Shown: piece after piece, positions 1 through 64,000 of the stretch | Numbering within the stretch: the stretch's first letter is position 1 | How the letters are laid out: every line of letters begins with the position of its first letter | Assembly (NCBI RefSeq): GCF_023073415.1 | Contig: NZ_JADPJL010000001.1 | Span: 1 to 64,000, forward strand | DNA length: 64,000 nucleotides | Origin: Bradyrhizobium sp. 190 | Lineage (GTDB): Bacteria > Pseudomonadota > Alphaproteobacteria > Rhizobiales > Xanthobacteraceae | Direction: 5' to 3' | The notes under the pieces: generated by a model | Told to the model about the DNA's origin: nothing | Databases searched by the model: none | The model's input: only the letters and a program-made list of their open reading frames with translations | Position numbers and translations under genes: made by a program

Positions 1-126
1 GTCTACGGTCGATGCTTGCATCTGACTCTCCGATGGTTCGAGTGTGGAAACCCAAACCTATCGGAAGGGACACGCTCACCGCCCCATGGAATCTACGAAC
101 TACGCTTCTCGCAACAACCGCTCGCC

Positions 127-1032
127 CTACGCCTCGCGCGCGTAGCGCGGCAGGTCGGCTTTCAGCATTTCCAGCACGTCATCGCGCACGGGATCGCGGG
201 TGCCTCGGGTGAAGACCGCCGCCAGCGGCAGCTTGTTCATGTCGGAGGCTGCAAGGCGGATGAAACGAACGCCGCGCGTTGCCATGCGCGAGGTCCAGCG
301 CGGGACGATGGCGACGCCCAGTCCTGCCGAGACCAGATTGACGATGGTCTGCTTCTCGTCGGCGATTTGCGCCACGCGCGCCTCAAAACCGGCCTCGGCG
401 AACAGCTTCATGGTGAGATCATGGCTGTGCGGACGCGAGCGGCGTTCGGGTACGATCAACGGCTCGTTCTCGAGATCGGCGATGGACACCCGCTTCCGCG
501 ATGCCAGCGGATGACGGTCGGCCACCGCGACGACTGCCGTCTCATGCAGCAGCAACAGAAACTCCAGCCGCTTGTCGGGCCGCTCCGGCGGGCGCACGAA
601 GGCAAGGTCGAGCCGGCCGGACAACAGACGCGGCAGCAGGCGCACGGTCTTGTCCTCGACCAGTTGCACGGTGACATCAGGCTGAAGCTGACGGAAATCG
701 TGCAAGAGCCGCGGCAACAGTCCTGCGGCGGCGCTGTCGATGGCGCCGACGCGAATGATCGCGGCCCGCTTGCGGCCACGCGTGCGAAACCGGCCGGCCA
801 GCGCATCGGCCTGCACCAATAGCGTCCGCGCTTCCTTCAGCAGCACGGCACCATCGTCCGTCAGCGCGACGCTTCGCGTCGTGCGCGTCATCAGCCGCGT
901 GCCGAGATCGTCTTCGAGCAGCCTGATGAAGCGGCCAAGCGCGGACGGCAGCATGTCGAGCCGCTGCGCTGCCCTGCCAAAATGCAATTCCTCGGCCGCC
1001 GCCACGAAGCAGCGCAGTTGATGAAGATCCAT
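127..1032 (-). CDS. LysR-family transcriptional regulator
   Basis: A 301-residue protein of normal LysR length. The N-terminus (about residues 1-60) is a winged helix-turn-helix of the form [22 protein letters not shown], followed by the linker helix and a periplasmic-binding-protein-like effector domain (about 90-295). It starts 111 bases from, and points away from, a tartrate/D-malate dehydrogenase gene. This matches the known divergent dmlR-dmlA arrangement, so it is inferred to activate that gene in response to a hydroxy-diacid. The ATG at 1032 is the natural start because the helix-turn-helix begins at residue 3. The effector itself cannot be read from sequence. Confidence 0.93.
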
Positions 1033-1142
1033 CGGCCCTCCCGTCTCCGATTATATCAATTTTTTGTATAAACGCGAGGCAATTGCCTCCCCTCGTCCTG
1101 GGCCGCAAGCTGCGCTCTTGAAAGTGGCTCACGGAGATTTCG
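1033..1142. promoter_or_regulatory. Divergent LysR/dehydrogenase promoter region
   Basis: This 110-base gap separates two divergent genes. At 1051-1072 an AT-rich imperfect palindrome (TTATATCAA, then TTGTATAA) stands out from the GC-rich surroundings and has the dyad shape of a LysR T-N11-A box. It lies close to the regulator's own start, as expected for an autoregulatory LysR site. Inference from position and symmetry only. Confidence 0.45.
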
Positions 1143-2216
1143 ATGCGTGAATATTCGATCGCGGCAATTCCCGCCGACGGGATCGGTCCCGAGGTCATTG
1201 CCGCCGGCGTTCAGGCGCTCGAAAGCCTGCAGAAGCGCCTGGGCGATGTGAAATTCAACGTCGAAACCTTCGATTGGGGTTCGGCCTACTACCGCAAGCA
1301 CGGCGTGATGATGCCGGCCGACGGCCTCGCCACGCTGAAGAAATTCGACGCGATCTATTTCGGTGCGGTTGGCGCTCCCGATGTTCCCGACCACATCACG
1401 CTGTGGGGCCTGCGCCTGCCGATCTGCCAGGGCTTTGACCAGTACGCCAACGTGCGGCCGACCCGGATCCTGCCCGGCATCACCTCGCCGCTGCGCCATG
1501 CCGGCCCCGGCGATCTCGACTGGGTAATCGTGCGCGAAAACTCCGAGGGCGAATATGCCGGCTGCGGCGGCCGGGTGCATCGCGGGCTGCCGGAGGAAGT
1601 CGGCACGGAAGTTGCCATCTTCACCCGCGTCGGCGTCCAGCGCATCATGCGCTATGCGTTCAGGCTGGCGCAGTCGCGGCCGCGAAAATTCCTCACCGTC
1701 GTTACAAAATCGAACGCGCAGCGGCATGGCATGGTGATGTGGGACGAGATCGCCGACGAGGTCTCGAAAGAATTCCCGGATGTCACCTGGGACAAGATGC
1801 TGGTCGATGCGATGACGGTGCGGATGACGCTGAAGCCGCAGAGCCTCGATACCATCGTGGCAACCAACCTCCACGCCGATATCCTGTCCGACCTCGCCGG
1901 CGCGCTGGCCGGCAGCCTCGGCGTGGCTCCGACCGCGAACATCGATCCCGAGCGCCGCTTTCCCTCGATGTTCGAGCCCATCCATGGCTCGGCGTTCGAC
2001 ATCACCGGCAAGGGCATCGCCAACCCAGTGGCCAGCTTCTGGACGGCGTCGCAGATGCTCGATCATCTCGGCGAGGCCGAGGCCTCGTCGCGGCTGATGC
2101 GCGCCGTGGAGCAGGTCACGGGCGCCGGCATTACCACCCCCGATGTCGGCGGCACCGCGACGACGAAGGATGTCACCGCGGCGGTCGTGGAGGCGATCCA
2201 TAGCTCCAACGTGTGA
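1143..2216 (+). CDS. Tartrate/D-malate dehydrogenase (isopropylmalate dehydrogenase family)
   Basis: A 357-residue cytoplasmic NAD-dependent beta-decarboxylating dehydrogenase. Visible family features are the N-terminal AAIPADGIGPEV nucleotide-site segment, the FDAIYFGAVGAPDVPDHI stretch, the RENSEGEYAG loop, a TKSN motif with the catalytic lysine near residue 185, the metal-binding DILSDLAGAL aspartates near 245, and FEPIHGSAFDITGKGIANP. The DHITLWGLRLP region and overall length fit the tartrate/D-malate branch (TtuC/DmlA) better than LeuB. The start follows a GGAGAT ribosome site. It sits divergent from a LysR gene and upstream of a solute receptor, suggesting a small hydroxy-diacid utilisation unit. 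The exact substrate (tartrate, D-malate or a relative) is not settled by sequence. Confidence 0.88.
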   Translation: MREYSIAAIPADGIGPEVIAAGVQALESLQKRLGDVKFNVETFDWGSAYYRKHGVMMPADGLATLKKFDAIYFGAVGAPDVPDHITLWGLRLPICQGFDQYANVRPTRILPGITSPLRHAGPGDLDWVIVRENSEGEYAGCGGRVHRGLPEEVGTEVAIFTRVGVQRIMRYAFRLAQSRPRKFLTVVTKSNAQRHGMVMWDEIADEVSKEFPDVTWDKMLVDAMTVRMTLKPQSLDTIVATNLHADILSDLAGALAGSLGVAPTANIDPERRFPSMFEPIHGSAFDITGKGIANPVASFWTASQMLDHLGEAEASSRLMRAVEQVTGAGITTPDVGGTATTKDVTAAVVEAIHSSNV

Positions 2217-2293
2217 CGGCCGATCACTGGTGGATCGGTCGCGAAGCAAAAAGACCGCGAGACAAATCAGAAAAAGAATTCGAGGAGACACCC

Positions 2294-3268
2294 ATGCGAA
2301 TGAAGAAGACAGCCACCATTGCGCTTGCGTTCGCCTTGGTCAGCTCCGCGGCCCTGGCGCAGAATTATCCGAACCGGCCGATCACGCTGCTGGTCCCGTT
2401 CGCCGCCGGCGGCGCGACTGACACGGTGGCGCGGGTGACGGCGCAGTCGATGTCGAAACTGCTGGGCCAGACCATCGTCATCGAAAACGCCACGGGAGCC
2501 GGCGGCACGATCGCAGCCACACGGGCCTCACGCGCCGAACCGGACGGCTACACGCTGTTGATCCACCACATCGGCATCTCCACGGCCGCGACGCTCTACC
2601 GCAAGCTCGCCTATGACACCAAGACGGCATTCGCGCCTGTTGGACTCGTCACCAACGCCCCGATGACGATCATCGGCCGTCCTGATTTGCCGCCGAACAC
2701 GCTGGCCGAACTCGTCACCTACATCAAGGCCAATGGCGACAAGATGACCTTTGGCAATGCGGGGCTCGGCGCGGCGTCGCATCTCTGCGGCATGCTGTTC
2801 ATGACCGCCGTCGGCAAGGAAATCCTCACCGTGCCCTACAAGGGCAATGCACCCGTCATGAACGATCTGATCGCCAAGCAGATCGACCTCTCCTGCGACC
2901 AGACCACCAACACCACGGCGCCGATCGCCTCCAAGCTGATCAAGAGCTACGCCATCACGACAAAGAGCCGGCTTCGATCGATGCCCGATCTTCCAACGGC
3001 TGATGAGGCCGGCCTGAAGGGATTTGAGGTCGGCGCCTGGCACGGCATCTATGCGCCGAAGGGAACGCCCGATGAGATCGTCCAGAAGCTATCCAAAACG
3101 CTTCAGGAGGCGCTGCGCGATCCGGACTTGGTGAAGCGATTCAACGACATCAACACGGAACCTGTCCCGCAGGATCAGGCCACGCCCGAGGTTTTGAAGG
3201 CACAATTGATCAGCGAGGTCGATCGCTGGGCGCCGATCATCAAGGCGGCCGGTCAGTTCGCGGATTGA
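2294..3268 (+). CDS. Bug/TctC-family periplasmic solute receptor
   Basis: A 324-residue receptor from ATG 2294, chosen because GAGGAG lies just upstream and a signal peptide follows at once (MRMKK, a hydrophobic stretch, cleavage near ALAQ). The open frame extends upstream to 2213 but that part is not signal-peptide-like. The mature protein begins NYPNRPITLLVPFAAGGATD, the hallmark of Bug proteins that bind carboxylates for tripartite tricarboxylate transporters. No tctA or tctB membrane genes lie nearby, so it either serves a remote transporter or acts only as a sensor. It is 77 bases after the dehydrogenase gene, probably in one transcript, which hints at a diacid ligand. Confidence 0.9.
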   Translation: MRMKKTATIALAFALVSSAALAQNYPNRPITLLVPFAAGGATDTVARVTAQSMSKLLGQTIVIENATGAGGTIAATRASRAEPDGYTLLIHHIGISTAATLYRKLAYDTKTAFAPVGLVTNAPMTIIGRPDLPPNTLAELVTYIKANGDKMTFGNAGLGAASHLCGMLFMTAVGKEILTVPYKGNAPVMNDLIAKQIDLSCDQTTNTTAPIASKLIKSYAITTKSRLRSMPDLPTADEAGLKGFEVGAWHGIYAPKGTPDEIVQKLSKTLQEALRDPDLVKRFNDINTEPVPQDQATPEVLKAQLISEVDRWAPIIKAAGQFAD

Positions 3269-3287
3269 GAAAGCACCTGAAAAGCTT

Positions 3288-3330
3288 CAGCGCTCGCCGC
3301 CGAACAGCGCGGCGTTGCGCAGTGTGAACT
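3288..3330 (-). pseudogene. 3' remnant of an amidohydrolase-like gene
   Basis: Read on the minus strand this short stretch encodes NAALFGGER followed by TGA, nearly the same as the NAKALFGGER stop that ends the intact amidohydrolase at 4296. About 23 of 24 nucleotides match over the last codons. No longer open amidohydrolase frame continues upstream, so it looks like the leftover tail of a second copy or an old rearrangement. Because it is short, chance or conserved-tail similarity is possible. Confidence 0.4.
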
Positions 3331-3397
3331 CATGCGCACGACCAAAGCCGCGCCTCACGGCACTGGAGTGGCGGAGGCGCGTCTTTGTGTAGGACTC

Positions 3398-3874
3398 TTA
3401 CGTACCGGGCGTTTTGACGACCAGTTTTATGTTGAAGAGGTTGACGTCCTTGAACGGGTTCAGCGCGTTTTCGATGGTGCCCGTCCCCGTCCCGTTCGCA
3501 TAGGCACCCGTGCCCGAGAGGATCGTATATTCGCCGGTTGACCGGCCGTCTTTCGCCGAGCCGCTGTAACGCGCCGTGATCGAGCCTTCCTCGAACGTGT
3601 AGGTGCTGTAGCCGTAGAAGGTTCCCGCGCCTTTGAGCAAGTCTGCGGAATTGACGAAGTCCTTCACCCCCATACGGCCGTCCTTGAAGACGGCGACGCC
3701 GAACAGTTTGCCGGACGCGACCGTCTGGCCTTCGATGTTTGCTGCCTCTGTTATTTTGTAGTCGATCGGCTTGGTGACGAGCTTGAACTCGAGTACCTGC
3801 TCTCCGGCTTGAGCGGTCGACGCCGCAATGGCCAGAGCCACGCCAGAAAGGAAAACGGAGAGAGACTTGCGCAT
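3398..3874 (-). CDS. Secreted small barrel protein, allene-oxide-cyclase/dirigent-like
   Basis: A 158-residue exported protein with a clear signal peptide (MRKSLSVFLSGVALAIAAS, cleavage near AQAG). A strong AGGAGGAGC ribosome site precedes ATG 3874. The mature part is rich in beta strands and glycine and carries a GTGAYANGTGTGTI segment late in the chain, which recalls the allene oxide cyclase/dirigent-like barrel proteins found in soil bacteria. That assignment rests on motif resemblance only and no catalytic role is claimed. It stands alone between the amidohydrolase remnant and a 420-base gap. Confidence 0.65.
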   Translation of the reverse strand: MRKSLSVFLSGVALAIAASTAQAGEQVLEFKLVTKPIDYKITEAANIEGQTVASGKLFGVAVFKDGRMGVKDFVNSADLLKGAGTFYGYSTYTFEEGSITARYSGSAKDGRSTGEYTILSGTGAYANGTGTGTIENALNPFKDVNLFNIKLVVKTPGT

Positions 3875-4295
3875 GTGCTCCTCCTGCGTTTGCTGGAACT
3901 AAAATGTGGCATGCTTCCCGTGCCTCGCCAGCGGCTGACGTTCCTGGGATTGTCCAGCATGCAGGCTCGGACACAACTGTAGGTCTTAGCGATGCAAGAA
4001 AGGTTCAGGCGCTTAATCTCGTGATCTCACCAGCCGGGGCGATCCCAAAAGCAATTCCATGCCAATTCAGGAAAGCGGAGCATGATCGCCGTCAATGGTT
4101 CCGGGAAACCTTCGGTAACCTCCCTTGTCCTGCCATTTCGGCGATGAAACCCGCCTTCACAGCGTGGGAACCGCCACGCCCATTGGTGTCCCGCAGAACG
4201 TCACTGTACGTCAGATCACTTCGGAAATTCGCTCCGACGATATCGCCGGATGCGAGCTTTGGCTGCGAGTTTGCGGATTGAGGCGACCTTCACGC
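3875..4295. other. Gene-free interval
   Basis: About 420 bases between the small barrel protein and the amidohydrolase. Open frames here lack ribosome sites and have no recognisable protein character. It must hold the promoter for the gene ending at 3398, but no clear promoter motif was identified. Confidence 0.5.
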
Positions 4296-5153
4296 TCAGC
4301 GTTCGCCGCCGAACAGCGCCTTCGCATTGCCGTGTGCAATCTGCGCCGCGATCTTTGGCGGCAACTGCGCCAGCCAGGCGCGATAGCCGGCCATGATGTC
4401 GCCATAGCTTGCCCAGCGCTCGTTGATCCAGGTGTCGGATCCGAGCAGGAAGCGGTCGGGGTAGCGCTCGAATAACGCGCGCCATTCCGGTGTCAGCTTG
4501 CCGCTGCCATCGACGATGCCGCCGCGATAGGACAATTCACCCCACAGCTTTGGGTACTTTGACAGCATCTCCGCCACGCGGTCTGTCGAAAGGCCGAAGC
4601 CGGTATGGGCCCAGATGATGCGGGCGCGCGGATTGTGGCGCATCAGGATTTCGACGGCGACGTCGTCGGCATGGGCGTGCAGATAAAGATCGTGTTCGAC
4701 CGCGAAATCGACGGTCTTCTTCACCCACTCACCCTCGGCGGCCTTGCCCGAGATGTGGAATTCGCCGATGCCGCGGTAATAGCCGCGTTTGAATTCGTCC
4801 TGCACGAGGTCGAAGATAAAGGGGTCGCCGAACCAGGTCTGGATGTCGGCGCGCACGCGATACGGCCGGATGAACGGGACGACCTGCAGGCCCGGTGGCT
4901 TCGCATCCATCAGGGCATGCGTGCCGGTGTTCGGGCGGCTGGTGGCGAGGATGCCGGTGACGCGGTGTTTTCTAAACAGCGCCAGCACTTCGTCGACGCT
5001 GTAAAAGGGTTTTGGCTCCCAATTGTAGTGCATATGGGCGTCGAAGATTTCGATCGGCTCGTCGGCGCGGGCCGGGCCGGCGATGAACGCCAGCGCGATC
5101 AGCATCGCGACGCCCCGCGTGGCTGACCGCACCATGCGTCCGAAGGTCGTCAT
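4296..5153 (-). CDS. Secreted metal-dependent amidohydrolase (amidohydrolase 2-like)
   Basis: A 285-residue exported hydrolase. ATG 5153 is chosen because it gives a signal peptide ending ARA-DEP (about residue 30) and because ATGA overlaps the stop of the upstream RND gene by four bases, a typical coupled start. A TIM-barrel metal site is visible: DAHMH (His40, His42), HAHADD in mid-chain, WAHTGFG, and a late GSDTW aspartate. The family hydrolyses C-N, C-O or C-C bonds on small molecules and is usually cytoplasmic, so the signal peptide is notable. Coupling to a pump suggests periplasmic processing of something the pump handles. That link is inference. Confidence 0.85.
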   Translation of the reverse strand: MTTFGRMVRSATRGVAMLIALAFIAGPARADEPIEIFDAHMHYNWEPKPFYSVDEVLALFRKHRVTGILATSRPNTGTHALMDAKPPGLQVVPFIRPYRVRADIQTWFGDPFIFDLVQDEFKRGYYRGIGEFHISGKAAEGEWVKKTVDFAVEHDLYLHAHADDVAVEILMRHNPRARIIWAHTGFGLSTDRVAEMLSKYPKLWGELSYRGGIVDGSGKLTPEWRALFERYPDRFLLGSDTWINERWASYGDIMAGYRAWLAQLPPKIAAQIAHGNAKALFGGER

Positions 5154-8100
5154 TCGGCGGCGACCACGTGCGGCCGCTCGTCGCCCGCTTCTTCCAGTTG
5201 CGGTTCGAGCTTGCGCCGCAGGCGGCGGTCGATACGGTCGAGATAGATGTAGACGACCGGTGTGATGTAGAGCGTCAGCAACTGCGACAGGCACAGGCCG
5301 CCGACCACGGCGACGCCGAGCGGCTGCCGCAGTTCGGCGCCGGCACCCGCGCCGAGCGCGATCGGCAATGTGCCGAAGATCGCGGCAAACGTCGTCATCA
5401 TGATCGGGCGGAAGCGCAGCAGCGCAGCTTCGCGGATGGCGTGCTCGGCGCTGAGGCCAACGCGGCGGCGCTCCAGCGCAAAATCGACCATCATGATGGC
5501 GTTCTTCTTGACGATGCCGACCAGCATCACGATGCCGATCATCGCAATCACCGACATCTCCATCCCGAACAGCATCAGCGTGAGGATCGCGCCGATGCCG
5601 GCCGATGGCAGACCCGAGATGATGGTGATCGGGTGGATGAAGCTCTCGTAGAGGATGCCGAGAATGACGAAGGCGGCGAAAACAGCGGCGAGGATCAGGA
5701 CGCCCTGCCCGCGCAGCGAATCCTGGAACACCTGCGCGGTGCCGGAGAAGCCGGTGGCAATGGTCGCAGGCAGGTTCGAACTCTGCTCAAGCTCGGTGAT
5801 CTTGTCGACCGCATAGCCCAGCGAATAGCCGGGCGCGAGGTTAAACGAGATCGTCACCGCCGGCTGCTGGGCCTGGTGGTTGATCTGCAGCGGACCCACC
5901 GTCGGAACCAGCTTTGCCACCGCCGACAGCGGGATGGTCTGGTTGTTCTGGGTCTTCACGTAGAGCTTGGAGAGATCAGACGGATCGACCCGGAACTGCG
6001 GCTGCACTTCCAGGATGATCTGGTAGTCGTTCGACGGCATGTAGATGGTGCCGACCTGCCGCGAGCCATAGGCGTTGTAGAGCTGGTTGCGCACCTGATC
6101 GACGGTGACACCGTAGACGGCCGCCTTCTCGCGGTCGATGTCGACCGTCATCTGCGGGTTCTTGATGTAGAGGTCGGTAGTGACGTCGAGCAGGCCCGGC
6201 AGCTTCTCGATCTTGTCGCGTATCTCGGGCGCCAGACGGTACAGCGAGTCGGTGTCACCGCTCTGCATCACATATTGATACTGGCTCTTGGAAATCCGAC
6301 CGCCGATATTGAGGTTCTGGATCGGCTGGAAGAACGCCTGCATGCCGGGGATCTCGCGGGCCTGGGTGCGCAGCCGTCCTATGATCGTGGTAAGATTGTC
6401 GCGCTCCTTTTTCGGCTTCAGCGCGATGAACAGGCGCCCGTAATTGGCTGTCGCGTTCGGTCCCCCAGCGCCGACCGTGGAATTGATGTAGTCAATCGCG
6501 GGGTCGGATCTCAGCACTTCGACCAGCGCCTGCTGCCGCTCCTTCATCGCGTCGAAGGAGGTATCGGTGGCGGCCTCCGTCACGCCGATCAGGAAGCCGG
6601 TGTCTTCCTGCGGAAAGAAGCCCTTCGGCACGATCATGTAGAGGTAGACGGTGCCGCCCAAGGTGGCCAGCGTCACCATCAGCATCAGGAATTTCCGGGC
6701 CAGCACCCAGTCAAGCGTCCACTCATAGGCGCGCAGCCAGGACTCGAACATCGCCTCGAAGACGCGAAGCACGATGTTCGGCTTTTTCGTCGCGTCGTGC
6801 GCCCGCAGCACGCGCGCGCACAGCATCGGCGTCAGCGTCAGCGAAACGAAGCCGGACACGATGATCGCGACCGATACCGTCACCGCGAATTCGCGGAAGA
6901 CGCGGCCGACGATGCCGCCCATCAGCAGCACCGGAATGAACACGGCGATCAGCGAGAAGGTGATCGAAATGATGGTAAAGCCGATCTCGCGCGCGCCCTT
7001 CAGCGCGGCCTCGAACGGCCGCATGCCGTGCTCGATGTGGCGGACGATGTTCTCCAACATGACGATGGCGTCGTCGACCACGAAGCCGACCGACAGCGTC
7101 AGCGCCAGCAGCGTCATGTTGTTGATGGAATAGTCCAGCGCGTACATCACTGCGCAGGTGCCGAACAGCGAAATTGGAACCGCCAGCGCCGGAATGAAGG
7201 TCGCCGAGGCCGAACGCAGGAACAGGAAGATCACCAGGATGACCAGCCCGATCGCGATCAGCAGCGTCTCCTCGACGTCGGCCACCGCCTGGCGAATGGA
7301 GGTCGAACGGTCCATCAGGACGTTGATCGAGACCGATGGCGGGATCTGCGCCCGCAACACCGGTAATTTGGCCAATATCCCGTCGACCACCGCCACCGTG
7401 TTGGCATCCGGCTGCTTCTGGATGCCGAGGACGATGGCACGCTCGCCATTCAGCCAGCTCGCGATCCGCTCGTTCTCGACGCTGTCGTAGATCCTCGCGA
7501 CCTCATCCAGCTTGACCGGGGAGCCGTTGCGCCAGGCCACCACGATGTGGCGATAGTCCATCGCCTTGTCCATCTGGCCGGAGGCTTGCAACGCCACGTC
7601 CTGCTTCGGTCCGTTCAGGGTGCCGACCGGGGTCGAGGAATTGGCGGCCGAAACCGCACTACGGATATCCTCGAGCGAAAGCCCGCGCGCCGCGGCGGCC
7701 TCTGGATCGGCCTGGACGCGAACCGCGAATTTCTGCGCGCCGTAAACGCTGACCTGCGCGACACCGGGAATTTGCGACAGGGTCTGGCCGATGGTGATCT
7801 CGCCATACTCGTTGACCGCCGACAGCGGCAGCGTGTTCGAGGTCAGCACCACGAACAGCACCGCGAAATCGGCCGGGTTCACTTTCCGGAAACTCGGCGG
7901 GATCCTCATCTCGATCGGCAACCGGCGCTGCGCGATGGTCAGCGCGGTCTGGACGTCGAGCGCGGCGGAATCGATGTTGCGGTTGAGATCGAACTGGATC
8001 GTGATCTGGCTGGTGCCCTGCGAAGAGTTCGACGACATCGACGAGATGCCGGCAATGGTCGAGAGCTGGCGCTCGATGACGCCGGCGACCGATGCCGCCA

Positions 8101-8275
8101 TGGTTTCCGCGCTCGCGCCCGGCAACGTCGCCGTCACGGCAATGGTCGGGAAGTCGACCCGCGGCAGCGCCGATACCGGCAGCAGGCGGAAGCCGAAAAT
8201 GCCGAACGCGATGATCGACGCCGTGATCAGCGTCGTCATGACAGGCCGGCGGATACAGAGTTCGGACAGTGTCAT
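5150..8275 (-). CDS. RND efflux transporter permease (AcrB/MdtC-like)
   Basis: A 1041-residue inner-membrane pump of standard HAE1-RND size, with twelve expected membrane helices in two halves, each with a large periplasmic loop. The fourth-helix proton-relay pair VDDAIV lies at Asp401-Asp402. The N-terminus LCIRRPVMTTLITASIIAFG and the PQEDTGFLIG segment are typical. It works with the adaptor encoded three bases upstream and with an outer-membrane channel not seen here. Substrates are unknown; the MdtBC/MexF-like sequence suggests drugs or amphiphiles. Its stop overlaps the amidohydrolase start, giving a three-gene operon. Confidence 0.95.
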   Translation of the reverse strand: MTLSELCIRRPVMTTLITASIIAFGIFGFRLLPVSALPRVDFPTIAVTATLPGASAETMAASVAGVIERQLSTIAGISSMSSNSSQGTSQITIQFDLNRNIDSAALDVQTALTIAQRRLPIEMRIPPSFRKVNPADFAVLFVVLTSNTLPLSAVNEYGEITIGQTLSQIPGVAQVSVYGAQKFAVRVQADPEAAAARGLSLEDIRSAVSAANSSTPVGTLNGPKQDVALQASGQMDKAMDYRHIVVAWRNGSPVKLDEVARIYDSVENERIASWLNGERAIVLGIQKQPDANTVAVVDGILAKLPVLRAQIPPSVSINVLMDRSTSIRQAVADVEETLLIAIGLVILVIFLFLRSASATFIPALAVPISLFGTCAVMYALDYSINNMTLLALTLSVGFVVDDAIVMLENIVRHIEHGMRPFEAALKGAREIGFTIISITFSLIAVFIPVLLMGGIVGRVFREFAVTVSVAIIVSGFVSLTLTPMLCARVLRAHDATKKPNIVLRVFEAMFESWLRAYEWTLDWVLARKFLMLMVTLATLGGTVYLYMIVPKGFFPQEDTGFLIGVTEAATDTSFDAMKERQQALVEVLRSDPAIDYINSTVGAGGPNATANYGRLFIALKPKKERDNLTTIIGRLRTQAREIPGMQAFFQPIQNLNIGGRISKSQYQYVMQSGDTDSLYRLAPEIRDKIEKLPGLLDVTTDLYIKNPQMTVDIDREKAAVYGVTVDQVRNQLYNAYGSRQVGTIYMPSNDYQIILEVQPQFRVDPSDLSKLYVKTQNNQTIPLSAVAKLVPTVGPLQINHQAQQPAVTISFNLAPGYSLGYAVDKITELEQSSNLPATIATGFSGTAQVFQDSLRGQGVLILAAVFAAFVILGILYESFIHPITIISGLPSAGIGAILTLMLFGMEMSVIAMIGIVMLVGIVKKNAIMMVDFALERRRVGLSAEHAIREAALLRFRPIMMTTFAAIFGTLPIALGAGAGAELRQPLGVAVVGGLCLSQLLTLYITPVVYIYLDRIDRRLRRKLEPQLEEAGDERPHVVAAE

Positions 8276-8278
8276 CGG

Positions 8279-9421
8279 TTATGCCCCGGCCTTGTTGGCC
8301 CGCGGTTCCACCCTCGTGCCATCCGACAGCAGCAACTGACCATCGACCACGACGCTCTCACCGCCGGAGAGCCCTTCCGAGATCACCGACACGCCCTGCG
8401 AGGTGCGGTCGACTGTGACCGGCTGGATCTTGGCAACGCCGTCCTTGACGACGAAAACGAAATTACCGCTTTGGCTGCGCTGCACGGCGACCGTCGGAAC
8501 CACGATCGAATCCTCAGCTCGGATGATGAGCTTGGCCGCGACCAGCGTCCCCGGCCACAACGTCTCGTTCTCGTTGTTCATGATGCCGCGCACGGTGACC
8601 ATGCCGGTGGCCATATCCACGGTGTTTTCGACCATCGCGACCTTGCCGCTCTCGGAGCGCTGATGGCCTGGGATGGTGGCGGTGACGCCGGAGACGCCCT
8701 TGGCCATCGACTCGCGCAGATCGACCAGCACGCGCTGCGGAACCGAGAAGGTCACGTAGACCGGCGCCATCTGGTTGATGACCGCAAGCGGGGCGGTATC
8801 GGCCGGCCGCACGAAATTGCCGACCTTGACATTGGCGGCGCCGACCCGCCCCGAGAACGGCGCGCGGATCGTGGTGAAGCTTTTCTGGACCTTCAGATTG
8901 TCGAGCGCAGCCTGATCGGCCTTGATGGTGCCGGTCAGGATGTCGGACTGGGTTCTCGCGTTGTCGACGTTGACCTGCGTGGTCGCTCCCTTGGCGACGA
9001 GATCGTTGAAGCGGCGGAGGTCGCGCTGCGCGCCCTCGAGCTGCGCCTGATCCTTGGCAAGCACGCCCTCGGCCTGCTCGATCTGGGCGTCGATCTGGCG
9101 GCTGTCCAGCGTGAACAGCAGATCGCCTTCGTTGACCTTGGCGCCATCCGCGAAATGCACCGCGAGGATGGTGGTCTCCAGCCGCGACTTCAGCGCCACG
9201 CTGGAGATCGGCGTCACCATTCCGATCGCATCGACATCGACGGGCATGGATTTGCGCTCCGCCTTTGCCATCTCGACGGAAACCATCCGCGGCCGCTGCG
9301 GGCCCTGGGCGCTGCTGCTGCCGCCCATCCACGAGGAGCGGGTAACGAAACCGGCCGCCGCAAGAATGCCAATGGCGCCGACAAGAAGTATCAAGCTACG
9401 CTTTTTCATAATTTTCTTCAC
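8279..9421 (-). CDS. RND efflux periplasmic adaptor (membrane fusion protein)
   Basis: A 380-residue adaptor if translation starts at GTG 9421, preceded by GGAGG ten bases upstream; ATG 9409, four codons later, is the alternative. Order of parts: an N-terminal membrane/signal helix (KKRSLILLVGAIGILAAAGF), a barrel-sandwich half motif, a coiled-coil hairpin (about 110-190, with QIEQAEGVLAKDQAQLEGAQ), the second lipoyl half (TTIRAPFSGRVGAANVKVGN), a beta-barrel and a membrane-proximal domain. It bridges the RND permease three bases downstream to an outer-membrane channel. No TetR or two-component regulator is adjacent. Confidence 0.93.
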   Translation of the reverse strand: MKKIMKKRSLILLVGAIGILAAAGFVTRSSWMGGSSSAQGPQRPRMVSVEMAKAERKSMPVDVDAIGMVTPISSVALKSRLETTILAVHFADGAKVNEGDLLFTLDSRQIDAQIEQAEGVLAKDQAQLEGAQRDLRRFNDLVAKGATTQVNVDNARTQSDILTGTIKADQAALDNLKVQKSFTTIRAPFSGRVGAANVKVGNFVRPADTAPLAVINQMAPVYVTFSVPQRVLVDLRESMAKGVSGVTATIPGHQRSESGKVAMVENTVDMATGMVTVRGIMNNENETLWPGTLVAAKLIIRAEDSIVVPTVAVQRSQSGNFVFVVKDGVAKIQPVTVDRTSQGVSVISEGLSGGESVVVDGQLLLSDGTRVEPRANKAGA

Positions 9422-9612
9422 GCTCGCCGGTCCTCCAAAAGGACGGGACGATTCCTCCTGCCCCTCGACGGCGATTTTGCGCCTTATTTCTAGACGGTTA
9501 TCACAGCCTTCCTGCACATGGTATGCCACTGCCGGAAAATGTGTAGTTACGAGTTCTTGTTCGAACACGAAAACCGGGATTTCCCGGATATGCTCCAGCC
9601 AAGGTCCCCTTC

Positions 9613-10404
9613 ATGCGTATTGCCACGTGGAACGTCAATTCGATCCGGCAGCGGGTCGACCATCTCCTGACCTGGCTCAAGGAGACCTCCCCGGACATCG
9701 TTTGCCTGCAGGAAATCAAATGCGTGGACGAGGCGTTCCCCCGGCTGGAGATCGAGGCGCTCGGCTATAACGTCGTCACCCACGGCCAGAAGACCTTCAA
9801 TGGGGTCGCGCTGCTGTCGAAACTGCCGTTCGACGAGACCAAATCGGGCTTGGCAGGCGACGATGAGGACGCCCATGCCCGGTTCCTCGAAGGCGTGGTG
9901 ACGCTGAAAACCGGCGTGATGCGGATCGCCTGCCTCTATCTGCCCAACGGCAACCCGCCGGATACGGACAAATATCCCTATAAACTCAAATGGATGTCGC
10001 GGCTTCTTGAGTACTCGAAGGAGCGGCTTAAGGCAGAAGAACCGCTGGTGCTCGCCGGCGACTTCAACGTCATTCCGGCAGCCGCCGACGTCTATAACCC
10101 CGCCGCTTGGGCCAACGATGCGCTGTTCCGCCCCCAGACGCGCGAGGCCTTCCAGGCGCTGCTCGGCCTCGGGCTGACGGACGCCCTGCGCGCGGTCACC
10201 GACGAGCCGAACCTCTATACCTTCTGGGACTACCAGGCCGGCGCCTGGCAGAAGAACTGGGGCCTTCGAATCGACCACCTCCTGCTGTCGCCGCAGGCCA
10301 GCGACCGCCTGACCAATGTCGGCGTCGACAGCTATGTGCGCGCCTGGGAGAAGCCATCAGACCACGTGCCGGTCTGGGCGGATTTCGACCTGGAGACGGC
10401 TTGA
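9613..10404 (+). CDS. xthA: Exodeoxyribonuclease III
   Basis: A 263-residue AP endonuclease/3'-exonuclease of the EEP superfamily that acts in base-excision repair. Diagnostic motifs in order: MRIATWNVNSIR at the start, LQEIKC with the metal-binding glutamate near residue 36, GDFNVIP in the middle, GLRIDHLLLS, and the C-terminal SDHVPVWADF with the catalytic histidine. Length and start match the family. It diverges from the efflux operon and its stop overlaps a possible TTG start of an acetyltransferase gene, suggesting a two-gene transcript. Confidence 0.97.
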   Translation: MRIATWNVNSIRQRVDHLLTWLKETSPDIVCLQEIKCVDEAFPRLEIEALGYNVVTHGQKTFNGVALLSKLPFDETKSGLAGDDEDAHARFLEGVVTLKTGVMRIACLYLPNGNPPDTDKYPYKLKWMSRLLEYSKERLKAEEPLVLAGDFNVIPAAADVYNPAAWANDALFRPQTREAFQALLGLGLTDALRAVTDEPNLYTFWDYQAGAWQKNWGLRIDHLLLSPQASDRLTNVGVDSYVRAWEKPSDHVPVWADFDLETA

Positions 10405-10901
10405 GCGCGACCCGCGCGGCAACGGTGGCGATTCGGGATGCTGCGCCCGACGATGCCGTCGCAGCCTGCCATGTCCTGAGGGAATCGATCACCCGTCTAT
10501 GCGTTGCTGATCACGGCAACGAGCCGGCGATCCTGAATGCGTGGCTGGCCAACAAGACGCCGGAAACGGTGGCCGCATGGGCTGCGCAGAAGGGAAACTC
10601 GCTCCTGCTCGCCGTCGAGGGCGATGCCATCCTCGGGGTGGGATCGGTGACGGACGCGGGCGAGATCACGCTGAACTATGTGGCACCCGATGCACGATTT
10701 CGCGGCGTTAGCCGTGCCTTGCTAAGCGCACTCGAAGCCAGGGCGATGGAGCGAGGCAACAGCCGCTGCACGCTCACGAGCACCGAGACAGCGCATCGGT
10801 TCTATCGGTCGGCTGGTTATCTCGACGACGATGCGCCGACAGGTGGGTTCGGCACGGCCGGTGGCCATCCGATGTCGAAGGAGATTGTCGCGGAATCGTA
10901 G
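10401..10901 (+). CDS. GNAT-family N-acetyltransferase
   Basis: About 166 residues if translation begins at TTG 10401, which overlaps the xthA stop (TTGA); GTG 10425 is an alternative giving 158. It has the GNAT pattern: an N-terminal strand (VAIRDAAPDDAVAACHVLRESI), a central strand ending in DAGEITLNYVAPDARFRG that leads into the acetyl-CoA pyrophosphate loop, an alpha helix (VSRALLSALEARAMERG) and a late TAHRFYRSAGY motif. The substrate is unknown. The stop codon lies inside a palindromic repeat that follows. Confidence 0.82.
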   Translation: MSATRAATVAIRDAAPDDAVAACHVLRESITRLCVADHGNEPAILNAWLANKTPETVAAWAAQKGNSLLLAVEGDAILGVGSVTDAGEITLNYVAPDARFRGVSRALLSALEARAMERGNSRCTLTSTETAHRFYRSAGYLDDDAPTGGFGTAGGHPMSKEIVAES

Positions 10902-10984
10902 GGTGGGCAGAGCGAAGCGTGCCCACCATCTCTCGGAAATCGCTGGCGTGAAATGGTGGGCACGCTTCGCTTTGCCCACCCTAC
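10898..10984. repeat. Palindromic dispersed repeat, copy 1
   Basis: An 87-base inverted repeat whose ends read GTAGGGTGGGCA and TGCCCACCCTAC, with inner arms around GCGAAGCGTGCCCACCAT. It could fold into a long stem and may end transcription between two convergent genes. A second copy with the same arms lies at 41331-41420. It resembles the extragenic palindromes common in Bradyrhizobium genomes. It also supplies the stop codon of the upstream GNAT gene. Confidence 0.85.
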
Positions 10985-10997
10985 CAATTACGGCCGC

Positions 10998-11840
10998 TTA
11001 CTCCTTCTTGCCCTGCACCCAGTGCTCGAGCATCTGCAGCGCCGAGGCGCGGTCGTCGTCGGAGGCCTTGGCGAAAGCACGGTTGTAGCTTTCGCGGATC
11101 CAGGTCTCCTCGGGGGCGGCGTTGTCGCGCGCCAGCGTCAACCACATCAAGCCGCGGGCGGCCTGCCGCGGCAGCCGGTCGCCGTTGAACAGCATCTGTC
11201 CGAGCATGGCCTGCGCCTGATGCTGACCCTTCTGGGCGGCCAGACCAAGCCAGCGCGCGCCATAGCGGAAATCGTCCCGCGAGGCGTCCGGCGTCTTCAG
11301 GTAAAGCCGCGCCAGATCGTACTGCGCGTCGGCGTTGCCGAAATAGGACGCGGCATAGGAGAACATCTCCCGCGCCCGGTCGGTGTCGGCCTTGATCTTG
11401 GAATTCGGGATGCCGTTGAGGTAGTAGCGCCCCAGCGCCACGAAGGCGTTGGCAACGATCGTCGCCTGCGGCGCCGACGGGCTGTCCTCCGCATGCGCGT
11501 TGGCGATGCGGCTGAAATATTCGAAGGCGCGCAGATCGTCCTGGATGACGCCATTGCCATCGGCATACATCCGGCCGAGCTTCCACTGCGCGACGGGATG
11601 GCCACCCTCGGCGGCGTATTGCAGCGAAGTCAGCGAGGAGGCCGCAACCGCCGTTGCCGTCGCGGGCGCCGGCGGAGCCTTCTTCAGGGCCTGCGCAGTG
11701 ACGGCCTGCGCGGCGGGCTGATTCATCACGGGCAGAGCGGCGTCCGGCTTCACCGGCGCACCGTCAAATGCGAATCCGGGAGCCGCCACCGGCATGGCCC
11801 CTATCATCAACGCAAGAATGATACGCCTAGATGTCCGCAT
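10998..11840 (-). CDS. Sel1/TPR-repeat exported protein, ExoR-like
   Basis: A 280-residue protein from ATG 11840; a GTG seven codons earlier is possible. It has a signal peptide ([21 protein letters not shown]), a low-complexity Ala/Pro linker (about 35-65), then Sel1-type helical repeats such as [20 protein letters not shown] and [20 protein letters not shown]. The order and spacing, including [14 protein letters not shown], resemble rhizobial ExoR, the periplasmic regulator that restrains the ExoS/ChvI two-component system controlling exopolysaccharide and motility. ExoR identity is inference; a generic Sel1 protein is possible. Its start lies inside the 3' end of ilvD on the same strand, so the two are probably co-transcribed. 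Confidence 0.8.
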
Positions 11841-13551
11841 AACACTGTTTCTCGTGCGCACCGCCAGGATGGGTCACAGCCCCGTCCACCGCCGGCCCAA
11901 CCTGTTGGGCATATTTCCACAGCGCACCCGACGTATGGTTAGTCTGTCGAGGTGCCCACTTGGTTTTACGATCGGCGAGTTCGGCGTCGGTCAATTTTAC
12001 GTTAAGTATTCCGGCCTCGGCGTCGATCTCGATAATGTCACCATTCTGCAACAGGGCGATCGGACCGCCAACGGCCGCCTCCGGTCCGACATGGCCGATA
12101 CAGAAGCCGCGGGTGGCGCCGGAGAATCGGCCGTCGGTGATCAGGGCGACCTTGCCGCCCATCCCCTGCCCGGTCAGCGCCGCCGTGGTCGAGAGCATCT
12201 CCCGCATGCCGGGACCGCCGCGCGGCCCCTCGTAGCGGATCACGATGACCTCGCCCTCTTTGTAGGTCTTCTTCTGGACCGACTCGAAAGCGTCCTCTTC
12301 GCGATCGAAGCAGCGCGCCGGACCGGTAAATTTCAGCTTCGACATGCCCGCGACCTTCACGATCGCACCCTCCGGCGCGAGATTACCCTTCAACCCGACA
12401 ACGCCTCCCGTGACGGTGATCGGGTTGTCGGCGGACCGCACCACATCCTGGTGCGGATTCCATTTCACGCTCTTGAGGTTTTCGGCGATCGTACGGCCCG
12501 TGACGGTGATGCAATCTCCGTGGAGGTGGCCATTGTCGAGCAGCGTCTTCATCAGAAGCGGTATGCCGCCAACTTCAAACATGTCTTTGGCGACATAACG
12601 GCCCCCCGGCTTCAAATCCGCGACATACGGTGTCTTTTTGAAGATTTCGGCGACGTCGAATAAGTCAAACTTAATGCCGCACTCATGCGCGATGGCCGGC
12701 AGGTGCAGTGCAGCATTGGTCGACCCGCCAGAGGCGGCGACCACGGCAGCGGCGTTTTCCAGCGACCGGCGGGTGACGATGTCGCGCGGCCGGATATTGG
12801 CGGCGATCAGCTCCAGAACCTTCTCGCCGGCGGCCGAGCAAAACGCGTCGCGGATTTCGTAAGGAGCTGGCGCCCCAGCCGAATACGGCAGCGCCAACCC
12901 GATCGCCTCGGACACCGTCGCCATGGTGTTGGCGGTGAATTGTGCGCCGCACGCGCCGGCGGAGGGGCAAGCCACCCGCTCGATTTCATCGAGATCCTCG
13001 TCCGACATTTCGCCGACCGAGTGCTTGCCAACGGCCTCGAACATGTCCTGCACCGTGACCTGCTGGCCGCGGAAATTGCCGGGCAGGATCGAACCGCCAT
13101 AAATGAAGATCGAGGGCACGTTGAGCCGGACCATCGCCATCATCATGCCCGGCAGCGACTTGTCGCAGCCGGCAAGCCCGACCAGCGCGTCATAGGCATG
13201 GCCGCGGACGGTCAGTTCGACCGAATCGGCGATGCATTCACGGGACGGCAGCGACGAGCGCATGCCGTCATGGCCCATGGCGATGCCGTCGGTGACGGTG
13301 ATGGTGCAGAATTCGCGCGGCGTACCGCCGGCGGCCGCGACGCCCTTCTTGACCGCCTGCGCCTGGCGCATCAGCGAGATATTGCAGGGGGCGGCCTCGT
13401 TCCAGCACGACGCCACGCCGACAAAGGGCTGGTGGATCTGCTGGGTCGTCAGGCCCATCGCATAGAGATAGGACCGATGGGGGGCGCGCTCCGGCCCCTC
13501 CGTCACGTGACGGCTCGGCAACCTCTTCTTGATGTCGGTTTTGGCGTCCAT
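11827..13551 (-). CDS. ilvD: Dihydroxy-acid dehydratase
   Basis: A 574-residue iron-sulfur enzyme that dehydrates dihydroxy-acids in valine and isoleucine synthesis, and leads to leucine and pantothenate. Cluster and active-site features are visible: Cys56 in [15 protein letters not shown] (Cys129), and [15 protein letters not shown] (about 200). ATG 13551 is chosen because [19 protein letters not shown] aligns with the usual IlvD N-terminus, whereas the open frame to 13599 adds atypical residues. Length is normal. The final 14 bases overlap the start of the Sel1 gene. Confidence 0.97.
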
Positions 13552-14447
13552 CCGCGAAACCTGCTTTCCCCAGCCATCTCGTGTCGGTCTCGGGAGCAAT
13601 TTCCCGTCGCCTTCACCGGTGCTGAGGCCAATCAGCTATGAAAGAAATGGTTTCATGGAGGGGTGTGGCTAAAAAGCGGCGCAAGCAAGAGGCAGGCGGG
13701 GCGGTTAACCAAATGTTCGCCTACTGTTGCGGTCACGCAACAATCGTGGCCGAGAGGCAACCATTATTCGGGCTTATTTGAAGCCGGAGCACTGCCCACT
13801 CCGCAAACCCACCCTCGGAAGCGTCCGGGCCTCCCAGCCGGTCACAACCTGAGGGCGATCGGCAACTGAGTTTCTACAACGCGAGAATCGCCTCGCACGT
13901 CATCGCGCGACCAGACTGAATTTAGGAACGGCCCGAGCGTTGCCGAGAATCGGACAACACGATTCGCACGAACTTTGTGGCGCCTGATCTTGCGATCGCC
14001 GCCATTACGCTCTCCGAAGCTACGACGCCTTAAATCCATCGCGCTCGAAAGGGATCGCGACATTTTTGTGCGGCCGGCACTTTTTGCGCGCGTTTTCGTC
14101 ACGCGATGATGCAGCCCGCGGCACGCGCGCGGACAGCGGACTTATCTTTCATACGCAAGACAGAACAACGTCGTACGCGATTTGTCGCAGACGTTTTTGA
14201 TCGCCGCCGGAATTGAGGCATGCGTTGAAGGGCCGACCGCACGAATGCCTTTCGCGTCACCGTATTGCCCCTAGCCTGCGCAAATCCGCCGCGCGCACGT
14301 CCAGTCACGGACCCGTTTTGCTGTTCTTCCTTCGATGCGGGTGAGGAGTCACGCCTCACGTCTTGCCCGCGCGCATCACTTCACGATTCCCAAAATCCGT
14401 GGTGGTCGTTTGTACTCCGTGAGGCCTCTGAGTAAGAGGTTTGAATA
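13552..14447. other. Long gene-free interval
   Basis: About 900 bases between the divergent ilvD and RTX genes. Two short minus-strand frames (13842-14102 and 14099-14359) are arginine/serine-rich, lack ribosome sites and look non-coding. Promoters for both flanking genes should lie here, but no clear site was identified. A small hairpin over the RTX ribosome site is listed separately. Confidence 0.5.
14425..14439 (+). promoter_or_regulatory. Hairpin covering the RTX gene ribosome site
   Basis: CCTCT at 14425-14429 can pair with AGAGG at 14435-14439 across a five-base loop. AGAGG is the best ribosome-binding sequence before ATG 14448, so this hairpin could limit translation until opened. The stem is only five pairs, so this is a weak proposal. 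Confidence 0.3.
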
Positions 14448-15404
14448 ATGGCACGCTTCAATCTGAACGGCTTCCTCAACAATAACAACTTCGAGGATTT
14501 CCTCGCGAGGTTTACGGGCGGCAGTGCCGACCATGATCATATGAACGGGACGACAGGCAACAACACCCTGTACGCGGGCGCCAAAGCCGACACGCTCGCC
14601 GGCATGGCCGGTAACGACACGCTCAATGCCGGCTCCGGCGACGACAAGGTGTGGGGCGGCTCGGGTAACGACAACCTCTTGGGCGGCTCCGGCACCGACC
14701 TTCTGGTCGGCGGCTTCGGCGCCGACCGGATGGATGGCGGCACCGGCAACGACGTCCTGCTCAGCCGGTCGGACGCCGGCGAGATGGTCGCAGCCCAGGA
14801 CGGCACGACGCAGATCTTCGGTGCTGAAACTGCTGCGTTCAAGGCGGTGAACGATACCCTCACCGGCGGCAGCGGTGCTGACACCTTCCGCTTCGAAATG
14901 ATGGTGAACGCCAAGGACGAGATCGTCGCCAAACACGTCAATGCCGACGGCACCATCGACTGGGTCGGCGTTACCGGCGAGAACAACGCCACCCACGATC
15001 ACTGGGTTGACGGCATGGGCAACGACGTGATCCGCGACTTCAATCGCGCCCAGGGCGACAAGATCGAAATCTCGGCGCACACCGGCGAGGTGCAGTCGAT
15101 CCAGCACAAGGACAGCAATGGCGACGGCAGAAACGACTACAGCGTGATCACCGTCATCAGCCAGCAAGGCAATGCCGGCGCCCATGACGAGGATCTGCTC
15201 GGCACCATCACCGTCTACGGCAATTTGGTGAAGCAAAGCGATATCGCCGTTACCCAGACGGTGTACGGCGCTTACGAGAAGGTCGGCGAGCTCGGTGGAG
15301 CGCACTTCGATCTGGAGGACGACGGCGTACTGGCCGGTGGCGGCACCGACGGCGGCCATCACAATGAATCGACGGCGATGGCCAACATGGCCATGTACGG
15401 GTAA
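14448..15404 (+). CDS. RTX-type calcium-binding protein
   Basis: A 318-residue acidic protein without an N-terminal signal peptide. Nonapeptide GGxGxDxLx-type repeats run from about residue 38 to 100 (GMAGNDTLNAGSGDDKVWGG and similar), with a later copy (LTGGSGADTFRF) near 140. These bind calcium in a parallel beta-roll and usually mark substrates of type I secretion. The C-terminal half has a DFNRAQGDKIEIS segment, common after RTX rolls. The tail (DGGHHNESTAMANMAMYG) is unlike classic type I signals. No type I secretion genes are adjacent. A strong hairpin follows the stop. Confidence 0.85.
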   Translation: MARFNLNGFLNNNNFEDFLARFTGGSADHDHMNGTTGNNTLYAGAKADTLAGMAGNDTLNAGSGDDKVWGGSGNDNLLGGSGTDLLVGGFGADRMDGGTGNDVLLSRSDAGEMVAAQDGTTQIFGAETAAFKAVNDTLTGGSGADTFRFEMMVNAKDEIVAKHVNADGTIDWVGVTGENNATHDHWVDGMGNDVIRDFNRAQGDKIEISAHTGEVQSIQHKDSNGDGRNDYSVITVISQQGNAGAHDEDLLGTITVYGNLVKQSDIAVTQTVYGAYEKVGELGGAHFDLEDDGVLAGGGTDGGHHNESTAMANMAMYG

Positions 15405-15429
15405 GCCGAAAACAACAAGACACGATCAC

Positions 15430-15458
15430 GGACAAGGGCCGCCTCCCGGCCCTTGTCC
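15430..15458 (+). terminator. Strong hairpin after the RTX gene
   Basis: A perfect 12-base-pair stem, GGACAAGGGCCG pairing with CGGCCCTTGTCC around a CCTCC loop, begins 26 bases past the RTX stop. There is no clear T-tract, so the efficiency of intrinsic termination is uncertain. Confidence 0.7.
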
Positions 15459-15981
15459 TCCAGCGTCCGGTGTCGATTCAATCGTCACCGGGCGCTGGAC
15501 TGCGTGGATGGGTCCCATTGCTCACGCGCCGCTAGTTATCGATCACGTAGCCCGCATGAACGCGGCGATATGCGGGAAGCTTCAAAGATCCCGGATGTTG
15601 CGAAGCCTGTCATCACTGCGCGAGCGCAGTTGCGCTCGTCGCCGGGCGCGCATTCGCGCGACCCGTTGGCTCGTCCTGGCTAAGATGGCGATATTCGCTT
15701 CTCCACGTGCGCGCAGCGGCCAATCGATGCCACGCGCTATCGATGGCGTAAGCCTTAAAGCTTCTTATTTCACACGCCCGCGCGGCGCTACGCCGGGAAA
15801 TGTTGGGTTCCATTCCCATTCGCCTCATTTTGCACGCGTTTGTTGCCTTGAAGTGACAATTGCAAATCGAGGGTTGTGGCATCTTTCGAACAGGTCAGGG
15901 CCGCACGCATCATGTGATCTCTTGATGCGATCTCTTGGCTTTGACAGCGTTTGTGAAGTGGGTTTCGCAGGGGACCATGGA
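15459..15981. other. Gene-free interval upstream of the transglycosylase gene
   Basis: About 520 bases with no supportable gene. The transglycosylase frame is open through this stretch, but the encoded sequence is arginine-rich and unlike a protein, and the signal peptide begins only at 15982. No promoter motif was identified. Confidence 0.5.
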
Positions 15982-18192
15982 ATGAACCGGTGCATACGCT
16001 CGCTGTCTTGTTTTTTCACGGTAGCTGGGCTCGCCCTCTTCTCGACGGATGCGACCGCGCGGGCCAGCCATAAGCCACACACCCAGAAGGCGCACGAAGC
16101 GACCAGGAAGTCGCACGTGAAGGAGGCTCATCCTCATCGCAGCGCTGCGTCCGGGAAACGCCGGCACGCCAAACACACTTCCGCACAACGCAAGCCGAAG
16201 CCATCGAAGGCTTCGCCTGCTCCCATGGAGGCCGTCGCTCCGCTGACGGGCGATCTTGCGCTGGTGAAGGAAGCCATCGATCTCGCGCGCAAGGCAAAGA
16301 CCCAAGAGGCGACGGACATCAGGAACAGGATCGCGGATCCGGCGGCGCAAAAGCTCGTCGAATGGTTCACCCTGCGCCACCCGGCGACGACAGCAACTTT
16401 CGGCCGCTACGCGGCGTTCATCGCCGCTAATCCGGAATGGCCGAGCACGCCGTTGCTGCGCCGGCGCGCAGAAGCGCGGCTGTGGGAGGAGCGCAGCGAT
16501 GCGGCAACGGTCCGCGGCTTCACCGGCGATCGGCCCACCTATGCCAAGGGCAAGTTGGCGCTGGCGCGCGTGCTGCTCGCAGAGGGTGATCGGGACGGCG
16601 CGGCTCGGCTGGTGCGCGACGCGTGGCGATCGGACGAATTGTCGGAGCGCCTGGAGACCGTAGCGCTCGAGATGTTCCGCGATCTTGTTAACCGCGATGA
16701 CCACCGTGCGCGTATGGACAAGCGCATCGGCGCCAAAGACCTCGCCGGCGCGAAGCGCGCCGCAAAGCGCCTCGGCGACGACGAGCTTGCGATCGTGAAG
16801 GCCTGTGCCGCGGTCAGGGCAAAAGCGGACAAGGCGCTGGATGCGCTCGACGATGTCGCAGCCGAGGCACGGCAGGATCTCGGGTACACCCTTTGCCGCA
16901 TCCAGTGGATGCTCGCCCAAGACCGCATCGACGACGCGGCCCGCCTGATGCTGGCCGCGGCACCCGAGACCATGGCGCTGCAGGACACCGATCAATGGTG
17001 GCGCGAGCGGCGTTGGCTCGCGCGCAAGCTGCTCGATCAGGGCAAATTCCAGACCGCCTATCAGGTGATCCGCCCCGCCGCGCTGCCGGCCAATGAATAC
17101 TACCGGTCCGACTTCCACTTCATGTGCGGCTGGATCGCCCTGCGCTACCTTGACGACCCCGCCACCGCGGCCCGGCATTTCGCCCGCATCGATGAGGGAC
17201 AGGTCAATCCGACCGTGCTGGCGCGGGCGCACTACTGGCGCGGACGCGCGGCCGAAGCTCTTGGCCAGACGGATGCGATGCGTGCGAGCTATGAGGCGGC
17301 CGCCCGCTACCCGACCGCCTATTACGGCCAGCTGGCGCGCGCCAGGCTCGGCCGTGACCAGATCGAACTGCGCGCGCCCTCGCCCGTTCTCGCCTCCGCC
17401 GATGCTTCGGCCACGGACGAACGCGTGCGCGCCGCCGACATGCTCTACGAGATCGGCGAACGCGATGTCGTGCTCTATTTTGCCGCTGATCTCGGCGAAC
17501 AAAGCTCTGATGTTGCCCTGCTCGAAGCGCTCGGCGAGCTCACCGGCCGCCGCAACGACGCCCGCGCGATGCTGCAGGTCGGGAAGCCCTCCCTCGGCCG
17601 CGGACTGCCGCTCGACCATTATGCCTTTCCCACCATCGGGATTCCGCCGCACCGCCAGCTCGCCCCCGAAATCGAGCACGGCATGATTTATTCGGTGGCG
17701 CGCACGGAGAGCGCGTTCGACCAGCGCGACAAGTCTACGGCGGATGCGGTCGGCCTGATGCAGGTGACGCCGGAAGCGGCACGCGATACCGCCAAGCGCT
17801 TTGGCATCAGCTATGACTGGGACCGCATGGTTTCCGACCCGGTCTACAACACGCAAATGGGCGCCGCCGAACTGAGCGCGCTGCTGAGCGAATACAAGGG
17901 CAATCACATCATGACCTTTGCCGGCTACAATGCCGGCCGGGGCCGGGTGCGGGACTGGGTCAAGGCCCATGGCGATCCGCGTGACCCCACGGTCGACGCG
18001 GTCGACTGGGTCGAGCGGATTCCGTTTTCGGAGACGCGGAACTATGTCCAGCGGGTGATGGAGAATTTGGCGGTCTACCGCGTGCGGTTTGGCAACGACA
18101 CCGCGGTGGCGTCGAAGACCGACCCGCGCGCCGTGACGCGGGAGACGAACGCGGCACCGCTACCAGCCGCCCAGGCGGCTGCCGGCCGGTGA
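15982..18192 (+). CDS. Soluble lytic murein transglycosylase (Slt70-like)
   Basis: A 736-residue periplasmic enzyme that cleaves the glycan strand of peptidoglycan to leave 1,6-anhydro ends. ATG 15982 has an AGGGGA ribosome site and is followed by a signal peptide (SLSCFFTVAGLALF). Residues about 28-85 are a basic Lys/His/Pro-rich linker. Helical superhelix repeats (about 90-540) lead to the C-terminal SLT domain (about 560-690), with catalytic Glu576 in ARTESAFDQ, then AVGLMQVTPEAA and FAGYNAGRGRV. Length is close to other alphaproteobacterial Slt proteins. The basic linker may bind the cell wall. Confidence 0.95.
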   Translation: MNRCIRSLSCFFTVAGLALFSTDATARASHKPHTQKAHEATRKSHVKEAHPHRSAASGKRRHAKHTSAQRKPKPSKASPAPMEAVAPLTGDLALVKEAIDLARKAKTQEATDIRNRIADPAAQKLVEWFTLRHPATTATFGRYAAFIAANPEWPSTPLLRRRAEARLWEERSDAATVRGFTGDRPTYAKGKLALARVLLAEGDRDGAARLVRDAWRSDELSERLETVALEMFRDLVNRDDHRARMDKRIGAKDLAGAKRAAKRLGDDELAIVKACAAVRAKADKALDALDDVAAEARQDLGYTLCRIQWMLAQDRIDDAARLMLAAAPETMALQDTDQWWRERRWLARKLLDQGKFQTAYQVIRPAALPANEYYRSDFHFMCGWIALRYLDDPATAARHFARIDEGQVNPTVLARAHYWRGRAAEALGQTDAMRASYEAAARYPTAYYGQLARARLGRDQIELRAPSPVLASADASATDERVRAADMLYEIGERDVVLYFAADLGEQSSDVALLEALGELTGRRNDARAMLQVGKPSLGRGLPLDHYAFPTIGIPPHRQLAPEIEHGMIYSVARTESAFDQRDKSTADAVGLMQVTPEAARDTAKRFGISYDWDRMVSDPVYNTQMGAAELSALLSEYKGNHIMTFAGYNAGRGRVRDWVKAHGDPRDPTVDAVDWVERIPFSETRNYVQRVMENLAVYRVRFGNDTAVASKTDPRAVTRETNAAPLPAAQAAAGR

Positions 18193-18201
18193 AGCGGCGG
18201 C

Positions 18202-19170
18202 TCAATCCACCTTCACGTTGGCGGCTTTGATCATCGGCCACCATTTTTCGATCTCGGTCTTCTGCCAGGCGCCGAGCGCGTCCGGCGTGAGCTTGTCCTT
18301 TGACGGCATCTGCAGACCGAGGTTTTCGAGCTGCTTGCGCACGGCCGGATCATTCAGAGCGTCAACCGCCGCGGCATTCAGCTTTGCGACGACGTCCTTT
18401 GGCGTGCCCTTGGGCACCCAAAGGCCGGACCACAGCGTCATGTGGAATCCCGGCAACCCCGCCTCGTCGACGGTCGGAATGTCGGACGCGGATTCCACGC
18501 GCTTGGAATCGGTGATGGCATAGGCGCGGATGTTGCCGGCGCGCACTTGCCCGATCGAATTCGAGGTCTGGTCGACGATCAGATCGATCTGGCCGGCGAC
18601 GAGATCGTTCATCGCAGGTCCGGTGCCGCGATACGGCACGTATTGCAGCTTGACGCCGGCGACGTTCTCGAAATAGAGCCCGGCGATGTGGCTTCCGGAA
18701 CCGGCACCAGCGGTGCCCGCCGTCGGCGGCGCTGGCTGCGCCTTCAGCCAAGCGATGAATTCCTTCAGGGATTTCGCCGGGACCGCGTTCTTGCTGACGA
18801 TGATCATCGGGTTGCTCGGCAGCAACGCGACCGGCTCGAGATCGGTGACGAGATCATAGCCGAGCTTGTAGATCGCGCCGTTGGCAACGTGGGTGCCGAG
18901 ATGGCCGAAACTGATCGCGTAACCGTCAGCCGGCGAGCGCACCGCGCGGCCGACCCCGACCGATCCGCCCGCCCCTGTCACGTTCTCGACCAGGACCTGC
19001 TCGCCGAGCGAGACCTTCATGCGCTCGGCGAGAATTCTCGCCATCGCATCCGACGGGCCGCCGGCGGAGAACGGCACAATGATCGTGATGGGACGCGATG
19101 GAAAGTTTTGCGCGGCCGCGAAGCCGCCGAATGCCAACACTGCAGCCGCGGCCAGAATGATCTTTCGCAT
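18202..19170 (-). CDS. Bug/TctC-family periplasmic solute receptor
   Basis: A 322-residue receptor with a signal peptide (MRKIILAAAAVLAFGGFAAAQ). The mature start NFPSRPITIIVPFSAGGPSDAMARI is the Bug hallmark, and the VPYRGTGPAMNDLVAGQIDLI motif follows near residue 185. It should bind a small carboxylate in the periplasm. It lies 33 bases downstream of a threonine synthase gene on the same strand, so they may share a transcript. No tctAB genes are nearby. It is clearly diverged from the receptor at 2294. Confidence 0.92.
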   Translation of the reverse strand: MRKIILAAAAVLAFGGFAAAQNFPSRPITIIVPFSAGGPSDAMARILAERMKVSLGEQVLVENVTGAGGSVGVGRAVRSPADGYAISFGHLGTHVANGAIYKLGYDLVTDLEPVALLPSNPMIIVSKNAVPAKSLKEFIAWLKAQPAPPTAGTAGAGSGSHIAGLYFENVAGVKLQYVPYRGTGPAMNDLVAGQIDLIVDQTSNSIGQVRAGNIRAYAITDSKRVESASDIPTVDEAGLPGFHMTLWSGLWVPKGTPKDVVAKLNAAAVDALNDPAVRKQLENLGLQMPSKDKLTPDALGAWQKTEIEKWWPMIKAANVKVD

Positions 19171-19203
19171 CTCATGCTCCCATCACATCCCGCCGCGCGA
19201 CAG

Positions 19204-20445
19204 TCAGAGCTTTGCGTAGTCGATCGGCTTGTGTCGATCGAGCGTACGCGTGACCGGCGGCAGCGGATATTTAAGCCCTGTCGCACAATTGAACAGCATG
19301 ACGCGATCGTTTTTCGTCACGCGGCCGTCGGCAAGGCTTTGCTGGTAGGCAGCATACGTCGCCGCCCCCTCCGGACACAACAACAAGCCCTCTTCGCGCG
19401 CCACTTCGTTGAGCGCAGCAGAAATCTTCTCATCCGGCACCGCGATCGCAAATCCCTTGCTCTCGCGGACCGCGCGAAGGATCAGAAAATCTCCGACCGC
19501 CTGCGGCACGCGAATGCCTGATGCTATGGTGTGGGCATCTTCCCAGCGCGGCGCGTGCTCGCTGCCGTTCTCGAAGGCGCGCACCATCGGCGCACAGCCC
19601 GAGGCCTGCACCGCCACCATCCGCGGGCGCTTCGAGCCGATGAAGCCGATGGCCTCGAGTTCGGCAAAAGCCTTCCACATGCCGATCAAACCGGTGCCGC
19701 CGCCAGTCGGATAGAAGATCACGTCGGGCACCTCCCAGCCGAGCTGTTCGGCGAGTTCGAGGCCCATCGTCTTCTTGCCTTCGATCCGGTACGGCTCCTT
19801 CAGCGTCGAAGTGTCGAACCAGCCGGCTTTTGCTTTGCCCTCGCCGACGATCTTGCCGCAATCGTCGATCAGGCCGTTGACGCGATAGACGGTGGCGCCC
19901 TGCAGCTCGATCTCGCTGACGTTCACTTCCGGCGTATCGGCCGGGCAGAAGATCGTGGTCTTGATGCCGCAGGAGGTGGCGTAGGCTGCGAGCGCCGCGC
20001 CCGCATTGCCGTTGGTCGGCATCGCCATGTGCTTGATGCCGAGCGCCTTGCCCATCGACACCGCCATCACGAGGCCGCGGGCCTTGAACGAACCGGTCGG
20101 CAGCCGACCTTCATCTTTTACGATGATCTCCCCGCCGCCGAGCTTCTTTGCAAGCTTCGGCAGGCGAATGAGCGGCGTCGTGACTTCGCCGAGGCTGACG
20201 ATATCGGAGACTTTTCGGACCGGCAGCAATTCGCGGTAGCGCCACATGTCGGCGGGCCGTTGCGACAGCGCGTCCTTGGTTAGCGCCTTCTTCACGCCTG
20301 CGAGGTCATAGCGCACCAGCAGCGGCTTGCCGGCCTTGGAGAGGTTGTGGATCTCGTCGGCAGGATAATGATCGCCTTCCATCGCGCATTCGAGATGGGT
20401 CACGAACGTCGGACGTTCGATGGTCAGATTGTCGTTGTCTTTCAC
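19204..20445 (-). CDS. Threonine synthase-like PLP enzyme
   Basis: A 413-residue fold-type II pyridoxal-phosphate enzyme. GTG 20445 is the probable start; the open frame runs further upstream but there encodes the lpdA region in another frame. The N-terminus (FVTHLECAMEGDHYPADEIHNLSKAGKPLLVRYDL) is the zinc-ribbon-like opening of one threonine synthase group. The Schiff-base lysine is Lys121 in TGSFKARG, and the cofactor phosphate loop is GGGTGLIGM. It converts O-phosphohomoserine to threonine, or may be a related lyase: the organism may have another thrC, and this neighbourhood (Bug receptor, pdh genes) is not a threonine operon. Confidence 0.83.
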   Translation of the reverse strand: MKDNDNLTIERPTFVTHLECAMEGDHYPADEIHNLSKAGKPLLVRYDLAGVKKALTKDALSQRPADMWRYRELLPVRKVSDIVSLGEVTTPLIRLPKLAKKLGGGEIIVKDEGRLPTGSFKARGLVMAVSMGKALGIKHMAMPTNGNAGAALAAYATSCGIKTTIFCPADTPEVNVSEIELQGATVYRVNGLIDDCGKIVGEGKAKAGWFDTSTLKEPYRIEGKKTMGLELAEQLGWEVPDVIFYPTGGGTGLIGMWKAFAELEAIGFIGSKRPRMVAVQASGCAPMVRAFENGSEHAPRWEDAHTIASGIRVPQAVGDFLILRAVRESKGFAIAVPDEKISAALNEVAREEGLLLCPEGAATYAAYQQSLADGRVTKNDRVMLFNCATGLKYPLPPVTRTLDRHKPIDYAKL

Positions 20446-20492
20446 GGATTGCTCTTTCGTTTCTTGTTGGGCGCGACCGGTGGGATCACGCC

Positions 20493-21911
20493 TTACATAT
20501 TCAGCACGCGCCCATAAGCATCCAGCACGGCTTCCTTCATCATCTCCGACAGGGTCGGATGCGGGAATATCGTGTGCATCAGTTCTTCTTCCGTGGTCTC
20601 CAGGTTCATGGCGACCACGTAGCCCTGGATCAGCTCGGTCACTTCGGCACCGATCATGTGCGCGCCAAGCAATTGCCCGGTCTTCTTGTCGAAGATCACC
20701 TTGATCAGGCCCTGATCCTCGCCGAGCGCAATCGCCTTGCCATTGCCGACGAACGGGAAGCGGCCGACGCGGATTTCGCGGCCGCCCTCTTTCGCCCGGG
20801 CCTCGGTCAGACCGACGGAAGCGATCTGCGGATGGCAATAGGTGCAGCCCGGAATGAGGTTCTTGTCTATGGCATGCGGATGCAGCCCCTTGATGGCTTC
20901 GATGCAAACCACGCCTTCATGCTCGGCCTTGTGCGCCAGCATCGGGGGACCTGCGACGTCGCCGATGGCGTAGATGCCGGGAACGTTGGTCTTGCCGTAG
21001 CCGTCGATCACGACCACGCCACGATCGGTCTTGACGCCGACCTTCTCCAGCCCGAGGCCTTCGATGTTGCCGACCACGCCGACCGCCGAGATGACCCGCT
21101 CGAACTCGACCGTCTGCGGCTTCTTGCCGTCGTCGATGGTGGCGACGACGCTGTCGGCCTTCTTCTCGAGTTTTGTGACTTTGGTGTTGCTGAGGATCTT
21201 GATGCCCTGCTTTTCAAATTGCTTGCGGGCGAGACCGGCGATTTCCGCGTCCTCAACAGGGAGGATCTGCGGCAGCACCTCGACCACAGTAACATCGGCC
21301 CCCATGGTGTGGAAGAACGAAGCGAACTCGATGCCGATCGCGCCCGAGCCCACTACCAGCAGCGATTTCGGCATCCGCTCCGGCACCATCGCCTCGAAAT
21401 AGGTCCAGACCAGTTTCTTGTCGGGCTCCAGTCCCGGCAGCACGCGCGGCCGCGCGCCGGTGGCAAGGATGATATGCTTGGCCTGATAGGCACCCTCGCC
21501 CAGCGCGCCCTTCGGCGCTTCAACCTGGGACTTCTTCACCGTGACCTTGCCGGGCGCATCAATCGATGCGTCGCCCCAGATCACCGTGATCTTGTTCTTC
21601 TTCATCAGGAAGCCGACGCCGTCATTGAGGCGTTTTGAAACGCCCCGCGAGCGCGCCACCACGGCCTTGGGATCGAACGAGACTTTCTCGGCGGAAAGCC
21701 CGTAATCCTTGGCGTGCTGCATGTAATGGTAGATTTCCGCCGAGCGCAGCAGCGCCTTGGTCGGGATGCAGCCCCAGTTCAGGCAGATGCCGCCGAGATA
21801 GGATTTCTCGACGATCGCGGTCTTGAAACCGAGCTGGGCGGCGCGGATCGCGGTGACGTAGCCGCCTGGGCCGGAGCCGATGATGATGACGTCGAAGGAT
21901 GTGTCGGCCAT
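20493..21911 (-). CDS. lpdA: Dihydrolipoyl dehydrogenase (E3)
   Basis: A 472-residue flavoprotein that reoxidises the lipoyl groups of the pyruvate dehydrogenase complex using NAD+. ATG 21911 gives the correct N-terminus, with the FAD loop IIIGSGPGGYVTAIRAA. The redox disulfide is GGICLNWGCIPTKAL (Cys43, Cys48). The NAD-binding loop is VVGSGAIGIEFASFF, and the C-terminal HPHPTLSEMM holds the catalytic His-Glu pair. It lies downstream of pdhC but is separated from it by an unrelated gene. Confidence 0.97.
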   Translation of the reverse strand: MADTSFDVIIIGSGPGGYVTAIRAAQLGFKTAIVEKSYLGGICLNWGCIPTKALLRSAEIYHYMQHAKDYGLSAEKVSFDPKAVVARSRGVSKRLNDGVGFLMKKNKITVIWGDASIDAPGKVTVKKSQVEAPKGALGEGAYQAKHIILATGARPRVLPGLEPDKKLVWTYFEAMVPERMPKSLLVVGSGAIGIEFASFFHTMGADVTVVEVLPQILPVEDAEIAGLARKQFEKQGIKILSNTKVTKLEKKADSVVATIDDGKKPQTVEFERVISAVGVVGNIEGLGLEKVGVKTDRGVVVIDGYGKTNVPGIYAIGDVAGPPMLAHKAEHEGVVCIEAIKGLHPHAIDKNLIPGCTYCHPQIASVGLTEARAKEGGREIRVGRFPFVGNGKAIALGEDQGLIKVIFDKKTGQLLGAHMIGAEVTELIQGYVVAMNLETTEEELMHTIFPHPTLSEMMKEAVLDAYGRVLNM

Positions 21912-22052
21912 GAAGGCTCCGCTTAAACCGAAGAACAGAGGAGACCGAGCACGCGGATTGCATGCGCGATCCATGCGTGGATAAAAGTGGGAACCATCAG
22001 CCAGAACGCCATTCGAGATATCCTTGACGCGTCACGATATCCTCCGCTCGAA

Positions 22053-22718
22053 TTATTCGCGCGCCTTCGAAAGCGGAATCCCGAATAAGGGGGCCATCTC
22101 TACATCGAGATACCGGTCCATTTCTATCTTTGTTCCGTCGTGGAGTTCAATCTCGGCCATGCATAGGCAAGAGCCATACATCTCTGCTGTCATGGCAAAT
22201 TGTTCGTTTCCGTTCTCGATTACGTACTTCGCCCCAAAGTCTTGATCCGCGTTACCCCAATGCTCTCCCAGAAAGTAAGTAACTCGCTTCACGTCGTTAA
22301 AACGTCCACGCTGCCTGTGTGAATGAAGAAAGACAGACACTCCAAAAACGCGGTACTTATTTTCCTCAAACCTAGCTGGCTCAACAGGCTTGATCGTATG
22401 TACGAGCATTAGGTTATTGCGCGAGGAATACACCCGATCTCGTCTAGCAACATCCGCCTTGAGGGCCGAGTCGAGCCTTAGTGCTCCGCTTTCATTCTTG
22501 AGCACCTCGCCGCTCAGGGTGATGGTCGCGCCCTTAAGTCTCAACGATCCAAATTCGATATCCGTAGCCGACTCTATTCGTCGCAAAACTATGGTCACAA
22601 TTTCCTGCAGTCTGTCGCGCAGAAGATAAACGCCACCTACAAGAACCACTGGCCAACTGAAGGGCGCAAGCGCTGTTAGTAAGTCTGCGCCCTGGGAGAG
22701 CAACGGCTTGTCAGACAT
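22053..22718 (-). CDS. Membrane-anchored protein with a possible prokaryotic YEATS domain
   Basis: A 221-residue protein with one N-terminal membrane helix (FSWPVVLVGGVYLL, about 21-36), a short linker helix, and a C-terminal beta-rich domain (about 120-215). That domain has the strand pattern of the prokaryotic YEATS family: YRVFGVSVFLH, VKRVTYFLGEHW, a YGSCLCMAEIELHDGT hairpin and DRYLDVE. In that family an immunoglobulin-like domain is often paired with membrane helices or signalling modules; its ligand is unknown. The gene interrupts pdhC and lpdA, and its codon use is visibly AT-richer than its neighbours, suggesting acquisition. The YEATS call is motif-level inference. Confidence 0.6.
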   Translation of the reverse strand: MSDKPLLSQGADLLTALAPFSWPVVLVGGVYLLRDRLQEIVTIVLRRIESATDIEFGSLRLKGATITLSGEVLKNESGALRLDSALKADVARRDRVYSSRNNLMLVHTIKPVEPARFEENKYRVFGVSVFLHSHRQRGRFNDVKRVTYFLGEHWGNADQDFGAKYVIENGNEQFAMTAEMYGSCLCMAEIELHDGTKIEMDRYLDVEMAPLFGIPLSKARE

Positions 22719-22744
22719 TCGTCCACCAATCTGGTACGGCCAAA

Positions 22745-24091
22745 TTAGACCATCATCATCACGGGGTTTTCGATCAGCTGCTTGAAGGCGCCGATCAGTT
22801 CGGCGCCGAGCGCGCCGTCGATGGCGCGGTGATCGCAGGACAGCGTGACGCTCATCATCTGCGCGATCTCGATCTTGCCGGCGCGCACCACGGGGCGCTC
22901 CTCGCTGGTGCCAACGGCGAGGATCGTCGCCTGCGGCGGGTTGATCACGGCGGTGAAGTGATTGATGCCGTACATGCCGAGGTTCGACACCGCGGTGGTG
23001 CCGCCCTGATATTCTTCCGGCTTCAGTTTGCGGGCGCGGGCGCGCGCCGCATAATCCTTCATCTCGGCGGAAATCGCCGACAGCGTCTTGGTTTCGGCCT
23101 TGCGGATGATCGGCGTAATCAGGCCGCCGGGCATCGCGACGGCCACGCCGATGTCGGAATGCTTGTGCTTGAGCATGCCGCCTTCGGTCCAGCTCACGTT
23201 GCAGTTGGGAATCCGCTGCAGCGCGACCGCCATCGCCTTGATGACGAAGTCGTTGACCGAGAGCTTGTAGAGCGGCTTCTTTTCCTTGTCCTTCGGTGCT
23301 GCGGCATTGATCTCCTCCCGGGCAACCAGGAGCTTGCCGATGTCGCAGTCCATCGTCAGGTAGAACACCGGCACGGTCTGCACCGATGCGGTGAGCCTTT
23401 GCGCAATCGTGCGGCGCATGCCGTCATGCGGCACGATTTCGTAGGAGCCCTCCTCGAACAAAGCGAGGATCTGCTTGTCCGACATCGACGGTGCAATGCT
23501 CGGGCCGCCCGCGGGCGCTGCAGCCGGAGCCTTCAGGCCCTTGCCGGATTTCGCGCCTTCGACGTCGCGCGCAACGACGCGGCCATGCGGGCCGGAGCCG
23601 GTGATGCGCGACAGATCGATGCTGGCGTCCTTGGCGAGACGGCGGGCGAGCGGCGACGAGAAGATGCGGGCGTGGCCGTTGCCCTGCGAAGCGGAAGCCG
23701 CCGCCTGCGGCGCCGCGGCCTGCGTCGGCCCGGTTGCCGCGGGTTTTGGCGCGGGCGCGGCGGCAGGTGCCGGTGCGGCTGCCGGTTTTGCGGCAGGCGC
23801 TTCGGCGGCCTTTGGTGCCGGCGCGGCCCCTGCTGCCTTCACGTCCTCGCCGTCGCCGGCCAGGACCGCGATGATATCGTTGACCGGCACGTCCTGCGTG
23901 CCCTCGGGCACCAGGATTTTTGCAATCGTGCCCTCGTCGACCGCTTCGACTTCCATGGTCGCCTTGTCGGTCTCGATCTCCGCGATCACGTCGCCGGATT
24001 TGACCTTGTCGCCCTCTTTCTTGAGCCACTTGGCAAGGTTGCCCTTTTCCATCGTGGGCGACAGCGCGGGCATCAAAATGTTGATCGGCAT
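22745..24091 (-). CDS. pdhC: Pyruvate dehydrogenase complex E2, dihydrolipoamide acetyltransferase
   Basis: A 448-residue core subunit that transfers acetyl groups from lipoate to CoA. Order: lipoyl domain (about 1-78, lipoylated lysine in ETDKATMEV), an Ala/Pro-rich hinge (about 85-140), the peripheral E1/E3-binding domain (about 146-182, [20 protein letters not shown]), a second hinge, and the catalytic acyltransferase domain (about 215-448) with [12 protein letters not shown] carrying the active-site His and Asp. ATG 24091 is the family start. It follows the DUF5076 gene by two bases, so the genes are tightly linked. Confidence 0.97.
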
Positions 24092-24093
24092 TG

Positions 24094-24399
24094 TCAGTGA
24101 CCCTGTTGCGACCGGGGCGTGGTTGAGCCCATATCGGTCGGCCGGTTGATCTCGGCTTCGAACATGTCGACGATACGCGTCAGCGCCTCGTCTTCGGTGT
24201 AACCGCTCTCGCGCGCATAGGCGCGGGCAGCGTGGCGCGCGATATCGACCAGAAGCATGCCCCACAAGTCAGGCTCCTCGAATGCGCGCTGGAACGCGAT
24301 CGAGAGCCCGCCATCGACGACGAACGCGCGCAGCACTTCGACGGCGTCCTCGCGGCCGATGACGTCGGGCGGCAACGGCTGTTCGTTGGGACCGGCCAT
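24094..24399 (-). CDS. DUF5076 family protein in the pdh operon
   Basis: A 101-residue acidic, soluble protein with no signal or membrane segment. The sequence ([42 protein letters not shown]) is the DUF5076 type that sits between E1 beta and E2 genes in Bradyrhizobium relatives. Two bases separate it from pdhC and six from pdhB, so it is translated from the same message. The function is unknown; a role in assembly or tuning of the complex is a guess from position. Confidence 0.85.
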
Positions 24400-24405
24400 A
24401 TCGAC

Positions 24406-25800
24406 CTACCGATAGGCAACGGCTTTGGCGGCCGCGACCACCTCGGCCACGTTGGGCAATGCGAGCTTTTCGAGGTTTGCCGCATAGGGCATCGGCACGT
24501 CCTTGCCGGAGACCCGCGCCACCGGCGCATCCAGATAGTCGAAGGCGTGCTCCATGATGCGGGCGGCGATCTCGGCGCCGACGCCAGACTGCTGCCAGCC
24601 CTCTTCCACCGTAACCGCGCGACCGGTCTTCTTCACGGATGCAATGATGGTCTCGGTGTCCATCGGGCGCAGCGTGCGCAAGTCGATCACCTCGGCCTCG
24701 ATGCCCTCCTTGGCGAGTTCATCGGCAGCCTTCAGCGCATAGGTCATGCCGTTCGACCACGAGATCAGCGTCACGTCCTTGCCCGATCGCACGATCCGCG
24801 CCTTGCCGATCGGGATCACGTAATCGTCGAGTTTCGGTACCTCGCCGGTGTGGCCGTACAAAACCTCGTTTTCGAGGAAGATGACCGGGTTGGGATCGCG
24901 GATCGCAGCTTTCAAGAGGCCCTTGTAATCGGCGGCCGAGAACGGTGCGATCACCTTCAACCCCGGAATCTGCGAGTACCACGCCGAGTAATCCTGGCTG
25001 TGCTGGGCGGCGACGCGGGCGGCCGCACCGTTGGGTCCGCGGAACACGATCGAGCAGCCCATCTGGCCGCCCGACATGTACAGCGTCTTGGCCGCGGAGT
25101 TGATGATCTGGTCGATCGCCTGCATGGCGAAGTTGAACGTCATGAATTCGACGATCGGCTTCAGCCCTGACATCGCAGCACCAACGCCGACGCCGGCAAA
25201 ACCGTGCTCGGTGATCGGGGTGTCGATCACGCGCCGCGCGCCAAACTCCTGTAGCAGGCCCTGTGTCACCTTGTAGGCGCCCTGATACTCGGCGACCTCT
25301 TCGCCCATCACGAACACGTCGCCGTCGCGACGCATCTCCTCGGCCATCGCATCGCGCAGCGCTTCGCGGATGGTCTGGGTGATCATCTCGGTGCCGGCAG
25401 GGACTTCCGGATCGGGCTCCGCGACGACTGCGGCCGGGGCGGATGGCGGTGCCGAAATCATCGGCTTGCCCTCGCCGACCGGCGAGCGGGATTCCTCGAC
25501 TTCCTTCGCAACATTGGGCGCCGCGGCGGGCGCCTTGCCGAGATCGGCGGCGCTCTCGCCGTCGGACAAAATGGTCGCGATCGGCGTATTGACGGCGACG
25601 TCGGCGGTGCCTTCGGGGATCAATATCCTACCGAGCGTGCCCTCGTCGGTCGCCTCGACTTCCATCGTCGCCTTGTCGGTCTCGATCTCGGCGATGACAT
25701 CGCCCGACTTGATCGTCTCGCCTTCCTTCTTCAGCCACTTCGCAAGGTTGCCCTTTTCCATGGTGGGCGACAGCGCAGGCATCAGCACTTGAATGGGCAT
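24406..25800 (-). CDS. pdhB: Pyruvate dehydrogenase E1 beta subunit with N-terminal lipoyl domain
   Basis: A 464-residue subunit. The first 78 residues are a lipoyl domain ([20 protein letters not shown], lysine in [11 protein letters not shown]) almost identical to that of E2, then an Ala/Pro/Ser linker (about 85-135), then the transketolase-like E1 beta domain (about 140-464, [35 protein letters not shown]). Lipoylated E1 beta is known in rhizobial alphaproteobacteria. ATG 25800 is preferred over one six codons earlier because it aligns with the lipoyl start. It pairs with pdhA upstream to form the thiamine-diphosphate site. Confidence 0.96.
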
Positions 25801-25901
25801 ATCGGCTCCCGAAATCACTCGTCAGTTGGTTCTGCGCTCGTTTGGTTGGAACGTAGCCAGAGTCGCAAAACCGGTCCCGCTTTTGCGATATATTTGTTGA
25901 A

Positions 25902-26921
25902 TTACCTGTAGACGTCGGTCCAGAGCTCGGACGCATCGGGCTCGGGATCGCGCTGGGCGAAATCCGCCGACGCGTTGACGATCTCGCGCACCTCGGCGTC
26001 GATGGCCTTCAATTCCTGCTCGCTGACCTTGGCGGCCAACAGGCGGTTGCGAACCTGCTCGATCGGGTCCTGGTCGGTGCGGATCTTCTCGACCTCTTCG
26101 CGGGTCCGGTATTTGGCCGGGTCCGACATCGAGTGACCGCGGTAGCGGTAGGTCTGCATTTCCAGGATGAACGGCCCCTTGCCGGCGCGGCACCAGGCCA
26201 CCGCCTCGTCGCCCGCGGCCTTCACGGCGCGGACGTCCATGCCGTCGATCTGCTGGCCCGGAATGTTGAAGGAAGCGCCGCGCTTGGAAAAATCGGTCAG
26301 GGCCGAGGAGCGCGTCACCGAGGTGCCCATGGCGTAGCGATTGTTCTCGATCACGTAGATCACCGGGAGCTTCCACAGCTCCGCCATGTTGAAGCTTTCG
26401 TAGACCTGGCCCTGGTTGGAAGCGCCGTCGCCGAAATAGGCGACGCTGACGAAATCATTGCCGCGGTAGCGGTTGGCGAAGGCCAGACCCGTCCCGAGCG
26501 AGACCTGGGCGCCGACGATGCCATGGCCGCCGTAGAAATTCTTTTCCATGCTGAACATGTGCATGGAGCCGCCCTTGCCCTTGGAATAGCCGCCGCGACG
26601 ACCGGTGAGCTCGGCCATCACGCCGTTGGCGTCCATGCCGCAGGCCAGCATGTGGCCGTGGTCGCGGTATCCAGTTATGACCTGATCGCCCTGCTTGAGG
26701 GCCATCTGCATCCCGACCACGACAGCCTCCTGGCCGATGTAGAGATGGCAGAAGCCGCCGATTGCGCCCATGCCGTAGAGCTGGCCGGCCTTTTCCTCAA
26801 AGCGCCGGATCAGCAGCATATCCCGCAGCGCCGCCAGTTCCTGTGCCTTGGTGAATTCCGGTGGGGATGCGTTTGCCTTTTGCCCTGATTCCTTTTCGAC
26901 GCTTTTCTTGGGTGCGGCCAT
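25902..26921 (-). CDS. pdhA: Pyruvate dehydrogenase E1 alpha subunit
   Basis: A 339-residue subunit that binds thiamine diphosphate and decarboxylates pyruvate. The cofactor motif runs from GDGASNQGQVYESFNMAE to VIYVIENN in mid-chain. The phosphorylation-loop-like segment RYRGHSMSDPAKYRT is near residue 270. The N-terminus is a Lys/Ser-rich extension before the LRDMLLIRRFEEKAGQLYGMG opening of the domain. It is the first gene of the pdh run on this strand, 101 bases ahead of pdhB. The pathway is conversion of pyruvate to acetyl-CoA. Confidence 0.97.
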   Translation of the reverse strand: MAAPKKSVEKESGQKANASPPEFTKAQELAALRDMLLIRRFEEKAGQLYGMGAIGGFCHLYIGQEAVVVGMQMALKQGDQVITGYRDHGHMLACGMDANGVMAELTGRRGGYSKGKGGSMHMFSMEKNFYGGHGIVGAQVSLGTGLAFANRYRGNDFVSVAYFGDGASNQGQVYESFNMAELWKLPVIYVIENNRYAMGTSVTRSSALTDFSKRGASFNIPGQQIDGMDVRAVKAAGDEAVAWCRAGKGPFILEMQTYRYRGHSMSDPAKYRTREEVEKIRTDQDPIEQVRNRLLAAKVSEQELKAIDAEVREIVNASADFAQRDPEPDASELWTDVYR

Positions 26922-27130
26922 GGCAAATCCGGATGAGAGAGACGATCAGCCCTCTCTAACCCAAGTCAAACCGGCGTGAAAGGATTGCGTGCGCTGGAGA
27001 AAATATTGCTATGCCGCACTGCAGCGCGGCGCGACATTTTCGAAATCGATTTCGCGTTTTTTTGAAATTTGCGGACCAGCGTGCGGACGTCAAGCCAACG
27101 ACGACGGTGTCCATGACACCGGTTTGACAA

Positions 27131-27448
27131 TCAGTTCGGCTTGATGGTTCGGATCAGGTCCCGCGGATTGGCGTAGTCGAGCTGGAAGCGCGCGCGCTCG
27201 TCCAGCATATCAGGATCGACCCGGTTGGACCGCAACAGCGAAACCCGCTGCTCGCCCTGCGCCCGCTCCCGCTTCAGCCGCGCCAGCTCCGAGGTCAGCG
27301 CGACGATCTCCTGATCGAGTTCCTGGCGCGCGTTCAGCCCGTATTTGCCGGTATAGGCGTTGACACCGAAATAGCCGACCATCAGCGCCGCCATCGTGTA
27401 GAGGGCGAGGCCTGTCAGAATGGATTTTAGGCGCGTGCGGGAGACCAT
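27131..27448 (-). CDS. ftsB: Septum formation initiator FtsB/DivIC family
   Basis: A 105-residue bitopic inner-membrane protein: a short cytoplasmic end, one membrane helix (about 13-30, LTGLALYTMAALMVGYFGV), then a periplasmic coiled coil (about 40-75, LDQEIVALTSELARLKRERA) and the DPDMLDERARFQLDYANPRDLI segment conserved in FtsB. It should join FtsL and FtsQ at the division site. Its place beside pdhA and near eno is the usual alphaproteobacterial arrangement. Confidence 0.92.
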   Translation of the reverse strand: MVSRTRLKSILTGLALYTMAALMVGYFGVNAYTGKYGLNARQELDQEIVALTSELARLKRERAQGEQRVSLLRSNRVDPDMLDERARFQLDYANPRDLIRTIKPN

Positions 27449-27524
27449 GGCGCTAAGATGCGACGGTCGGGTTAATGGAATCCTAAGACGGCGGGTGTGA
27501 GCGACGAGGACCCCGCCCTCTTCC

Positions 27525-27671
27525 CGTCATTGCCTGCGACAAACGCGAAGCGTTTGCGCAAGGGAGCGACAGCGACGACTTGTCCGCCGTAGCTCGAAGA
27601 GCGAAGGCGGAAGCAATCCATCTTTCGGTTATGCCGCGCTATGGATTGCTTCGCTTCGCTCGCAATGACGG
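27525..27671. repeat. Nested palindromic intergenic repeat
   Basis: The ends read CGTCATTGC and GCAATGACG. Inside, AAGCAATCCAT at the centre pairs with ATGGATTGCTT across a 19-base loop, and GCTTCGCTTCGCTCGCAATGACG closes the element. The words are those of the widespread Bradyrhizobium intergenic repeat that begins CGTCATTGCGAGCG. It lies between the end of the FMN reductase gene and the start of ftsB and could form a large stem-loop in RNA. Confidence 0.75.
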
Positions 27672-27682
27672 CGAGAGAGCGG

Positions 27683-28237
27683 TTACTTGTTCTGCTTCTC
27701 GATGAACGCCGCGAAGGCATCGATATATTGCTGCAGCACCTTCTGCACCGCTTCCTTGGTGAGCTGGCCCTTGTCGTCGAAAGCGTCGCCGACACCGTTG
27801 AGATAGATTTCGGGCTGGCCGAGGATCGGGCCGGCAATACCCGGCAGGATGTTCTGCAAATGCTTGGCCGCGTTGACGCCGCCGAGCGCGCCCGGGGAAT
27901 TGCTGATGATGCCAACGGGCTTGCCGAGGAACGAGCTCTTGCCATAGGGACGCGAGCCGACATCGATGGCGTTCTTCAATACGCCGGGGATCGAGCGGTT
28001 GTATTCCGGCGTCACGAACAGCACGCCGTTCGATTTCTGCAGCTTCTCGCGGAACGCCAGCCAGTCGGCCGGGGGTGCGGCTTCCAGATCCTGGTTGAAG
28101 AAGGAAATATCGCCGAGCGTCGTGACGTCGAGCTTCAGCGAAGCCGGCGCCAGTTTTGCGAGCGCGTTGGCGACCTTGAGCGAAAAGCTCTCTTTGCGAA
28201 GACTGCCGACGATGGTGACGATGGTATGGGTGGCCAT
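27683..28237 (-). CDS. NADPH-dependent FMN reductase family protein
   Basis: A 184-residue flavodoxin-fold reductase. The FMN phosphate loop is GSLRKESFSLKVANAL near the N-terminus, TPEYNRSIPGVLKNAID in the middle contacts the flavin ring, and SNSPGALGGVNAAKHLQ follows. The family (ChrR/SsuE/ArsH-like) reduces quinones, chromate or free FMN; the substrate here is unknown. ATG 28237 is chosen since the nucleotide fold begins five residues later. Only a repeat separates it from ftsB. Confidence 0.9.
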   Translation of the reverse strand: MATHTIVTIVGSLRKESFSLKVANALAKLAPASLKLDVTTLGDISFFNQDLEAAPPADWLAFREKLQKSNGVLFVTPEYNRSIPGVLKNAIDVGSRPYGKSSFLGKPVGIISNSPGALGGVNAAKHLQNILPGIAGPILGQPEIYLNGVGDAFDDKGQLTKEAVQKVLQQYIDAFAAFIEKQNK

Positions 28238-28351
28238 TGGATATCCCTTGTGAAGCAAAAGCGCCGGGCGCACTTAAGCCAGATCGACAAAAAGATGCAA
28301 GTGCATCAACTTATCTTTATGACCGGCTCGGGAGAATTCCCTGCTCCCCAT

Positions 28352-28384
28352 ACAAAAAACAGGCCGCCTGAAGGGCGGCCTGTT
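28352..28384 (-). terminator. Rho-independent terminator of the quinone-reductase-like gene
   Basis: On the minus strand, AACAGGCCGCC pairs with GGCGGCCTGTT over a five-base loop (11 perfect pairs) and is followed by a run of six T. It begins about 23 bases after the stop of the 28407-29543 gene. A convincing intrinsic terminator. Confidence 0.9.
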
Positions 28385-28406
28385 CGCGCAGATAAACACG
28401 GGCAGG

Positions 28407-29543
28407 TCAGCCCTTGCTCGGGTTGATCAGGAATTTCTCGCCGGTGGAGCGCTTGTTGTAGATCGCGATGTTGGAGAGCTGCAGCGTCTCCTGCAACGAC
28501 ACCACTTGCGTGTAATGGCTGGCAAAGGTGGTCTTGAGTTCGGACGCGACGCGCTGGCGCAGCCGGCCGATTTCGGCGGGGCCGATCTTCTGCAGGAACG
28601 GCGTCAGGAGCCAGCCGCCGACGCCCCAGGTCAGGCCGAACGCCCGGCTCAATTCGGTCGGACGGTTATCGAGGCTGCCGTAGATGTAGACCTGCTTGTA
28701 TACGTTCGAGCCGTAGCGGCTGTATTCCTTGGCGGTCTTGTTGGCTGCGATCTCCATGCAGGTGAGGATCTGCCCCGCGAGCTTGCCGCCGCCGATGGCG
28801 TCGAACGCAATCGTTGCGCCGGTTTCCACCAGCGCGTTGGTCAGATCGTCCATGAAGCTATCTGCGGTGGAATCGACGACATGTTTGGCGCCGATCTTGT
28901 GCAGGATATCCGCCTGCTCCTTGCTGCGCACGATGTTGACGAGGCCGATGCCGTCCTTGATGCAGATCTTGTTGAGCATCTGCCCGAGGTTCGACGCGGC
29001 TGCGGTGTGCACCAGCGCCTTGTGATTTTCGCGCCGCATGGTCTCGGTCATGCCGAGCGCGGTCAGCGGGTTGACGAACCATGACGCGCCGTCGGCCGGC
29101 GTGGTGCCTGATGGCAGCTCCATGACGTCCCGCACCTTCATGGTGCGATACTGGGAGTACATCGCGCCGCCGATCATCGAGACAGTCTTGCCCATCAGCG
29201 CCTTGGCGGCATCCGAGGATCCGGTCCTGATCACGACGCCGGCGCCTTCATTGCCCACCGGGAGCGACTGATCGAGCCGCGCCGCCATCATCCGCAGGGC
29301 GGCTTCCGGCATTTTTGCGGTGACCACGGGAGCGTCCGTGCTGCCTGAAACCTTGGCGGTCGACATGTCGGCCGGGCCGATCAGGAGTCCGAGATCGGAC
29401 GGGTTGATCGGCGTCGCCTCGACGCGGACCACGACTTCGTCGTCGGCCGGCTCAGGCGTCGGGATATCCACCAGCGACAGTTCGAGTTCGCCGCTCTTCT
29501 TGAGCAGCGAACGCAGTTGCAGCCCGCTATTGCCGTCGCTCAT
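28407..29543 (-). CDS. Zinc-binding dehydrogenase / quinone oxidoreductase family (MDR)
   Basis: A 378-residue medium-chain dehydrogenase/reductase. It has the GroES-like N-terminal half (EVVVRVEATPINPSDLGLLIGP, then LPVGNEGAGVVIRTG) and a Rossmann half (HTAAASNLGQMLNKICIKDG, then VVDSTADSFMDDL). Catalytic-zinc cysteines are lacking, so it fits the zinc-free quinone oxidoreductase type that uses NADPH. The C-terminal TGEKFLINPSKG is unremarkable. The substrate is not predictable. It lies 48 bases downstream of eno and ends at a strong terminator. Confidence 0.87.
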   Translation of the reverse strand: MSDGNSGLQLRSLLKKSGELELSLVDIPTPEPADDEVVVRVEATPINPSDLGLLIGPADMSTAKVSGSTDAPVVTAKMPEAALRMMAARLDQSLPVGNEGAGVVIRTGSSDAAKALMGKTVSMIGGAMYSQYRTMKVRDVMELPSGTTPADGASWFVNPLTALGMTETMRRENHKALVHTAAASNLGQMLNKICIKDGIGLVNIVRSKEQADILHKIGAKHVVDSTADSFMDDLTNALVETGATIAFDAIGGGKLAGQILTCMEIAANKTAKEYSRYGSNVYKQVYIYGSLDNRPTELSRAFGLTWGVGGWLLTPFLQKIGPAEIGRLRQRVASELKTTFASHYTQVVSLQETLQLSNIAIYNKRSTGEKFLINPSKG

Positions 29544-29591
29544 CGCACGTCTCCCCCGATTGTGTTGGTTATATCTGGATACGCTGACGCG

Positions 29592-30983
<1,392 letters not shown>

Positions 30984-31051
30984 TCAGGATAGACTGCTTC
31001 AAGGTTGATCTCAGCGTCCAAACCTTCACGTTCACAAGTCGGGGTAACGCA

Positions 31052-32044
31052 ATGAATCGCCGCAAGTTTCTTGGAACCGCCGCCGCTGGAATCCTCGCTG
31101 CGCCCGCCCTCCTGCGCCACGCGAACGCCCAGGAAGGTCCGTTCCGCGTCAAATACTATCCGGTCACCTCAGGCATGGGCTCGCGCGACACCACCCCCGC
31201 TCCCGATGGCTCGATCTGGTTCTGCGGCCAGCGCAACGGCACGCTGGGCCGCCTCGATCCGCGCGACGGGTCCTACAAACTGGTCGATCTCGGCAAGGGC
31301 GCGGCGCCCCATGGCGTCATCATCGGTCCCGATGGCGCGCCCTGGGTGACCGAGGGCGGACAGAACGCGATCGCGCGCGTCGATCCCGGTGATCACAAGG
31401 TGACGCTGTTCCGCCTGCCCGAAAATGAGACTTACGCCAACCTCAACACCGCCGTGTTCGACAGAGGCGGCATCTACTGGTTCACCGGCCAATCCGGCAT
31501 TTACGGCCGGCTCGACCCGAAATCGGGCGACATGGCCGTGTTCAAGTCGCCGCGCGGGCGCGGCACCTACGGCATGACGGTCACGCCGAAGGGCGATATC
31601 TGGTACGCCTCGCTCGCAGGCAACCACATCGCCAAAATCGACACCGCTACCGGCAATGCGACCGTGGTCGAGCCGCCGACGCCGAATCAGGGTGCACGGC
31701 GGGTGTGGTCGGATTCGAAGGGTCGCATCTGGGTCAGCGAGTGGAACAGCGGCAATGTGTCGGTTCACGATCCCGCCGACGGCTCCTGGAAGGCCTGGAA
31801 GCTGCCCGGCAGCAATCCGCGCACCTATGCCGTCTATGTCGACGACAAGGACAAGGTCTGGGTCACCGATTTCGGGGCGAATGCGATCGTGCGCTTCGAT
31901 CCCGTGACGGAAAAGTTCAACGCGTTCCCGAGCGACAAATCGGGCGCGAATGTGCGCCAGCTCGACGGCCGGCCCGGCGAAACCTGGGGCGGCGAATCCG
32001 GCAATGACCGCCTCGTCGTGATTCAGACGGTCGCGCCTGCGTGA
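31052..32044 (+). CDS. Vgb-like beta-propeller lyase family protein, Tat-exported
   Basis: A 330-residue protein. ATG 31052 is followed by a twin-arginine type signal (NRRKFLGTAAAGILAAPALL, cleavage near ANAQ), so export in folded form is likely. The mature part repeats short blades such as DGSIWFCGQRNGTLGRLDP, DGAPWVTEGGQNAIARVDP and KDKVWVTDFGANAIVRFDP, the propeller of virginiamycin B lyase relatives. True Vgb enzymes linearise streptogramin B, but most such chromosomal proteins have unknown roles. Its stop overlaps a cytochrome c gene, so a periplasmic redox partnership is plausible. Confidence 0.87.
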   Translation: MNRRKFLGTAAAGILAAPALLRHANAQEGPFRVKYYPVTSGMGSRDTTPAPDGSIWFCGQRNGTLGRLDPRDGSYKLVDLGKGAAPHGVIIGPDGAPWVTEGGQNAIARVDPGDHKVTLFRLPENETYANLNTAVFDRGGIYWFTGQSGIYGRLDPKSGDMAVFKSPRGRGTYGMTVTPKGDIWYASLAGNHIAKIDTATGNATVVEPPTPNQGARRVWSDSKGRIWVSEWNSGNVSVHDPADGSWKAWKLPGSNPRTYAVYVDDKDKVWVTDFGANAIVRFDPVTEKFNAFPSDKSGANVRQLDGRPGETWGGESGNDRLVVIQTVAPA

Positions 32045-32415
32045 GATCGTTCGCCGTCCTGCTGCTGTTGTCCCTTCTCCTGCCCGCTTCCTCCGCCGCG
32101 GAGGAAGACGGCGCGCGGGCGTTCACGCCCTGCCGCGCCTGCCACAGCCTCGATCCCGCAGAGCGCGGCCTGCCCGGCCCCAATCTTTCAGGCCTGATCG
32201 GCCGCGCCGTCGGCGGAGCCGCGGAATTCGACTATTCGCCGGTGCTGCGCAAGGCGCGCGAAGACGGGCTGCGCTGGGATGCAAAGCGCCTGGAGACCTT
32301 CCTCGCCGATCCCGCTGCGATGTTTCCGGGGTTGTGGATGTCGATCCGCGGGATCGAGGATGCCGCCGAACGGCAGGCGCTGGTGCGGTTTCTGGAAGAT
32401 CCTGCCTCGCGCTAG
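32041..32415 (+). CDS. Class I cytochrome c
   Basis: A 124-residue exported monohaem cytochrome. GTG 32041 overlaps the previous stop (GTGA) and gives a signal peptide (SFAVLLLLSLLLPASSAA). The haem motif is CRACH at Cys31-His35; the second axial ligand is probably Met100 in FPGLWMSIRG. It should carry electrons in the periplasm, perhaps for the coupled propeller protein, although that link rests only on the overlap. Confidence 0.92.
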   Translation: MRSFAVLLLLSLLLPASSAAEEDGARAFTPCRACHSLDPAERGLPGPNLSGLIGRAVGGAAEFDYSPVLRKAREDGLRWDAKRLETFLADPAAMFPGLWMSIRGIEDAAERQALVRFLEDPASR

Positions 32416-32467
32416 CGGTTGACGGCCACGCTGGTTGCGTCCATGTCAGCCATCGCAAAGGACGATC

Positions 32468-32935
32468 ATGATGGCCAAAAAATCTTTGAATAAATCATTG
32501 CAGCTCGGTCGCGCCGTGGAATGGCCGGACAGCCCTGAAAAGGCGCAGCTCGACCGCGTGCCCAATCCGCAAGCGGATACCAATTATCTGGTTCGTTTCA
32601 CCGCGCCGGAATTCACCTCGATCTGCCCGGTGACGGGCCAGCCTGATTTCGCGCATCTTGTGATCGACTATGTGCCGGGCCAGTGGCTCCTGGAATCCAA
32701 ATCGCTGAAACTCTATGTCGCGAGCTTCCGCAATCACGGCGCGTTCCACGAGGATTGCACGGTGATGATCGGCAAGCGGATTGCCGCCGAGATCAAGCCG
32801 AAATGGCTTCGCATCGGCGGCTACTGGTATCCGCGCGGCGGCATTCCGATCGACGTGTTCTGGCAGACCGGCAAACTGCCCAAGGGCATGTGGGTGCCCG
32901 ACCAGGGCGTCGCGCCCTATCGCGGGCGCGGGTAA
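32468..32935 (+). CDS. queF: NADPH-dependent 7-cyano-7-deazaguanine reductase
   Basis: A 155-residue single-domain QueF that reduces preQ0 to preQ1 in queuosine synthesis. Catalytic Cys53 lies in [15 protein letters not shown], and the QueF signature ESKSLKLY starts at Glu76, with [11 protein letters not shown] after it. The Met-Met start at 32468 has AAAGGA upstream. The short tunnelling-fold form is typical of alphaproteobacteria. A decayed second copy lies at 35282-35562. Confidence 0.95.
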
Positions 32936-33106
32936 GCACGCAACAATCAGCAGCGTGCACTCGCAGCGGACCTCCGAGAACTGTTTAAGCTCGAGGGGCC
33001 GAAAGGTAAGACGCGCTGCCACGATCCACATATTCGTTCAAGCACACGCAGGAAAGTCGTATAGTGCAATCTAATCTTTTCTAATTGCGACAAAGGGAGG
33101 AAGGCC

Positions 33107-34693
33107 ATGCGGAAGTCTCTCCTCGGGTTTACCATCGCGGCTATTGCCCTATCGACATCTCAGCCGCTGTTTGCGCAAGATGATGTGGATCAGCAGCTTG
33201 GTAGCGTGCACTTCAAAACCTCTTGCAACGACGTGGCGCAGCGCCGCTTCGATCGCGCGATGCGCTATCAGCACTCTTTTTGGTACGTCAACGCCAAAGA
33301 AATCTTTGACGAAGTCATCAAGGCCGACCCCACATGCGCTATGGCATATTGGGGCATCGCGCTTACACTGATGGACAACCCGCATGCAGCAATCCCGCGG
33401 CCGAACCTCGCGCCCGGCCTTGCCGCCATCACGACGGCCAAGGAAATCGGGGCCAAGACCGAGCGCGAACGCGACTATATCGACGCGCTTATGGTGATGT
33501 ACACGGATTACGACAAAGTTCCGCACGCCCAGCGCATGCGCGCCTTGCGCGATGCCCAAGCGCAAGTCGCAGCGAAATATCAAGATGACGACGAGGCCCA
33601 GATCGCCTACGCGATTACGCTCAACACCTCGGCGGACCTGAATGACAAGACCTATGCGCAGCAGGCCAAGGGCGCCGCAATTCTGGAGCCAATGTCGGTA
33701 CGGCTGCCGAAGCATCCAGGCGTAACGCACTACCTGATCCATCTCTATGATTATCCGGCAACCGCGCAAAAAGGCCTCGACGCCGCCAACCGCTACGCCA
33801 AGATCGCGCCGGCCGCGCCGCACGCCCAGCACATGCCGTCGCACATTTACACCCGCGTCGGGTACTGGAAGGAATCGATCGACTCCAACGTCGCCTCCGT
33901 AAAGGCAGCCAAGACCGAGAAGTCGGTCGGCAATTATCTGCACGCCCAGGATTATATGGTTTATGCCCACCTTCAGCTTGCCCAGGACCAGCAGGCGCGC
34001 GCCGTCATCGACGACATGGCAAGGGAGACCGACTTCAAGGCCACGGTCGCGGCCGCCGACTACGCGCTGGCGGCTTCGCCGGCCCGCTATGCGATCGAGC
34101 GCGGTGACTGGGATGCCGCCTCGCAACTGCCCGTCAGGCCGAGCGGCTTGAACTTCGCGATGGCAACCTCACACTTCGCCCGTGCCATCGGCGCCGCACG
34201 CTCTGGCAAGCCCGAAGCCGCCAAGGCCGACGTCCAAAAGCTCGCAGAATTGCGCGACAAGTTGCGCGAAGCCAAGGATAATTATTGGTCGGAGATCGTC
34301 GACGTCCAGCGTCAGGTGGCTGCTGCCTGGGTGCTTCACGCGGAGGGCAAATACGATGAAGCTCTCAAGGCCATGAGCGCTGCAGCGGACGCTGAGGACA
34401 AGACCGAAAAGCATGTGATCACGCCAGGCCCGCTGGCGCCGGCGCGCGAGCTTTACGGCTTCATGCTGCTCGATCGCAACCTGGCCAAGGAGGCGCTTGC
34501 GGCCTTCGAGGCCACCAAGGCCAAGGAGCCGAACCGCTTCCAAGCTTACGCAGGCTCCGCCAAGGCCGCTGACACGCTCGGTGACAAGGCTGCGGCGCGA
34601 CAGAGCTATCAACAACTCATGGCGCTGACGGCAAACGCCGACGCGGAGCGGCCGGAACTGGCGGCGGCGAAGAAGTATCTCGCCAGCAACTAG
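33107..34693 (+). CDS. Exported TPR-repeat protein of unknown function
   Basis: A 528-residue exported protein with a GGGAGGAAGG ribosome site and a signal peptide (MRKSLLGFTIAAIALSTSQPLFAQ). TPR-like helical repeats run through the chain: an N-terminal pair around FDRAMRYQHSFWYVNAKEIFDEVI, a central HAQHMPSHIYTRVGYWKESIDSNV histidine-rich motif, and C-terminal repeats around GKYDEALKAMSAAADAE and ANRFQAYAGSAKAADTLG-like helices. The HMPSHIY element suggests metal binding but this is unproven. It stands between queF and a decayed queF copy, followed by another unknown exported protein. Confidence 0.85.
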   Translation: MRKSLLGFTIAAIALSTSQPLFAQDDVDQQLGSVHFKTSCNDVAQRRFDRAMRYQHSFWYVNAKEIFDEVIKADPTCAMAYWGIALTLMDNPHAAIPRPNLAPGLAAITTAKEIGAKTERERDYIDALMVMYTDYDKVPHAQRMRALRDAQAQVAAKYQDDDEAQIAYAITLNTSADLNDKTYAQQAKGAAILEPMSVRLPKHPGVTHYLIHLYDYPATAQKGLDAANRYAKIAPAAPHAQHMPSHIYTRVGYWKESIDSNVASVKAAKTEKSVGNYLHAQDYMVYAHLQLAQDQQARAVIDDMARETDFKATVAAADYALAASPARYAIERGDWDAASQLPVRPSGLNFAMATSHFARAIGAARSGKPEAAKADVQKLAELRDKLREAKDNYWSEIVDVQRQVAAAWVLHAEGKYDEALKAMSAAADAEDKTEKHVITPGPLAPARELYGFMLLDRNLAKEALAAFEATKAKEPNRFQAYAGSAKAADTLGDKAAARQSYQQLMALTANADAERPELAAAKKYLASN

Positions 34694-34721
34694 TCCAACC
34701 AGAAACTGGAACGGTGGTGCA

Positions 34722-35279
34722 ATGAGGGTGGGTCGTGTCGCCATTGTCGCAGCGTCGCTGGGAAGTATCCTGGCGGCGGTGCTGGCATGGTCCGGTCTGC
34801 CACGGCACACGGCCGCAACTGCGACCGCGCCGGTATGGACCGAGATAGCCTGGCCCTTCCCCAACGATCCGTGGGGCAAAGGAAAGGCGTTCCGCTGCAG
34901 GGCTGCGGACTGTGGTGCCGAAGTGAACGTTTATCTGCGCGCCAAGATTGGCTTTTGCAATTGCACGACTGGCGTAGCCGATGACGATGATGTGGACCGC
35001 ATGGGAGATATTGTTCTCGTCGGCGAAGCCTCGCCGCTCGGCACCAGTCGTCCAGTCAGAATTGCGTCGATGGAAGGTCGCAGCCGCGCTTACACGCTCA
35101 ACGCTCGTAATCCGCCTGGCAAGACGGCGATATCGGTCGTTTTTAGGGAACGCTGCGATATGATCGCAGCGACGGCTGTACTCGGTCACGACCGGCCGGT
35201 AGCTATCGAGCCCAGCGTGATCGAGTTCCTCAATGGCAGCACTGTGATGCGCTGGGCCGAGATCACGCTTGGCCTCTAA
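34722..35279 (+). CDS. Hypothetical membrane-anchored or exported protein
   Basis: A 185-residue protein with an N-terminal hydrophobic segment (VAIVAASLGSILAAVLAW) that may be an uncleaved anchor. The rest is cysteine-containing (RCRAADCGAEVNVYLRAKIGFCNCTTG, four cysteines within about 25 residues), suggesting disulfides in the periplasm, and beta-rich toward the end. No family is recognised. It lies 28 bases after the TPR gene, probably in the same transcript. Its stop is immediately followed by the queF remnant. Confidence 0.75.
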   Translation: MRVGRVAIVAASLGSILAAVLAWSGLPRHTAATATAPVWTEIAWPFPNDPWGKGKAFRCRAADCGAEVNVYLRAKIGFCNCTTGVADDDDVDRMGDIVLVGEASPLGTSRPVRIASMEGRSRAYTLNARNPPGKTAISVVFRERCDMIAATAVLGHDRPVAIEPSVIEFLNGSTVMRWAEITLGL

Positions 35280-35281
35280 TA

Positions 35282-35562
35282 CCTCGAGAAGGCAAAGCTC
35301 GACCGCCTGCCCAATCCGCAAGCCGGCACCAATTCTCTGGCCTGCTTCACCGCGCCGGAATTCACTTCGATATGCCATGTCGCGGGCACGGTCTTGATCG
35401 GCAAGCAGATTGCCGCCGAGATCAAGCCGAAATGGCTTCGCATCGGCGGCTACTGGTATCCGCGCGGCGGCATTCCGATCGACGTGTTCTGACAGACCGG
35501 CAAATTGCAAGGGCATGTGGATGCCCGACCAAGGCGTCGCGCCCTATCGCGGGCGGGGATGA
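35282..35562 (+). pseudogene. queF: Decayed second copy of queF
   Basis: This stretch matches the intact queF at about 32540-32935 nearly base for base, but has three lesions. A 120-base in-frame deletion removes residues equivalent to 58-97, including the ESKSLK signature. TGG has become TGA after PIDVF. A two-base deletion follows. The remaining reading frame is [14 protein letters not shown] to PIDVF. It cannot encode a functional reductase. Confidence 0.93.
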
Positions 35563-35622
35563 ACCATCGCATGTCCCGGCCCTCGGATCCGGTCGGCACT
35601 TCGCAAAAGCGCCAGTGGCGGA

Positions 35623-36345
35623 TCAGAGGTCAGGATCGAACCAGAAGTTGTCGGGTAGATCAGTTAGATCATCAGTGACGCTGGCTGCGCCCGTGAAATC
35701 CTCGTCTCGAAAGTACAGGCTGCGGGTAATCAGGACCGGGGCGCCGACGGAGACCGCTGCAACCAGCCCGTTGCGAGAGTCCTCGATGGCCAGGCAAGAC
35801 GCGGCAGGCAGACCGAGAGCGTCGAGAGCCGCATGATAGGCGTCCGCTTCCGGCTTTTTGTTGGGCACGTCGTCCCCGGCAACGATCACATCGAAATTCT
35901 GCTTCCAGTCTGGTCCCAGATTTCGGCTCAACAATGCGCCAATATTGTCCCGCGACGTGGTCGTAACGATCGCCAGCCGTAATCGCCCATCGCGGGCTCG
36001 AAGGATCAGGTCGGCTACTCCCGGTCGCAGTCCGCAAGCGCCGCTGCCAACCAGTTCCGCATATCTGCGCGTCTTGAAGCGGTGCAGCTCGTTGATGCGG
36101 CTATCTGACAGATCGAAGCTATCCTCGGGCAGCGACTCCACAAAATACCGGATCCGCTCTTTTCCACCTGCGATCCGCAGCAGCCTGCCGTAAGTTGCGA
36201 CATCCCAGTTCCACGGCAGATCGAAATAGCTGAAAGCTTCATTGAATGCGCGTCGATGAAATTCCTCGGTCTCCGCCATGGTTCCGTCGACGTCGAACAT
36301 GATCGCCCTGAATCGATTCAAGTTGGCCTCGCTCCCATGCTGCAC
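35623..36345 (-). CDS. HAD-superfamily phosphatase, CbbY-like
   Basis: A 240-residue haloacid-dehalogenase hydrolase. Motif I is FDVDGTMAE (Asp18 nucleophile, Asp20), the cap domain follows, motif II is the TTTSR region, motif III the lysine in VPNKKPEADAY, and motif IV EDSRNGLVAA. The HRRAFNEAFSYFDL insert fits the CbbY/beta-phosphoglucomutase-like group, which dephosphorylates sugar phosphates such as xylulose-1,5-bisphosphate. No Calvin-cycle genes are adjacent, so the substrate is open. Confidence 0.87.
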   Translation of the reverse strand: MQHGSEANLNRFRAIMFDVDGTMAETEEFHRRAFNEAFSYFDLPWNWDVATYGRLLRIAGGKERIRYFVESLPEDSFDLSDSRINELHRFKTRRYAELVGSGACGLRPGVADLILRARDGRLRLAIVTTTSRDNIGALLSRNLGPDWKQNFDVIVAGDDVPNKKPEADAYHAALDALGLPAASCLAIEDSRNGLVAAVSVGAPVLITRSLYFRDEDFTGAASVTDDLTDLPDNFWFDPDL

Positions 36346-36643
36346 AAGCGTCCTCGGAGATCGGCCGCGCTAGCGCCGACCATCACCGCGACTCCCGACA
36401 GGCGAAGCCGAGGCATCCAGTCGCGGCGTGGCTTCCGGCGAAACATCCATGCCCGATGCCCGTTCGAAGATCGCGAAGCGAAATTGACCCACGCGCCCTG
36501 GAATTGCGACTTTGAAATTCTAATGGACAGCAAAATTTTTTCTTATGCTTGTTCAGCGCTTCGCGCTCAACCTGCATCAGTGATCGAATCCAATGCGGAA
36601 ACGCGCGGGGTTGGCACGCTTTCGACGGTTCGCGGCGGGCAGC
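36346..36643. other. Gene-free interval
   Basis: About 300 bases between the HAD gene and the end of the adaptor gene. Short open frames on both strands look like chance. Nothing else is recognised here. Confidence 0.5.
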
Positions 36644-37876
36644 TCAATGCCCGCTCAGCACCAGCGTCTTGACCGGCAGCAGCAGGGCCTGAATCCGCAG
36701 CAGCATCGCGTGCACGATTCCGGTGGCATCGACGACGTGCAACGCGAAGCTCTTGAACGCGCTGAGCTGCCCCGAGGCAATGCGGTCGTGGTTGCTGGTA
36801 TAGGCATTGGCAACGCAACTGCTGCCGGGCGTCACGCCCTCCAGCCCGCCCTTGTAGAGCGGCTCCATATAGACGAGGACCGTGCCCGGGCGCACGGTGT
36901 TCTGCGCGTCGATCAATTGCTCGCCGCCCCTGAACTGGCCTGCCGCGATGTAATCCTGGACGCCCGTTATCACCATCGGAATGATGGTCCAGGGCTTTGA
37001 GATGCAGGTGGCTTCGGCGACCATTCCGACCTTCATGACCTGCGCTTCGATTTGCCCAAACCCCGCCACCAGCGCGCGCCGTCCGGCGCCCTCGGGAATC
37101 AGGATACCGGCCGACCGTATCATCGGATTGACGACATCGCCCGGCCGCAGCAGGAATTGTTCGACGCGGCCATCGAAGCCGGCGCGGACAAAGGTCTTGT
37201 CCAGATCAACCTGCGCTTCCGCCAGCGCTGCCTCGGCACTTGCCTTCTCGGCCGGCAAAAGCGCGCTCACGCGCACCGAGGCGGACTGCTTGGCGGCGGT
37301 CGCGGCATCGACGGAGCCCTGACGGCCGGCAACGGCCACTTCGAGTTTCTCGATATCCCGCTGCGGCACGATGCCCGGATTGCGTTTCTGCAACTCGCGC
37401 TTCACATCCAGTTCGTCGTTCGCTTGCTGCAGCGCGCCCTTGGCCTCCTGAAGCTGGCCTTCCGCCTTCAGGATATCGGCCTCCGCTGCCAGCTTGGCGG
37501 CGTCGATCTCGGCGATCTTGCGCCTGGCCGTTTCCAGCGACGCCTGCTGCTTTGAATTGTCTAGCCTGAAGATCACATCGCCCTTCTTGACGGGGGCACT
37601 CAATTCAACGTGCACCTCCGCCACCCGGCCGTTGGTTTCGGGAAGAATAGGTACGGTGCGATAGAACAACGTCGCGGTCGACGTCGACGGGTGATAGTAG
37701 AAGATCATCGTGATCAGGGCGACCGTGAGCATCAGGCAGGCGATGATGCCAAATCGCAGTTCGAACCAGACCGAAAAGAGCGTGATCTCCTTGCCGATCC
37801 GCTTGCCCTGCCGGTAGCGGCGGTAGAGGTAGTCCGGAAATATCGTCAGCAGCGAGCAGAGGAGCAGTTCAAGCAT
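36644..37876 (-). CDS. HlyD-family membrane fusion protein (YibH-like)
   Basis: A 410-residue inner-membrane adaptor from ATG 37876, which overlaps the end of the gene upstream by eight bases. A short cytoplasmic segment (DYLYRRYRQGKRIGKE) precedes one membrane helix (about 33-55). The barrel-sandwich halves (TNGRVAEVHVELSAPVKKGD and VRAGFDGRVEQFLLRPGD) flank a long coiled coil (about 105-210). This resembles E. coli YibH/YiaV, adaptors with no known dedicated pump. The neighbour at 37869 may supply its partner. Confidence 0.87.
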   Translation of the reverse strand: MLELLLCSLLTIFPDYLYRRYRQGKRIGKEITLFSVWFELRFGIIACLMLTVALITMIFYYHPSTSTATLFYRTVPILPETNGRVAEVHVELSAPVKKGDVIFRLDNSKQQASLETARRKIAEIDAAKLAAEADILKAEGQLQEAKGALQQANDELDVKRELQKRNPGIVPQRDIEKLEVAVAGRQGSVDAATAAKQSASVRVSALLPAEKASAEAALAEAQVDLDKTFVRAGFDGRVEQFLLRPGDVVNPMIRSAGILIPEGAGRRALVAGFGQIEAQVMKVGMVAEATCISKPWTIIPMVITGVQDYIAAGQFRGGEQLIDAQNTVRPGTVLVYMEPLYKGGLEGVTPGSSCVANAYTSNHDRIASGQLSAFKSFALHVVDATGIVHAMLLRIQALLLPVKTLVLSGH

Positions 37877-38336
37877 GGCCGTGCACCTCGCTCTTGGCGC
37901 CACCGGCCTTCTCGATGCGGGCCTTGGCCTCGTCAGTTGCGGCAGCGTGCGCAGCCTTCTCGACTGGGGGCTCGGTTGAGTCCTGTTCAGGCGGCACGCC
38001 CGCCATCTTTTCGACCGATCCGGCGATCCTGCGCAGCGGCGTGCCGAAGTCCGGCAGATCAATCATGGCAAGAAGCAAACCGGCTATCCAAAACAGGTGG
38101 ATGTGGGTGAAAAGCGCGAGCAACCCCAGAACCGCCACGATCTCGAACTGCAGCTTCTGCGATTTGTGCGCCATTCGCTCCGGCAGCGTGTGCAGATGCA
38201 GATAGATGTTGCCGACGGCCAAAATGGCGAGAAGAAGGAAAATGCCGACCGCAATCATCAGCACATCGCTCTCACCCGGGGCGGCGATGAATCCCGGCAG
38301 ATGATGGGGCGCGGCGGGATGAAGTGACTCGGTCAC
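37869..38336 (-). CDS. Inner-membrane protein, DUF3302-like, partner of the adaptor
   Basis: About 155 residues from GTG 38336, which has GAGAGG eight bases upstream; ATG 38363 is an alternative. Two membrane helices are clear (VLMIAVGIFLLLAILAVGNIYLHL and FEIVAVLGLLALFTHIHLFWIAGLLLAM) with a basic loop LPERMAHKSQKLQ between, then a charged Ala/Glu-rich cytoplasmic tail. The two-helix plan and adjacency to a YibH-like adaptor match the E. coli YibI/YiaW (DUF3302) pairing. This is inference from layout. Confidence 0.75.
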   Translation of the reverse strand: MTESLHPAAPHHLPGFIAAPGESDVLMIAVGIFLLLAILAVGNIYLHLHTLPERMAHKSQKLQFEIVAVLGLLALFTHIHLFWIAGLLLAMIDLPDFGTPLRRIAGSVEKMAGVPPEQDSTEPPVEKAAHAAATDEAKARIEKAGGAKSEVHGHA

Positions 38337-38509
38337 GGCAATCCTCTCGTTCGCAATGGACATCAACGCAATGGGTCACGCGACCGGTTCGATCTTTTCA
38401 CACTGTGAAAACTTGGCAAGCACTAAGGCGCGGCGTGCTGCAGCGCGGGCGAGGTTGACTTCAGCTCCATTTTCTTGAACCGAGTGGCTCCTGCGACCGA
38501 CCACCGCAC

Positions 38510-38785
38510 ATGCAAAATGCCTTCTCCGCCATTCTCGGGCTGATTGCCCCGGTTTTTCTCGCCGCAACGATCTCGAACGCAACAGCCGCACCGCCGGCAC
38601 GGACGGCAGAGGATCGCTACATCGTCGCGCGAGACGCGGCCATCGAGAAAATCTCCGCCATCTACGATGCCCGCAATTCGGATGACGCGGCGCGAAAAGT
38701 GGAGGAAGCCGCGACTGCCGACCTCGGCGCGCAGATGCGCGCTATTCTCAATGAGTCCGCACGCGGTCTGCGGCAGGCCAGCTAG
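38510..38785 (+). CDS. Small exported protein of unknown function, possibly truncated
   Basis: A 91-residue protein with a signal peptide (FSAILGLIAPVFLAATISNATA) and a short charged helical mature part (DRYIVARDAAIEKISAIYDARNSDDAARKVEEAA). It stops soon after SARGLRQAS. The short length and abrupt end suggest the 5' part of a longer gene, but no continuation is visible downstream because the MFS gene runs the other way and ends only four bases before the stop. No family is recognised. Confidence 0.55.
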   Translation: MQNAFSAILGLIAPVFLAATISNATAAPPARTAEDRYIVARDAAIEKISAIYDARNSDDAARKVEEAATADLGAQMRAILNESARGLRQAS

Positions 38786-39975
38786 GTTGCCGCCGCGTCC
38801 GCCGGCCGCGTCTGGCGCAGCAGCTTCGCGCAGGCAAAGCCGAGCGCGATCATGACGGCTGCTGCGGCAAGCAAGGTCGGGACCTTGCCGGCATGCTGGA
38901 TACCGAAACCATAGGCGATCGGGCCGATGGTCTGGCCCATGAAGAAAAAGAACGCGTGCAGCGACAGCGCGGTCGCGCGCGCCTCCGCCGATAATTCGCT
39001 GGCGAAGACCTGCAGACTGCCGTGGATCATGTAGAACCCCCAGCCCATAAAAATCAGGCTGAGCGTTTGCAGCCTCCATTCCGGCCCGATGGCCACCGCG
39101 ATGAGCTGCACGCCGACCATGGCCGCACCGCCGATCATCATCCCGTTGACGCCGATCCTCGGCAAGAGCCGCGACACCGTCATGGTGTAGAACAGGCCGC
39201 CGACGGCGAAGCCGGCGATGACGATGCCGGCGATCGACAGCGAGGTTTCACCGAGTTCGAACAGGAAGGATGCGAGGAACGGAAACAGTCCGAGCACGCA
39301 GCAGCCTTCGATGAACACGGCCCCGTAGCAGATGCGCGCATTCGGGTTCGTGAAAATCGTGCGATAGCCTTGCATGAGGGCTGACAGGCCTGTGCGCGGC
39401 GGACGCGTCAGCGCGGCACCGCGAAACCCGGCCGCCACCGCGATCGAAGCCAGCACCACAAGAACGCCGAGCACGGCGAGCACGCCGCGCCAGCCGAGGA
39501 AGTCGCCGATCAGGCCGGACGCGGAGGCCCCCAGCAGATTTCCCGTCATCGCGCCCGCCAGCGTGCGACCGATCGCGACCTGGCGTTTTTCCGGGCCGAC
39601 GAGATCGCTGGTCAGGCTGAGTGAGACCGGAAATACGCCGCCGGAGCCGATGCCGGCGAGAATGCGGCTTGCGAACAGCAGCGGGAACGAGGTCGCCATC
39701 GCGCCGAGAATGTTGGCAAGCCCGAGCAGCACCAGGCAGACGATCATCAGCCGCGCCTTGCCGAACATGTCGGCCATGGCGCCGAGCACCGGCTGGATGA
39801 TGGCAAAGGTAAAGGCGAAGGCGGCGGCGAAACTGGCGGCGGTGGCGATGCTGACGGAAAAATCCTCGGCCACGTGCGGCAGCACCGGATCGAGCGCGCG
39901 GGCGGACAGGGCTGCAGAAAAGGTCGCGAGTGCGATGATGTTGAGCGCCGGCGGCATGCCGCTGCTGGCGGTCAC
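38782..39975 (-). CDS. Major facilitator superfamily transporter
   Basis: A 397-residue permease with twelve predicted helices. GTG 39975 overlaps the kdsA stop by four bases (GTGA), a coupled start. The family signature between helices 2 and 3 is [14 protein letters not shown], and [23 protein letters not shown] matches the helix 4 proton-motif region of drug/proton antiporters. The central loop is short. The substrate is unknown; linkage to the Kdo gene may be only organisational. Confidence 0.92.
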
Positions 39976-40823
39976 GGCGAAGCGTTCTTGGCCAGCGCGT
40001 CGAATTCCATCAGCCGCTTCACCAACGCTTCGAACTCGCGCAGCGGCACCATGTTGGGTCCGTCCGACGGCGCGCGATCGGGATCGGGATGGGTTTCGAT
40101 AAACACGCCGGCGACGCCGACGGCCACGGCCGCACGCGCGAGCACGGGCACGAATTCGCGCTGGCCCCCGGATGAGGTGCCCTTCCCGCCCGGCTGCTGC
40201 ACCGAATGGGTGGCGTCGAAAATAACCGGCGCCCCCGTCGTCTGCGCCATGATCGGCAGCGCACGCATATCAGACACCAGCGTGTTGTAACCGAACGAGG
40301 CGCCGCGTTCGGTCACCAGCACATTTGGATTGCCACCGCCGGTGATCTTGCTGACTACGTTCGTCATTTCCCACGGCGCGAGGAACTGGCCCTTTTTTAC
40401 GTTGACGACCTTGCCGGTCGCGGCGGCCGCGAGCAGCAGATCCGTCTGACGGCACAGGAACGCCGGAATCTGCAACACGTCGACCGCTTGCGCGGCTTCC
40501 GCGCATTGGGCGGCCTCATGGACGTCGGTCAGCACGGGCAGTCCGAGGGAAGAACGTATCTCGGCGAAGATCGGCAGCGCCTGCGTGAGCCCGATGCCGC
40601 GCGCGGCAGAGCCACTGGTGCGGTTGGCCTTGTCGAAAGAGGTCTTGTAGACGAGGCCGACCTTGAGCCGGCCGGCGATCTCTTTCAGTGCGGAAGCCAC
40701 CTCAAGCGCATGCGCGCGGCTCTCGAGCTGGCACGGCCCGGCAATGATCGAAATCGGCAGGTCGTTGCCAAATTTGACCGGGCCGACCGAGACGACCGGG
40801 GCTGCATCTACTTTCGCGTTCAA
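39972..40823 (-). CDS. kdsA: 3-deoxy-8-phosphooctulonate synthase (Kdo-8-P synthase)
   Basis: About 283 residues. It condenses arabinose-5-phosphate with phosphoenolpyruvate to make the Kdo precursor of lipopolysaccharide. TTG 40823 is chosen because AAGGA lies eight bases upstream and the resulting length is typical; ATG 40853 is an alternative. Motifs: [68 protein letters not shown] and [16 protein letters not shown]. The cysteine in the AGPCQLES segment is that of metal-dependent types, though class cannot be fixed by eye. Confidence 0.95.
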
Positions 40824-40915
40824 GGGATTTTCCTTCGTGTTGGCGCGGACCATGCCGGTCCGCGCTTCCAGGATCAACCCCGTTTATCCCCGAATATCAG
40901 GGTTGCGCCGCCGCC

Positions 40916-41242
40916 CTATTTTACCGCGGAGAACGCCGTCGGCACCAGCAATTGGCTGACGATGTTGTCGATGATCTGGCCATCCTCCTCGCTCTTGGCG
41001 CGGCCGGCGATCCAGTCGGGGTCGGACTGAAATGCGGTCCATTTCTTCTCGCGATCGGCCAGCGAGTCCCACGCGACGAAATAGGTCAGTTCTTGGTTGG
41101 AGGTGCCAATCAGCGTGGTGAAGAAGCCGGCCTGCTTGATGCCGTGCTTGTCCCACAGTTTCAGCGTCAGCGTATCGAAGCGCTTCATCAGCGCCGGCAG
41201 GCGCCCCGGCAGGCAGCGATAAACGCGCATTTCCATGATCAT
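40916..41242 (-). CDS. NIPSNAP family protein
   Basis: A 108-residue dimeric alpha/beta-barrel-type protein. ATG 41242 has GGGAG eight bases upstream. The start MEMRVYRCLPGRLPALMKRF and the YFVAWDSLADREKKWTAFQSDPDW segment are classic NIPSNAP. The function of bacterial members is unclear. It stands alone between kdsA and a repeat. Confidence 0.87.
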   Translation of the reverse strand: MIMEMRVYRCLPGRLPALMKRFDTLTLKLWDKHGIKQAGFFTTLIGTSNQELTYFVAWDSLADREKKWTAFQSDPDWIAGRAKSEEDGQIIDNIVSQLLVPTAFSAVK

Positions 41243-41330
41243 CGACTTTGCTCCCAAGGTTATTGTTCTTGCGGAAGCGGTTTGTCGCAACAATTGGCGC
41301 GTTCGTCAAAGGTGTAGCGGCAGGGCAGTC

Positions 41331-41420
41331 GTAGGGTGGGCAAAGGAGCGAAGCGACGTGCCCACCATTCCATCCAACATGCGGTGAGATGGTGGGCACG
41401 CTGCGCTTTGCCCACCCTAC
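41331..41420. repeat. Palindromic dispersed repeat, copy 2
   Basis: A 90-base inverted repeat bounded by GTAGGGTGGGCA and TGCCCACCCTAC, the same arms as the element at 10898-10984, with a slightly different centre. It lies six bases from the pyrG stop and may act as a terminator for pyrG. Confidence 0.87.
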
Positions 41421-41426
41421 AAAGTT

Positions 41427-43070
<1,644 letters not shown>

Positions 43071-43184
43071 TTAAGGCCACCGCCCCGATTCGCCAAAACG
43101 AATCGCATCTGCGGGCGAACATTTCGCCGGGCTGTGGGTGACGTGAAATTTAGAGCGATATCAGAGCATTGATGGGAAGTTCTA

Positions 43185-43212
43185 ATGCAGGACGGTAGAG
43201 GCCGTCCTGCAT
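43185..43212 (-). terminator. Hairpin between secG and pyrG
   Basis: ATGCAGGACGG pairs perfectly with CCGTCCTGCAT over a six-base loop, 13 bases past the secG stop in the direction of transcription. No long T-run follows, so termination may be partial and pyrG may also be read from the secG promoter. Confidence 0.65.
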
Positions 43213-43224
43213 AGCCACCCTGCT

Positions 43225-43611
43225 TTATTGCGAACGCGGCGCCTGCGGACCCGACGGTGCCGGCTGACCCTGCTGTTCATCCACCTTCTTGAGCGTATCG
43301 AGCACGCCGCCGGAGGTCGGCGGAGCAACCGGCGTTGCGCCACCCGGCTGGGACTGCGTCGCCGGGGTGCCGAGGATCGAAGCCGGCTTGCGGTCGACGC
43401 CGGCGAGCCAGGCCAGCGTCATGCTGGTCAGGAAGAAAAGCCCCGCCAGGATCGCGGTCGTCCGCGTCAAGAGGTTGGCGGTGCCACGGCTCGACATGAA
43501 GCCGGCACCGCCGCCCATGCCGAGGCCGCCGCCTTCGGATTTCTGCAGCAGCACGGCGCCGATCAGCACCGAGACGATGATGAGGTGAACGACGATAATG
43601 ACGGTCTGCAT
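43225..43611 (-). CDS. secG: Preprotein translocase subunit SecG
   Basis: A 128-residue inner-membrane protein of the SecYEG channel. Two membrane helices (VIIVVHLIIVSVLIGAVLL and TAILAGLFFLTSMTLAWLAG) flank the conserved loop KSEGGGLGMGGGAGFMSSRGTANLLTR. The C-terminal tail is a Pro/Gln-rich extension typical of alphaproteobacteria. SecG upstream of pyrG is a common order in this group. Confidence 0.95.
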   Translation of the reverse strand: MQTVIIVVHLIIVSVLIGAVLLQKSEGGGLGMGGGAGFMSSRGTANLLTRTTAILAGLFFLTSMTLAWLAGVDRKPASILGTPATQSQPGGATPVAPPTSGGVLDTLKKVDEQQGQPAPSGPQAPRSQ

Positions 43612-43803
43612 CTTAAAAACCTTCCGTCACAAGCGAAGGGCGCCGGTCTTCGGCTGCACCAAGAGCTTGCGGGTTTTCCTGAAGTTGCGCGGTGTTACAC
43701 GATCGGACGGGGCATTGTCACCCCCAACCGCAGCCCCGGAGATAATTGCCGCAGGGGTGATGGCAAGGCTGTCCCCAGCTCCCGGCCGACTTCGAATCCG
43801 GAC

Positions 43804-43855
43804 TTGAGCCTGAGACAATTTCTCTTATAATAGACAAATGTATACTATAGTAGAC
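43804..43855 (+). promoter_or_regulatory. Promoter and probable operator of the XRE-cupin gene
   Basis: TTGAGC (43804) and a perfect TATAAT (43826) are 16 bases apart, and the expected transcription start falls on or beside the A of the gene's ATG at 43838, which implies a leaderless message. TATAATAGAC at 43826 is repeated as TATAGTAGAC at 43846, exactly 20 bases later, two helical turns, so a dimeric regulator could bind one face across the start. Read directly from sequence; the function is inferred. Confidence 0.55.
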
Positions 43856-44404
43856 GATCTCAGCACGCGGCTCGCCCATCGCCTGCGGCTCGAGCGCGAC
43901 AGCCGCGGCTGGTCGCTGGCTGATCTCGCCGAGCGTTCCGGGGTCTCCAAGGCCACCATCAGCAAGATCGAGCGCGCCGAGGTCAGCCCGACCGCGGTGG
44001 TGCTGGTTCGGCTCGCCAGCGCCTTCGACCTCACCCTCGCCGGCCTGATGCTGCGCGCCGAAGGCCAGGGCGAACGTCTTTCACGTGCCGCCGACCAGCC
44101 GGTGTGGCGCGATCCCGAAACCGGCTATCTGCGCACCCAGGTATTCAACCGCCCCGATCATCCCGTCGAGATCATCAAGGTCGAGATGCCGGCGAAGCAG
44201 CGCGTGACGCTGCCCGCTTCGTCCTACGCACACATCCGCCAGATCCTTTGGGTGTTGTCGGGCGCGCTCGTCCTGATCGATGGCGGCGAACGCCACGAAC
44301 TCCGTGCCGGCGATTGCCTCGGATTCGGTCCGCCGGCGGAAGTGACGTTTGCCAACGAAAGCGCCGCACCCTGCACATACGTTGTTGCCCTTGCCCGGAG
44401 CTAG
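43838..44404 (+). CDS. XRE-family regulator with C-terminal cupin domain
   Basis: A 188-residue regulator. The helix-turn-helix is near residues 10-65 (RLERDSRGWSLADLAERSGVSKATISKIER), followed by a cupin fold (about 105-185, ILWVLSGALVLIDGGERHELRAGDCLGF). Such proteins bind a small ligand or metal in the cupin and repress nearby genes, often acetyltransferases or oxidoreductases. It heads a tight operon with a hypothetical protein and a GNAT enzyme, which it probably controls along with itself via the repeat at its own start. Confidence 0.93.
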   Translation: MYTIVDDLSTRLAHRLRLERDSRGWSLADLAERSGVSKATISKIERAEVSPTAVVLVRLASAFDLTLAGLMLRAEGQGERLSRAADQPVWRDPETGYLRTQVFNRPDHPVEIIKVEMPAKQRVTLPASSYAHIRQILWVLSGALVLIDGGERHELRAGDCLGFGPPAEVTFANESAAPCTYVVALARS

Positions 44405-44410
44405 CTGGCG

Positions 44411-44806
44411 ATGACGGAGATCGAAACCAGGCGTTCTCCGGCCGACCCGGCGAGTCCGGCAAACTCCGCTCCCGCCGGCCACAATGGCGGCCCGCCGCTC
44501 GACGAGGAGCACCGGCCTGAATGGGGCGACGGGGAAATCGGAAATTATTTCTACTGGAAGGCGGCGCATCGCGCGGCCTGGAAAAACCCCTCGCCCGGCA
44601 TCGTCGCGTTCCGCATCCGGAAAGCCGAACGGCTGGGCCTCACCTACGAGGAGTACACGTTGGAAATTCTCGAACGCGGCCGTCACCTGCAGGTCGAGGA
44701 TGTCGAACGGATCGCAGAAATCAAGCAGGCGCGCGCCGCCCGCGCAGCCAGGAATCGAAGCCAAACCCGCGGAAACGCATCTCATTCGCCCGGAGCCGAT
44801 AGTTGA
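44411..44806 (+). CDS. Hypothetical protein with GHNGGPPLDE motif
   Basis: A 131-residue soluble protein. An N-terminal disordered Ser/Pro/Ala stretch precedes AGHNGGPPLDEEHRPEWGDGE, a short motif common at the start of many Bradyrhizobium proteins of unknown role. The middle is helical (NYFYWKAAHRAAW, LTYEEYTLEILERGRHLQ) and the end is basic. It follows the regulator by six bases, and its TGA overlaps the ATG of the next gene, so it is co-translated with the GNAT gene. No function can be given. Confidence 0.78.
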   Translation: MTEIETRRSPADPASPANSAPAGHNGGPPLDEEHRPEWGDGEIGNYFYWKAAHRAAWKNPSPGIVAFRIRKAERLGLTYEEYTLEILERGRHLQVEDVERIAEIKQARAARAARNRSQTRGNASHSPGADS

Positions 44807-45339
44807 TGCCTGACATCCAGATCAAGACACTGAGAACCTCGCCTGATACCTGCGCGGCGCTCAATGAAATGTTGGTCGAAACCGTCGCGAATGGCGGCTC
44901 GGTCAGCTTCATGCACCCTCTTCCGTTCGAAGCGGCCAACGAATTCTGGCGCAACTCGCTTGCTTCGGCCGACCGGGGCGAGCGGATCGTTCTCGGCGCC
45001 TTTGACGGCGAAGACCTGATCGGCACCGTGACGCTGGTGCTCAACCTCGCGCAGAACCAGCCGCATCGCGCCGAGATCGTGAAGATGATGACGCGGGTCA
45101 GTCACCGCTATCGCGGCATTGCCACGCTGCTGCTGCGCGAGGCCGAGCGCATCGCGATCGCACGCGGGCGCTGGCTGCTGGTGCTCGATACCGCCGAGGA
45201 CGAAGGCGCGGCCGGACTTTATGAGCGGATGGGATTCAAGCTGACCGGCCTCATTCCGGACTACGCGCTCAAACCCCATGGCGGCCTCACGGGCACGCTG
45301 ATCTACTGGAAGCGGTTGCAGGACGCAGTGCCGGCCTGA
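44806..45339 (+). CDS. GNAT acetyltransferase, Ttr-like
   Basis: A 177-residue acetyltransferase. ATG 44806 overlaps the previous stop (TGATG). The acetyl-CoA loop is VSHRYRGIATLLLREAERIA, and the segments PHRAEIVKMM, LLVLDTAEDEGAAGLYERMGF and LIYWKRL closely follow the layout of the tabtoxin-resistance (Ttr) branch of GNATs. By analogy it may acetylate a toxin or small amine. That is family-level inference. It is presumably regulated by the XRE-cupin protein at the head of the operon. Confidence 0.87.
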   Translation: MPDIQIKTLRTSPDTCAALNEMLVETVANGGSVSFMHPLPFEAANEFWRNSLASADRGERIVLGAFDGEDLIGTVTLVLNLAQNQPHRAEIVKMMTRVSHRYRGIATLLLREAERIAIARGRWLLVLDTAEDEGAAGLYERMGFKLTGLIPDYALKPHGGLTGTLIYWKRLQDAVPA

Positions 45340-45340
45340 G

Positions 45341-46093
45341 CTAGCACGCCTCTGCAATCGCCAAAAAGTCTGTCGCTTTCAGGCTGGCACCGCCGATCAG
45401 GGCGCCGTTGACATCGGCGACCGCCATCAGCTCCACCGCGTTGGAGGGTTTTACCGATCCGCCATAGAGAATCCGGATCCTGCCACCTTCCGCCTTAAAT
45501 CGGCTGGTGAGAACACCCCTGATAAAGCGGTGAACTTGCTCGACATCTCCAGGCGTCGGCGTCAGCCCGGTGCCGATCGCCCAGACCGGCTCATAGGCCG
45601 CCACCAGATTGGCCGCCGTGGCGCCATCTGGCAACGAGCCCGCGAGCTGCCCGCCACAGATATCCAGCGTCTGGCCGGCATCGCGTTGCTTCTGGGTCTC
45701 GCCGATGCAGACGATTGCTGTCAGGCCCGCCCGCCAGGCCGCCTCCGCCTTCTGCCGGACCAGCGCGTCGGTCTCGCCATGGTCGGCACGGCGCTCGGAA
45801 TGCCCGACGATAATGGCGCTGGCGCCGGCATCCGCGAGCATTTCCGCCGAGAGATCACCGGTATGGGCGCCCGAGGCCTTCACGTGGCAATCCTGGGCAC
45901 CGACGGCGAGTTTGGAACCGAGCGCCTTGTCGGCGAAACCGGAGATGAGGGTGGCCGGGGGACAGACCAGCAGGTCGGCCTTGCCGGCCAATGCACCCGC
46001 CCCCGCAATCATGGCCTCGAATTCACCCAAAGCGGACTTCAGGCCGTTCATTTTCCAGTTGCCGGCGATCAGGGGTCGGAGGGCGTCGGTCAT
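45341..46093 (-). CDS. tpiA: Triosephosphate isomerase
   Basis: A 250-residue TIM barrel that interconverts dihydroxyacetone phosphate and glyceraldehyde-3-phosphate. Catalytic residues are present: the lysine in AGNWKMNG, the histidine in IVGHSERR, and the glutamate in [12 protein letters not shown], with loop 6 following and the phosphate-binding [10 protein letters not shown] and GGASLKA loops. It converges on the GNAT gene with only one base between stops and diverges from ppiD. Confidence 0.98.
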
Positions 46094-46343
46094 GTCGATT
46101 ATCCCGCAAATGTCAGCGTTATAGATGCGCTAGCAGAGGCACGCTGCCAGTTCCAGATACCGGTCGGGCGGTCCCCCGGCCGTTAACCGCTTCAATTAGC
46201 CCACACGGGCGAGGTTGCGGGGGGGCTGCGGCCACTTTATGATGCGTTTTCAACTCGGTGACGCCTTGTTGCGGATTCGATCCCGGATCGAATTCCCTAG
46301 GCACGACCCGGTTCCCCCTCTCCTGTAAAAACAAGTTGGACCC

Positions 46344-48245
46344 ATGCTTCGAGGAATTCGGAAAGCCTCATCAAACTGGCTCGGCAAGATTGTCATGGCC
46401 GTCGTGATGGGCGTTTTGATTGTCAGTTTCGCAGTTTGGGGCATCGCCGACATCTTCAAGGGGTTCGGCCAGTCGTCGCTCGCCAAGGTCGGCAAGACCG
46501 AGATTTCGATCGAGCAATTCCGCCAGATCTACACGGACAAGCTGCAGCAGCTCGGCCGCAGTTTCGGCCGTCCACTGACCTCGGAACAGGCCCGCGCCTT
46601 CGGGCTCGATCGGCAGGTGCTGCAACAGACCATCGCCGAAGCCGCACTGGATGAGGAAGCCCGGCGCATGGGGCTCGCCCAGTCCCAGGAAGAAACCATG
46701 CGGTTGATCTACAACGATCCCAACTTCAGTGGATTGGGCGGCAAGTTCGACCCACAGCGCTTCCAGGCCACGATCCGGCAGTTCGGCTACACCGAGCAAC
46801 GCTATCTTGCCGAACAGCGGCGCCTCGGGCTGCGGCGCCAGATCGCTGGCACCGTCTCGGCCGGGGTGGAGCCGCCGAAGGTCCTGATCGACGCCATGAC
46901 CCGATTCCAGAACGAGCAGCGCTCGATGGAGTACGTCAAACTCGACGCCGCACAGGCCGGCACGATCGATCCTCCCTCGCCCGAGGCGCTGGCCGCCTAT
47001 TTCGAGGAGCGCAAAACCCAGTTCCGCGCACCCGAATATCGCAAACTGTCCTTTGTCGTGATCAGCCCCGAAGAGATCGGCAAGTGGATCGAAGTCTCCG
47101 ACGAGGACGCCAAGAAGATCTTCGAGCAGCGCCGCGAGCTGCTCGGCACGCCGGAAAAGCGCGAAGTGTCGCAGATGTTTTTTCCCAACGAAGGCGACGC
47201 CCTGGCCGCACGCAGCCGCATCACTTCGGGAACGTCGTTCGACGACCTCGCCAAGGAGCGCAATCTCAATCTGGCCGACGTCGATCTCGGCCTGATCGCA
47301 AAGAGCGCGATCATCGATCCGGCGATTGCGGATGCGGCGTTCTCGCTGCCATCGGGCGAAGTCAGCCAGCCTGTGCAGGGGCGGTTTGGCGTGGCGCTGG
47401 TCAAGATCGGCAAGATCGAGCCAGCCGTGACGCCGACCTTTGAAAGCGTCGCAGCCCAGGTGAAGAAGGAGATCGCGACCGAACGCGCGCGCGCCAAGGT
47501 CAACGAAATCCAGAACAAGATGGAAGACGAGCGCAGCGGCGGCGCCAATGTGGTGGAGGCTTCGCAGAAGCTCGGCCTGACCGCCGTCACGATCGACGCC
47601 GTGGATCGCTCCGGCCGCACGCCCGACGGCCAGCCCGTGGCCAACATTCCGCGCGGCCTCGACGTGGTCTCGCAGGCCTTCAACAGCGATGTCGGCGTCG
47701 ATAACGAGCCGATCCAGTTTGCCGGGGGCTATGTCTGGTACGACGTGCTCGGCATTACTCCCTCGCGCGAGCGCCCGCTCGATGAGGTTCGCAGCCAGGT
47801 CGAGGCGAAATGGCGCGAAGACCAGATTTCGAACAAGCTGCGGGCGAAAGCGACCGAGATGGTGCAGAAGGTCGAGCAAGGGGGCACCCTTGCGGCCGAA
47901 GCGGCCGCGGTCGGATCGAAGGTCGAGACCGCGACGGGCTTCCGCCGCGACGCCTCGCTTTCAGGTGTCCCCTCGGCCGCCATCACGGCCGCATTCCGGA
48001 CGGCCAAGGACGGCGTCGGGCAAACGCCGGGCGCCGGTGGCAGCGAGTGGATCGTGTTCCGCGTCACCGATGTGACCGTGCCGCCGGTCGACGCCGCATC
48101 CGATGAGATGAAGAAACTGAAGGACATGCTGGAGCGCGGCCTGACCGACGAACAGGTCGCTCAATATGTGACGAAGATCGAATCCGAGATCGGCACCTCC
48201 ATCAACCAGGCCGCCTTCGCGCAGGTGACGGGCGCTAACAACTGA
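46344..48245 (+). CDS. Peptidyl-prolyl isomerase PpiD-like periplasmic chaperone
   Basis: A 633-residue membrane-anchored folding factor. One N-terminal helix (about 16-36, IVMAVVMGVLIVSFAVWGIADI) is followed by a SurA-like chaperone region and a parvulin PPIase domain (about 265-375, REVSQMFFPNEGDALAARSRI to FGVALVKIGKIEP), then a long C-terminal chaperone region. It helps outer-membrane protein folding. It heads a run with trpD, though 77 bases separate them. Confidence 0.93.
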   Translation: MLRGIRKASSNWLGKIVMAVVMGVLIVSFAVWGIADIFKGFGQSSLAKVGKTEISIEQFRQIYTDKLQQLGRSFGRPLTSEQARAFGLDRQVLQQTIAEAALDEEARRMGLAQSQEETMRLIYNDPNFSGLGGKFDPQRFQATIRQFGYTEQRYLAEQRRLGLRRQIAGTVSAGVEPPKVLIDAMTRFQNEQRSMEYVKLDAAQAGTIDPPSPEALAAYFEERKTQFRAPEYRKLSFVVISPEEIGKWIEVSDEDAKKIFEQRRELLGTPEKREVSQMFFPNEGDALAARSRITSGTSFDDLAKERNLNLADVDLGLIAKSAIIDPAIADAAFSLPSGEVSQPVQGRFGVALVKIGKIEPAVTPTFESVAAQVKKEIATERARAKVNEIQNKMEDERSGGANVVEASQKLGLTAVTIDAVDRSGRTPDGQPVANIPRGLDVVSQAFNSDVGVDNEPIQFAGGYVWYDVLGITPSRERPLDEVRSQVEAKWREDQISNKLRAKATEMVQKVEQGGTLAAEAAAVGSKVETATGFRRDASLSGVPSAAITAAFRTAKDGVGQTPGAGGSEWIVFRVTDVTVPPVDAASDEMKKLKDMLERGLTDEQVAQYVTKIESEIGTSINQAAFAQVTGANN

Positions 48246-48322
48246 GCATGATCGGCCCAGACTAATCCAAGGTTTGCGCCGGTCATGCTTCAAGACGACA
48301 CCCAATCCTGAAAGCCCAAGCG

Positions 48323-49336
48323 ATGGACGACCTCAAATCTATCATCGGAAAAGTCGCCACCGGCGCGACGCTGTCGCGTGAAGAGGCGGCCTCCGCCTTC
48401 GACAGCATGATGTCCGGCGAGGCCACGCCCTCGCAGATGGGCGGGCTGTTGATGGCGCTGCGGGTCCGCGGCGAAACCGTCGACGAGATCACCGGCGCGG
48501 TGTCGGCGATGCGCGGCAAGATGCTCCGGGTCCAGGCGCCCGCGGACGCCGTCGACGTGGTCGGCACCGGCGGCGACGGCTCCGGTTCGGTCAACGTCTC
48601 GACCTGCGCGGCCTTCATCGTCGCGGGCGCCGGCGTGACCGTCGCCAAGCATGGCAACCGCGCGCTGTCATCGCGCTCGGGCGCCGCCGACGTGCTGGCT
48701 TCCCTCGGCGTCAAGATCGACCTCACGCCCGACCAGGTCGGCCGCTGCGTGGCCGAGGCCGGCATCGGCTTCATGTTCGCGCCTGCGCATCATCCGGCCA
48801 TGAAGAACGTCGGCCCAACTCGGGTCGAACTCGCCACCCGCACGATCTTCAATTTGCTCGGACCGCTCTCCAATCCAGCCGGCGTGAAGCGGCAGATGGT
48901 CGGCGTGTTCTCCAGGCACTGGGTGCAGCCCTTGGCGCAGGTGCTGAAAAATCTCGGCTCCGAATCCGTGTGGGTTGTGCACGGCTCCGACGGACTCGAT
49001 GAAATCACCCTCACCGGCCCGAGCTTCGTCGCCAGCCTCGACAACGGCAAGGTCACCACCTTCGAGGTGACGCCGGAGGACGCGGGCCTCACCTGTTGCA
49101 ATGTCGACGCGCTTAGGGGCGGCGACGCGGACGCCAATGCGGTAGCACTCTCGAGCGTGCTCAACGGCAAGCCTAGCCCTTATCGCGACGTCGCGCTGTT
49201 GAACGCCGCGGCAGCGTTGATCGTGGCCGGCCGCGCCAAGGACCTGAAGGACGGCGTCGCGATCGGCGCCAAATCGCTCGATAGCGGCGCGGCAGCGGCG
49301 CGGCTGAAACACCTGATCGCGGTTTCGCGCGGCTGA
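48323..49336 (+). CDS. trpD: Anthranilate phosphoribosyltransferase
   Basis: A 337-residue enzyme of tryptophan synthesis that joins anthranilate to PRPP. Signature loops: [16 protein letters not shown] near residue 75 (PRPP), [21 protein letters not shown], the anthranilate site around [31 protein letters not shown], and the acidic GLDEITLTG pair for magnesium. It precedes trpC by 17 bases and is in the same operon. Confidence 0.97.
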
Positions 49337-49353
49337 TCCGGGGGACGCCAGAG

Positions 49354-50175
49354 ATGTCCGATATCCTGAGCAAGATCGAGGCCTACAAGCGCGAGGAGAT
49401 CGCCGCGGCCAAGCGGGCGTGTCCCGTTTCCGAGGTCGAAGCCCGCGCCAAAACGGCATCGCCGCCGCGCGGTTTTCTGCGCGCGATCCGCGATAAGCTT
49501 GCGCGTGGTGACTACGCCCTGATCGCGGAAGTGAAGAAGGCTTCGCCGTCCAAGGGGCTCATTCGCGCCGACTTCGATCCGCCGGCGCTGGCCAAGGCCT
49601 ATGAGGCCGGCGGCGCGGCGTGCCTGTCGGTGCTGACCGACACGCCCTCCTTCCAGGGCCATCTCGATTTCATGGTCGCGGCGCGCGCGGCGACCAACTT
49701 GCCGGTGCTGCGCAAGGACTTTTTGTTCGACACCTATCAGGTGGTGGAAGCCCGCGCCCATGGCGCGGACTGCATCCTGGTCATCATGGCTTCGCTCGAT
49801 GACGCCGTCGCGAAGGATCTTGAGGACGCGGCCATCGCGCTCGGCATGGACGTGCTGATCGAAATCCACGACCGCACCGAGCTCGATCGCGCGCTGAAGC
49901 TTCGTTCGCCGATGATCGGCGTCAACAATCGTAACTTGAGAACCTTCGAGACCACGCTGGCGACCAGCGAGGCGCTGGCGCCGCTGATCCCGCGCGATCG
50001 CCTGATGGTCGGCGAAAGCGGCATCTTTGCGCCTGAGGATCTTGGGCGGCTCGCGCGCGTCGGCATGTCGACCTTCCTGGTCGGCGAGAGCCTGATGCGG
50101 CAGGCCGACGTGACAGCAGCGACGCGCACGCTGCTGGCGCGCACCGATAGCCCGCGCGCCACCGGGACCGGCTAG
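49354..50175 (+). CDS. trpC: Indole-3-glycerol phosphate synthase
   Basis: A 273-residue TIM barrel, the next step after TrpD and PRAI in the tryptophan pathway. Visible motifs: [19 protein letters not shown] (catalytic lysine and serine), [40 protein letters not shown] and [31 protein letters not shown]. Length is normal. It is followed after only three bases by moaC. Confidence 0.97.
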
Positions 50176-50178
50176 CAG

Positions 50179-50697
50179 ATGGCCGGCAAGACTTCCAAAG
50201 ATAAGGCTTCCAAAGGCGGCTCCGCCCTCACCCATATCGATACATCCGGCGAAGCGCGGATGGTCGACGTCTCGGCCAAGACAGCGACCGAGCGCACGGC
50301 CGTGGCCGAGGGACGCGTGGTCATGGGCAAGGCGACGCTCGATCTGATCGTCTCCGGCAACGCCAAGAAGGGCGATGTGCTGGGCGCGGCCCGCATCGCC
50401 GGCATCATGGCGGCCAAGCGCACATCGGAGCTGATCCCGCTGTGCCACCCGCTGGCGCTGTCCAAGGTGACGCTCGACATCACGCCCGACAAAAAACTGC
50501 CCGGCTGCATCGTCCGCGCCACCGTCAAGGTCAACGGCCCTACGGGGGTCGAGATGGAAGCGCTGACGGCGGTGTCGGTCGCGTGCCTCACAATCTATGA
50601 TATGATCAAGGCGGTCGAACGCGGCGTTCGCATCGACGGCATTCATCTCGTTGAGAAGATCGGCGGCAAGTCCGGCCATTATCGCGCGGCGCCTTGA
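50179..50697 (+). CDS. moaC: Cyclic pyranopterin monophosphate synthase
   Basis: A 172-residue molybdenum-cofactor enzyme that, with MoaA, converts GTP to cyclic pyranopterin monophosphate. Conserved segments: [34 protein letters not shown] with the active-site histidine, [26 protein letters not shown], and [12 protein letters not shown]. It lies three bases after trpC, a common alphaproteobacterial order, but moeA, often next, is absent and an unrelated small gene follows. Confidence 0.97.
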
Positions 50698-50805
50698 GTC
50701 TGGCGACCGTGCTGCCGTCGTCACGCTTGTGTGACCGGCGCGGTAAGGAATGCGCATCGGACGCGCGGGGTTGTTTGTTTCGGGACCTTCACAAGGAGGA
50801 ATCCG

Positions 50806-51084
50806 ATGGCGAGATACAAGCTTGTGGGCGCGGCGGCTGCGTTGGCCGTGATGACGGCACCCGCCATGGCACAGCAGGTCATGGGCGAACCCGGCTATTG
50901 CGCGTTCTACTATCCAAACGCCAATTGCCAGAACAAGGGCCCGGGCAATCCCTACACCGACCCGCGACGGTTCAACCAAGGTTACTCCCAAGGCTATTCG
51001 CACGACTACGCCCTGCCGGACAGCGGCCAGACGGTCGGCATCGCGAGGAAACGCGCGCACAAATCCGCAACCCGCACGCGGTGA
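50806..51084 (+). CDS. Small exported hypothetical protein
   Basis: A 92-residue protein with a strong AAGGAGG ribosome site before ATG 50806 and a signal peptide (YKLVGAAAALAVMTAPAMAQ). The mature part is Tyr/Pro/Asn-rich with two cysteines (YCAFYYPNANCQNKGPGNPYTDPRRF) and a basic tail. No family is recognised. The frame is open upstream to 50731, but that extension lacks a ribosome site. Confidence 0.75.
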   Translation: MARYKLVGAAAALAVMTAPAMAQQVMGEPGYCAFYYPNANCQNKGPGNPYTDPRRFNQGYSQGYSHDYALPDSGQTVGIARKRAHKSATRTR

Positions 51085-51284
51085 CGGCCCCGAATTCAAC
51101 AAGCCCATGCTCGCATACTTCTGACCGGCGAACCGCGAGCATCCGGTGCGCCGATTTTTTTCGCGGTCGCACCTGGCCGGTTCGATGCTCCCCTGTGGTT
51201 GCCGGCGGAGCCCGCTACCACCGGTTAGCACTTCATTAACCAGACTTCCTAACGTCAATTCCATTTCGGCGCGCTATCGAAGTC

Positions 51285-54080
51285 ATGGGCCGAGGGTTGG
51301 GAGAACTCCGCTTCCGGAAGTTCATTTCTCGGCAGCGACCGCGTCCAATGGCTTCAACCGGCACCAGCTCATTCGGGATTGCGTCCGTCTTTCGCGGCGG
51401 CCCTATCCGCTGGTTGATCCTGGGCGGCACGCTCCTGATCGCCACCATCGCCATCGGCGCGACCATCATGGCCGGCAATTTCCGCGAGCGCGCGCTGCGC
51501 AACAGCGAACGCGAGCTGGAAAACACCGTGCTGCTGCTCGCCCGCCATTTCGACCAGCAGCTCGAAGACTTCCAGGTCGTTCAGAAGGACCTGATCGCGT
51601 TCATGCGCTCCAGCGGGATCGCGACGCCCGAGAACTACAAGCGCCGGATGTCCGGCCATGACATCCATCTGATGCTGAAATCCAAGATCGAGGCGCTGTC
51701 CTACGTCGGCGGCATCAACGTCTTCGACGCCGAGGGCAACCTGATCAACGCATCGGTCGCCTGGCCGGCGCCGCTGGTCAACTCGGCGGACCGCGCCTTC
51801 TTCAGGACCTTCAAGTCCAGTCCGCAATCGCCGGAGATGCTGGTCGAGCCAGTCTACAGCCGCATCACCGGCGTCTGGACCACGGTGATCGCGCGCAAGA
51901 TCACCGGGCCGAAAGGCGAATTCCTCGGCGCAATCGGCCGCGGCATCGAACCCGTCAACTTCGAAAAATTCCTCGCGACAGTAGCGCTCGGACCCGGCGC
52001 CTCTATCGCCATGCACCACAGCGACGGCACGCTGCTGGCCCGTTACCCGCATGTGGCCGAGCTTCTCGGCAAGAACTTCAAGACCGGTCCGGCCGCCCAG
52101 CGGCAGATATTCGAGCAGCCCCGCAGTACCTCGCGCCTCACCAGCCCGATCGACGGCGAGGACCGGCTGATCTCGTCGCGCGCACTCACGAATTTTCCGA
52201 TCGTGATCATCGCTTCGACGACGACATCGGCCGCACTGGCGGACTGGCGCGAGCAGATCGGAATCCTGATCGCGATCACCGGACTTTCCGTGCTGGCGAT
52301 TGCCGCCCTGCTGTTTCTTGTCGTCCGCAAGCTTTCGCAGCAGCACCGCGCGTCCAAGCAGCGGCTGTCGCTGGAAAAGCAGCGTCTCGACACCGCCGTC
52401 AACAACATGACGCAAGGCCTGCTGCTTTTCGATTCGAAGCAGCATCTCATCATCTGCAACAAGCGATATCTCGAGATGTACGGCCTCTCGGCCGACATCG
52501 TGAAGCCGGGCTGCAGCTTCCGCGAGGTGATCGCCCACCGCAAGGATACCGGCTCGTTCGTCGGCGACATCGACCATTACGTCGAGGTGGTGATGCGCGA
52601 CATCTCGCACCGCAACGTCATGGTGATATCGACGCCCGACGGACGTTCGATCCAGATCGTCAACGAGCCGGTGCCGGACGGCGGATGGCTGGCGACCCAT
52701 GAAGACATCACCGAGCGCCGCCGCGCCGAGGAGCGCATCACCCACCTCGCCCATTACGACGCGCTGACCGACCTGCCGAACCGCACGCTGTTCCACGAAC
52801 GGCTCAAGCGCGAACTGTCCCACGCCGCGCCGGACCGGCAACTGGCAGTGCTCTATATCGACATCGACGAATTCAAGAGCGTCAACGATTCGCTCGGCCA
52901 CATGATCGGCGACGAGCTTCTGAAATCGGTCGCCACCAGCCTCGCTGCTTGTGCACGGAAAACCGATTTCGTGGCCCGGCTCGGCGGCGACGAGTTCGCC
53001 ATCGTTCAGACCGGGATCGAGGATACCGACGACGTGATGATGCTCGTCAGCCGCATCTTCCAGGCGATCCGCATCCCCTATCAATGCTTCGGCCATCAGG
53101 TGACCACCGACGCCAGCATCGGAATCGCGCTGGCGCCGCAAGACGGTTCCGATATCGACCAGATTTTGAAGAACGCGGATCTGGCGATGTACGCGGCCAA
53201 GGCCGCCGGTCGCCGCACCTATCGCTTCTTCGAAACGGAAATGGAGGCCGAGGTTCGCGCCCGCCGCAGCCTGGAAATGGACCTGCGCCAGGCGATCGTC
53301 GACGGCGGCTTCGAGGTCTACTACCAGCCCTGCCTCGACCTGCAGACCAACGCGATCACCGGCTGCGAGGCGCTGGTGCGCTGGCGCCATCCGCAGCGCG
53401 GCATGATTTCGCCCGCCGAGTTCATCCCGCTTGCCGAGGACACCGGCCTGATCAACCAGCTCGGCGAGTGGGTGCTGACATCGGCTTGCCAGGAAGCAGT
53501 GAGCTGGCCCGGCAATATCAGGCTCGCGGTCAACGTCTCGCCGGTTCAATTCAGGAGCGGCATGCTGGCGCTGAAGGTGATGGCAGCGCTGGCTGCATCC
53601 GGCCTTGCCGCGAGCCGGCTGGAGCTCGAGATCACCGAAGCCGTTCTCATCCGCGACGACGAGGCGGCGCTCGCCGTTCTGCACGACCTTGGCACCATCG
53701 GCGTCCGCATCGCGCTCGACGATTTCGGGACCGGCTTTTCCTCGCTGAGCTATCTGCAGCGTTTTCCCTTCGACAAGATCAAGATCGACCGCTGCTTCAT
53801 CACAGATATCGCTGAGCCGGAAGGCTCGTCCAGCATCGTGCAGGCGGTGGTGAACATCGCCGCCGATCGCCACATGACGACGACCGCTGAAGGCGTCGAG
53901 ACCGAGCAGCAGCGAGACTTGCTGCGCCAACTCGGCTGTTCGGAGATGCAGGGCTATTTGTTCAGCCCGCCGAAGCCGGCGGCGGAGATCAGGCCGCTGC
54001 TGTCGGCGCACCGGCAAGAGCCCGCGGCGAAAAGCCCGAGCCGCGCCCGCAAGCAAAAACCCGTCGTGCGGACGGCGTGA
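51285..54080 (+). CDS. Membrane-bound GGDEF/EAL cyclic-di-GMP protein
   Basis: A 931-residue signalling protein. A membrane helix (about 43-63) and a second (about 326-347) enclose a periplasmic Cache-like sensor (about 70-320). A PAS-like domain follows (about 365-475), then GGDEF (about 490-645) and EAL (about 665-905). The cyclase site GGDEF is intact at 567-571 with an RxxD inhibitory site at 558-561, and the phosphodiesterase EAL at 695-697, the DDFGTG loop and AEGVET are also intact, so both activities are possible. Which dominates is unknown. ATG 51348 is an alternative start. Confidence 0.93.
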   Translation: MGRGLGELRFRKFISRQRPRPMASTGTSSFGIASVFRGGPIRWLILGGTLLIATIAIGATIMAGNFRERALRNSERELENTVLLLARHFDQQLEDFQVVQKDLIAFMRSSGIATPENYKRRMSGHDIHLMLKSKIEALSYVGGINVFDAEGNLINASVAWPAPLVNSADRAFFRTFKSSPQSPEMLVEPVYSRITGVWTTVIARKITGPKGEFLGAIGRGIEPVNFEKFLATVALGPGASIAMHHSDGTLLARYPHVAELLGKNFKTGPAAQRQIFEQPRSTSRLTSPIDGEDRLISSRALTNFPIVIIASTTTSAALADWREQIGILIAITGLSVLAIAALLFLVVRKLSQQHRASKQRLSLEKQRLDTAVNNMTQGLLLFDSKQHLIICNKRYLEMYGLSADIVKPGCSFREVIAHRKDTGSFVGDIDHYVEVVMRDISHRNVMVISTPDGRSIQIVNEPVPDGGWLATHEDITERRRAEERITHLAHYDALTDLPNRTLFHERLKRELSHAAPDRQLAVLYIDIDEFKSVNDSLGHMIGDELLKSVATSLAACARKTDFVARLGGDEFAIVQTGIEDTDDVMMLVSRIFQAIRIPYQCFGHQVTTDASIGIALAPQDGSDIDQILKNADLAMYAAKAAGRRTYRFFETEMEAEVRARRSLEMDLRQAIVDGGFEVYYQPCLDLQTNAITGCEALVRWRHPQRGMISPAEFIPLAEDTGLINQLGEWVLTSACQEAVSWPGNIRLAVNVSPVQFRSGMLALKVMAALAASGLAASRLELEITEAVLIRDDEAALAVLHDLGTIGVRIALDDFGTGFSSLSYLQRFPFDKIKIDRCFITDIAEPEGSSSIVQAVVNIAADRHMTTTAEGVETEQQRDLLRQLGCSEMQGYLFSPPKPAAEIRPLLSAHRQEPAAKSPSRARKQKPVVRTA

Positions 54081-54150
54081 AGTTCAGCGCCATGAAAGTA
54101 GGCACGCGTCGCGGCCGCTTTGCGAGCTCTCTACACAAACCAGTCTCGAT

Positions 54151-54366
54151 CTAGGAGACAGATTTCTGATCACGATCATCCGAATACTCGACGAACTTCT
54201 TGTATACCCAGCGCCCTCCATGGTTGCGCCGCCATACCATTCCCCAGACGAGCCGACCGGTAATCGATCGCCTCGGAATGATTACCCGCCAGAGATGCCA
54301 GGCATCAGACCACGCCTGCCCCAGATCCGAACGTACGGCAGAATTAACATCGCTGCTGTTAGCCAT
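54151..54366 (-). CDS. Small basic hypothetical protein
   Basis: A 71-residue protein from ATG 54366. It is rich in Trp and Arg (WSDAWHLWRVIIPRRSITGRLVWGMVWRRNHGGRWVYKKFVEY), with no signal peptide or membrane helix. The longer open frame to 54453 runs through a strong hairpin and is unlikely to be translated. The Trp/Arg pattern suggests a real conserved small protein in this group, but no function is known. Confidence 0.62.
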   Translation of the reverse strand: MANSSDVNSAVRSDLGQAWSDAWHLWRVIIPRRSITGRLVWGMVWRRNHGGRWVYKKFVEYSDDRDQKSVS

Positions 54367-54419
54367 CAGTGATCCCTGATATCCGAAGGACGCTGAACCG
54401 GGCGCCGCGGCAACAGGAC

Positions 54420-54451
54420 GGCTGGCAGCGGCAACACAGCCGCTGCCAGCC
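54420..54451 (-). terminator. Hairpin after the DegP-type protease gene
   Basis: GGCTGGCAGCGGC pairs perfectly with GCCGCTGCCAGCC (13 pairs, six-base loop), starting 12 bases past the protease stop in the direction of transcription. No clear T-run follows. Confidence 0.75.
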
Positions 54452-54462
54452 ATTGGAGTTGC

Positions 54463-56013
54463 TTAACCGTTTGCGAGCGGCAAAGCGACGTAACGGGACG
54501 CGTCGCCGGAGCGAAGCCGCATCAGCACGCTACTTTTCTTGTCGGTACGCGCAGCTTCAAGCGCGTCGCCAACGTCACCGGGTTTCGCAACGCTTTTTCC
54601 GGCGACCTCCAGAATAACGTCGCCCTTCTTAAGCCCGCGTTCGGCCGCCGCGCTCTTCGGTTCTACCTTCGCGATAACGACGCCTTCCTTGCTTGCGCCA
54701 TCTGCCTTGCTCGGGGCAAGCTTAAGGCCCAGATGCGGAACGTCGATACCATCGAGTGACCGCTTGGCATCGCCTTCAGTGTTGGCCTTGGCTTGCTGAT
54801 CATTTGGCAGTTGCCCAAGGGTCAGACTGACGACCTTGCTCTGGCCCTTGCGCAGAACGTCAAGCTTGACAGCATTGCCAGGTGCGAATCCGCCGATGAT
54901 GCGGGCGAGTTCACGGGCATCCTTGACCGACTGGCCATTTGCCGCAGTAATGACGTCGCCCGCCTCGATGCCGGCCTTTGCTGCAGGTCCATCCTTCTGC
55001 GGGTCAGCTACCAACGCACCCTGCGCTTGCTTCAAACCCATGCTGTCGGCGATGTCCTGGGTTACCGGCTGAACCTGAACACCGATCCAGCCGCGGCTGA
55101 CGCTTCCGTTGTCCTTCAGTTGAGCGATCACATTCTTCACGGTCATTGCCGGGATCGAAAATGCGATGCCGACGCTGCCGCCGGATGGCGAATAGATCGC
55201 GGTGTTTACGCCGACGACCTCGCCCTGCATATTGAAGGCCGGGCCGCCCGAATTGCCCTTGTTGACGGGCGCGTCGATCTGAATGAAATCGTCGTAAGGG
55301 CCGCTTCCGATGTCACGGCCGTTGGCCGAAACGATACCGGCGGTTACGGTGCCACCCAGGCCAAACGGGTTGCCGACTGCAAGCACCCAATCTCCAATCC
55401 TGGCCTTGCCTGCGGAAAGCTTCGCAAACGAAAAATCTGAACCGCCCTCAACCTTGATCAAGGCCAGGTCTGTCCGCGCATCTGTCCCGATTACTTTCGC
55501 GGTGTAAGTCTTTCCAGTGTCCGTCGTTACCTCGACTTTGTCGGCTCCCTCAACGACATGGTTGTTGGTAACCGCGTATCCATCGGATGAAATGAAGAAA
55601 CCGGAGCCTTGCCCCTTCATGCCATGCCGGCCGTTACGTCCGGGATTTTGATACTCACCATTCGGGCCGCCGAACTGACGGAAGAAGCGCTCCATGGGCG
55701 ACCCGGACTCGTCGGCGTCGTCCTTGTTGCTCGCGTCATTGGCCTTGTCCTTCATTGTGACCTTGACCGAGATCACCGACGGCTTCACCCGCTCCGCCAC
55801 ATCGGCAAAGCCAGGGGGCTGCTGGGTGGCGCCCGATGCGGCGTTAGCAGCCTGGGCATGGGCCGCGCTGCCAAAGATATCGAGTCGATCGGGCGAAGCA
55901 CTGAAGCCATACATTGCGAGCCCGGTCACGACAGATGCCATCAATGCCACTTTTCGTGCCGAGAACAGGGAGCGCTTCCGCTGCCCATGAGAAACAAGGT
56001 TACGTTGGTCCAT
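54463..56013 (-). CDS. DegP/HtrA-type periplasmic serine protease (Do family)
   Basis: A 516-residue protease-chaperone that removes damaged envelope proteins. ATG 56013 has GGAGA seven bases upstream. The N-terminus has a basic stretch and a hydrophobic signal/anchor segment (about 23-40). The trypsin-like triad is His152 (TNNHVVEG), Asp182 (RTDLALIKV) and Ser255 (NKGNSGGPAF), followed by two PDZ domains (about 310-400 and 430-510). The insert RNGRHGMKGQGSGFF precedes the first strand. It is probably induced by envelope stress. Confidence 0.95.
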   Translation of the reverse strand: MDQRNLVSHGQRKRSLFSARKVALMASVVTGLAMYGFSASPDRLDIFGSAAHAQAANAASGATQQPPGFADVAERVKPSVISVKVTMKDKANDASNKDDADESGSPMERFFRQFGGPNGEYQNPGRNGRHGMKGQGSGFFISSDGYAVTNNHVVEGADKVEVTTDTGKTYTAKVIGTDARTDLALIKVEGGSDFSFAKLSAGKARIGDWVLAVGNPFGLGGTVTAGIVSANGRDIGSGPYDDFIQIDAPVNKGNSGGPAFNMQGEVVGVNTAIYSPSGGSVGIAFSIPAMTVKNVIAQLKDNGSVSRGWIGVQVQPVTQDIADSMGLKQAQGALVADPQKDGPAAKAGIEAGDVITAANGQSVKDARELARIIGGFAPGNAVKLDVLRKGQSKVVSLTLGQLPNDQQAKANTEGDAKRSLDGIDVPHLGLKLAPSKADGASKEGVVIAKVEPKSAAAERGLKKGDVILEVAGKSVAKPGDVGDALEAARTDKKSSVLMRLRSGDASRYVALPLANG

Positions 56014-56221
56014 TACAAAATCTCCAGGATGATGATTAAGCGCAAAGCCGCACGCCGCTGTAGATGCGGATTCCCGCATTACACGACGCTGGCGGGGGAA
56101 TTAATGTTTGGAAATGAACTGCCGAAATCGCCTGACGCTTTGGATCGCAAGCCGCTAGCGCGGACGGCGCAGCTGCTTAAAGCGTTTTCGACGGACGTCC
56201 CTTGTTACCACAACGAAGACT

Positions 56222-56341
56222 GTCATGCCCCGCGAAGGCGGGGCATCCAGTACGCCGCGGCCTATCGTTTCTATCATTGCTGTCTCTGGAATACTGGATC
56301 GTCCGCCCCAGTGCGCAATCGCGCACAAGGCGGACGATGAC
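56222..56341. repeat. Dispersed intergenic repeat with nested palindromes
   Basis: It contains ATGCCCCGC pairing with GCGGGGCAT around a four-base loop, CCAGTA at left with TACTGG at right, and CGTCCGCC pairing with GGCGGACG. The text resembles the Bradyrhizobium intergenic repeat that ends in a GCGGACGATGACA-type tail. It lies between a divergent protease promoter and the next repeat. Confidence 0.7.
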
Positions 56342-56414
56342 ACTGAGTATGCCTCCGCAGTCCCGCGACGCGATGCGCCCGAGGTTTGCAAAATGATCGC
56401 CCATGAGAGGGCGC

Positions 56415-56519
56415 AGGGAATGCCGGGTGCCGGCTAGCACCCGCGGTCTCGTGTGCAAGATGCACTTAAGAATGCGCACACGAGCATACAGGTACAGCCG
56501 GAGCAGCCCGGCATTCCCT
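56415..56519. repeat. Long palindromic element, possible structured RNA or REP-type repeat
   Basis: The outer arms AGGGAATGCCGGG (56415-56427) and CCCGGCATTCCCT (56507-56519) match for all 13 bases. The inner arms CTCGTGTGC (56448-56456) and GCACACGAG (56476-56484) match for 9. This nested design suggests a stable branched RNA or a mobile REP-like unit. The sequence beyond, to about 56620, resembles the tail of the same repeat family. Confidence 0.7.
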
Positions 56520-57062
56520 GCACAGTGGTCTTACGGCTTATGCCGCGCTCTCCCCGGAGACGAATTCGTCTTGCCTCCGTCGCCAGCGAATTGACGGCTC
56601 GCATTGCCCGGTCGAGCTTTGCAAACCTCCGCCGGCTTGACACCAGCAACGGGCGCCAGGACCACACGGTTTTGCCGTACGCAGCTTCCTCCGCCAAAAA
56701 ACTTCAAGCAGCCAAGTGCCGGCCGACCGAAGATCTGGCGGAAGCGTTTAAGCGCCGTTCGTCTGCGCGCGATGTTCGCTCACGGAAGCCCGCCCTGCGA
56801 ACACCTCTCGCGCCTGACGCTGCCGCGTCCACCGCAACCCGCCCCAACGTTCGTGACGATGGCCAATGCCCCTCTTCTCGGGACGGGATGGCGGGAGTTG
56901 TAGTGGTGATTTGGGGTGGCGGCGAAGCGGATTATTTTTGCGTACAGGGCTGGACGGGGCAAATCACGTTGAAGTAGTTACGGAAAATCGCGTGGCCGCG
57001 CACGCCCAATAGACCCCGGCTCCGCCCCATCTACGTGCGCGACGAAACTTTTTCGGATCCGG
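56520..57062. other. Gene-free interval after the repeats
   Basis: About 540 bases with no supportable gene. A plus-strand frame spanning 56453-56977 has no ribosome site and its start is inside the palindrome. The first part looks like a continuation of the repeat family. Confidence 0.5.
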
Positions 57063-57965
57063 CTAAAGCCCGAGCGCCAAGCTGACATCGGTCCAACCGA
57101 TAGTCCAAACCCAATAGGTTGAACCAGCGGCTGATGCTCGCATGCGCACCTGACTTGAGACGTCCGTAATTTCCTCAATCTTACAAAGAGCAACTTGGCC
57201 GGCGACTTGCGTGAAGCCCACGTTGGCGTTTCCCGCGGCTACGGCTTGATCGGAGATATCCAATGACGACACCAACAAACCAACGCCGGCGCCGGGGGCA
57301 GACATCGCTACATTCATAATGACCTTCGTTTTGATGCCGGGCGGCGCCGTGACCGCTTGACTGACGGCAGTAGTACCAATTGTGGAGCTGTTGACGTTTT
57401 GGACGGAAACATACCAAAGGAACGTAGAGCCGATCTGACTAAACCTGATCCACTGGCCTGTGCCATCAGTTTTCATTGAACCGATACGGCGCTGTTTGGT
57501 GTAATTTGCCGGCAAAGTCGGCGTCGTCGCGGATAGCGAAACCAGGATGTCGACCACGCCGGTATCGACTCTCTCGATCAAGAAGACATGATACCAGGTG
57601 TTGTTGGCTATAGTGCCACTATCCAATGACCCCGTACCCGATCCAACGGCCCAAGCGCCCGTCGACTTGGAATAGGCGGTCGACAGCTTCATCGACACCG
57701 TCTGGTCGTTGGATGTTGCTATGCCGGCAGCAATTCCAAAATTAGGTGAGCTTCCAGCCGTGGAGAGTGTTAGGCCGCTCAAATAGCCTCTCGGCGCGGA
57801 CTGATTGTTCAAACAGTGCAGAAGCGCGTTGAAATTAGCCATCACCTGCGTAGCGTCGGCATTGGTGCCATTGGCCAGAGTGTTTGGCACCGAACAATTC
57901 TGCGCGTGTGCACCGTGACCGAGAACCAGCAAAAAAGAAAACGCGGCAAGCAAGGGACGGATCAT
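57063..57965 (-). CDS. Exported protein with phage tail-fibre-like domain
   Basis: A 300-residue protein from ATG 57965, with a signal peptide (IRPLLAAFSFLLVLGHGAHAQ) followed by NCSVPNTLANGTNADATQVMANFNALLHCLN. The main part (APRGYLSGLTLSTAGSSPNFGIAAGIATSN, then NNTWYHVFLIERVDTGVVDILVS and NYTKQRRIGSMKTDGTGQW) has the repetitive beta layout of tail-fibre or receptor-binding proteins of alphaproteobacterial prophages, yet no phage genes are nearby. Combining a Sec signal with such a domain is unusual and suggests a domesticated surface or adhesive protein. The domain call is by resemblance. Confidence 0.7.
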   Translation of the reverse strand: MIRPLLAAFSFLLVLGHGAHAQNCSVPNTLANGTNADATQVMANFNALLHCLNNQSAPRGYLSGLTLSTAGSSPNFGIAAGIATSNDQTVSMKLSTAYSKSTGAWAVGSGTGSLDSGTIANNTWYHVFLIERVDTGVVDILVSLSATTPTLPANYTKQRRIGSMKTDGTGQWIRFSQIGSTFLWYVSVQNVNSSTIGTTAVSQAVTAPPGIKTKVIMNVAMSAPGAGVGLLVSSLDISDQAVAAGNANVGFTQVAGQVALCKIEEITDVSSQVRMRASAAGSTYWVWTIGWTDVSLALGL

Positions 57966-58177
57966 TACAAGGCTCCATGCGTTGTCAATTTTAAATTGTA
58001 TGTTCACGTCTAACATTTTTGGATTGATAACGCCAGCAAGCTGTGTAAAAAATATTCCCGCACGTCTCTGTTCGCTTTTTGTGAAACGAGGAGCTGAGCA
58101 AGATCGCACTCACTCACACTTCCTAGAATTGATCGATCGTCGTCCGGACAAGACCAACTCCAAGAAGGAACGAAGCG

Positions 58178-58483
58178 ATGACTGCCCTGTGCAATCCAAA
58201 TGCATTTCTGATCCGGATATCGGCAACCTTCGTCACCGGCGCTCTTGCGGCTGTCATGACATTGACACCGGTATACGCAGCCAACGGCTCCGTGGCCTAC
58301 ACCTATGACGCGCTCGGTCGCGTCACGACGGCCAGTTACGACACCGGCGTCTGCATCATCTACACGTACGATCCTAACGGAAACCGTCTCTCCGAGACCA
58401 TCAACGTCACTGCCGCGGGCGCCACCGGCGTATGGGGCTGCTTCAACTGGAATGCCAGCGGAGGCGCGAAGTGGGGATCGTGA
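58178..58483 (+). CDS. Small secreted YD/RHS-repeat peptide
   Basis: A 101-residue protein preceded by AAGGAAC. The signal peptide (SATFVTGALAAVMTLTPVYAA) is followed by two YD motifs: VAYTYDALGRVTTASYD and IIYTYDPNGNRLSETIN. The C-terminus (GVWGCFNWNASGGAKWGS) is aromatic and short. Only about two RHS repeats are present, compared with dozens in full RHS shells. It lies 47 bases ahead of a giant RHS gene and may be co-transcribed with it. Its role, such as lid, plug, regulator or decoy, is unknown. Confidence 0.78.
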   Translation: MTALCNPNAFLIRISATFVTGALAAVMTLTPVYAANGSVAYTYDALGRVTTASYDTGVCIIYTYDPNGNRLSETINVTAAGATGVWGCFNWNASGGAKWGS

Positions 58484-58530
58484 TCGTGGGAAGTCCGACG
58501 AAACAGTGAATTCCTGCCCAGGGAAACTCC

Positions 58531-61500
58531 ATGCGAACCATGCGGACGTTGCTCGCGACAATACTTCTTTCGCTACCCACTCTTCTTGCAATGGAGGCGG
58601 TTACCATTGGTCTAGTCCGAGCGGACGAAACACCCGCCGGCATGAGGATGAACGTCATCCCCGAACGCGTCGCGCATCCGATCACGCAGGATGCTCCGGT
58701 CGTGATACCGTATGTCACGCAGACGAAGAGCGGCGGCGCTTCAAATCAAACCCCACCAACCTCAACGTCATCGCAACTCGCGTTGGCTACTCAATCCGGC
58801 GGCGCGCGATCGGTGGGCTGCGCCCCGGCTAGTTCCCAGCCGGCGCCTCTCGTTGCTCTGGCATCAGCTCTGAAATGCGACGCAGATCTCATCTTCGAAT
58901 ACGTCTACAACAACATTGAATTTGAGCCCCTCTACGGCAGCAACAAAGGAGCGCTCGGAACACTTCTCGATCGCCGGGGCAATGACGCCGACCAGGCAAT
59001 TCTATTCGTTACGTTGCTCAACATCGCAGGATATTCGCAAACCGGATACGCAAGCGTACTGCTGGGAATGACCGGGGCCCAGATCGCAAATTGGCTAGGG
59101 GTCGCCAACGATGCGACCGCAATTGGAGCGCTTCTAAGCGGAGGCGGAATTCCGTTCACAAACGCGGTGGTCAATCCGAACGGCTCGCTTGCATCAATCC
59201 AGGTACTCCATTTTCTAGCGGCCTTGCAGCTCAATGGGACGTGGTACTATTTCGACCCGAGTTTCAAATTTCACAGTATCGTCACGGGCGCTTCGTCCCT
59301 CGCTTCAGCGCTTGGTTATGACAAGACGCAATTTCTTGCACATGCAGGCGGTACTATCGACAGTAATTCCATTTCAAACATTAACCGCGTCAATCTAAGA
59401 GCCGACCTCGTCCAATACGCGACGAACTTGATCAACTACATAAATCAGCATGACCGTACGTGGTCCATCAGCAATTTGATTGGCGGCAAATCGATACAGC
59501 CGTTAACAGGCTCGCCGATCCGCTGGCAGATTCCTTCGGTGACTCCAACATCGGCGTTCCCCGCCAACTGCCCCTTTCAGTCTCCGGTGGTTGAATGCAG
59601 AACCTCCGTTAAAATAACGATGCCTGGGGCTTCAGCTGGTCAGGCGATCAAGCTCTATACAGATCAGACATACGGTCACAGGATTACAGTATTCTCAACA
59701 TCCAGCGATGCAAATTTCGTCCCGACGTTGCTGGTTGATGGTCTCGCACCAAGCTGCGTGGCCAGCGGGACTTGCACCAATGTTGGCCCAGCGACGGCGC
59801 CAGGACCGAACCTGACGTGGTCGATATCCACCGAGATCACTCAAACTAACCAGGGTTCATCTGCGGGCTGTGTATCCGGTGTAACTGGCTGCGGCACACT
59901 GAAAATTGCGGTCGGCGGTTCTTTTTTAATTAATCTTGGCGTCGGAAAAGTGGGCCGCGGAATGGCTGAATATCACCGACAATTGCTTGCCCAGGCGCGC
60001 GCCACCGGGAATTCCGATAGCTCCGAACCAGTTCTGGGAGAGAGCCTCGCTTCTATCGGCTTCGGCTATCTCGCCCAATTTTCCGCTCAGCAAGACATCG
60101 TCGAACAACTCATCCGTGTTTCCGCGCAATACTACTTTGACATCGGAATAGTAGGGCAATCGCAAATTCAACAATCGGGTTTCCAAGGACCCTATATCGA
60201 CCTACCGCTGAGTCGCGGCGGCACTTTCCCTTGGAACTCCGGTGGTCCCACAACAACAATCGGCCCAAACACGTATCAGACGTCAGTTGTATCCTCCGGA
60301 TTCTCGAAAGCGCTTCCCGCCAGCTCCTTTGAATCGGCAATCCTTGAGCAAACACAAGCGCCCGTCCCGGGCATGACCGCGGCCTCAACGATCAAGCTGA
60401 TCGATACCAACATGGATCCATCCTATCCGGGCGCGCTCGGCAGGACATTCTTCGCCGACGGCACCACGGCCGCGGGTCAGGCAACGTACACCAACACAAT
60501 CGTTCCATTGATACAGGCCAACTACAGCCCGACTGATCTTGCCAAAATATCGGCTGCTGTCTCGGGCGGTAGCCAAGTCCTGATTCCGCAAAACGGTCTT
60601 CTTGCAGTGGGGCACTGGACGGGTAGTGGATTCCTTGGCGTACTTCCACAACCTAGCGCGGTAACATTTGCATTGAGTATCACCGGCGGCATGTCGGGCG
60701 CCTTTACGGGAGTGAATGACCCAAATCCGGCACCGAACTCGCAAACGACCTTGCCACCGGCCGCAAACTCGGACACGGCCAATCCGCTGATAAACACGAC
60801 TCCTTCTCCCTTCAATCCTCAGATCGCCGACCCCGTGGACGGCATCACAGGCGCGTACGTGTATAAGCATAACGACCTTGTGACCGGCAGCGGCAAATTT
60901 CCTTACGCGCTGGACTTTTCTAGGACTTATCTCTCCTCTTCGGGCAGTTCATTGACGACGACCGCCGCCGACACCGGGATCGGAAATGGCTGGGCACACA
61001 ATTGGAGCAGCAACGTCGCGATACAGAGTGACCCTTACCTCAGTATCGGCAAGGCCAGTTCGCCCGCGATCAGCGCCGCTACATCGATCGTTGCCCTTTT
61101 CATCATTCAAGACCTGATGTCGGCAACCCCTACGGCACAGACTCTGACAATTTCATCGATGATCACTCGCTGGTTTACCGACCAATTGACTGGCAACGCA
61201 GCGATGGTGACGCTACCCAACACTACCGAAGAGTTCATCGCGCTGCCTCACGCCGATGGAAGCAGCAGCGTGACATACAATGCACCGCCTGGATCGTCCG
61301 CTCGCCTCGCCCGGAACGCAGGCCAGTTTTCCTACACGCTCAAGGACGGGGTTGTCTTGAACTTCGGCTCAACTCCGGCCGGTGCGTTGCAAAGTATAGT
61401 CTACCCTAACGGAGTCACCGTCAGTCTTAGTTATTCTGGATCTCCCCTGCGGCTCAACCGTATCGCCAACAATCTAGGACGGAGTTTTGATCTCGCGTAT

Positions 61501-64000
61501 AATTCCGGCCGTGTTTCAAGCGTTACCGATGACTCCGGTCGAAGCGTAACCTATACTTACGACGGCAGTCACAATCTCACGGGGTTCACAGACCCCCTTG
61601 GCGCCACAACCACCTTCGCCTACGACACCTCTGGCACCTTTGACACGCTCGGGCACCTAACCCAAATCTTCTATCCATCCTTTCCCACGAACGCCTTTGT
61701 GAGCAACTGGTACGATCCGCTCGGCAGGGTCGTCAGGCAGGCGAATGCCATCGGGGGAATCTCACAGTACTATTTCGCAGGATCGCGCACCGAGCAGGTA
61801 GACCCGTTCGGAAATCGTCAGGTTACCTATCAGACAGATCGCGGGCGGGTTCTGAAAGATGCGTCGGTGCTGAGCAACGCCTTCGGCAATGTCTTTGGCG
61901 ACACTATCCAGCAGAATGGCTTGGTCAATGTTACCACCAATCAATATGATGGACTGGATCGCTTAAAGGCGACCTTTTTTCCGGAAAAGGGAGCAGTTTC
62001 TTACGAATACGCCACTAACGTCAATCCGTGGGCTAACAATGTTTCGTTCTACACGCAATTCCCGAAGCCTGGCTTTTCGGGTGGGGCCATCACGAAATTT
62101 GAGTATGACGCCAACTACAACAAAGTGACGAAGACCACCGATTCACTCGGGCTGATCGGCACTTTGGGATATGAACCGTCCACGGGGAACCTCACATCGG
62201 CAATTAACGACGCAGGCGGAGCAGGACACTTCAACGCTACTTCCCGATTCACGTACAATTCCTCCGGTCAGCCGGTCACTGCGACCGATCCGCTCGGCTC
62301 CGTAACTCAATTTTCCTATGACAGCCTTGGCAACCAAACCTCGATTGTTCGTGACGCCGGCGCTGGACGCCTCAATCAGCTAACCACATTCACCTACAAC
62401 CCGCGTGGCGATGTTGTTTCGATCACCGATCCGAAGGGAAACACTACAACAAATACTTATGACGACGCCCGCCGGCTGATTACGACGACTGCGGCGAACG
62501 GCCTGATCACCACCTACAAATACGATCCGGACGGTCACGTCATCAACGTGAAGCAGACCTTATACGGCTCGGTACTGCGGAACACAGGCACGACTTATAC
62601 CGCTACCGGCAAGCCCGCGACCGTGACCGATGCCAACGGCTTTATCACCACCTTTAGCTATGACCTTCTTGATCGAGTCCTGAGCGTTAAGGACGCGATG
62701 GGTCGAACGACGAGCTATGGTTATGACGCGCTCAGTCGGCAAACGTCGATTTCAAACCTCGCGGTACAAACCGCTCCGCTGTTGCAGAAAAGCTATACGC
62801 CGGATGGGCTGCTCGCGACCCTAATCGACGCGAACAACCGCACCACCAGCTTTGCCTATGATGGGCTCGACCGTCTCGCGACCACCACCTATCCGCTTGG
62901 CAGCACGGAAACGCTAACGTACGACGCCAATAACAACATTTTGACCCGCAAGACCCGCGCCAATCAGGCCATCAGCTTCACCTACGACACCCTGAACCGG
63001 CTGAAGACCAAGACGCCGCCCTCGCCCGCGCCCGTGGTGAGCTATACCTACGACCTCGCCAGCCGCCTGACCGGCATCAGCGACACCAGCGCGGCGATCG
63101 CGTCCGCGGTGCCGCCGTCCGGATCGTCGGCACAGTATTCCATGGCTTATAGCTATGATGCGCTGAACCGGCCAACCGCCGTGACCTGGACCCCTGCCCC
63201 GAGCGTGGCGGCGCCAGTCGCCGGCAGCGTCACCTTTGGCCATAGCTACAACAGAGTGAACCAACGCATCGGCCAGACTGTGACCGACAACACTTGGTTC
63301 AATTATCCCGCTGCAACACCCAGCGCAGTGGGCTACACCGCGAACGCACTCAATCAATATACCACGGTCGGCGCGGTGACGCCGAGCTATGACGGCAACG
63401 GCAATCTCACCTCGGACGGCACTTTCACCTTCGGCTACGATTCCCAGAACCGGCTGATTTCGGCCAGCGGCGCCGGCAGCACGGCGAGCTATACGTTTGA
63501 CGCGCAGGGCCGGCGCAAGACGAAGACCGTGAACGGCACGACGACGGTATTCGTCACCGATGCCAACAATCGCGAGGTGCTGGAATATGACGGTGCCAGC
63601 GGCGCGATCGTGCGCTGGTATGCCTATGGACTTGGCTCCAACGACGTGCTGAGTCAAATGAACGTGGTGGCCTCCACGCGCGCGACCTTCGTTCCAGATA
63701 TTCTGGGTTCGGTTATCGGTTCACAGGATTCAAGTTCGGGCACCCTGACCAGGATCGGCTATCTGCCTTACGGCAAGAGTACGAACGCGCCCGCGACGTA
63801 CGGTTACACGGCACAGCGCATCGATCCGGAGACCAGCGGGCTGTATTATTACCGTGCGCGGCATTATTCGCCGGCATGGGGACGGTTCTTGCAGACGGAC
63901 CCGATTGGGTATCGCGGAGGCAACCATCTCTATGCCTATGTCGGCAACGATCCGGTCAATCTGATCGATCCGTTTGGATTGGCGTCAGATAATCCGAGCA
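58531..64000 (+). CDS. Giant RHS-repeat protein with signal peptide, right end outside the window
   Basis: An uninterrupted frame of 1823 codons that is still open at 64000. ATG 58531 has AGGGAAA upstream and a signal peptide follows (LLATILLSLPTLLAMEAVTIG, then VRA). Residues about 110-190 look transglutaminase-like (CDADLIFEYVYNNIEFEPLYG to FVTLLNIAGYSQ). A DPVDGITGAYVYKHNDL segment near 768-790 opens the RHS region, and many YD repeats run from about 980 on. The end DPIGYRGGNHLYAYVGNDPVNLIDPFG is the conserved core motif after which such proteins carry a variable C-terminal domain, which lies beyond the window. Sec export rather than type VI delivery is implied. Confidence 0.93.
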   Translation, partial: MRTMRTLLATILLSLPTLLAMEAVTIGLVRADETPAGMRMNVIPERVAHPITQDAPVVIPYVTQTKSGGASNQTPPTSTSSQLALATQSGGARSVGCAPASSQPAPLVALASALKCDADLIFEYVYNNIEFEPLYGSNKGALGTLLDRRGNDADQAILFVTLLNIAGYSQTGYASVLLGMTGAQIANWLGVANDATAIGALLSGGGIPFTNAVVNPNGSLASIQVLHFLAALQLNGTWYYFDPSFKFHSIVTGASSLASALGYDKTQFLAHAGGTIDSNSISNINRVNLRADLVQYATNLINYINQHDRTWSISNLIGGKSIQPLTGSPIRWQIPSVTPTSAFPANCPFQSPVVECRTSVKITMPGASAGQAIKLYTDQTYGHRITVFSTSSDANFVPTLLVDGLAPSCVASGTCTNVGPATAPGPNLTWSISTEITQTNQGSSAGCVSGVTGCGTLKIAVGGSFLINLGVGKVGRGMAEYHRQLLAQARATGNSDSSEPVLGESLASIGFGYLAQFSAQQDIVEQLIRVSAQYYFDIGIVGQSQIQQSGFQGPYIDLPLSRGGTFPWNSGGPTTTIGPNTYQTSVVSSGFSKALPASSFESAILEQTQAPVPGMTAASTIKLIDTNMDPSYPGALGRTFFADGTTAAGQATYTNTIVPLIQANYSPTDLAKISAAVSGGSQVLIPQNGLLAVGHWTGSGFLGVLPQPSAVTFALSITGGMSGAFTGVNDPNPAPNSQTTLPPAANSDTANPLINTTPSPFNPQIADPVDGITGAYVYKHNDLVTGSGKFPYALDFSRTYLSSSGSSLTTTAADTGIGNGWAHNWSSNVAIQSDPYLSIGKASSPAISAATSIVALFIIQDLMSATPTAQTLTISSMITRWFTDQLTGNAAMVTLPNTTEEFIALPHADGSSSVTYNAPPGSSARLARNAGQFSYTLKDGVVLNFGSTPAGALQSIVYPNGVTVSLSYSGSPLRLNRIANNLGRSFDLAYNSGRVSSVTDDSGRSVTYTYDGSHNLTGFTDPLGATTTFAYDTSGTFDTLGHLTQIFYPSFPTNAFVSNWYDPLGRVVRQANAIGGISQYYFAGSRTEQVDPFGNRQVTYQTDRGRVLKDASVLSNAFGNVFGDTIQQNGLVNVTTNQYDGLDRLKATFFPEKGAVSYEYATNVNPWANNVSFYTQFPKPGFSGGAITKFEYDANYNKVTKTTDSLGLIGTLGYEPSTGNLTSAINDAGGAGHFNATSRFTYNSSGQPVTATDPLGSVTQFSYDSLGNQTSIVRDAGAGRLNQLTTFTYNPRGDVVSITDPKGNTTTNTYDDARRLITTTAANGLITTYKYDPDGHVINVKQTLYGSVLRNTGTTYTATGKPATVTDANGFITTFSYDLLDRVLSVKDAMGRTTSYGYDALSRQTSISNLAVQTAPLLQKSYTPDGLLATLIDANNRTTSFAYDGLDRLATTTYPLGSTETLTYDANNNILTRKTRANQAISFTYDTLNRLKTKTPPSPAPVVSYTYDLASRLTGISDTSAAIASAVPPSGSSAQYSMAYSYDALNRPTAVTWTPAPSVAAPVAGSVTFGHSYNRVNQRIGQTVTDNTWFNYPAATPSAVGYTANALNQYTTVGAVTPSYDGNGNLTSDGTFTFGYDSQNRLISASGAGSTASYTFDAQGRRKTKTVNGTTTVFVTDANNREVLEYDGASGAIVRWYAYGLGSNDVLSQMNVVASTRATFVPDILGSVIGSQDSSSGTLTRIGYLPYGKSTNAPATYGYTAQRIDPETSGLYYYRARHYSPAWGRFLQTDPIGYRGGNHLYAYVGNDPVNLIDPFGLASDNPS

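Follow-up and report, generated by a model that had tools for sequence, protein, structure and literature searches.

The DNA analysed here (the window, positions 1–64,000 of the 236,059-base contig G000:C34) ends inside a giant RHS gene, close to the end of its conserved core, raising the question of what this protein carries beyond the core and how it might leave the cell. An earlier note on the window had predicted that a toxin-like tip and a small immunity gene follow. The next 12 kb of the contig were also read, and the full carrier gene, its tip and the neighbouring gene can be followed directly in the DNA (Table 1). Judged from its sequence, the locus encodes a putative RHS toxin of the Sec type whose tip is Tox-URI2-like and whose partner is Imm44-like. 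We consider it very probable that the last 90 residues of the tip are a predicted GIY-YIG nuclease, likely a DNA-cutting toxin directed against rivals, and that the gene starting 9 bases further on is its likely Imm44-like immunity gene.

As the earlier note had read it, the frame from 58531 runs to the window edge without a stop codon and contains an RHS core. The core is far above chance: profile searches match RHS_repeat in 11 stretches (E=1.3e-64) and align Rhs_assc_core (TIGR03696, E=1.1e-20) over 76 of 76 positions. Both motifs named for the core end are present, RFLQTDPIGY at residues 1785–1794 (bases 63883–63912) and DPVNLIDPFG. The distance to the edge needs correction: 7 codons, and not about 10, separate the last residue of DPFG (1816, base 63978) from the window edge. 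Across the genome (8.61 Mb) 11 RHS_repeat matches were found, 10 in the carrier and one in the adjoining small YD gene.

Table 1. Features of the RHS locus, in contig coordinates; positions beyond 64000 lie past the window edge.
Feature	Position	Strand	Residues or length	Basis or remark
Divergent tail-fibre-like gene	57063..58109	-		PHROG tail fiber protein, E=1.7e-6, residues 155-294
Small signal-peptide-like YD protein	58178-58483	+	101 aa	leader by eye; two RHS_repeat stretches
RHS carrier gene	58531..64000 in window, stop at 64464 on same contig	+	1977 aa in total
Signal-peptide-like leader	58531..58629	+	about 1-33	by eye
Transglutaminase-like domain	58861..59268	+	about 111-246	PF01841, three-carrier alignment
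DUF6531 domain	60829..61032	+	767-834	PF20148, E=9e-9, above cut-off
RHS-associated core	63760..63981	+	1744-1817	TIGR03696, E=1.1e-20
Tip, first codons	63979..64000	+		remainder past the window on contig C34
Tip linker, hydrophobic Ala/Gly-rich stretch	to 64191	+	1817-1887	reading of contig C34
Toxin-like GIY-YIG, Tox-URI2-like domain	64192-64464	+	1888-1977	model, motif
Imm44-like immunity gene	64474-64968	+	164 aa	9 bases past the RHS stop codon

Beyond DPFG, the carrier continues for 161 residues before its stop codon, and no YD repeats were matched in this tip by profile search. The two outcomes that the earlier note had set against a toxin tip, a stop close to the core or a continuation of YD repeats alone, were thus not encountered. 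In the structure model of the last 90 residues (pLDDT 90.8), the tip domain has a predicted GIY-YIG fold; its best structural matches are UvrC GIY-YIG domains, and I-TevI is also among the closest rows. For Tox-URI2, Zhang et al. 2012 (PMC3482391, cited here and below in part) print the motif Y, KxG, [EQ]. Matched by eye, the tip domain has Y16, K28-x-G30 and E69, and K28, G30 and E69 are invariant across a 17-row alignment. Glu1956 and Arg1927, in carrier numbering, are predicted to be catalytic. A search of the C-terminus against toxin families, which the earlier note had called for, gives the 90-residue domain 16.7 bits with Tox-URI2 (PF15653). Because this score is under the curated Pfam cut-off of 20 bits, we file the tip as Tox-URI2-like only. 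It resembles the Tox-URI2 tips of RHS proteins in its position after the RHS core, its motif, its predicted URI (GIY-YIG) fold and a neighbouring gene that resembles a listed partner family. It differs in its sub-threshold score and in also retaining R, RxxE and N, which the cited part of Zhang et al. (PMC3482391) prints for Tox-URI1. A toxin-like tip past the core is therefore borne out at the level of a predicted fold and a motif.

The small immunity gene expected after the tip was found as well. Its 164-residue product scores 18.3 bits against Imm44 (PF15571.11; curated cut-off 25 bits), and 46 of its 47 relatives are labelled PF15571.13 in the protein database; for these two reasons we call it Imm44-like. 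The Imm44 model used here itself matches, at E<=0.01, 21 of 33 sequences (the 164-residue protein and 32 of the 47 relatives). The protein is like Imm44 in its position after the tip, its predicted mixed alpha+beta make-up and the labels of its relatives, and unlike Imm44 in falling under the cut-off of that model. As partners of Imm44, Zhang et al. 2012 (PMC3482391, in part) list Tox-URI1, Tox-URI2 and Tox-ParBL1, and here the adjacent tip is Tox-URI2-like. Among 16 tip clusters, three match an immunity cluster in the size of the longest contig (1237, 11964 and 519043 bases), which is a hint, though no proof, that these pairs are adjacent too. With a predicted GIY-YIG end and a likely protective gene directly behind it, the RHS protein is likely a weapon that cuts the DNA of rival bacteria.

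Two relatives of the 164-residue protein occur in other settings. In P0005, a metagenome protein of 277 residues, YD repeats and an Imm44-like relative share one reading frame. Recombination with part of an RHS gene may have captured an immunity gene here, or the assembly may be chimeric. On a Variovorax plasmid, a gene (L033 7821-8270, + strand) encodes a protein 37% identical to half of the 164-residue protein; no RHS gene is annotated in the 16-kb stretch around it, and it is perhaps an orphan immunity gene.

Related tips are also found outside the genus. The best plasmid match lies on Paracoccus aminovorans plasmid IV (NZ_LN832562.1; 38% over 55 residues), in a VgrG-DcrB-RHS locus; the gene that comes next there carries the annotation Imm44 and scores above the cut-off, an independent instance of the pairing. 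The two loci are alike in having a related tip with an Imm44 or Imm44-like gene directly after it. The Paracoccus Imm44 protein, however, is shorter (135 residues) and gives no significant alignment with the 164-residue protein, and its carrier belongs to the type VI sort, preceded by VgrG and DcrB-related genes. In a Chloroflexi RHS gene with a related tip, the next small frame has no Imm44 match, so this type of GIY-YIG tip may not be tied to a single immunity family.

A search of 265 genomes of the genus with the first 739 residues of the carrier found it in three: the source genome, G075 and G190. The three carriers lie in different genomic surroundings, as judged by neighbouring frames, and each has its own tip and its own small downstream gene, which in G075 and G190 overlaps the carrier stop codon by 4 bases. 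Similarity collapses just past DPxG: identity at residues 1801–1820 is 14/20 (G075) and 13/20 (G190), drops to 3/20 and 2/20 at 1821–1840, and is 1 to 7 of 20 per block thereafter. When nucleotides are compared, similarity to G190 stops at base 63954, just ahead of the tip. The tip and the Imm44-like gene were found in no other of the 265 genomes. They are also AT-rich. The toxin-like domain has a GC content of 45.4% and the Imm44-like gene 46.1%; together (777 bases, 45.8%) they are richer in AT than any other stretch of the 76 kb, the minimum GC elsewhere being 51.0% among 2,947 segments of 777 bases taken at 25-base steps with the pair excluded. In the two siblings, tip plus partner are likewise poorer in GC than the respective carrier (55.3 vs 61.2% and 51.3 vs 58.5%). 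With a repeat array and core, tips swapped among relatives and an adjacent immunity-type gene, the carrier has the features of RHS polymorphic toxins, and its tip and immunity gene probably arrived together as a cassette, by recombination where the conserved core ends.

The sibling tips are of other kinds. Neither the 185-residue tip of G075 (L014 8947-9504, + strand) nor the 171-residue tip of G190 (L015 5622-6137, - strand) has a Pfam match at E<=0.1. By eye, GSAARG...SDIDYIV in the G190 tip resembles what we take to be a nucleotidyltransferase motif. The G190 partner (89 residues, L015 5356-5625, - strand) has only a sub-threshold match. The gene after the G075 tip (L014 9501-9821, + strand) matches DUF6572 with 106 bits, and given its place directly after the tip, DUF6572 may be an immunity family.

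The N-terminus is consistent with a route through Sec. Behind the signal-like leader, PF01841 matches residues 111–168 (E=0.00072) with 20.3 bits, below the cut-off of 23; the match is above it in G075 (29.6 bits) and below in G190. With the triad assigned by eye, Asp152 occupies the expected position of the catalytic Cys, and His227 and Asp242 are retained. The same pattern, Asp for Cys with His and Asp kept, is seen by eye in all three carriers. A domain that follows the leader and has lost at least one of C, H and D counts as an inactive transglutaminase, and this one has, its PF01841 match being weak here. Zhang et al. 2012 (PMC3482391, in part) describe inactive transglutaminase domains directly behind a signal peptide or TM helix and followed by RHS repeats, and suggest that they perhaps serve surface anchoring. 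The carrier resembles their Sec-type RHS toxins throughout: a signal-like leader, a transglutaminase-like domain without the Cys, RHS repeats and a variable tip. The layout that the earlier note called a non-classical N-terminus is thus already known. The hint of a novel payload is not supported: the cited parts of that paper (PMC3482391) already contain the kind of toxin, the kind of immunity protein, the combination of the two and the layout of the N-terminus. They mention neither the small YD protein nor the tail-fibre-like gene that adjoin the carrier here.

Three other readings have to be weighed, with probabilities that are rough and overlapping. One would make the carrier a type VI effector, carried by a spike in the manner of classical Rhs effectors. 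The Paracoccus locus, where a related tip adjoins VgrG and a DcrB-related protein, would fit this. In the carrier protein, however, PAAR gives no match at E<=1, and its N-terminus has the signal-like leader and the transglutaminase-like domain instead. Two core genes of the type VI system, TssC/VipB and TssK/VasE, have no match in the genome (threshold E<=0.001), whose assembly is given as 100% complete. A type VI reading is therefore disfavoured, and we hold it to be extremely improbable. The proposal of the earlier note, Sec rather than type VI, is consistent with the leader seen by eye and with the two type VI genes that were not found.

The other two concern the tip. It could be an RNase of GIY-YIG fold, such as a tRNA- or rRNA-cutting toxin, with the rest of the locus read unchanged. 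A lysine replaces the second Tyr of classical GIY-YIG enzymes (KxG vs YxG), and the cited part of Zhang et al. (PMC3482391) classes many of the toxins carried by RHS proteins as RNases. The nearest structural rows, however, are the DNA-cutting enzymes UvrC and I-TevI; the same paper, as far as cited (PMC3482391), likens URI toxins to DNA-cutting enzymes; and passages in two Salmonella papers (PMC8867033, PMC10469887) describe Tox-URI2 as a DNase predicted by bioinformatic analyses. We regard an RNase as rather unlikely. Very unlikely, in our estimate, is a decayed or domesticated tip that has kept the fold and lost the toxin role, next to a small gene retained by chance. Its presence in only 1 of 265 genus genomes and the sub-threshold Pfam scores could be taken that way, but the carrier frame and the small gene are both intact, the latter with resemblance to a known family of partners, and the motif residues are retained here and in relatives. 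A DNA-cutting tip with an Imm44-like partner remains our preferred reading.

Upstream of the carrier, the 101-residue YD protein is conserved with 92% identity in front of the G190 carrier, and a 42-residue remnant (88%) is present in G075. The tail-fibre-like gene on the opposite strand encodes 348 residues from its GTG. Stop codons occupy the part corresponding to the first 48 residues in G190, so these are probably untranslated, and translation more likely begins from the ATG at 57965, giving 300 residues with a signal-like leader by eye. All three carrier genomes have a tail-fibre-like match no more than about half a kilobase from the carrier (in the siblings, G190:C1:3572030-3572347 and G075:C112:82588-83097), while 29 of the 265 genomes have any match at all, among them G082 (L047 4703-5568). 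G190 shares residues 1–106 of the GTG-started frame (80%) and G075 residues 182–341 (35%); with different parts matching, the gene itself looks mosaic.

Several observations concern the surroundings. In G082, the related tail-fibre-like gene is near a different RHS gene (L047 12-4335), which has another N-terminus and ends early beside a transposase-like gene, both judged by eye. An HtrA/DegP-like protease gene (54463-56079, - strand) adjoins the locus. A second genome copy on C66 is 71% identical, the level of the best copies in relatives of the same genus (71–72%), which suggests that the one beside the locus is an additional copy. Left of the locus, 767 bases (56241-57007) have an 82% identical counterpart close to the G190 carrier, in a different chromosomal location; they could be a repeat of dispersed type or belong to the module. 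The whole locus could be one mobile weapon module, in which the divergently encoded, signal-bearing tail-fibre-like protein would act as a dedicated recognition partner that carries the Sec-exported RHS shell to its target, a route unlike type VI, Tc or CDI; we offer this as a speculation with a small chance of being right.

Under our preferred reading, the leader would route the RHS protein through Sec for display at the surface, and the YD repeats would shape a shell around the tip. The tip would be cleaved near DPFG and enter a neighbouring cell, where it would act as a nuclease, probably on DNA. Producer cells and their kin would be protected by the Imm44-like protein, which has no evident leader and would block the tip in the cytoplasm. 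The shell and the cleavage near DPFG are modelled on solved Rhs and Tc shells. To our knowledge, little is known about how Sec-type RHS proteins of Gram-negative bacteria exit the cell and reach their targets. The locus may serve as a compact test case for such export, since neither TssC nor TssK was found in the genome and a tail-fibre-like gene lies beside it. The payload is of the expected kind and all parts are of kinds already described. What was a guess at the window edge is now a complete candidate toxin-immunity pair, on a carrier that is rare in the genus (3 of 265 species genomes).
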